Positions 1 to 22,254 of a stretch of 22,254 nt of DNA are shown here, piece after piece. How positions within the stretch are numbered: position 1 is the stretch's first letter; each line of letters starts with the position of its first letter. The DNA comes from a virus. The DNA lies in IMG/VR virus record IMGVR_UViG_3300014960_000005, positions 1-22,254 of that record; one strand, given 5' to 3'. The notes below the pieces were generated by a model. That model was not told where the DNA came from. It saw only the letters and a list, made by a program, of their open reading frames with translations, and did no database searches. The position numbers and the translations under genes were made by a program.

Positions 1-141
1 TTCCTGCTCCGACTGTTGGGCGATATGTACCCGCTCCTTGTCCCAATCGGCTTGCACGTTCTTGGCTCCGTAGTGAAAGCCAGTGCCAAGAGACACCAGA
101 ATAGTAAGCAGCCATGCTATGCCGGCATAGAGTAGGGTCAT
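1..141 (-). CDS. Rz-like i-spanin, truncated by window edge
   Basis: Only the first 47 codons are in the window; the frame is open through base 1. The N-terminus (MTLLYAGIAWLLTILVSLG) is one hydrophobic segment, followed by a polar Lys/Glu/Gln-rich stretch with ADWDKER, the usual start of the periplasmic coiled coil of Rz inner-membrane spanins. In that family the protein spans the periplasm with an Rz1 lipoprotein and fuses inner and outer membranes after holin and endolysin have acted. The ATG lies 2 bases after the stop of the upstream 40-aa gene, so it is probably translationally coupled. An embedded Rz1 frame cannot be assessed because the rest of the gene lies outside. The call rests on topology, composition and position at the end of a lysis cassette. 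Confidence 0.72.
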   Translation of the reverse strand, partial: MTLLYAGIAWLLTILVSLGTGFHYGAKNVQADWDKERVHIAQQSEQE

Positions 142-143
142 GC

Positions 144-266
144 CTACCAAGCCGCGATCGCGCCAGCGATCAGACCCACCAGCAGCGCCGCAATGACCGC
201 CGTCGCCTTCTGGTGCAACTCACACCACGCCAGCGCAACCGCGAAATACTCTCTTGCCTTGTCCAT
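144..266 (-). CDS. Small single-TM lysis-cassette protein (40 aa)
   Basis: A 40-residue ORF starting MDKAREYFAVALAWCELHQ, then one hydrophobic helix rich in Ala, Val, Ile, Leu and Gly (about residues 22-39), ending in Trp. The upstream in-frame ATG at 272 directly abuts the AGGAG Shine-Dalgarno sequence, so the second ATG (266), six bases from it, is the better start. Genes of this size and topology are common between the endolysin and Rz in phages of Gram-negative hosts and are often listed as small membrane proteins or holin accessories. I cannot assign a mechanism. It lies 13 bases downstream of the two-TM protein gene and 2 bases upstream of the Rz start. Confidence 0.7.
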   Translation of the reverse strand: MDKAREYFAVALAWCELHQKATAVIAALLVGLIAGAIAAW

Positions 267-279
267 GTTCATCTCCTAG

Positions 280-570
280 TTACGGTCTATTCCGTGTCGC
301 GGCCATGTACGCGGCAAGGGCGCCAAGGGCGGTCGCAAAACCCCCGGCAATGGCACCGATCGCGAACCCCACCGGCTGCGGGTCGTAGTTGCATGTCACC
401 ACTGGAAGATCCTTTACGGCCTGAGGCACACAGCGCAAGTAAGAAATCAGCGACACGACGCATATAAACGGCACCGCCGACAGAGTGCTTATCGCTACCA
501 GAAACAAACTGACGTAGGCAACGTCGTAGCGGCCCTCCTCGTCCGTCAGTGTCGATCGCAGCCATTTCAC
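280..570 (-). CDS. Two-TM membrane protein, candidate holin (96 aa)
   Basis: The frame could extend upstream into the lysozyme gene. The GTG at 570 is preferred because it forms a GTGA overlap with the lysozyme stop codon, a classic translational-coupling arrangement. The resulting 96-aa protein has a short charged N-terminus (KWLRSTLTDEEGRYD), a first hydrophobic span (about residues 18-45), a loop with two Cys, and a second Gly/Ala-rich span (about 66-90), ending TRNRP. Two helices, small size and a location directly after the endolysin fit a holin or antiholin. No family motif is recognised, and the XhlA-like protein upstream of the lysozyme is a rival holin candidate. Confidence 0.7.
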   Translation of the reverse strand: MKWLRSTLTDEEGRYDVAYVSLFLVAISTLSAVPFICVVSLISYLRCVPQAVKDLPVVTCNYDPQPVGFAIGAIAGGFATALGALAAYMAATRNRP

Positions 571-1025
571 GGCCTGCCACCGTAGTCCGCGTCGAAGAAC
601 ATTCTTTGCTCGGCCAGCCGCCGCTTCTTTAACCCGGCAACCTCTCGCCCTCCGGCCTTGCACCAACGAGGAAACTCCGCTCCTGCTCCGACGCGATCAC
701 CCTCCGCGAGCTTGGCGAACATCGTGGATTGCGACATGGCCCCGATACCGCAGTTGAAGGTGATCGACACCAGCGCGTCGAATTCATGCTGTTGCAGGTC
801 TACGTTTGTCAAAGCAATGCCGATCTGTCGCGCCCTGCGATCAAGGTCGTCACGCAACAAGGCTACGGCTTCCTGTTCGGTAATCTCGGTCATATGTTCG
901 TGACCGGCGAGGACATGGCCGTAACCAATATCCCTGACGCCAGGAACCAACGGATCACCAGAGGCGCGGAGTTTCAATCCTTCCCAAGCGCGGACAAAGT
1001 CAAGCAGGCTGTCGGAGTAGGTCAT
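567..1025 (-). CDS. Phage lysozyme (GH24 / T4-type endolysin)
   Basis: A 152-aa protein of normal length for soluble T4-type lysozymes, which hydrolyse the MurNAc-GlcNAc bond of peptidoglycan. The family signature is visible: FVRAWEGLKL with the catalytic Glu at residue 15, Asp24 in RASGDP, and the conserved IGYGH turn at 33-37. The later segment LVSITFNCGIGAM matches the family's LVSFxFNxG core, and FPRWCKAGGREVAGLKKRR is the usual C-terminal lobe. At the position of T4 Thr26 there is Asp32 (RDIGYGH), a substitution of a catalytic-triad residue. No signal peptide or SAR helix is seen, so release should depend on a holin. The start at 1025 gives an ATGA overlap with the upstream gene; an open extension to 1103 is rejected. 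Confidence 0.93.
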   Translation of the reverse strand: MTYSDSLLDFVRAWEGLKLRASGDPLVPGVRDIGYGHVLAGHEHMTEITEQEAVALLRDDLDRRARQIGIALTNVDLQQHEFDALVSITFNCGIGAMSQSTMFAKLAEGDRVGAGAEFPRWCKAGGREVAGLKKRRLAEQRMFFDADYGGRP

Positions 1026-1378
1026 TGCGGCACCAGCCCCACTTTCCAGCCGACGAAAATCACCGCCGCGCTCGCCAAGACCCATATCCCACGCACCACC
1101 CACGTATGGACTTGTCTGGCCTGCGGCATCTCGGATTCAATCACCGACACTCTCTGCTCCAGCCGCTCCAGAACCGTGAACGCCCGCTCCATCGCGCTGG
1201 ACAATTGCGTCTGCCTTTCCTCGACCAGAGCTAGTTTGGTAATCGCTTCGGCCAGTTCCTTCAGCACACTCCGCATCTCGGAGAAATCGGCGTGTAACGA
1301 GTCAACCTTGTGCGCGAGGACCGCAATGTGCGTATCCGCCGCCCTACGATCCACACCGTCCCATTGTTGGCTATCCAA
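1022..1378 (-). CDS. XhlA-like coiled-coil protein with C-terminal TM (118 aa)
   Basis: The only reasonable start is a TTG at 1378: an in-frame stop lies five codons upstream, and a GAGGGAG Shine-Dalgarno overlaps the previous gene's stop at proper distance. The protein is a long heptad-like helix (about residues 15-88, many Leu/Val/Glu/Arg), then one hydrophobic segment (about 92-114, WVVRGIWVLASAAVIFVGW) and a short tail. This resembles XhlA/hemolysin-type phage proteins that sit in the membrane and cooperate in host lysis. Placement directly before the lysozyme, with an ATGA overlap, supports a lysis or holin-like role. The molecular function is inferred only from topology and neighbourhood. 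Confidence 0.8.
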   Translation of the reverse strand: MDSQQWDGVDRRAADTHIAVLAHKVDSLHADFSEMRSVLKELAEAITKLALVEERQTQLSSAMERAFTVLERLEQRVSVIESEMPQARQVHTWVVRGIWVLASAAVIFVGWKVGLVPQ

Positions 1379-1390
1379 GATGCGGCTCCC

Positions 1391-1780
1391 TCAGAACGTC
1401 ATCTTCTCGATGTCTTTGGTCCACGCGGGTCCGTCCCCGATCTTGAACGAGAAGACGGCAGCACGATCAGACAAAAACGTGAGCGTGATTACCCCAGCGG
1501 GGGCCGAGGTCGGCTTGGTGTAGTAGGGCAGCGGTGAGCCGCCCGCAGTCTCGTACAGGGTCGCGGAACAGACTGCGCTGGTAAGCGGACAGGAAGCGAC
1601 GTACCAGACCGGCAGTCCATCCGCATCGTAGGTATAGAGTTGGATGAACGCCGTGTCGCGCTGCTGCTGGATCGCCATCCCCCAACCCGGCTCAGTCGGT
1701 TGCCACCAATGCCCTGCGACATCCAGAGCCAGCGCGGGGAAGGACAGGAACGCGAGGCAGAGAGTGATGAGCTTCTTCAT
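1391..1780 (-). CDS. Exported protein of unknown function (129 aa)
   Basis: It starts with a clear Sec signal peptide (MKKLITLCLAFLSFPALA, cleavage probably after ALA), with AGGAGG seven bases upstream and an ATGA overlap with the preceding 46-aa gene. The mature part has GHWWQPTEPGWGMAIQQQ followed by LYTYDADGLPVWYVA. I recognise this pattern (GxWxxPxExGWG, then YDxxGxPxWxV) from secreted proteins of many beta- and gammaproteobacteria, whose function is not known to me. Two Cys in the middle (SCPLTSAVC) could form a disulfide in the periplasm. No lipobox is seen. It sits between tail and lysis genes and may be a host-derived cargo gene or a periplasmic lysis or exclusion factor. Confidence 0.8.
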   Translation of the reverse strand: MKKLITLCLAFLSFPALALDVAGHWWQPTEPGWGMAIQQQRDTAFIQLYTYDADGLPVWYVASCPLTSAVCSATLYETAGGSPLPYYTKPTSAPAGVITLTFLSDRAAVFSFKIGDGPAWTKDIEKMTF

Positions 1781-1917
1781 TCGGCTTCCTCCTTCGGTTT
1801 CGCTTGTGCTTGGAGCTTGGCAATCAAGGCCGCGACTTGTGCATACGGACATTGCGCGAGCGCGTTCAGGATGAGATGCGCTTCTTGCTCGGTCAGGGTG
1901 AAAACAAACTGGCTCAT
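1777..1917 (-). CDS. Small conserved-type phage protein (46 aa)
   Basis: A 46-residue ORF, MSQFVFTLTEQEAHLILNAL at the N-terminus, with amphipathic helices and a Lys/Glu-rich end (KPKEEAE). It is joined by ATGA overlaps to the genes on both sides, which is strong evidence that it is translated. The FTLTEQEAxLILxALxxxPxxxVxxLIxKLQxQ pattern is, to my knowledge, widespread among small proteins between tail-fibre and lysis genes of proteobacterial phages, with no assigned function. Confidence 0.8.
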   Translation of the reverse strand: MSQFVFTLTEQEAHLILNALAQCPYAQVAALIAKLQAQAKPKEEAE

Positions 1918-2300
1918 TGCGGTTGCTTCGGTGTCGGGGTTGGTGCGGGTTCAGGTGTGGGTTCCGGTGTCGGTTCGGGTGTCGGCGCAACAGCCGCCGC
2001 GTCACGCTTCTTGGCTGCGGTCAGGTAAGCACTGAACAGAAGGCCGTACAGATCGGACTGCGTTGCGGTTGCGCCGGTCTTTTCCAGCGTCACCGGGTCG
2101 TAGATGTCGATGACACCGACCGGATCGAACGTGATGTTGACGCTGCCATGCCCCAGCGTGAGCAGCTTCGAGTCAATGAGCGCAACATTCGCTTCCGCAA
2201 AACACACCTGCGGAGTGGCTTGATACGGGTTATCAACAATGATCTGGTAGCAGCGCGTCCACGTTGCGCCACTGATCGTGCCTTCGTTGTAATCGGCCAT
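1914..2300 (-). CDS. Hypothetical tail-region protein with Pro-rich tail (128 aa)
   Basis: The first ~100 residues form a compact soluble domain (MADYNEGTISGATWTRCYQI at the start). The C-terminus is a low-complexity stretch of PTPEP units ending in PTPTPKQPQ, about 24 residues long. An AGGACA Shine-Dalgarno lies ahead of the ATG, and the gene overlaps the next by ATGA. Its place directly after the fibre gene suggests a virion or fibre-accessory protein, with the Pro/Glu/Thr tail as an extended linker or anchor, but no family is recognised with confidence. The Pro-rich codons make a GC-rich near-tandem repeat at about 1920-1990. Confidence 0.75.
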   Translation of the reverse strand: MADYNEGTISGATWTRCYQIIVDNPYQATPQVCFAEANVALIDSKLLTLGHGSVNITFDPVGVIDIYDPVTLEKTGATATQSDLYGLLFSAYLTAAKKRDAAAVAPTPEPTPEPTPEPAPTPTPKQPQ

Positions 2301-2308
2301 GATGTGTC

Positions 2309-4099
2309 CTATGCGTTAGCGATGGTGGTGACGGTTCCCGACGAACCGCGATATTTGAGTGCGCCGCTTTCGACGTAGAGTTGACCCATTCCCGCAGGAG
2401 ATGAGGTCGGGGCAGTACCGTTGGCGATGCCGATAACTTTTGCGGCGCTGGTGCCAAATGAGGTTGCACCAATCCCGACGTTGCCGCTGGAGTCGATGGT
2501 CATCCTAGCCGTCAACGCACCGGCTGTTCCGTTTTCCTTAGTCGAAAAGATAAGGTTTGATGCATTATAGCCGTTGTCTGATGTTTGTATCCTCGCCTGA
2601 ATTGGTTGCGTGAATCCGTTACGCGTAAAGTCCAGTGCGCAACTTTGACCAGCATTAAATGCCGTGCTTTCGATTGCCAATATAGGCGAAACGGTAGCTG
2701 TGCCTCCACTAACAACAAACTTTCCATAAGTGCTAGGACTACTCGTCCCAACCCCCACGTTGCCGCTGGAGTCGATGCGCATGCGTTCGGTGTCAGACGT
2801 ACCAAAGCGGAGCGGATGGGCAGTCGTGGTGAACATACCGCGACCGTTGATGTCGAGAAAATCAAGGCTCGTTACGCTGCTATCGCTAGTGCGCATCCGG
2901 AGGAAGCCACCTTGCGTGGTAGACGTACCGGCAAGCTCAATCCCACGATAACCGGAAGTTCCTACTGCGGTGCAGTTGACGCCGAGGTTACCCGTTGCAT
3001 CCAGCGTCATCGCTTGGGTCCAGCTAATAGCGTTTCCTGCTGTGCCGGAGGGGGCGGTGTACCAAACGTGTACGCCATAGGCGTTTTCTTGTTGTGAATA
3101 CTTTGCGGCCCCGCCAGCCGTATTTAAATATTTCCAACCTGAGTTGTAATACGCATTTGATGCAATCTCTAAATCAGTGTTTACACCAGAAAAAGATGTT
3201 GACCCGATCTGTATAGCTTTATACGTTGTCCAAGCACTCGGCGTAACACTAAGGCCGAGGTTACTCCCATCAAACGTCAGCGCACTTCCCGTGGTCAGCA
3301 CCTTGCTGGCGTTGAGGTAAGCCACACCGTTTGCGGTGCCATCCGATATCGTGCTCGTTAGGTAGCTTGTCGTGTCCAGTGACCACGTATCCGCTGCGGT
3401 CTTTTTCAACAACCCACTTGTGCCAGCCAGTGCGGCAATTGCGGTCAGGTCGGCGTCAAGCGGTTGGTAAACGCCGCTGTGGTTATGCCCCGCCGTGGCG
3501 TAGTCAGTAGCAGCCGTGGTTGCTGCGGTGCCCAGCCCGAGATTGGTACGGGCGGTAGCGGCACTATTAAGGTCAGAGAGATTCGACGCGATCTTGAGTT
3601 GAGCGTCATTAGTGACGTTGCCCAACCCAACCTGCGCCGCCGTGACGCTGTGCGGATTGCTGGTGCTGCTGATGTGCGACTGGATGTTCGCGTTCGCCGG
3701 TTCGTACGTTCCGGTGTGATTGTGGCTGGTCAGCGAGTAAGTATTGGTGTCCAGCGACCACGTATTCGCCGCCGTCTTGGTCAGAATCCCTGACGCGCCC
3801 GTGAGCGCGCCGATGGCCTGTAGATCGCCGTCATAACCCTGCACCGTCGAGCCAATGGCAGCCGACTTCAGAATCGTGGCGTCGGCGGGTTCGTAGGTGC
3901 CGCTATGGTTGTGCGAGGCGAGCGAGTACGTTTCGTCCTTGAAACTCCACGCGCTGCCGGTCCACGTTGCGTAACCAGTCGCCTTGGTGATCGACGGCTC
4001 TTTGCTGCCAACGTCATTGTTCAGGTTCGAGAAATTGGCATCGACCTCGGCATTGGTGAGCGCCGATCCCTTACTGTTGTGGAGAGTGATGGATGCCAT
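2309..4099 (-). CDS. Tail fibre protein with HNHSG repeats
   Basis: A 596-aa, Ser/Thr/Ala/Gly/Asn-rich protein typical of trimeric fibres. The N-terminal part (MASITLHNSKGSALTNAEVD) is a short attachment-type region. Three copies of an HNH(S/T)GxYxP unit follow (about residues 63-73, 126-136 and 204-214), each with a TWSLDT-type strand repeat; HxH motifs of this kind bind metal ions along known fibre shafts. The distal half has two RM(R/T)IDSSGNVG repeats, common in fibre knobs, and the protein ends KYRGSSGTVTTIANA with no S74 peptidase or chaperone domain. It presumably binds the host receptor. Two near-identical DNA segments at about 2480 and 2760 (GTTGCCGCTGGAGTCGATG) encode the IDSSGN repeats and could recombine. 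Confidence 0.88.
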   Translation of the reverse strand: MASITLHNSKGSALTNAEVDANFSNLNNDVGSKEPSITKATGYATWTGSAWSFKDETYSLASHNHSGTYEPADATILKSAAIGSTVQGYDGDLQAIGALTGASGILTKTAANTWSLDTNTYSLTSHNHTGTYEPANANIQSHISSTSNPHSVTAAQVGLGNVTNDAQLKIASNLSDLNSAATARTNLGLGTAATTAATDYATAGHNHSGVYQPLDADLTAIAALAGTSGLLKKTAADTWSLDTTSYLTSTISDGTANGVAYLNASKVLTTGSALTFDGSNLGLSVTPSAWTTYKAIQIGSTSFSGVNTDLEIASNAYYNSGWKYLNTAGGAAKYSQQENAYGVHVWYTAPSGTAGNAISWTQAMTLDATGNLGVNCTAVGTSGYRGIELAGTSTTQGGFLRMRTSDSSVTSLDFLDINGRGMFTTTAHPLRFGTSDTERMRIDSSGNVGVGTSSPSTYGKFVVSGGTATVSPILAIESTAFNAGQSCALDFTRNGFTQPIQARIQTSDNGYNASNLIFSTKENGTAGALTARMTIDSSGNVGIGATSFGTSAAKVIGIANGTAPTSSPAGMGQLYVESGALKYRGSSGTVTTIANA

Positions 4100-4114
4100 T
4101 TCTCGTTTTCCTTA

Positions 4115-4570
4115 TCAGGCCGGGACGCCGATCGTCACTGTCCACGTCACGGACAAGGTATCGGCTGCGCCCTTGTTCACGACATCGAACTTGGTACGGC
4201 AGAGCATCGTTCCCGTTTCCGAGCCGTTGAACAGACCCGCTTCCGTGACCGCGCCTGTACCCGTACCGGCCCCGAACGTAGCGACATACGCCACCGCGTT
4301 ATCCGTGACCGTGGTCGAGGTCAGAGCGACCCGGCCCAACTCATTCACCAGAGCGGTCTGCGCCGCGCCGGGAGCCGTCGTTCCCGAACCCACCGCCATG
4401 TGGCTCATCGCCGTAGCGGTCGCGTCCTTCATCCGTGCAGCGATGAATCCCAGCCCCGTCGTCACGACAAGGTTCTGCACTTCCTGTTGCTGCTTCAGTT
4501 GCCCATCCGGTCCCGTCAGGACAATCTTCAACGTGCCGGTTGCGCTGACCCGATCAAGAATATTGCTCAT
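4115..4570 (-). CDS. Putative tail/fibre-associated structural protein (151 aa)
   Basis: Start ATG at 4570 follows a GGAG Shine-Dalgarno by six bases. The protein is Ala/Thr/Gly/Val-rich, beta-type and without membrane segments. An N-terminal GTLKIVLTGPDGQLKQQQEV leads to VVTTGLGFIAARM, then MAVGSGTTAPGAAQTALVNE and a final immunoglobulin-like stretch (DTLSVTWTVTIGV). The AVGxGTTAP...TxLxNE pattern is familiar from small tail-fibre or baseplate accessory proteins in proteobacterial phages. It lies between the 18-residue-repeat protein and the fibre, consistent with a connector in the adsorption apparatus. The specific role is inferred from context only. Confidence 0.78.
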   Translation of the reverse strand: MSNILDRVSATGTLKIVLTGPDGQLKQQQEVQNLVVTTGLGFIAARMKDATATAMSHMAVGSGTTAPGAAQTALVNELGRVALTSTTVTDNAVAYVATFGAGTGTGAVTEAGLFNGSETGTMLCRTKFDVVNKGAADTLSVTWTVTIGVPA

Positions 4571-4579
4571 GTGTTGCTC

Positions 4580-5935
4580 CTAGAAAGTAATGCGGTAGCC
4601 GACGTAATCCTCTGCGAAGTAGCTCAGATCGCAGTACCCCTGACATACAACCAGCCCCGAGTCGGCAGCGGAGGCTGAGTCGGAAATGCTTTTCCCTGTG
4701 GCTTTGCTCGCCGTGTCGGTCGCTATTCCGGATTCGGACAGGGCTTTCCCTATCGCGTGGCTAAGGGCTTCCGTGGCGTAAGCGGCATCAGAGGGCGCTT
4801 TAGCGAGAAGGAGTGCAACTTGTTCACTCGCGGTCGCCGCATCGGAGAGGGCTTTGCCGAGAACCGCCGCCACCAGATCAGTCACCACACCGGAGTCGGA
4901 GAGTTCTTCGGGGATGTAGCTTCCCGTCACCAGCGAATCAACCGCTGTCACCGAGTCCGACAAGGCTTTGCTGAATGCCTTTGCGGCTTGATCAGAGGCC
5001 GTAGGAGCGTCTGCAAAATCGCGGCTGTACTCCGCAACCAGAGCAACCGAATCCGCGCTGGAAACGCCTTCTACGAGGCTCTTGGCAAAGACAAAGATGG
5101 TGTCGTCACCAACCGTCGCTTCTCCGTACAGGTCGTCGGTAACCGTGACGCTTTCAGCCAGAGCCTTCATTACCTCGAAGGTCGCCGCGTCCACTGCCGT
5201 TATCGGGTCGGTAGCGGACTTGCCAATAGCCTTGGCTGCATCGTCTGTCGCGGTCGCAGCATCCGCGTAGTGCAGGCCAAGCTGGAGCGCAATCGCCTCC
5301 AGTGCCGTCACCGTGTCCTGATTGCTCTTTCCCGCTGCGAGCGTGTACTGGTCGGAGGCTTCCGCCGTATCGGTCGTCGCTTTGCCTGCCGCTAGGCTGA
5401 CTTGCTCCACAGCGGTAATCGCTTCGTCCGCAAGCCGGGACAGACTCCACGCCGCCGTATCGGACAGTACGGCAGCGTCTTGGGCTTGGGTCGCTAGAGC
5501 GAGAGCCAGTGCGTCTGAACTCTGGGCGACATCCGCCAGAGCTTTCCCGATGGCGAGGACTTGCTTATCGCTGGCCGTTACCTGATCCGCGACAACCTTC
5601 CCGAACCCGACCAGTATCGAGTCGATGGCGGAAACGAGATCAGCGGTCGCCTTGCCCAACCGCAGCGATGCCTGATCGCTAGCCTTTGCTGTATCCGCCT
5701 TGTGCGTTCCCAGCGTCTTGGTCAGGTGATCCGAGGCGCGACTGACATCCGCCAACGCCTTCCACACTGATAGGACGTGAGCATCCGAAGCGGAAGCGAG
5801 ATCGGCAAGGTGGACCAGCCGCACGAACAGCCCGACGATCCCCGACGCCTTGAGGGCGACATAGCTCGGCGTAGCCTTCAGCCGTTCCGCTAAGACCGTC
5901 GCTCGCAGCTTCAGCAGGGAGGCCGTCAGGCGCAT
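4580..5935 (-). CDS. Tail protein built of ~18-residue tandem repeats (451 aa)
   Basis: Almost the whole protein (about residues 43-430) is a degenerate tandem repeat with an 18-residue period, roughly A-D-x-V-T-A-S-D-x-x-x-L-A-x-G-K-A-L, with about twenty units. It is nearly devoid of aromatic residues except near the ends; the C-terminus (CQGYCDLSYFAEDYVGYRITF minus its last residue) is Tyr/Phe-rich and may be a folding cap. The ATG overlaps the stop of the BppU-like gene by one base (TGATG). Comparable Ser/Ala/Asp repeat proteins occur next to fibre genes in other phages. The repeat suggests a long fibrous or helical spacer, possibly set by repeat number. The shaft or tail-spike role is an inference. 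Confidence 0.82.
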   Translation of the reverse strand: MRLTASLLKLRATVLAERLKATPSYVALKASGIVGLFVRLVHLADLASASDAHVLSVWKALADVSRASDHLTKTLGTHKADTAKASDQASLRLGKATADLVSAIDSILVGFGKVVADQVTASDKQVLAIGKALADVAQSSDALALALATQAQDAAVLSDTAAWSLSRLADEAITAVEQVSLAAGKATTDTAEASDQYTLAAGKSNQDTVTALEAIALQLGLHYADAATATDDAAKAIGKSATDPITAVDAATFEVMKALAESVTVTDDLYGEATVGDDTIFVFAKSLVEGVSSADSVALVAEYSRDFADAPTASDQAAKAFSKALSDSVTAVDSLVTGSYIPEELSDSGVVTDLVAAVLGKALSDAATASEQVALLLAKAPSDAAYATEALSHAIGKALSESGIATDTASKATGKSISDSASAADSGLVVCQGYCDLSYFAEDYVGYRITF

Positions 5936-6264
5936 CAGAAGTCGGCCCTGACTTGGAACTTGAGGAGGTCGTACACGGTCTGCGTTCCCCCGTTATTGGG
6001 GAACGTGACTTCCACTTCACCCTCATACGCCCCACTGGCGTCGGTCAAAGTGTCCGCGTTCAAGGAGAACACCACTTCACCACCAGCGCCGTTGGTCACG
6101 GTTCCAGTCAGCGTGTCGAGTAGCGTTGCCGACCCCGCAGCCCGCATCTTCAGCAGGCAAGTTGCGCCGGTAATATCGACCACTTCGCCGGTGTTCTGGT
6201 CAGTGATCGTCACCTTGATCTGTGGGAGGGTGTCACCCTGAACCAGCTTGATTTTGTCGGCCAT
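5935..6264 (-). CDS. BppU N-terminal-like baseplate/upper-fibre protein (109 aa)
   Basis: MADKIKLVQGDTLPQIKVTI at the N-terminus, then DITGATCLLKMR and a Gly-rich beta region ending TVYDLLKFQVRADF. This matches the general pattern of the BppU N-terminal (DUF2479-like) fold: a QGDxxPxI strand, then DLTGAxxxxxxR, then YxxxFxV. In lactococcal phages BppU links receptor-binding proteins to the baseplate. Here the domain stands alone and precedes the repeat protein by a one-base stop/start overlap, so the two may act as an anchor and shaft pair. AAGG lies seven bases before the ATG. Length fits a single domain. Confidence 0.78.
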   Translation of the reverse strand: MADKIKLVQGDTLPQIKVTITDQNTGEVVDITGATCLLKMRAAGSATLLDTLTGTVTNGAGGEVVFSLNADTLTDASGAYEGEVEVTFPNNGGTQTVYDLLKFQVRADF

Positions 6265-6266
6265 GA

Positions 6267-6905
6267 TCAGACCTTGTTAAAGCGAATCCGCATCGCCGCC
6301 CGGTTTTGGCCAGCGTTGACCAGGGAACGGACGTTGGCGATGGCCGAGGCAAACATCCTGCCGTACAGCAGTGCCGCTTCCGGGTTGGAGAACGGCTGCC
6401 CGGGAATGCCCAACATCTTGCTTGCTGCGCCCTGTGCAATCGGCTCGACGTAGCGCTCGAACACCTGCTCATCGACCGTGGTGGAACTACGCGACGGGGT
6501 AACGGCGATGATTCCGGTCAAGGCGTTAGCCTCACTTTTGTCGGGGGTCAGCACCAACTTCACTTCCGTGGGGTTCAACTGCACCCAGGACTTCGGAACC
6601 CCACTCAGGTCTTGCCAGTCCCGCCCATACATCGACGCCAACTCACTAACCGAGCGCCGCACCAGGGGTAACGCTTGGTGGTACAGCGACACCACTTGGG
6701 TCAGCACCGTCCCCATTGGCACGTCGATCTCGTAGTCGGCGACTCCCGCTGCGGTGGAGATCGGGTCCATCGTCTGCTCGAGGAACAGCGATCCTCGGCA
6801 AAAATCGATACAGGCGTTACGGATGGCAATGACGGCCGTTGGCTCGGGCACATGGGGCACCAACGGCAGGACGTACGGCAGGAACGCTTCGTACGCGACG
6901 TTCAT
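6267..6905 (-). CDS. Putative head-tail connector/tail protein (212 aa)
   Basis: A soluble, mixed alpha/beta protein beginning MNVAYEAFLPYVLPLVPHVP, with RNACIDFCRGSLFLEQTMDP early on and a mid-region beta segment (ADYEIDVPMGTVLTQVVSLY). Such a layout (N-terminal helices, short beta domain, helical C-terminus ending AAMRIRFNKV) is usual for adaptor and tail-completion proteins encoded just after the DUF6682-like adaptor. The start is separated from the upstream stop by only two bases and has no Shine-Dalgarno, implying coupling. No diagnostic motif was identified; the function comes from position between adaptor and baseplate genes. Confidence 0.75.
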   Translation of the reverse strand: MNVAYEAFLPYVLPLVPHVPEPTAVIAIRNACIDFCRGSLFLEQTMDPISTAAGVADYEIDVPMGTVLTQVVSLYHQALPLVRRSVSELASMYGRDWQDLSGVPKSWVQLNPTEVKLVLTPDKSEANALTGIIAVTPSRSSTTVDEQVFERYVEPIAQGAASKMLGIPGQPFSNPEAALLYGRMFASAIANVRSLVNAGQNRAAMRIRFNKV

Positions 6906-6907
6906 CG

Positions 6908-7573
6908 CTATCTGTTACTGCCGGGGAGGTTGGGATTGAAACCGCCAGCGCCCATTGTCTGGTTCGGGTTGCTAACCCCTTCCGCTGTAGCCTTGCCGCC
7001 GAGTTGCGCCTGGAAGGCGTCGTAGTACGCCTTGGCCAAGGCCGGATTTTGCGCATACTCGGCATCCTTCGAGTACGCCCGGTACATCACGTAGTTCAGC
7101 AGGGCGGCAGCGTAGATGTCGTCCAGCGTGATGTTCCCGCCAATGGAGGCATCGGTCGGAGCGGAAACATAGATGATGTCCACACTGCCCCCGGAAACCG
7201 CCGGGTAGACATAGAACGTCTTCGGATCGTGCGCCGTGTAGGTGTAGTGCTTGACCGCCGTTCCGGTCTTGGTGTGCCAGTCGGGGATCTGCGCATCCAG
7301 AATCTCCCGCGACACCACACGAATGGCGTTGCCGTTGCTGTTCCGGGGGACATCAACCAGCGAAATGCCCGCTGCGGGCAAGACTTGCTTGCTTCCTGCC
7401 GCCAAAGTAAACGACTCATTCTTGACAAACGCATTGGGCTTGAACGCTGCAATTTCACGTTGCCCATCGTTCAACCAGTCCACCAGTTCAGCTTGCGGCC
7501 ACCGGATGTTGGTTGGGTCTTGGAGCAGCGTCGAAGCGCGATTCAGCAGGTTAGTGACCGTGTAGGTGGCCAT
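6908..7573 (-). CDS. Phage adaptor protein, DUF6682-like (221 aa)
   Basis: The start MATYTVTNLLNRASTLLQDP is chosen over an upstream in-frame codon at 7597 because GGAG lies five bases before this ATG (7573). The N-terminal helices (RASTLLQD...RWPQAELVDWLNDGQREI), a central beta sandwich, and a C-terminal helical bundle (LLNYVMYRAYSKDAEYAQNP) are the arrangement of adaptor proteins that attach to the portal ring in podovirus-like phages. The RWPxxELxxWLNDGQREI segment is characteristic of the DUF6682 adaptor group as I know it. The C-terminus is a flexible Gly/Asn/Pro-rich tail. It is preceded by its own candidate promoter. Confidence 0.85.
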   Translation of the reverse strand: MATYTVTNLLNRASTLLQDPTNIRWPQAELVDWLNDGQREIAAFKPNAFVKNESFTLAAGSKQVLPAAGISLVDVPRNSNGNAIRVVSREILDAQIPDWHTKTGTAVKHYTYTAHDPKTFYVYPAVSGGSVDIIYVSAPTDASIGGNITLDDIYAAALLNYVMYRAYSKDAEYAQNPALAKAYYDAFQAQLGGKATAEGVSNPNQTMGAGGFNPNLPGSNR

Positions 7574-7620
7574 GTCGGCTCCGAAAAGAAACAACAAAAC
7601 CTGAATGGGCAGCTAACGCG

Positions 7621-7649
7621 CTTATAACACGCAAGCACACACCACGCAA
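7621..7649 (-). promoter_or_regulatory. Candidate sigma70 promoter for the adaptor gene
   Basis: On the minus strand TTGCGT and TATAAG are separated by 17 bases, in the gap between the 73-aa gene and the adaptor gene. The -10 is good, the -35 is moderate. Transcription would start about 40 bases before the adaptor ATG. A GTTAGC motif lies just downstream and the -35 is part of a TAACACTTGCGT element nearly repeated after the terminase gene. Confidence 0.45.
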
Positions 7650-7652
7650 GTG

Positions 7653-7874
7653 TTAGTCAGTAGACGTGCTCTTTGGAGGTCGGCCACGCGCTCGACGTGG
7701 CGTTTCCGTAGCGTCCGCAGCGCCCATCAGCTCCTGCCCGCGTTGGGTCAGGTTGAAACTGCCATTGCCCAGCGTAGCCAATACGACGTTGGCATTGTCA
7801 ATCCGAGCAATCACGTCCCCCGCCACCGAATAGCAATGCGGAAACCGGGCTTTCAGCGCCTCGTAGGTAAACAT
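7653..7874 (-). CDS. Small protein with AT-hook-like C-terminus (73 aa)
   Basis: The start MFTYEALKARFPHCYSVAGD (ATG 7874) follows GGGAG by five bases; an open extension to 7886 is not used. The body has a short helical, beta-rich segment, and the end is basic: RRARGRPPKSTSTD, where RGRPPK resembles an AT-hook minor-groove-binding core. Its place between the coat and adaptor genes suggests a head or DNA-end-associated protein, but the AT-hook likeness might be only a charged tail. The gene lies immediately after a strong terminator, so it is probably reached by read-through. Confidence 0.75.
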   Translation of the reverse strand: MFTYEALKARFPHCYSVAGDVIARIDNANVVLATLGNGSFNLTQRGQELMGAADATETPRRARGRPPKSTSTD

Positions 7875-7886
7875 CGTTACTCCCAA

Positions 7887-7911
7887 GAAAAACGGGGGCG
7901 GCTGCCCCCGT
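7887..7911 (-). terminator. Rho-independent terminator after the 38-aa gene
   Basis: On the minus strand, ACGGGGGC and GCCCCCGT form a perfect 8-bp stem (7892-7911) with a 4-base loop, followed at once by a T tract (TTTTC). It lies a few bases after the stop of the 38-aa gene and just before the Shine-Dalgarno of the 73-aa gene. Confidence 0.85.
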
Positions 7912-7918
7912 CAAAGGA

Positions 7919-8035
7919 TTAACCCGGAGGGTTCTCCAGTGCGGTCACGCGAGCTTCCAGCGCTGCGAATTGATCCGCAAGGTATTCCGCCAACACGGCG
8001 GGGACGCCCAGTTCCACTAGCTTTGCAGCAGTCAT
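7919..8035 (-). CDS. Small coiled-coil protein (38 aa)
   Basis: MTAAKLVELGVPAVLAEYLA at the N-terminus, then a short helix ending LEARVTALENPPG. AGGAG is seven bases upstream of the ATG. It sits between a strong hairpin after the coat gene and a terminator. Small proteins with this start are found near capsid genes in other phages, but the function is unknown to me. The C-terminal heptad-like LEARVTALE may mediate oligomerisation or bind a capsid protein. Confidence 0.72.
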   Translation of the reverse strand: MTAAKLVELGVPAVLAEYLADQFAALEARVTALENPPG

Positions 8036-8057
8036 GATGTTTCTCCTTGAATGAAGA

Positions 8058-8080
8058 GGGGGAGGGGGTTACCCTCCCCC
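8058..8080 (-). terminator. Strong hairpin after the major coat gene (attenuator-like)
   Basis: GGGGGAGGG and CCCTCCCCC form a perfect 9-bp GC stem with a five-base loop, beginning seven bases after the coat stop codon. The minus-strand sequence after it (TCTTCATT) is only moderately T-rich, so it may be a partial terminator or an mRNA 3'-end stabiliser for the abundant coat message. Confidence 0.6.
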
Positions 8081-8086
8081 GGACCA

Positions 8087-9097
8087 TTACTTGACCACTG
8101 CCAGCGCCGCAGCCTTGGGCTGCACCGCCTTGTACCCGAAGACCTGGAGGCAGCGAATGAAGTCGCCGAAGTCCTTCGGGTTACGCACCGTTTCCATCTT
8201 GGTGAGCTGCGTGGCATAAGCCAGCCAGCTCTTGTGGCCCGCAACGATCACCCGGCGCTTGTCGTCACCCGTCGAAGTGATGCTGGTTTCCGAACCGTCG
8301 CCCGACTTCCACGGCGTATTCGTTCCGGCCACCGCGCGCGGCAGGTTGTTGCTGACGTAGACCGTGAAGCGGTCGATGCCACCAATCCTCCCGTTGCGCA
8401 GAATCGACTGGCTGTCACCCATGAACTGGGCTTGGGCCAGGTTCGACGACAACAGGATCTGGCGCGTCACCGGGTCGATCAGCAGGAAGCGCTCGGTGTC
8501 GGGGATGTTTTGCTCGTCCAGCACCGAAGACAGCGCAGTGATCGTGGTCAGCACATTCGACGCATCCAGCGCAATCGGCGCGTCATCCGTACCGAGGTTG
8601 TACGAACCCGACTTGACGCCGGCACCCGAACCCTTGTTGGCCGAGTCGACGTTGCCCGAACCCAGAGCGCCGTTGTACAGCACCGTGGAGTCCGTCCGAA
8701 TCTTGAGCTGCATGGCCGCGTCGTTCGAGAACGTGTCCATCAGATTCGGCTGCGACTGGTGCGCCAGCACGTCGTTGACCTGGAAGGCGAAGTAGAAGCC
8801 CTTGTCGATGGCCATCTCGATGGTGGCCGGGGTCGGCACTTCATACGTCAGGTCGGAACCGATCTCGTAGGTGTTGATCGTGAGCGTCGGGATCGTGTTG
8901 ATGATCACCTTATCGCCCATGTTCTTGATCTCACCGCCGTAGTCGGTGTTGGTCACCTCGCCCAGTACGGTCGCCGTATAGAACTTCCGCAGCAGCTTGG
9001 CCGACCACAGGGTCGGGATAAAAGTACCCGAGTAATTCTTACCGTTAAAATCACCGGCTTGGCCGATGAGGGCTTCACTAGCAGAGATAGAGGCCAT
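8087..9097 (-). CDS. Major capsid (coat) protein
   Basis: A 336-aa protein placed directly after the scaffold gene, preceded by AAGGA six bases from the ATG. It has features of P22/N4-like HK97-fold coat proteins: an N-terminal arm (MASISASEALIGQAGDFNGK), the region FIPTLWSAKLLRKFYTATVL, the MGDKVIINTIPTL strand, an E-loop-like hydrophilic region, and LLIDPVTRQILLSS followed by IDRFTVYVSNNLP in the A/P domain. No N-terminal protease target is evident and no prohead protease gene is seen, consistent with scaffold-directed assembly without cleavage. It shares a GGACACATCATGGCC start context with the 128-aa gene at 1914-2300. Confidence 0.9.
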   Translation of the reverse strand: MASISASEALIGQAGDFNGKNYSGTFIPTLWSAKLLRKFYTATVLGEVTNTDYGGEIKNMGDKVIINTIPTLTINTYEIGSDLTYEVPTPATIEMAIDKGFYFAFQVNDVLAHQSQPNLMDTFSNDAAMQLKIRTDSTVLYNGALGSGNVDSANKGSGAGVKSGSYNLGTDDAPIALDASNVLTTITALSSVLDEQNIPDTERFLLIDPVTRQILLSSNLAQAQFMGDSQSILRNGRIGGIDRFTVYVSNNLPRAVAGTNTPWKSGDGSETSITSTGDDKRRVIVAGHKSWLAYATQLTKMETVRNPKDFGDFIRCLQVFGYKAVQPKAAALAVVK

Positions 9098-9156
9098 GAT
9101 GTGTCCTTAAACAGAGTTGACGATCAGAAATGCACGGCCCCAGATAAATCGATTCC

Positions 9157-10143
9157 CTAGAACTGCACGCGGCCTTCGGCCACCGCCAGATCAAGTTCCG
9201 CTTCCAGCTTGGTCACTTCGTCGGAACTCATGTGCCGGGTAAAGCGAGGGTCCATCGCCCGCTCAAACTCGGCCTTGGTCCAAGTCCGCTTGCCACTTTC
9301 TGGTGCTGCCGGTTTCGACTTACCGGGGGAGACTTGACGTTCCAACTCTGATTTCCGACCCGGATTGACCGGGGCCGCTGGTGCCGCCATCTGCTTGAAC
9401 GTGGTGAAAATCGCCGCCACTCGCGCCAAATCCAGGCGATTCGCCGCGTCATCCAGATAGGCCTGACGAGTAATCCCCGTCATCTGGTCGGTCTGTCCCA
9501 GCCATTGCAGGAAGCGTTGATCCGCGTTGATCTGTTCCCACTCGGGTACCTGACGAGTCAGGGCTTCGTAGAATCGATCTTGCGCGGTCGAGCTAACCTT
9601 CTGGTCGACAGCACCTAACCGGGCTTCCAGTTGCTTGATGTAGTCGGCTTGCTGGGTGATCACGCCCTTGAACTCGGCCCGTGCTTCGGCCAACGTCTTC
9701 TTGGCGATCCGCTCCTGCAAGTCGATCAAATCGGAACCAAAAGTCTCAACGTCTTTGTCAGTAACCAAAGGCTCCGCTGGCTTCGGGCTTTCCGGCTTGG
9801 CTCGCATCGCGGCGATCTCGGTGGTCAGCGCACTGACCTGATTGCGCAATTCGTGGAGCTGCTGGGCCTGGGTCTGGTTGATTCCGTACATCGAGGTCGC
9901 TCGCGACCTCCAGTAATCGGCGTCTTCTTCCTTACCCGGCTTAGCCTTGAGCGGCGGTACGTCTTCGGTCTTCTGCGCTTCTGGCGTTGGCTCTGCTTGC
10001 GCTACCGATTCCGGCGTGTCGTCAACTTGGGGCTGCTCCTTGGTCCCACTGGACTCGTCAGAACTGGCCTGTTGCGTCAACGCTTTTTCGATGGCCTCGG
10101 CTTCTTCCAATTGCCGTTGAAGTGCTTGGGGCAAATTACTCAA
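9157..10143 (-). CDS. Scaffolding protein
   Basis: A 328-aa, highly charged, Gln/Glu/Ala/Lys-rich protein with long predicted helices and almost no Cys. It begins with a coiled stretch (SNLPQALQRQLEEAEAIEKA), has an acidic, Pro-rich linker (about residues 28-72), a central coiled coil (QAQQLHELRNQVSALTTEIA) and a basic C-terminal region (about 270-300) followed by a helical end, the usual layout of coat-binding scaffold C-termini. Position between the portal-side genes and the coat is canonical. The start is a TTG at 10143, supported by an AGGAGAG Shine-Dalgarno and by the lack of any suitable ATG. Confidence 0.87.
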   Translation of the reverse strand: MSNLPQALQRQLEEAEAIEKALTQQASSDESSGTKEQPQVDDTPESVAQAEPTPEAQKTEDVPPLKAKPGKEEDADYWRSRATSMYGINQTQAQQLHELRNQVSALTTEIAAMRAKPESPKPAEPLVTDKDVETFGSDLIDLQERIAKKTLAEARAEFKGVITQQADYIKQLEARLGAVDQKVSSTAQDRFYEALTRQVPEWEQINADQRFLQWLGQTDQMTGITRQAYLDDAANRLDLARVAAIFTTFKQMAAPAAPVNPGRKSELERQVSPGKSKPAAPESGKRTWTKAEFERAMDPRFTRHMSSDEVTKLEAELDLAVAEGRVQF

Positions 10144-10184
10144 GTTGATCTCTCCTAGCTTCCGCGTTAGCGGGATGCGTGGTC

Positions 10185-10412
10185 CTAGTTACGAAACTTG
10201 TCGCGTAGCCGTTCGGCATCCGCGATTAAAGCTAACAACTCCGACAACTGCTGCACCCGCCCTTGTTGCCGGTAAATGACCGGCATTTCCGAGGAGCGCA
10301 GGATGTTGTCCAGTTCCTCAACGCGCTTGTCCCGCAGATAAGCTAACAACGGCTCAAATCCGGGTTCACGCAGCCGCAGCAGCGACTGCACCAAGCGTTC
10401 GTCGACTTTCAT
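10185..10412 (-). CDS. Small helical head-region protein (75 aa)
   Basis: MKVDERLVQSLLRLREPGFE at the start, followed by LLAYLRDKRVEELDNILRSS and a helical, charged C-terminus. Small proteins with LxxLxxxxxFxxLLxxLxxxxxExLxxxL followed by RxQGRxQxLxxLL are common between portal and scaffold genes in podovirus-like phages and may act with the terminase, portal or scaffold; the exact job is unknown to me. The ATG has no Shine-Dalgarno and coincides with the predicted transcription start of the promoter just upstream, so a leaderless transcript is possible. Confidence 0.78.
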   Translation of the reverse strand: MKVDERLVQSLLRLREPGFEPLLAYLRDKRVEELDNILRSSEMPVIYRQQGRVQQLSELLALIADAERLRDKFRN

Positions 10413-10419
10413 GAGGCGA

Positions 10420-10448
10420 CGTATAAACTAACAAAACCGAAAAGTCAA
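10420..10448 (-). promoter_or_regulatory. Candidate sigma70 promoter, leaderless-type
   Basis: On the minus strand TTGACT and TATACG are 17 bases apart (or TTATAC at 16). A TTGTTAG motif is in the spacer. The predicted start is at or one base before the ATG at 10412. The -35 overlaps the end of the 125-aa gene. Confidence 0.55.
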
Positions 10449-10826
10449 CTACTCAAGATTGTCCAGCAAGTACAACTTCTGGTGGTAGAAGGCACAAATC
10501 TCGTCGATGACGTTCTGCAACGGGCGGTAGTCGCACACTTCGTCCCGGTTGGCGTCGATCCAATCCACCTGGCTGCGCAGCACTTCGTTGATGCCCCCGG
10601 TAAACTCGTTCTCGAGCAGGGGGATGTCGAGCAGCACCTGATACTTGCCTTGGTAGGTCTCGGCAAAGGTGTCGGCCAAGCCGAGCACCCCGTCGTAGAA
10701 CTCGCCCAGCGCCTTGTGCTTGGCGAAGGAACCCCGGCCACTTACCCGCAGATGCTCGGCGTGGGCCATGTCCCGGCCCAGAAACAGCATGGCGACCAGT
10801 TCCGCCGCTTTGGCGTCGTTGTTCAT
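10449..10826 (-). CDS. Hypothetical head-region protein (125 aa)
   Basis: A soluble, acidic, helical protein beginning MNNDAKAAELVAMLFLGRDM, with AHAEHLRVSGRGSFAKHKAL and then DTFAETYQGKYQVLLDIPLL. It overlaps the portal stop by ATGA. The pattern (RDxAHxxHLxTxSxAxHxALxxFYDxIxxLAD...E) is reminiscent of a ferritin-like or Dps-related helical protein family found after portal genes in several podovirus-like phages. I treat that likeness as a hint, since metal ligands cannot be confirmed by eye. No membrane segment or export signal is seen. Confidence 0.78.
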   Translation of the reverse strand: MNNDAKAAELVAMLFLGRDMAHAEHLRVSGRGSFAKHKALGEFYDGVLGLADTFAETYQGKYQVLLDIPLLENEFTGGINEVLRSQVDWIDANRDEVCDYRPLQNVIDEICAFYHQKLYLLDNLE

Positions 10827-12886
10827 TGCGCCCGATCCTGAAAGTTGTTTACCGCCTGCCCACCGCCCATCAGCGGCTGACCAGCTCCCACCCGCACCCG
10901 TTTACCCATCGGCGGGGCCGCTTGGGACTGCATCATCGCGGCCTGGATGGCCTGCTGGGCGGCTTCCTTGGCCTTGAGCACCGGGATGGGAGGGATAATG
11001 CGATCCACGTCCATCTCCAAGCCGTCCGCGCCTTCGCGCAGCAGCTCAGCCACTCCCACGTCGCCGATGATGCCGTGGACGATCGGGTTGGCCAGCGCCA
11101 CTTGCAACAGCTCGTTCCGGCGCACCTGGACCTGTTCCTTGACCATGAGAGCGTTGGCCCCCCGGGCCATGATGTTCACGTCGCCCTTGAGGTCGGGGTC
11201 TTCGGCGTAGCGCATGTTGTGCTGGTACAGTCGCTCGATCAGCGGCTGAAGGACGTTCACGTCGATGTAGGCGATGACCTGTTTCATCGCCTTTCCGGCG
11301 TTGTTGATCATCATCGACGCCCCGGACGCGGTGGACAGCGCTCCACCGGCCCCGCGTGATTCACCCACCATGTAGCGCGGGATGCCCGAATAGCTATCAG
11401 CCAGGATCTCGAACCGCTCGTAGACTTGCATCAGCTCGCCCGCGAGCGACGGGGGAACGAAGAAATCGATGGGCGGGGCCGTGGACCCGAACGGATCGGC
11501 CACCACTTGGTGGATCTTCCACGGGAACAACTGGGTGATGTCTTCCCCGGGCGGCACCCGGTCGACGTTGATCACGACCTGCGGTCCCGAAGCAATCCCC
11601 ATGTTGTTGGCCAGCGCCCGCGCCGCCGCGTTGCACATGGTCTGGGCGGGCCGTACGAGGTCCATGACCGAGTTTCCCCACCACACCCCGGGGACTTCCT
11701 CGTACGAAGCCTTGTAGTACGGCTTGCGCTCCAGCGGGTCGGGGTTCAACACCGCTTTGATCACCCAGTTGCCGATCAACCACGCTTCGACGTTGTACTC
11801 GGCGATCTCGTCGGTGACCTCTTCCAGTCCCCACTCCTTGAGCATCTTGCCCTGCACCGACCCCCAGAACTGCAACGCCTCGATGGTGTCAGGGTTGTTC
11901 AGTACGTGGATGGTCGACTTACCCTCGGCGATGGTCTTGGCGGTATCGATCCAGATCCAGTCGTGCAGCCCGCCCTTGCCGTACTCGTCGAGCACCGCGT
12001 CGATGGCCGAGTCCTTGTACCCCGGCACCCCCTTGAGGGCGTTGAGATCGCTGCGGGAGAGTTTGTGCCGCTCGATCAGGTAGCCGTCGTCCACCGACGA
12101 CGCGCTTGGCGCGGGGTAGACCATGAACGGATCGACCCGCTCCCACTCCAGCCGCAAGGCTTCGGTGGTCACCAGCTCCCCGGTCGGGGCGTACACCAGC
12201 TTGGTCCGCTTGCGGATCACCGGACCCTTGAGGATCGCGGTGGGGAACACCGTCAGGTCATCGATGAACTCGGACAACGCCTTCTGGAACCCGCCCTCTA
12301 CAAGCTGGTCTTCCATCTTGAGTTCCATCCGCTCGGCCGCATCGCGTGCCGCCTCGAGCGCTTCCTGCACCACCCGGTCCCGGGCGTTCTTGACGATGTC
12401 CTGCACCAGCTCGGGGCCAGCGGGCTGGCCTTGCAGCTCGAACTGCATCACTTCTTCGGTGGCCCGTTGCCGCACTTGCTGCTGCACCGTGTCGGCCATT
12501 TCCGGCACCGGGGTGGGGTCGATGGTCCACGGCTTTTCCCGGCGCGTGCCCAACAGCACGTCGCGCATCCAGCTCGCCGCCGCCCGGGCCTTGACGCTGG
12601 ACAGGTTCATGTAGATAGTCGACCCTCCGACTTTCTTGATCTCGTCGATGACCTCCGGGTCGTACTCGCCGCGCTTTTGCCGCAGGCACTGGAGCATCCG
12701 CTCCTCGACCGTGGTCTGGCGGGCCATGCGGGCGTTGGTCCAGCACTTTCGGATGTGCCCGGACAATCCCTGTACCAGCGGCGTGTTGTTGGCCAGTTCG
12801 GCCTTTCTGCGTTCGTCTTCCAGTTGCGCCGACAGCGGCACCAGCGGCAGCACGCCCCCTACGGAAACCAGACCTTGACCATCCAT
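10823..12886 (-). CDS. Portal protein
   Basis: A large protein (687 aa from ATG 12886), directly on the head side of the terminase block, so it should form the dodecameric portal through which DNA is packaged. It matches P22/N4-type portals in length and layout: a helical N-terminal region, a clip/stem region with VWWGNSVMDLVRPAQTMCNA and ALANNMGIASGPQVVINVD, the GIPRYMVGES and GGALSTASGASMMINNAGKA segments typical of these portals, and a long Gln/Ala-rich C-terminal helix. A GTG at 12925 would add 13 residues, but it lies upstream of the predicted transcription start and has no Shine-Dalgarno, so the ATG is preferred. The ATG's own Shine-Dalgarno is weak. Confidence 0.9.
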   Translation of the reverse strand: MDGQGLVSVGGVLPLVPLSAQLEDERRKAELANNTPLVQGLSGHIRKCWTNARMARQTTVEERMLQCLRQKRGEYDPEVIDEIKKVGGSTIYMNLSSVKARAAASWMRDVLLGTRREKPWTIDPTPVPEMADTVQQQVRQRATEEVMQFELQGQPAGPELVQDIVKNARDRVVQEALEAARDAAERMELKMEDQLVEGGFQKALSEFIDDLTVFPTAILKGPVIRKRTKLVYAPTGELVTTEALRLEWERVDPFMVYPAPSASSVDDGYLIERHKLSRSDLNALKGVPGYKDSAIDAVLDEYGKGGLHDWIWIDTAKTIAEGKSTIHVLNNPDTIEALQFWGSVQGKMLKEWGLEEVTDEIAEYNVEAWLIGNWVIKAVLNPDPLERKPYYKASYEEVPGVWWGNSVMDLVRPAQTMCNAAARALANNMGIASGPQVVINVDRVPPGEDITQLFPWKIHQVVADPFGSTAPPIDFFVPPSLAGELMQVYERFEILADSYSGIPRYMVGESRGAGGALSTASGASMMINNAGKAMKQVIAYIDVNVLQPLIERLYQHNMRYAEDPDLKGDVNIMARGANALMVKEQVQVRRNELLQVALANPIVHGIIGDVGVAELLREGADGLEMDVDRIIPPIPVLKAKEAAQQAIQAAMMQSQAAPPMGKRVRVGAGQPLMGGGQAVNNFQDRAQ

Positions 12887-12915
12887 AGCCAACCCCGAGC
12901 TGTCTTCTCGCCCGG

Positions 12916-12944
12916 TGTTTAGCACGACAAGCTAACAAAGTCAA
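12916..12944 (-). promoter_or_regulatory. Sigma70-like promoter for the portal operon
   Basis: On the minus strand TTGACT and TAAACA are separated by exactly 17 bases. It sits between a strong terminator and the portal gene, where a new promoter is needed. A TTGTTAGC motif directly follows the -35, and an ACCGTACGGT palindrome is just upstream. Confidence 0.65.
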
Positions 12945-12954
12945 ACCGTACGGT

Positions 12955-12982
12955 AAAAAAAGACCCGCTGGGGAAGCGGGTC
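12955..12982 (-). terminator. Rho-independent terminator after the homing endonuclease
   Basis: On the minus strand GACCCGCT and AGCGGGTC form a perfect 8-bp stem with a 5-base loop, followed by seven T residues. It ends the terminase/endonuclease transcript and insulates the portal promoter. Confidence 0.92.
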
Positions 12983-13015
12983 AGGGGGAGGCAACACACA
13001 GGAGGTGGCGATAGA

Positions 13016-14488
13016 CTAACACAAGTTGGTGGCCGGAACAACCCATTTCGTCTTGCCGCAGTCGTAGATCCGATACCACCCATTCCGCATACACAAAAGA
13101 TGCTCGGACAGCGCCGAGTCATACGAGTCTCCCAGCTTCTGCTTCAACCGATCCTTCCGAAAACCCGACTTGTGGTGTCTTTTTTGACCGATAACGTAGC
13201 TATAGTCGGGTCGAGTCTTTCCGGCCAAAGCAAACCCGAGTTTTTCGTACATGGAGCCAAGGTAAAGGCGATTGTCCGAATAGGACACAACCCGCTCATT
13301 GGGAAAATCCTTGCGAAACGCAGCAAATAAGCGGGACGCCGCCCCAACACAGACGCCGTTGGACGCGAACCGAATCAGCTCTTTCCCCGAGGCAGCCCCT
13401 CGCTCGCTCACTGGCTTGCTAAACACCATAGCCGAGACGATCTGGTCGCCGTCCAGCAGATAGTATGCCGTACCACTTGCGGCGCAGCCCTGCATGTGGG
13501 TTTTTTCCAAAAAGTCCGACACGTCGGCAGCCGTTCCAACACAGAGCTTCATTTTTCTAGCAAAAGTTCTACTCCCTTTTCCAACCAGACAACGCAGCAT
13601 GTTCTTCACAGCGTGTTGGCGATACACCCACTCGTCTTCAAAAATGTGAATCAGGCGAACCCCTTGCTCGGAGCAGCGCTGACTTTTACGCAAGTGGTCC
13701 GAGGGTAGCTTGAACTTAGTGCTGTGGTAGTACAGTCCGTCAAACTCTATGGCCACTCCGAAATCCGGCAGTACGATGTCAACCTCTTGTGGCCCAATCA
13801 AGGATCGGTCGCGTCGAGTCGTGCGAACGCCAAATTCCGTCAAAAACGCTACTATCTCGTCCTCTCCGCTTGACCGCTGGTTTGCGCAGCGTGGGCACCG
13901 TACCCCGTTATACACCACGTCGCTCATACGAGATACAGTATAAGCTCCGTGTTTTTTGCAATTGATGGTAACTGGGGATTCGCTGGTTGCAATCGAGTCG
14001 CTAATCACGTCAAGACCGAGGCTTCCGGCGACAGACAACCAGTCCTTTCGCTTTTTCTCACCGTTGTCGCGCTTCTTTTCTTCGATGCAACGCGGACAGG
14101 CGATAACACCGCGAGCGTGATGGTGCGGAGCCTGTTCAAAGACAACATCGTGTCGCTTGCAACGGACGCTAACCTTTGTGTTTGCACCTCGGTAGTCTGT
14201 CTGCGAATAGTCAAACGCTTCGCCGTGGGTCGCAGCACACCGCAACAAAAAAGCCTCCAGGGTGGAAGGAGATTTTCCTGAACATAGCGCACACTTCGAC
14301 CCTTTCAGGTGGCTGTGCATGTCTTGCACAAACTCTCCGTGCGTGGGGCAAACAATGACCCCTTTGGTATGGCGATTGACATACACAAATCGTGAATAGT
14401 CGTACTTCTCCCCGTGCTTCAGGCGGGCCTTCGCCTCCCACTCCCTGTCTTGGAGAGCCGCTCGCTTTTTCTGGGAAGCCGTATTCAT
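13016..14488 (-). CDS. Free-standing homing endonuclease, zinc-ribbon plus EDxHD (Vsr-like) type
   Basis: A 490-aa protein. Three zinc-ribbon repeats of the C-x2-H...C-x2-C kind are visible (Cys47/His50/Cys66/Cys69; Cys110/His113/Cys131/Cys134; Cys177/His180/Cys198/Cys201), as in DUF723-type DNA-binding units. A restriction-endonuclease-like core follows: SSGEDEIVAFL (206-216), EVDIVLPDFGVAIEFDGLYY (235-254) and His255, then LIHIFEDEW. This is the arrangement of the Vsr-related EDxHD homing endonucleases described with fractured phage genes and I-Bth0305I. The C-terminal third (about 305-435) resembles the conserved accessory domain of that family. The ATG follows GGTGAG by six bases. It lies between terminase and portal with its own terminator, a typical intergenic insertion. 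Its target is probably nearby, perhaps the terminase gene of an intein-free relative. Confidence 0.88.
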   Translation of the reverse strand: MNTASQKKRAALQDREWEAKARLKHGEKYDYSRFVYVNRHTKGVIVCPTHGEFVQDMHSHLKGSKCALCSGKSPSTLEAFLLRCAATHGEAFDYSQTDYRGANTKVSVRCKRHDVVFEQAPHHHARGVIACPRCIEEKKRDNGEKKRKDWLSVAGSLGLDVISDSIATSESPVTINCKKHGAYTVSRMSDVVYNGVRCPRCANQRSSGEDEIVAFLTEFGVRTTRRDRSLIGPQEVDIVLPDFGVAIEFDGLYYHSTKFKLPSDHLRKSQRCSEQGVRLIHIFEDEWVYRQHAVKNMLRCLVGKGSRTFARKMKLCVGTAADVSDFLEKTHMQGCAASGTAYYLLDGDQIVSAMVFSKPVSERGAASGKELIRFASNGVCVGAASRLFAAFRKDFPNERVVSYSDNRLYLGSMYEKLGFALAGKTRPDYSYVIGQKRHHKSGFRKDRLKQKLGDSYDSALSEHLLCMRNGWYRIYDCGKTKWVVPATNLC

Positions 14489-14521
14489 GGAAGACTCACC
14501 TTGTTAGCATCGACAAGCGTG

Positions 14522-14530
14522 AGTGTACCA
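14522..14530 (-). promoter_or_regulatory. Possible extended -10 promoter before the homing endonuclease
   Basis: On the minus strand TGGTACACT is an extended -10 element in the gap after the terminase stop. No convincing -35 is placed at 16-18 bases. The same gap has a TAACCCTTGCGT element overlapping the terminase stop and a GCTAAC motif. Confidence 0.3.
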
Positions 14531-14545
14531 CATAAAACGCAAGGG

Positions 14546-16834
14546 TTAGACAAATCTTACTGGGGACGGCTTTACCTCTCTGCGGGAGGAACCGACCGTG
14601 GTGCCAAGGAACCCGGAATCCGCGTGTAGGCAGGCGTACTGCAAGCTGTCGGCGATGTCAGAAAAAGGATGGCTTTTCTCCGGTTTGTCGTCGGTTTCGC
14701 CCTTGGTGTTGATCTTGTACCGATACTTGCCCGCCAGCGCGGTGATCAGCGGCTTGGCCCCATCGGGGTTCAACAGCAGTCCTGGCTTGCCGTCGACCAT
14801 GCGGGTCAGGTAGTTGTCCACAGCGGCGATCCGCGCCGTGATCGAGTTGGTCTTGGCCGGTTTAACCGAGAACCCTTCCTGCTTGAACATGTCGGCCACG
14901 CAGCGTTCGTCGGTCTGGGCACGCTGGTAAGCAGCGGGGTCGATGACGACCTGGGTCCGGTAGTTGGCAAACTTGTTCACCAGCAGGGGCTTCAGCTTCT
15001 CGCGGATGAACCGCAACGCGCCCATTGACTCGCTGGTCAGAGCATCGTGGACGATCAACCGCCCGTCATACGCAACCTGACAGACCGTCGCAGCGGGGGA
15101 CAGACCCGCATCCACCCCGATGATCACCGCCGCGCCTGGCAGCGGTTTGGTGGCTTCCTTGGCCACATGGACGGCGCGGTCGAACGACCGGAACACCGGC
15201 TGCCCGGAGAGGCTGCGACCGAACTTGCCATCCACGTACACCGCGATCCAGTCGTCCGACTTGCCTTCGCACAGGTTCTCGTAATACCCGTCGGGCAGGA
15301 ACTCGACCCAGTCGGCTTCGGGGGAGCGGCCACTGGGCTGAATCGTGACGTGGGTGTTGGCCGGTGGGGCCGACAGCAAGCCTTCCCACCACGAGTCGTA
15401 ATCCGGCGGGTTGGTCGCGCCCCAGACCTTCTTGATGTCCTTGCCGAAGTCGTCACATGGCCCGACCCCGTTCATCGACTTGTCGGGATACCGGCCCAAG
15501 CGCCCGGTCAGCGCGTTGTAGATGTCGGGGTGGATCTCTCGAAACTCGTCCATGACGCCGAAGGTCAGTTGCAGTGACAGCAGCCGCCGCACGTCGTTGG
15601 AGTCGTCCAGTCCACGGAACAACACCTCGGCTTCCACGTCGTCGGCCCGCAGCACGAACTTCGACTCGGTCTTGTGCATTGCACCCAGCGGACCCAGCCA
15701 CTTCATGAAGTCGGGAATGGTGGTATCCCAGAGGATCTGGCGCGTATTCCTTATGACGGCGGTGCGGGAACGTCGAATGCCATCCCGGCAGGGAGCGATG
15801 CGCTTGGCTTCGTACAGGATCTTCATGATCGCCGCTGTCGTCTTCGTGGAGTTGTGATGTATTGCTCCGTCAACAGTTAGGTAGTTGTGAGTGCCGTCAA
15901 CTTGAAGATCCCAATAGACACTACTTGATACACGCCGTGTGATAGCTAGAATGGGCCTGTCAGATGTACTCACACTATCGGAGGTGTTAGATGGGTAGAA
16001 CAAATCACGAGCTTGTCGAGCAAGTTCGGAGGCTTGCCACAGGAGACGTCTCGTCAGTCGAGATAGCCAAGGTGCTTGGGAAGAACCCACGCCACATTCG
16101 CAAGATCCTTCTGAGACACGACCTCCCTCGTTTGCGAGAAGGCGGTCGCCGTGGAGAACACAACCATCAGTATTTTGAAGGTAGGCGGATAACTCTAAGC
16201 GGGTACGTGTGGATAACTCCTCCAGAGGGGCACCCGACACAGAAGCAAAGGAAAGGTCGAATAGCTGGGTACATGAGCGAGCATCGATACGTGATGGAGA
16301 ACAAACTAGGACGCCTTCTCTCAAGCACAGAGAGAGTAGACCATGTAGACGGTCTAACACTCCATAACCACCCCGACAACCTTCGCGTGTTCCAGTCGAA
16401 CGGGGAGCATCTGAGGGAGACTTTGACTGGCAGAGTCCCCGTGTGGTCAGAAGCGGGTCACGCGAACATGTTTTTACGACATCGCCAACCTGAAGCTCTT
16501 GAACCCGTCGATATGTACCGTCAGCGCAAAGAAGCTGGTGAGATCCGGCTGCGTCAAATTCTCCTTCTGGCGTTACAACTCGGTACAGATAGTCCGTACC
16601 TTTTGGGAACGAAATGCTGGACTGAGAAAGCTGGAATCGACATGTCTTGTCGTTCCACGATAGAACGCGCATTGGCCGATCTATATCGGCGATGGGGATG
16701 GGTCCATGCTCTGTGACCACCAGAGCGTCCCCAGATAGGCAACCCACCGGGCCGACAATGAAGTTCGAGAACTTGTCCGCCGTCAGGAACGGCGTGACGC
16801 TGGGCGACGGGTTGTAGACGAGGTGATCACTCAT
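14546..16834 (-). CDS. Terminase large subunit interrupted by an intein
   Basis: The 762-residue precursor should splice to a 465-residue terminase, residues 1-31 plus 329-762. The extein shows the two-domain motor: the Walker A loop GPVG/STKTT (residues 28-31 and 329-333), with Thr where the second Gly of a classical P-loop would be; Walker B GVMDEF (Asp429-Glu430); a coupling segment WGATNPPDYDSWW; and an RNase H-like nuclease with IIGVDAGLSP, VVIDPAA and SDIADSLQYA supplying acidic residues. It translocates and cleaves DNA at the portal. It overlaps the small terminase stop by eight bases (ATGAGTGA). Unspliced protein should be inactive because the ATP-binding loop is split, so packaging depends on splicing. 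Confidence 0.93.
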   Translation of the reverse strand: MSDHLVYNPSPSVTPFLTADKFSNFIVGPVGCLSGDALVVTEHGPIPIADIDRPMRVLSWNDKTCRFQLSQSSISFPKGTDYLYRVVTPEGEFDAAGSHQLLCADGTYRRVQELQVGDVVKTCSRDPLLTTRGLCQSKSPSDAPRSTGTREGCRGGYGVLDRLHGLLSLCLREGVLVCSPSRIDARSCTQLFDLSFASVSGAPLEELSTRTRLELSAYLQNTDGCVLHGDRLLANEGGRVSEGSCECGVGSSQAPWLSRLTRRLLWQASELARQARDLFYPSNTSDSVSTSDRPILAITRRVSSSVYWDLQVDGTHNYLTVDGAIHHNSTKTTAAIMKILYEAKRIAPCRDGIRRSRTAVIRNTRQILWDTTIPDFMKWLGPLGAMHKTESKFVLRADDVEAEVLFRGLDDSNDVRRLLSLQLTFGVMDEFREIHPDIYNALTGRLGRYPDKSMNGVGPCDDFGKDIKKVWGATNPPDYDSWWEGLLSAPPANTHVTIQPSGRSPEADWVEFLPDGYYENLCEGKSDDWIAVYVDGKFGRSLSGQPVFRSFDRAVHVAKEATKPLPGAAVIIGVDAGLSPAATVCQVAYDGRLIVHDALTSESMGALRFIREKLKPLLVNKFANYRTQVVIDPAAYQRAQTDERCVADMFKQEGFSVKPAKTNSITARIAAVDNYLTRMVDGKPGLLLNPDGAKPLITALAGKYRYKINTKGETDDKPEKSHPFSDIADSLQYACLHADSGFLGTTVGSSRREVKPSPVRFV
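15925..15952 (+). promoter_or_regulatory. Sigma70-like promoter for the antisense HNH gene
   Basis: TTGATA and TAGAAT are separated by 16 bases on the plus strand, within DNA that on the minus strand encodes Hint block F. The predicted start near 15959 gives a leader of about 32 bases to the HNH ATG. Confidence 0.55.
15980..15985 (+). promoter_or_regulatory. Shine-Dalgarno of the antisense HNH gene
   Basis: GGAGGT lies five bases ahead of the ATG at 15991. A near-perfect ribosome-binding site in the antisense of an intein would be unlikely unless the plus-strand frame is a real gene. Confidence 0.8.
15991..16716 (+). CDS. HNH homing endonuclease encoded antisense inside the intein (241 aa)
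   Basis: The N-terminus (residues 5-45) is a helix-turn-helix, HELVEQVRRLATGDVSSVEI followed by AKVLGKNPRHIRKILLRHDL. The HNH fold follows: SGYVWITPPEGHP (70-82), EHRYVMENKLGRLL (98-110), RVDHVDG with His118, then LHNHPDNLRVF with Asn126 and Asn130, and His140. This is the EHRxVMExxLGRxL...HxDG...NxxxNL pattern of phage HNH_3-type nucleases, with one His of the usual HH replaced by Asp117. It has its own promoter and GGAGGT. Residues 1-156 occupy the linker between the Hint halves; residues 157-241 lie antisense to Hint blocks A and B and are probably overprinted. It would cut intein-free terminase alleles and drive homing of the intein. The gene is nested in the terminase gene on the opposite strand, so its transcript is antisense to terminase mRNA. 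Confidence 0.9.
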   Translation: MGRTNHELVEQVRRLATGDVSSVEIAKVLGKNPRHIRKILLRHDLPRLREGGRRGEHNHQYFEGRRITLSGYVWITPPEGHPTQKQRKGRIAGYMSEHRYVMENKLGRLLSSTERVDHVDGLTLHNHPDNLRVFQSNGEHLRETLTGRVPVWSEAGHANMFLRHRQPEALEPVDMYRQRKEAGEIRLRQILLLALQLGTDSPYLLGTKCWTEKAGIDMSCRSTIERALADLYRRWGWVHAL

Positions 16835-17339
16835 CTTCCCAGTCCTCGGGTAGCTCCAGGGCTTGGTTGCGCGACACGGCTGGCAGCAGGGTCGGTTCGG
16901 TCGAGGCTTCGATCACGCGACCCGGCTGTTCTCCCACTTGAGGGATGTTGATGGTGATGGAGAAGCCGTTGCCCGCAGCGACCTGCGGCGCGTTCTGCTT
17001 GGGTTCCAGGTCACCCAGCTTGGCCAGCGTCTTAAGGGCGTCGATCTTCAACGCCAGGCCGACTTCCGGGTCTTTGGCTCGCAGCCACACCTCGGCCATC
17101 ACGTCTTCAGCGGCATGCGCCGCCCGCATCCGAAAAGTAACGCCTTCCTTCTTGAGTTCCGCCGCCATGCGCGAGACGCGGACTTCAAACCCACGGTCGT
17201 TGCGCAGCAGCGCCGTCTGCTCCGGGGTGTAGTGATACCGGGCGCAGATATCTTCCAGCGAGTCGATCCCCACCGCCGCTTCGGCAATGAGTTGCGCTGG
17301 TACGTCAAGAATGGGGTGGAGGGCGAATTCGTCAGGCAT
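16827..17339 (-). CDS. Terminase small subunit
   Basis: A 170-aa protein (start MPDEFALHPILDVPAQLIAE) immediately upstream of the large subunit, overlapping it by eight bases. It has an N-terminal HTH-like region (SLEDICARYHYTPEQTALLR), a central helical stretch (MRAAHAAEDVMAEVWLRAKD, then KIDALKTLAKLGDLEP) suited to ring oligomerisation, and an acidic Pro-rich tail for contacting the large subunit. Small terminases bind the packaging site and stimulate the large subunit. A TTG at 17354 could add five residues. Neither start has a strong Shine-Dalgarno; the ATG is preferred, about 33 bases after the predicted transcription start. Confidence 0.85.
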   Translation of the reverse strand: MPDEFALHPILDVPAQLIAEAAVGIDSLEDICARYHYTPEQTALLRNDRGFEVRVSRMAAELKKEGVTFRMRAAHAAEDVMAEVWLRAKDPEVGLALKIDALKTLAKLGDLEPKQNAPQVAAGNGFSITINIPQVGEQPGRVIEASTEPTLLPAVSRNQALELPEDWEDE

Positions 17340-17378
17340 GGACGCTGACCGCAAGGTCGGTGCGGGGAGATGGTGGTG

Positions 17379-17407
17379 TTAATACTACGGGTTAGTTAGG
17401 GTGTCAA
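17379..17407 (-). promoter_or_regulatory. Strong sigma70 promoter for the packaging/structural operon
   Basis: On the minus strand TTGACA and TATTAA are separated by exactly 17 bases. It is the best promoter in the window and fires leftward into the terminase genes. The spacer contains CTAACTAAC, related to the recurring GTTAGC motif. Confidence 0.8.
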
Positions 17408-17430
17408 GGGTACGCAGATTGTGCGTACCC
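17408..17430. repeat. 9-bp dyad next to the late promoter (operator candidate)
   Basis: GGGTACGCA and TGCGTACCC form a perfect inverted repeat with a 5-base centre. It abuts the -35 of the structural-operon promoter, a place suited to an activator, or to a repressor competing with RNA polymerase. Confidence 0.65.
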
Positions 17431-17547
17431 CGTTGAGTTAGGTGGACGTACCGAAACAAGTTTACGTGACGGCGTTGGATGGGTGTTAGGTGTTTAACAG
17501 CTGTAAAAATTTGGTCTTGGGGTGTGAGCGGCACGTGAGGGTGGGGT

Positions 17548-17563
17548 ACGGGTCGCGACCCGT
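17548..17563. repeat. Perfect 16-bp palindrome
   Basis: ACGGGTCGCGACCCGT reads the same on both strands. It may be a dimeric regulator site or, with the following TTTCC, a weak hairpin. Confidence 0.6.
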
Positions 17564-17696
17564 TTCCGGGGGTGGGGTAGGGGGTACCCTGGGTCGCGTG
17601 TTAGCACGTCGCGCCTGCAGGTTAATGGCGCACCATAGGTGGAAGTACCGCGCTGCGCTCAGGCAAGGCGTGGGAACCCAAAACCGCACGGCACGG

Positions 17697-17725
17697 TTGA
17701 TATGTCGGGCGCCCGGCGCTAGGGT
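17697..17725 (+). promoter_or_regulatory. Weak candidate plus-strand promoter
   Basis: TTGATA and TAGGGT are 17 bases apart on the plus strand, upstream of the first rightward gene. The -10 is poor, but it is embedded in a CTAGGG/CCCTAG dyad (17719-17737) that could be an operator. Confidence 0.3.
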
Positions 17726-17777
17726 TAAAACCCCTAGAACAATGGGTCGCAGCATGGTGCGGGGGAGTTGGCCCCAT

Positions 17778-17798
17778 GTACCGCGCAGAGTACCGCGC
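17778..17798. repeat. Two GTACCGCGC direct repeats 12 bp apart
   Basis: GTACCGCGC occurs at 17778-17786 and 17790-17798, with a third copy at 17645-17653. The spacing of about one helical turn fits cooperative protein binding upstream of the rightward genes. Confidence 0.45.
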
Positions 17799-17827
17799 GA
17801 ACATCCTAACGCATGATGCTGCGGGGC

Positions 17828-17861
17828 GACTAAAAGGTATTCGCAAGAGTACCTTTTAGTC
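17828..17861 (+). promoter_or_regulatory. 12-bp perfect hairpin in the leader of the 83-aa gene
   Basis: GACTAAAAGGTA pairs with TACCTTTTAGTC around a 10-base loop. It ends nine bases before the GGAGG of the next gene. It could be an operator, an RNA-binding-protein site, or a hairpin that controls translation. It is not followed by a T run, so it is unlikely to be a terminator. Confidence 0.6.
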
Positions 17862-17879
17862 ACCTGCATGGAGGGCGAC

Positions 17880-18131
17880 ATGATCGCATACGGTTTCACC
17901 AATCGCGACGGTAGCGGTCGGGTTAACCCGCATCGCAGGAAGCGCGACCCCGCACAGAATCACGCCATCGCAGGATCGATCCCCAAGGATCGGACGTGGC
18001 GCAAGGAACCTTTGTATGACGATCAGTTTACGCTGATCGCCGAGTCTTTCGGGCTAACGCCCGAAGAAATGGTGCGGAAACTCCGCATTGAGCGCGGCCT
18101 ACGCCAGCTGGCTGCTAAATTCAATCGTTGA
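17880..18131 (+). CDS. Hypothetical basic protein (83 aa)
   Basis: An ATG at 17868 lies in frame, but GGAGG inside that extension is well spaced from the ATG at 17880, so the shorter form is preferred. The protein begins MIAYGFTNRDGSGRVNPHRR and is basic throughout. The C-terminal half (FTLIAESFGLTPEEMVRKLR) looks like a helix-turn-helix-type or small helical DNA-binding unit. No family is recognised. It is the first gene of the rightward unit, after a strong leader hairpin, so a regulatory role is possible but unproved. Confidence 0.72.
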   Translation: MIAYGFTNRDGSGRVNPHRRKRDPAQNHAIAGSIPKDRTWRKEPLYDDQFTLIAESFGLTPEEMVRKLRIERGLRQLAAKFNR

Positions 18132-18158
18132 CTGGCAATCGTTTACTGGAGTCTAACT

Positions 18159-18689
18159 ATGATCACTTCGCAAAAGTTTAGCGCAAACCTTCGCGCGTTC
18201 GGCAAGCTCGACGAAGCCGCTCGTGCTTTGCTGGCGGAAACCGTCGCTTACGTTATCTATCAGCACCACGCCCACGGCAACAAAGACCCGTGGCTAAAGC
18301 TCAAGGACGCCCAGCTTCCCGGCTGGATTAGGGACGCCATTGGTCGGATTCCGCTCGGCAAACGCGACAAGAGCATGACAGAAAGGATCGCCGAATCGCG
18401 GGGTGATACGTTCGCCGCTTTGGCGTTCACTTCGCAAGCAGAAAAGCGGGCGATTGCCAAAGCGCAGCGTGAAGCGCGAGCGGAACGCAAGGCAGCGGCA
18501 CCGGCGGCGGTTGAACCAGCATCGGTAGAAGCTGCTAACTCGCCCATAGAATCGGAAGCGGAATCTGTCGAAGTGTCGAACGCTCTTATCGTCGACGGCA
18601 GCGTCATCGATCTGACGCCCAGCGAAGCGGAAGCTATGATGATCTACCTTGACCAGATTCGGATGCCGAAGCTGGCGATCGCCGCGTAA
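18159..18689 (+). CDS. Hypothetical helical early protein (176 aa)
   Basis: GGAG precedes the ATG by seven bases. The N-terminal part (about residues 1-70) is helical with several His and Trp residues (VIYQHHAHGNKDPWLKLKDA). The middle is a Lys/Arg/Ala-rich helix (AEKRAIAKAQREARAERKAA), followed by an acidic Ala/Glu/Ser linker. The C-terminal end is hydrophobic and compact. No family is recognised. It ends just before a strong terminator, so this gene and the 83-aa gene form a two-gene transcript. Confidence 0.75.
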   Translation: MITSQKFSANLRAFGKLDEAARALLAETVAYVIYQHHAHGNKDPWLKLKDAQLPGWIRDAIGRIPLGKRDKSMTERIAESRGDTFAALAFTSQAEKRAIAKAQREARAERKAAAPAAVEPASVEAANSPIESEAESVEVSNALIVDGSVIDLTPSEAEAMMIYLDQIRMPKLAIAA

Positions 18690-18706
18690 ACTACAGGTCG
18701 CTGTGC

Positions 18707-18732
18707 CCCGTCCCCGTGTTACCGGGGACGGG
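18707..18732 (+). terminator. Rho-independent terminator after the 176-aa gene
   Basis: CCCGTCCCCG and CGGGGACGGG form a perfect 10-bp stem with a 6-base loop, followed by TTT and later TTTT. It lies 17 bases after the stop codon. Confidence 0.8.
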
Positions 18733-18875
18733 TTTAATCGCGTTTTGAGGCATCGCCCTGCCGTCAAGGTAGGGTGGTAGCTTGACACCATGTAGCGGCG
18801 CTCCTGCGCCCGAATAGGTGCCTTGCTGCGTGTATCTGCATCGCATCCTGCGTGTGTCTGATGTACTGGCACCGG

Positions 18876-18949
18876 CGTGCCGGCAGGTTAGCTAACAAGT
18901 GTTTACAAAGTTTACGCGCCTCGCGTAAACACCAACGTGCCGGCAGGTT
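18876..18949. repeat. CGTGCCGGCAGGTT direct repeats, inverted copy at 19169
   Basis: Exact copies lie at 18876-18889 and 18936-18949, 60 bases apart. A CCTGCCGGCACG inverted copy is at 19169-19180. Each copy is directly next to a GTTAGC or GTTTAC motif. Confidence 0.7.
18910..18930. repeat. Inverted repeat of two GTTTACGCG units
   Basis: GTTTACGCG and CGCGTAAAC form a 9-bp perfect dyad with a 3-base centre, built from two copies of the GTTTAC array motif. Confidence 0.6.
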
Positions 18950-19042
18950 TGTAAACTGCTGTTAGCAATTATCAAATTATCCAGGCGGGTTAAGAACTGG
19001 CTGGATGGCATAAGTGTTTGTTTTTCCAGGGTCGGTGTAAAC

Positions 19043-19095
19043 ATTGTGTACCCTATTATATATTTATTTACCATCATCATAATTATATATACGGT
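19043..19095. other. AT-rich patch, possible unwinding element
   Basis: This short stretch, including ATTATATATTTATTTACC and AATTATATATAC, is strongly AT-rich in a GC-rich genome. It lies in the middle of the repeat array, where a DNA-unwinding element would be expected in an origin. Confidence 0.45.
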
Positions 19096-19113
19096 CAGGT
19101 TCTGACGAACCTG
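19096..19113. repeat. 7-bp perfect hairpin
   Basis: CAGGTTC and GAACCTG pair around TGAC. It borders the AT-rich patch. Confidence 0.5.
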
Positions 19114-19203
19114 CCCTAGTGTTTACAGAGTTTACAAAACCCAACCCGCGTAAACACTCTTGTAAACACCTGCCGGCACGCTGGAACATTCGTTTATATA
19201 CCT

Positions 19204-19221
19204 AATTATCCATGGATAATT
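19204..19221. repeat. 18-bp perfect palindrome with a third half-site
   Basis: AATTATCCATGGATAATT is a perfect palindrome; another GGATAATT follows directly, and AATTATCC also occurs at 18975. The half-site matches seven of nine bases of the DnaA-box consensus. Confidence 0.6.
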
Positions 19222-19469
19222 GGATAATTGTCTTTTTAGTTTACAAATAACCGCCTAGCGCACAACCTGTGCGCCTGATGGACGTTTGTTAGCTACTTTT
19301 GCCCCCTTGAAAAAAGCTGTTTACACGACTGCCAGCCCCCCCCTCCTGCCTTTTTGCTAACAGTTCTGTAAACACGTTTCTTCAAACCTGCTAACACACG
19401 CACTCCCTGCCGTAAACACTTTGTTTACAACCCTGTAAACACCAACTCGCAAACCGGCTAACGTAACTG

Positions 19470-19499
19470 TTGACATCCTAACACCCAAGGTGCTAACGT
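19470..19499 (+). promoter_or_regulatory. Promoter for the early gene run, leaderless-type
   Basis: TTGACA is separated by 18 bases from TAACGT, which has a TG extension one base upstream. The predicted start coincides with the A of the ATG at 19506. The -10 overlaps a GCTAAC motif. Confidence 0.5.
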
Positions 19500-19505
19500 G
19501 ACATC

Positions 19506-19850
19506 ATGGCTAACAACCCTCGCCCCCTGACGTTGCACTTCAACCCGGCTGACTTCCGTCGGCTGACTTTCAAAGCTGCTAACAACGACTGCCCGCCCGA
19601 GGTCTGGATCAAGCGCACGCTCAATCACTACATCAACACTGGCAGTCTACCCGGCCCCGAGTCGTTCAATCGACTGTATCCAACAACCAAGAACCACCCC
19701 CCGCATCACCCGTCCCTAACCTCCGTCTTTGCCAGCGTCCATCTAACCTGGCTGGATCACCTGATCCAAACCTTACCCCCGGTCTACCTGACACGAGGCA
19801 TCAGCCGTCGTCGTCTGGTGGAGACACTGACTCTTTGTTCACTGGAGTAA
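19506..19850 (+). CDS. Hypothetical protein, RHH-like N-terminus (114 aa)
   Basis: The N-terminal 45 residues (PLTLHFNPADFRRLTFKAAN, then PPEVWIKRTLNHYI) have the strand-helix-helix pattern of ribbon-helix-helix DNA-binding proteins. A His/Pro-rich linker follows, then a second part (HLTWLDHLIQTLPPVYLTRG, then RRRLVETLTLCSLE) that may be another similar unit. As the first gene after the repeat array, it is a natural candidate for the protein that binds these repeats. There is no Shine-Dalgarno, and the predicted transcript starts at the ATG. The RHH call is by eye and uncertain. Confidence 0.7.
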   Translation: MANNPRPLTLHFNPADFRRLTFKAANNDCPPEVWIKRTLNHYINTGSLPGPESFNRLYPTTKNHPPHHPSLTSVFASVHLTWLDHLIQTLPPVYLTRGISRRRLVETLTLCSLE

Positions 19851-19853
19851 CCC

Positions 19854-20150
19854 ATGCCCGACCGCACCCCGCTGGAAGCCTTCAACGACTTCCTTGAACA
19901 CAAGTATGCCTGGCCTGGGGGATACCCCATGCACGCCGTGATGTACGACGGCGAGGCACTGTGCCACAAGTGTTGCGTTGAAAACGCCGACCTGATTCGT
20001 TCGCATACCACCGACAACGACCGGGACGACTGGACCTGCATTGGTGTGGACATCAACTGGGAAGACCCGGACCTGTACTGCGCCCACTGCAACGAGCGCA
20101 TTGAGTCGGCGTATGCCGACGAACTGGACAACCTGGAGGACCAACCATGA
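19854..20150 (+). CDS. Small zinc-finger-like early protein (98 aa)
   Basis: TGGAG is seven bases upstream of the ATG. The protein has MYDGEALCHKCCVENADLIR and later LYCAHCNERIESAYAD, giving two C-x2-C pairs (about residues 42-45 and 79-82) that could hold one zinc. I recognise this GxxLCxxCxxxN...YCxxCxxxIxSAY pattern from early phage proteins of proteobacterial phages with no known function. It ends with an ATGA overlap with the next gene, and starts a densely coupled gene run. Confidence 0.8.
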   Translation: MPDRTPLEAFNDFLEHKYAWPGGYPMHAVMYDGEALCHKCCVENADLIRSHTTDNDRDDWTCIGVDINWEDPDLYCAHCNERIESAYADELDNLEDQP

Positions 20151-20317
20151 TCAAACGCATCATCGTCGAGCCTACCGGCTCGGACTACCTGCCCCCTGAA
20201 GTCTACTGGTTCATCCTGAACGAGCTGGACAACGCCCGCCTTGCAACCTCCGTGTACACGGAGGAAACGCTGGACCAAAGGCAAGTAGATGATGCTGACC
20301 ACTACTGGGTCGACTGA
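20147..20317 (+). CDS. Small hypothetical early protein (56 aa)
   Basis: It starts in an ATGA overlap with the zinc-finger-like gene and has GGAGG seven bases upstream. The protein, MIKRIIVEPTGSDYLPPEVY at the start and ending DDADHYWVD, is acidic and without membrane segments. Overlap, Shine-Dalgarno and codon use support translation. No family is recognised. Confidence 0.68.
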   Translation: MIKRIIVEPTGSDYLPPEVYWFILNELDNARLATSVYTEETLDQRQVDDADHYWVD

Positions 20318-20318
20318 C

Positions 20319-20462
20319 ATGACACCCGAACTCGGCGACCGCATGGTCGCAATCGCAACGGTCATCATCGCCGTGCTCTGGGCCTGCGGTCTGTTCGACC
20401 CCCCGGCACCTGACAACCTAACCGCCGCTCTGGTGGCGGTACATCAGGGAGACTTGCCATGA
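20319..20462 (+). CDS. Small single-TM protein (47 aa)
   Basis: MTPELGDRMVAIATVIIAVL with WACGLF forms one N-terminal membrane span (about residues 9-25), followed by a Pro-rich linker and short helix. The ATG is one base after the preceding stop and the stop overlaps the next ATG (ATGA). There is no Shine-Dalgarno, so expression should rely on coupling. The function is unknown; small early membrane proteins can act in exclusion or host takeover, but nothing here shows that. Confidence 0.6.
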   Translation: MTPELGDRMVAIATVIIAVLWACGLFDPPAPDNLTAALVAVHQGDLP

Positions 20463-20782
20463 TCCTGGTTAGCAAGACCTACGAAATCGTCACCCCCGAA
20501 TCCGCCGAAGAAGGCGACGTTGCCGAGAGTGGGTTCGAGTTTGAAGACGAGCCGCTAACGTTCCGTGAACTGGTGGGAACCTTGCGCTACTACCACGAAG
20601 CAAGCGAATGGCCGCTGACCAACCCCTCGCGCTACACCTGGGTCACGTCCTACGGGGAACAAAACTGGCGGGACGGCAGCTACCGCAACGAAAGCCTGCA
20701 CTTCTCTCACCGCAACCCTGCCCGTCTGGAAAAGTATTGGGTCAAGGCGTTGCGTTACGCCATGCAAAGGACACAACCATGA
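20459..20782 (+). CDS. Hypothetical early protein (107 aa)
   Basis: GGGAG precedes the ATG by seven bases. The protein is acidic at the N-terminus (VTPESAEEGDVAESGFEFED) and has the segment PLTFRELVGTLRYY followed by a Trp/Tyr/Arg-rich region (NPSRYTWVTSYGEQNWRDGS, then ESLHFS) and a helical end (RLEKYWVKALRYAM). I know this LTFxELVxxLxxYxxxS...W pattern from early regions of Pseudomonas and Burkholderia phages, where it has no assigned function. The stop overlaps the next start (ATGA). Confidence 0.8.
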   Translation: MILVSKTYEIVTPESAEEGDVAESGFEFEDEPLTFRELVGTLRYYHEASEWPLTNPSRYTWVTSYGEQNWRDGSYRNESLHFSHRNPARLEKYWVKALRYAMQRTQP

Positions 20783-21057
20783 TCTGGACTTCATCCTGCG
20801 GTCGCATCGAACTCCACCTGACCAAAGACCAAGCGCGTACCGGATCGCATCCTGGCCCCTGTGATGACGACATCGCTTACCTGCGGACACTGCCCAAGAT
20901 CAAGCGTCAGCTTGCCCAGGTTGACCCCGACATCCTGCGCTGCGAACTCAAGGACTACGGCGCATGGGATGCCGACGAACTGGCAGATCACGACGCCAAC
21001 CTTGACCGTGTGCTGTGGATCGCTTGCTGTGACATTCGAGAGGAGTTAGTGCAATGA
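20779..21057 (+). CDS. Conserved-type early phage protein (92 aa)
   Basis: Start ATG 20779 follows AAGGA and overlaps the preceding stop. The protein has IELHLTKDQARTGSHPGPCD, then YLRTLPKIKRQLAQVDPDIL and LKDYGAWDADELADHDANLD with LWIACCDI. The SHxGxCDxD...LxxYGAWDxxELxDHxxNxxRxLWIAxxDI pattern is one I associate with a widespread but uncharacterised family in proteobacterial phages and prophages. It is soluble and helical. The stop overlaps the next ATG by ATGA. Confidence 0.85.
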   Translation: MIWTSSCGRIELHLTKDQARTGSHPGPCDDDIAYLRTLPKIKRQLAQVDPDILRCELKDYGAWDADELADHDANLDRVLWIACCDIREELVQ

Positions 21058-21452
21058 CTGACATCGGCAACAACGACGACTACATCGATGTACGCGACAT
21101 CATCGATCGGATTGAAGAACTTGAAGGCGAGATTGAAGCTTACGCCGAAAAGATGAGCGACTGGCAAGCCAATGCCGACAACCAAGAAGAACTTGAAACA
21201 CTCGCCGCCCTCATGCACGAACTCAAGGGTTACGGCGGCGAAGTGCAATGGCGCGGTGACTGGTACCCCTTGACTCTCATCCGCCAATCGTACTGGGTTA
21301 AGTATGTGCAGGAATTTCTTTGGGAGATCGGTGACTTGCCCAAGGACATCCCGCCTTATTTGGAGATTGATTGGGAAGAGACAGCCAACAACATCCGCAT
21401 GGATTACATGGACGTGGACTTTGACGGCGTGACGTACATCACCCGCTGCTAA
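21054..21452 (+). CDS. Conserved-type early phage protein (132 aa)
   Basis: AGGAG lies eight bases before the ATG. The N-terminal half is a strongly acidic helix (DVRDIIDRIEELEGEIEAYA), then LAALMHELKGYGGEVQWRGD and WYPLTLIRQSYWVKYVQEFL, and the end DYMDVDFDGVTYITRC. The combination of DVRDIIxRxEELE and LIRxSYFxxYxxE...VDFDGxxYxxR is known to me from phage and plasmid early genes often found near anti-restriction functions. Acidic content would suit a DNA mimic, but that is speculation. Confidence 0.83.
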   Translation: MTDIGNNDDYIDVRDIIDRIEELEGEIEAYAEKMSDWQANADNQEELETLAALMHELKGYGGEVQWRGDWYPLTLIRQSYWVKYVQEFLWEIGDLPKDIPPYLEIDWEETANNIRMDYMDVDFDGVTYITRC

Positions 21453-21465
21453 CCGGAGAGCAACC

Positions 21466-21768
21466 ATGATCGAGACATGGGGAAACTTGAACGTACTTTG
21501 CGCTGTTGATGAGACTCCTGATGCTGACTTTACCTATGACAACCTGCTTGCCGATGAGCGGAGGCGATACCACGCCCTTGTTTGCGCTTTAGTGGATGGT
21601 GACTGCCTGCCGTTAGTTTCGTTTGTAAGTAACGACGCGCCGCGCCTGTTTGCCGTAGTGAAACAACAATGGGAGGGGATGCGGACGCCTGTGTTGTACC
21701 GAGATGCTTGGTCATTGATGGATTGCGCCGAGCTGCAAGAATTTGTCGTCTCGATCTCGAAAGAGTAA
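21466..21768 (+). CDS. Hypothetical early protein (100 aa)
   Basis: GGAGAG precedes the ATG at 21466. The protein is soluble and acidic: MIETWGNLNVLCAVDETPDA, then DERRRYHALVCALVDGDCLP and a C-terminal helix. AT content looks a little higher than its neighbours' (TTT, TTG and GTA codons are common), suggesting a different origin. No family is recognised. Confidence 0.75.
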   Translation: MIETWGNLNVLCAVDETPDADFTYDNLLADERRRYHALVCALVDGDCLPLVSFVSNDAPRLFAVVKQQWEGMRTPVLYRDAWSLMDCAELQEFVVSISKE

Positions 21769-21772
21769 CACC

Positions 21773-22030
21773 ATGACCAAACCCACCTTCTACATCGAAG
21801 TGACGGACACCTACGGTGGCGAGGCTAACTACTGCTGGGTCAACCGCTACAAGGTCACGGCCAGCACTCAGCGTGGGGCCGTTGGCAAAGTCTCTCGCCA
21901 CATGGGGCTGCACTTCCGCCTCGACTACGACACGGGAGACCTGGCCCGGTACAACGCCCGCAAGGCTGCCATCTGCGCATTTGTTAGCTGGGACCCCACC
22001 GCCCACGAGACTTACTACGAGGAGTTGTGA
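21773..22030 (+). CDS. Hypothetical early protein (85 aa)
   Basis: The start MTKPTFYIEVTDTYGGEANY is chosen over an upstream in-frame codon within the previous gene, giving a four-base gap after that gene's stop and an AAGAG site. The protein is small and beta-rich (YCWVNRYKVTASTQRGAVGK), with a Tyr-rich end. The patterns YxVxVxDxYGGEANYxWVxRY and AxKAxxGxxG are familiar from small phage early proteins without known function. The stop overlaps the next start by one base (TGATG). Confidence 0.82.
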   Translation: MTKPTFYIEVTDTYGGEANYCWVNRYKVTASTQRGAVGKVSRHMGLHFRLDYDTGDLARYNARKAAICAFVSWDPTAHETYYEEL

Positions 22031-22254
22031 TGGCTACTTACAACGGACACAAGAACTGGAATTACTGGAACGTTAGCTTGTGGATCAATAACGATGAGGG
22101 GTTGTACAACGCAGCCCGTGACCATGTGCGTAACTGCTCGAGCGGTAAGCGTCAAGCCGCCAAGAACTTCCTCGCCGAACTGCATGAACTGGGCATAACC
22201 AAAACCCCAGACGGTGCGCGGTACAGCATCGCGTCCATCGCCGCAGCCATGATG
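22030..22254 (+). CDS. DUF7249-like small early protein, 3'-truncated
   Basis: The frame starts MATYNGHKNWNYWNVSLWIN and continues NDEGLYNAARDHVRN before running off the window after 75 codons. YNGxxxWxxWNVxLWINNDEGLY is a recognisable signature of a small family of unknown function (I associate it with DUF7249) in phages and bacteria. GAGGAG is five bases upstream of the ATG. The C-terminus is missing because of the window edge, not because of mutation. Confidence 0.8.
   Translation, partial: MATYNGHKNWNYWNVSLWINNDEGLYNAARDHVRNCSSGKRQAAKNFLAELHELGITKTPDGARYSIASIAAAMM

Follow-up and report, generated by a model that had tools for sequence, protein, structure and literature searches.

A terminase intein of phages with a predicted HNH homing endonuclease encoded on the opposite strand

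The literature describes inteins as bifunctional proteins whose splicing and homing activities reside in one polypeptide. Canonical large inteins, such as PI-PfuI (1dq3) and the VMA1-derived endonuclease (1um2), are marked by an in-frame endonuclease between the two Hint halves. The HNH endonuclease I-HmuI is part of a group I intron. Dassa et al. in 2009 reportedly described fractured genes, which feature split inteins with an inserted homing endonuclease gene. The group I intron L2066 of Didymium squamulosum carries an antisense homing endonuclease, I-DsqI, which is expressed and cuts the intron-less allele (PMC9548176). A full-text literature search, incomplete in its coverage, found no report of an antisense endonuclease inside a continuous intein.

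The window, the whole 22,254-nucleotide stretch of viral DNA that was analysed, contains a terminase large subunit (TerL) gene interrupted by an intein, and an HNH endonuclease gene lies within that intein on the opposite strand. The intein is inserted within GPVG|STKTT, the Walker A motif of TerL, between the Gly and the Ser. The nuclease ORF extends beyond the linker between the Hint halves, as its first ~150 codons face the linker and its last ~80-90 codons face Hint-N, so that only Hint-C and the first ten Hint-N residues are free of overlap with the nuclease gene. The features of the locus are as follows:

14546-16834, minus strand: TerL precursor ORF of 762 aa, open throughout including the intein; matches PHROG 2 terminase large subunit with E 5.6e-21
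15851-16741, minus strand: intein of 297 aa, C32 to N328 of the TerL ORF, delimited by invariant residues, Pfam Intein_splicing, the Hint fold and empty-site relatives
16466-16741, minus strand: Hint-N splicing half, intein residues 1-92, AlphaFold2 pLDDT 92-98; both frames constrained; opposite the nuclease C-terminal region
15959-16465, minus strand: sense linker, intein residues 93-261, open, lacking any domain or amino-acid conservation of its own; AlphaFold2 pLDDT mostly 30-52
15851-15958, minus strand: Hint-C splicing half, intein residues 262-297, ending in HHN|S, placed by alignment and the AlphaFold2 model
15991-16716, plus strand: predicted HNH homing-endonuclease gene of 241 aa with an ATG start, fully within the intein; matched by PHROG 10730 and HNH_3, and conserved in 84 of 84 loci among the matches listed
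15991-16149, plus strand: nuclease N-terminal winged-helix/HTH domain, residues 1-53; AlphaFold2 model and structural matches to DNA-binding wHTH domains, Z about 6
16159-16434, plus strand: HNH nuclease core, residues 57-148, with invariant H98, D117-H118, N126 and N130 and a match to I-HmuI (1u3e)
16441-16713, plus strand: nuclease C-terminal region, residues 151-241, opposite Hint-N; AlphaFold2 pLDDT 80-96 at residues 171-240
15980-15985, plus strand: Shine-Dalgarno motif GGAGGT of the nuclease gene, 5 nt ahead of the ATG
15925-15952, plus strand: sigma70-like promoter TTGATA-16-TAGAAT, opposite Hint-C, the putative driver of the nuclease gene

A second, free-standing nuclease gene adjoins TerL in the window (13016-14488).

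The intein has the residues of a class 1 intein, namely Cys1, a block B His, and a C-terminal His-Asn pair followed by Ser, Thr or Cys. Across 55 homologues C1, H68, the penultimate H296 and N297 are invariant, and the +1 residue is Ser or Thr and in one case Cys. The protein is matched by Pfam Intein_splicing, and its AlphaFold2 model, whose pLDDT is 92-98 for Hint-N and Hint-C and mostly 30-52 for the linker, superimposes on the NpuDnaB intein (4o1r) with Z 18.8 over 134 residues at an rmsd of 1.5, the linker being excluded. Judged by these features the intein is of the class 1 type, and protein splicing is predicted. Neither a Pfam search nor the AlphaFold2 model of the intein revealed an endonuclease domain on the sense strand. 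A cryptic sense-strand endonuclease was rejected, as the linker has no Pfam match and a pLDDT mostly of 30-52, and a group I intron was also rejected, as there is no Rfam match in the window and the frame is open as protein. The intein shares with the canonical large inteins the fold of the Hint halves, insertion in a nucleotide-binding motif of an essential gene, and a mobile distribution. Unlike theirs, its nuclease lies outside the spliced polypeptide, is encoded antisense with a start, Shine-Dalgarno motif and promoter-like signals of its own, and runs into the DNA that codes for Hint-N; the in-frame endonuclease that marks those inteins is not found here. The locus resembles the fractured genes in having a separate nuclease gene tied to intein halves. 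However, in fractured genes the host gene and the intein are both split, whereas here the intein is continuous and in frame, intein-free alleles are known, and the host frame is open in all loci, so a split intein with an inserted homing endonuclease gene does not describe it.

The plus-strand protein was originally predicted to be a full HTH plus HNH endonuclease with its own GGAGGT ribosome-binding site, and the coordinates of the ORF and the motif proved correct. The profile search that had been proposed as a check matched residues 11-235 of the 241-aa protein to PHROG 10730 'HNH endonuclease' with E 1e-49 and residues 98-134 to Pfam HNH_3 with 21 bits, a score that lies under the Pfam cut-off for the window sequence alone. 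HNH_3 is matched by 52 of 52 aligned family members with a best E of 3.6e-8, and H98, D117, H118, N126 and N130 are the invariant columns across the family. The AlphaFold2 model built from the family alignment has a mean pLDDT of 86, and its best match by VIA-align is I-HmuI (1u3e) with Z 7.5 over 82 residues, covering model residues 54-148. Residues 1-53 align with wHTH DNA-binding domains with Z about 6. The window nuclease and I-HmuI have the HNH core fold in common and differ in that the window nuclease features the N-terminal wHTH and the C-terminal region opposite Hint-N.

The antisense arrangement is widely conserved. In 84 of 84 loci (66 distinct sequences), comprising loci from IMG/VR, Pseudoalteromonas phage PHS3, two Pectobacterium phages and the window, the intein frame has 0 stops across the HNH gene and the two frames stand in one fixed register; the matches listed in the viral profile scans are the best 80 of up to 217 relatives. 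The two remaining antisense frames contain 2-18 stops each per locus. A second scan with a more divergent query gave the same register in 62 of 62 loci among the matches listed, many of them on contigs already counted and about 20 on new ones. The same arrangement also occurs in E. coli, Enterobacter and Acinetobacter genomes, and all full-length relatives that were examined have the antisense HNH in the same relative frame with the intein frame open. The lineages with the arrangement therefore include phages or prophages of Pectobacterium, Pseudoalteromonas, E. coli, Enterobacter and Acinetobacter as well as many environmental viruses. Synonymous recoding of the HNH genes with the codons of their own locus gave an expectation of 6.7 host-frame stops on average, and 0 were observed in the 66 sequences. 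Chance is ruled out by the same register and the zero host-frame stops in all 84 loci against this expected mean.

In this register the first positions of the host and HNH codons face each other, the second host position faces the third HNH position, and the third host position faces the second HNH position, which allows the frame under selection to be read from the codon positions. Averaged over sequence pairs, the differences at host positions 1/2/3 amount to 0.50/0.43/0.67 in the C-extein, the pattern of a coding gene, but 0.37/0.62/0.30 in the linker, which is the HNH pattern with sense position 2 the most variable, and 0.30/0.36/0.38 in the Hint-N overlap, which is low at all three. The third-base identity of host four-fold sites encoding the same residue rises from 0.33 in the C-extein to 0.65 in the Hint-N overlap and to 0.82 in the linker, and the corresponding HNH values are 0.29-0.37 opposite the linker and 0.73 opposite Hint-N residues 12-83. 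Therefore, the linker has the properties of an HNH gene whose complement is simply kept open, and the Hint-N overlap those of two constrained proteins. By these measures the HNH frame is under strong purifying selection and the sense linker is unconstrained except for its openness, and in the Hint-N overlap both reading frames are constrained. The closely related inteins of E. coli MEI003 and Enterobacter cloacae L101 bear this out in the linker, where of 58 changes 53 alter the intein and 40, against 13.9 expected, leave the HNH protein unaltered. In Hint-N there are 7 changes in 237 bases, about a third of the linker's rate. All 7 alter HNH and 5 are silent in the intein, and because of this the splicing-domain frame seems to take priority in the Hint-N overlap over short times.

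The nuclease gene also has candidate expression signals of its own. With the HNH start taken as the nearest ATG or GTG, chosen blind to ribosome-binding sites, a Shine-Dalgarno motif is present at 41 of 62 HNH starts, compared with 88 of 1411 control ATGs (6.2%) on the same strand. A sigma70-like promoter with at least 9 of 12 matches lies at most 130 bases upstream in 39 of 66 loci, compared with 24 of 614 control windows (3.9%), and a score of 10/12 is reached in 18 of the 66 loci and in 0.65% of the controls. The -35 box is located at -50 to -86 in 36 loci, and a perfect TTGACA-N17-TATAAT is found in two cases. The loci counted for both signals are related and hence are not independent events, and by these criteria the signals are missing in about a third of them. 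The sequences support the view that the antisense HNH gene is selected for its protein, has a ribosome-binding site of its own and, in most members, is preceded by a sigma70-like promoter of its own opposite Hint-C. The original prediction of an HNH gene antisense to an open 297-codon intein frame is borne out by the wide conservation, the profile matches and the HNH-type codon constraint. An antisense frame interrupted at random opposite a conserved sense linker would have argued against it, and the opposite is seen, with the antisense frame kept and the sense linker drifting. The suggestions that the nuclease would be made independently of splicing and that the locus may define a class of inteins with reverse-strand endonucleases gain support from the profile matches, from how widely the arrangement is conserved, from the codon constraint, and from the conserved Shine-Dalgarno and promoter-like signals.

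The distribution of the intein is that of a mobile element. Among the 43 close TerL relatives that were tabulated (52-75% identity), 38 are empty exactly at G|S, 3 are cut off there, and 2 have the intein. The inteins of L101 and MEI003 are 92.2% identical in DNA, whereas the N-exteins are 73% and the C-exteins 70% identical. E. coli ET729 and phage PHB10 have an empty site; each agrees with L101 at 82 of 90 bases of the N-extein, and over the initial 300 bases of the C-extein ET729 agrees with it at 281 (94%) and PHB10 at 277 (92%). Across the family, HNH protein identity reaches 57% in pairs whose exteins are less than 20% identical and is just 55-56% in pairs whose exteins are 80-85% identical. 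Presence or absence at a fixed site and transfer between divergent hosts, which are traits of HNH homing endonucleases, are both found. Additionally, mini-inteins of 133-161 residues without HNH occupy the same site in L110, L121, L124, L126, L138, L106 and L104, and inteins of 207-211 residues in L140 and L015/L114 retain part of HNH. Three sibling alleles share near-identical exteins, namely L123, which has HNH, and L121 and L126, which lack exactly that block; the L121 mini-intein retains TTGACA-N17-TATAAT. Antisense stops are present in the Hint-N of the mini-inteins L110 (5), L126 (3) and L121 (2) and in none of the other mini-inteins. The 28 stops counted in Hint-N residues 12-90 include natural HNH stop codons and were left out of the evidence. 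The empty-site alleles, the losses of HNH only, and the 92% identity of two inteins whose exteins are 70-73% identical indicate that the intein and HNH together form a mobile element. Second TerL inteins occur in L004, L063, L065, L141 and L145. Inspected by eye, that of L063 apparently has an in-frame nuclease domain, and no antisense ORF was recognisable in the other four.

The locus is very probably a mobile intein in the Walker A motif of a phage TerL whose homing endonuclease is coded on the opposite strand and supplied in trans. This explanation takes selection, expression signals, mobility and loss from the sequences and puts forward cleavage, timing and splicing as predicted steps. HNH would be transcribed from its own promoter, and the protein would be supplied in trans, either ahead of TerL synthesis and splicing or independently of them. 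This protein would nick or cut intein-free terL near the P-loop codons, and repair off the intein-bearing copy would insert the intein and the nuclease gene together. TerL would be made and spliced later, and the excised intein would have an unstructured linker where other inteins have a nuclease. Loss of the nuclease, which the sequences support, leaves a mini-intein.

The predicted target of the nuclease could be other than the intein-free site, and one unlikely alternative is that HNH is a formerly free-standing homing endonuclease that landed in the linker and cuts another site, with the intein serving as a safe harbour that does not depend on HNH. Free-standing HNH genes are common beside phage terminases (PMC10448857), the gene at 13016-14488 adjoins TerL in the window, and mini-inteins persist without HNH, all of which fit such an origin. 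However, HNH occupies one position in one intein at one insertion site in all loci inspected, and no free-standing, full-length HNH relative outside the intein was found in the profile scans, the viral ones covering the best 80 of up to 217 relatives. A tblastn search of phages with HNH gave nine full-length matches, of which PHS3, Sabo and Taid were inspected and lie inside TerL inteins, and the remaining phage matches cover the HNH core only. No HNH relatives were found in plasmids. A scan of a genome collection gave no match with the single HNH protein and six matches, four of them full length, with the HNH alignment. Furthermore, the gene cannot move without the Hint-N half, because its C-terminal region is the antisense of Hint-N. 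It is much less probable still that HNH was recruited for DNA packaging with the terminase rather than for homing. Such a role is known from HK97, in which an HNH protein encoded upstream of terL works with the terminase at cos (PMC10448857), and here HNH is inside terL; but conservation with the terminase module like that of HK97 gp74 is not found, as this HNH is seen only together with the intein and both are absent from 38 of the 40 close TerL relatives that could be scored, and inteins without HNH are still maintained in terL genes that look intact. That the antisense frame is a codon-bias artefact opposite a real sense-strand domain has next to no likelihood, since the long spurious antisense ORFs in the window (498 and 369 aa, opposite capsid and portal-type genes), which make antisense length alone unremarkable, have no family matches whereas this ORF matches HNH families over its full length, the linker constraint follows the HNH frame and not the sense frame, no sense domain is predicted or matched, and a chance or codon-bias ORF is refuted by the register conservation, the codon pattern and the synonymous-recoding expectation.

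As regards the mobile intein with its nuclease in trans, Hint-N is common to inteins generally, so the C-terminal region of HNH probably came about when the inserted antisense gene was extended into the Hint-N frame. This origin is consistent with the searches of phages, plasmids and profiles, in which no relative of the C-terminal region was found outside this intein family; the C-terminal region alone as query returned the same nine phage records only. We lean slightly towards a further reading, in which the C-terminal ~80 residues of the nuclease were born de novo, overprinted on the ancient Hint-N, so that nuclease and intein are mutually locked and form a distinct intein class with trans-acting, overlap-encoded nucleases. 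If the overprinting is true, recombination cannot part the intein from the nuclease without deleting the nuclease, and the promoter opposite Hint-C adds to the lock, such that most changes in one partner alter the other.

The Didymium L2066/I-DsqI system and the element in the window both feature a homing endonuclease gene opposite the strand of its splicing element. The splicing element of Didymium is RNA, a ribozyme intron, whereas that of the window is a protein, which requires one stretch of DNA to code for protein on both strands. The family of the nuclease has been catalogued in PHROG 10730 and as RefSeq WP_077828224.1 from E. coli MEI003, in both cases only as an HNH endonuclease with the intein arrangement overlooked. 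The RefSeq record of MEI003 lists this endonuclease beside a terL annotated as an incomplete pseudogene, and in Pseudoalteromonas phage PHS3 terL is annotated as a shortened gene that begins past the HNH overlap. Public records have missed the arrangement because terL is called incomplete in the one and shortened in the other, and the finding offers an explanation for terminase genes called truncated or pseudogenes beside an HNH gene in databases. The claim is testable at the bench because isolates exist, including the E. coli MEI003 prophage, the Pectobacterium phages and phage PHS3. Splicing and homing would here be the work of two proteins, one from each strand of the same DNA, and both frames are selected. 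The family is a natural test of the limits of antisense overlap between two proteins, and it may show a protein region that originated by overprinting on a known domain.

Directly downstream of the large terminase (TerL) gene in the window is a nuclease gene, and two long ORFs, in addition to the HNH gene, lie antisense to other genes:

13016-14488 (-), free-standing nuclease gene, 490 aa
11426-12922 (+), antisense ORF, 498 aa, opposite the portal/adaptor gene
8051-9160 (+), antisense ORF, 369 aa, opposite the major head protein gene

The 490-aa nuclease matches PHROG 559 with an E-value of 2e-99, it also matches the PHROG 3339 homing endonuclease and Pfam MTES_1575, and its match to Pfam Vsr is weak. 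It is a second, free-standing homing-type endonuclease, adjoining the terminase gene within which the HNH gene lies. No family matches were found for the 498-aa and 369-aa ORFs, which look spurious.

Among the related loci, the HNH ORF is longer at its N-terminus in L070, L072, L077, L081, L084, L101, L102, and L103 (280-350 codons, stop to stop), where the extension apparently features an extra HTH-like repeat. The intein linker of these loci is lengthened correspondingly. An additional intein is located within TerL in L004, L063, L065, L141, and L145, with TerL ORFs of 942-1125 aa; the first three of these also occur as L107, L150, and L162. In 4 of these 5 loci the second intein precedes a conserved C(D/G)(A/S) motif close to the C-terminus of the nuclease domain. 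The second intein of L063 is at a different place and, judged by eye, seems to contain an in-frame endonuclease.

Towards the C-terminus of the terminase of the E. coli MEI003 prophage, the TerL C-extein contains a stretch of ~30 residues that is duplicated in tandem. In this prophage and in Pseudoalteromonas phage PHS3, annotation pipelines called the HNH gene and truncated or pseudogenised terL, and databases may therefore conceal the antisense-HNH intein architecture under "HNH endonuclease + partial terminase".

Follow-up and report, generated by a model that had tools for sequence, protein, structure and literature searches.

The window analysed here is an entire IMG/VR virus record of 22,254 bases, which probably represents a fragment of a viral genome. 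Its minus-strand late genes encode an SU10-type adaptor, a portal, a head protein and a terminase, placing the virus among the SU10/HMO-2011-like podoviruses, and a search with the portal matched 36 of 50,697 phage records, with Rhizobium phage RHph_TM3_14A as the top match at 37%. The array of short repeats considered below occupies the early arm, in a stretch between gene A and a 114-aa open reading frame that contains no convincing ORF of its own, and the terminase genes lie at most 3 kb away (Table 1). The large terminase gene itself (14546–16834, minus strand) has an insert of ~297 residues (residues 32–328) at the P-loop, which ends in HHN before S and gives intein-type matches in Pfam and NCBIfam, suggesting an intein; the terminase of locus L302 is without it. 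Flanked by portal and terminase is a 490-aa gene (13016–14488, minus strand) with a DUF723 match, a weak match to the MTES_1575 endonuclease and a zinc-finger-like element, probably a mobile or homing nuclease to judge from these matches. A 132-aa protein encoded at 21054–21452 (plus strand) resembles proteins of other phages named ArdA-like antirestriction.

Table 1. Features in and around the candidate origin region of the window.
Feature	Position	Strand	Remarks
Divergent late/early intergenic region	17355–17867		1 GTTTAC (17460), 1 GTTAGC (17600)
Gene A (P0002), 176 aa	18159–18689	+	Homologues in L016, L290, L293, L302, L307 and L331 precede a similar region
Candidate noncoding origin region, gene A to early operon	18690–19505 (816 bp)		Repeat density; place and architecture as in relatives
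CGTGCCGGCAGG, copy 1	18876–18887	+	Abuts GTTAGC
Second site class, 15 GTTTAC and 8 GTTAGC	18887–19497	both	Counts, shuffles
CGTGCCGGCAGG, copy 2	18936–18947	+	GTAAAC three bases further on
Left tandem pair, AATTATCA and AATTATCCA	18967–18983	+	8-bp period, pointing right; first copy imperfect
AT-rich core, candidate DNA unwinding element	19054–19093		85% A+T; record 58% G+C
CGTGCCGGCAGG, copy 3	19169–19180	-	Adjoins GTAAACA
Right iteron set, AATTATCCA	19204–19229		19204–19212 (+) points right; 19213–19221 and 19221–19229 (-) tandem, pointing left
114-aa ORF (P0001)	19506–19850	+	Directly after the array; two ribbon-helix-helix units by eye only

Counted on both strands, GTTTAC occurs 15 times at 18901–19440, against 26 copies in the full window, and GTTAGC nine times between 18887 and 19514, eight of these being noncoding because the copy at 19509 falls within the next gene. 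All three window copies of CGTGCCGGCAGG and four of the five TTATCCA sites are inside the array. In 2000 dinucleotide-preserving shuffles of 18690–19505, GTTTAC averaged 1.1 copies (maximum 6), GTTAGC 0.6 (maximum 4; eight observed) and AATTATCCA 0.004 (maximum 1; four observed), while the commonest 6-mer of any kind averaged 4.5 and never exceeded 10, against 15 observed. The dense motif array described in an earlier sequence-only reading is thus borne out in all its motif counts, including the eight GTTAGC, the three CGTGCCGGCAGG repeats and the AT-rich patch; its 15 GTTTAC cores stand as well, and only the accompanying chance expectation of well below one has to be raised to the shuffle mean given above. 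Similar motif density elsewhere, which that reading had named as grounds for its refutation, was not encountered: the best non-overlapping 816-bp stretch of the window reaches only seven copies of its commonest 6-mer. An Rfam scan of the window gave no match to an RNA element, a promoter and terminator scan gave no clear signal above shuffles, and a search for DNA similarity between the array and phages returned a single chance match. Cumulative GC skew, computed for the window and seven relatives, has its extremes near the array in G001, G008, G014 and G070 but not in others; it follows gene strand and is inconsistent across these sequences.

The key words of the array are the four AATTATCCA sites, not GTTTAC or DnaA boxes. 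All four copies in the window lie inside the array, and the TTATCCA sites found there belong to them. Of all 40-mers in the region, the one richest in A+T sits between the two iteron sets, which converge across it, with the tandem pairs 233 bp apart in an exact test. The two features looked for in an iteron-type origin, a tandem short word at one place only and an adjacent AT-rich element, are therefore both present.

A comparable array recurs at the same place in relatives. Portal searches fetched 80 loci, and a blind scan for k-mer clusters, applied to the window and 31 loci, found that many of them have a dense cluster upstream of the portal, at a distance of ~3.5 to 6 kb. Where the sequence was read, the clusters fill a noncoding stretch with a leading early gene on one side and the remaining early operon on the other. 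The cluster word is AATTATCC in L022, L028, L042, L049, L052, L056 and L080, TGGATAACT-like in L010 and L011, AATATTCC in L012 and L014, and GGACAAA in L053 and L057; the scan detected no cluster in L025, L058, L063 or L084. Loci fetched with the terminase supplied additional words, and several short ones had none. AATTATCCA itself is present in 13 of 18 records, with 60 of its 61 copies in one cluster per record by their listed positions, and a reversed control word has one copy across all 18. The relatives that bear AATTATCCA carry it at the same genomic place at ~50% portal identity; RHph_TM3_14A has a lone copy outside the array place. Five of the 18 records (G001, G003, G009, G014, G017) are without the word, and in G009, which has DUF927 and no AATTATCC, the array was probably cut off, because the contig starts beside the RHH gene. 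A scan of the collection for the tandem form yielded 62 stretches. When these were tested exactly for a double tandem pair, 11 loci proved to converge and none to diverge, and 51 have one direction only. In the nearest terminase relative, L232 (77%), both AATTATCC and a GTTTAC array are missing from this place; in their stead, a different AT-rich noncoding region (5600–5700) holds an inverted repeat of ~23 bp. As judged by comparing these sequences, layout and place are kept among relatives and the words are rewritten quickly.

The closest counterparts of the window in this respect are the contigs with gene A homologues; scanning viral contigs with a profile recovered these six and no others. 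Five of the six have an AT-rich stretch flanked by AATTATC iterons that face each other, and in these sister loci 9 to 16 GTTAGC with one or two GTTAAC surround the iteron core. In four of the five, the pairs satisfy the exact tandem test and are 189–207 bp apart; the right copies of L307 are not in tandem. In L016, the remaining contig, the AT-rich region contains different repeat words. Relative to the sister loci, the window adds its 15 GTTTAC. Several long, imperfect inverted repeats around AAAATCAATAACTTGCGAG at 4484–4790 of L302 terminate in GTTAGC/GCTAAC pairs, and an AAATCAA..CTTA word is shared by L302 and the origin regions of other relatives.

No initiator gene lies within the 22-kb fragment, and the pairing of initiator and array therefore rests on relatives. 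A DUF927 protein of ~960–1010 aa is encoded by eight of nine long portal relatives and by none of 41 control records, the controls being records matched by the GTTTAC pattern and the comparison covering 50 of the 58 loci initially listed. RHph_TM3_14A (L089) belongs to the eight loci left out; its protein was scanned separately, and a DUF927 protein is present. The lone miss among the nine, G003 (43.5 kb), is without DNA polymerase A as well. DUF927 also goes with iteron number: in the 19 of 62 loci that come from records of at least 28 kb carrying the tandem word, it was found in 11 of 14 records with at least four iterons and in none of five with fewer. The three many-iteron misses comprise two fragments of 34–35 kb and L297, an unrelated phage record in which a AATTATCC array starts ~50 bp behind a Prim-Pol/DUF3987 gene. 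Three records of 46–74 kb with the tandem word have no DUF927, and the sister record G070 has it ~17 kb from the array. Among 20 records, DnaB_C was found in none and DNA polymerase A in eight.

The DUF927 protein resembles the Cch helicases. A PDB sequence search ranks the SCCmec Cch helicase first (5dgk, E 1.3e-7), the NCBIfam profile Cch1 matches at E 5.5e-10, below its cut-off, and two of three DUF927 proteins scanned have weak primase-polymerase matches in the N-terminal part. The predicted C-terminal part is a weak model (pLDDT 57.6) that ends strand-helix-helix-strand-strand, and its top Foldseek match is again Cch, at a non-significant E of 0.14. DUF927 helicases are described as relatives of the SaPIbov1 Rep protein, and iteron binding has been assigned to the C-terminal domain of SaPI Rep, as has binding at direct repeats to that of SCC Cch2 (as described in PMC7581432).

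The iteron core is surrounded by sites of a second kind. GTTAGC, GTTAAC, GTTTAC and GTATAC all fit GTWWRC, and the second site class is accordingly real, conserved in kind and fast-changing in wording; the two related binding motifs of the sequence-only reading hold in this sense. In one group of relatives the class takes the form GTGTATACAC, near-confined to the array and to the promoter of the small RHH gene that starts the late operon: all ten copies of GTGTGTATAC in G013, and all five copies of GTATACAC in G015 and 13 of 14 in G008, are at these two places. Because the word sits at both, an operator of an autoregulated RHH protein is likely in the GTGTATACAC relatives. Pfam RHH_5 was confirmed for one protein of the MKRWN/MKRCN type, and the L010 protein fell below the cut-off.

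RHH genes do adjoin the second site class in many relatives, and the gene after the array in the window had been taken for RHH-like, too. That assignment gained no support: the 114-aa protein has no Pfam RHH match, hhalign was not supportive, a PDB sequence search was negative and its AlphaFold model is poor (pLDDT 41). No homologues of P0001 were found in viral contigs, phages or genome contigs. It is the candidate binder of the window's second site class. The GTTTAC pattern matched 111 stretches in viral contigs, mostly by chance, with real arrays in about a dozen. Some ten of these contigs (L092, L093, L097, L106, L110, L126, L129, L138, L176, L183) look like one family by sequence or motif positions, with L191/G020 and perhaps L155 beside it. 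In this unrelated phage family (L097, L183, L176, L138, L106, L110 and similar), 6–9 GTTTAC separate a gene resembling that of a terminase small subunit from an early gene; the few ORFs scanned yielded no replication proteins.

The array is very probably the place where the virus starts copying its genome. We put at roughly 0.7 the probability that 18690–19505 is an iteron origin of a lytic SU10/HMO-2011-like podovirus, served by a self-loading Prim-Pol/DUF927 helicase. In the proposed mechanism, tandem 8-bp AATTATCC iterons on both sides of the AT-rich core, facing each other, would be bound by the C-terminal domain of a phage primase-polymerase/DUF927 helicase of the Cch/SaPI-Rep kind. Two opposed assemblies of this helicase would open the AT-rich core, load themselves and make primers for both forks, which the phage DNA polymerase A would extend. 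Around the core, the second and denser class of sites, which reads GTTTAC/GTTAGC in the window, GTTAGC/GTTAAC in the sister phages and GTGTATACAC elsewhere, would most likely receive a small phage DNA-binding protein that ties origin firing to the early-to-late transcription switch. Several results weigh against this reading: L232 and L016 lack these words, GC skew fails to mark the array, the modelled C-terminal part matches Cch without significance, the initiator gene of G070 is far from the array, and the three records of 46–74 kb combine the tandem word with a lack of DUF927.

The same repeats could instead form a transcription-control hub, with GTTTAC/GTTAGC as operators of a small phage repressor, of RHH type in relatives, AATTATCC as the site of a further regulator and replication starting elsewhere. 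The confinement of the GTGTATACAC class to the array and the RHH/late-operon promoter speaks for such a hub, as do the GTATAC at most 130 bp upstream of all 19 MKRWN/MKRCN-type RHH genes (mostly at -24 to -26) and the single GTTTAC and GTTAGC in the window's own divergent promoter region. However, MIRHN-type RHH genes have no such upstream site (0 of 4), many AATTATCC arrays have few sites of the second class or none, and AATTATCC is near-confined to one cluster, has a tandem 8-bp period converging on an AT-rich core and tracks a helicase-type initiator, all of which makes a hub unlikely. In a variant within the origin reading, GTTTAC/GTTAGC are not regulator operators but iterons of another type that serve the same initiator, for which the 12-mers and 39-mers described for the Vibrio chromosome 2 origin offer a parallel. 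GTTTAC could also be a second iteron because in G020, an unrelated phage record, a VapE/SF3 helicase-primase gene is followed at ~350 bp by 14 copies, many of which are spaced in a 9-bp rhythm; the sister phages with GTTAGC fields, moreover, have no MKRWN-type RHH match in their loci. Against this, the second class follows the RHH promoter in RHH-bearing relatives and differs in wording among phages that have the AATTATCC iteron in common, and we regard the variant as possible, if doubtful.

A partition centromere or packaging site would likewise explain dense short repeats that precede a small, possibly DNA-binding ORF, with terminase genes close by. Yet no ParA-like gene was recognised among the scanned window proteins, there are no signs of a plasmid-like life and the array is strictly tied to a helicase-type initiator, leaving this explanation very improbable. 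A host DnaA-dependent origin draws on TTATCCA, which resembles a DnaA box, but TTATCCACA has no copy in the array, and the 9-mer has an 8-bp period and changes across relatives (TGGATAACT, GGAATATT, GGACAAA); such an origin is hardly credible. DnaA boxes were accordingly rejected as the basis of the array. Of the earlier claims, the TTATCCA sites are thus present and their DnaA-box-like nature is not, since they are parts of AATTATCCA; the iteron-type origin is well supported by way of the AATTATCC iterons common to relatives, not by way of GTTTAC or DnaA boxes.

An iteron origin served by a DUF927 helicase is of a kind already known. It is like the SaPI/SCCmec origins, used by the self-loading Cch/Rep helicases, in its short iterons within a noncoding stretch and its Cch-related DUF927 initiator. 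SaPI and SCC elements have their origin immediately downstream of the helicase gene, whereas in these phages many kilobases separate the two, as in G070. Further differences are that these are tailed phages with a DNA polymerase A, that the converging iterons lie inside a dense second site class and that the phage helicase protein itself holds the weak primase-polymerase matches. Iteron plasmid and lambda-O origins also have tandem iterons adjoining an AT-rich element, and their initiators load DnaB; the arrangement is alike, but DnaB_C was not found in the 20 records here. RHH operator arrays are known from the CopG/omega type, and in relatives the palindromic word recurs at the RHH promoter and the origin; the window's 114-aa protein resembles RHH by eye only. 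The phage P4 origin has short iterons, too. Its alpha protein is an initiator that joins primase and helicase (as described in PMC7145576), like the one proposed here, but helicase family and iteron word differ. Literature searches returned, in the texts they covered, no description of the origin of this podovirus group. New here are the phage group, how far the origin lies from the initiator gene, iterons that converge within a second field of sites, and the speed at which both words are rewritten.

A broader, tentative proposal is that of a two-layer origin, in which a conserved converging-iteron core for the Prim-Pol/Cch-like helicase would be combined with a separately evolving operator field of the late-promoter regulator, making origin firing and the early-to-late switch one device, and in which rapid rewriting would give close relatives origins that do not cross-react.

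For a widespread environmental podovirus group, the locus provides a testable pair of candidate origin and initiator. Initiation of the Cch/SaPI-Rep type, so far a matter of staphylococcal islands, would then also operate in tailed phages that bring a polymerase of their own. With iteron words that turn over fast while their place stays fixed, these phages lend themselves to direct tests of how origin and initiator co-evolve and of whether the origins of different phages are incompatible. If the proposal is true, the non-cross-reacting origins of close relatives may act as a barrier between co-infecting phages.
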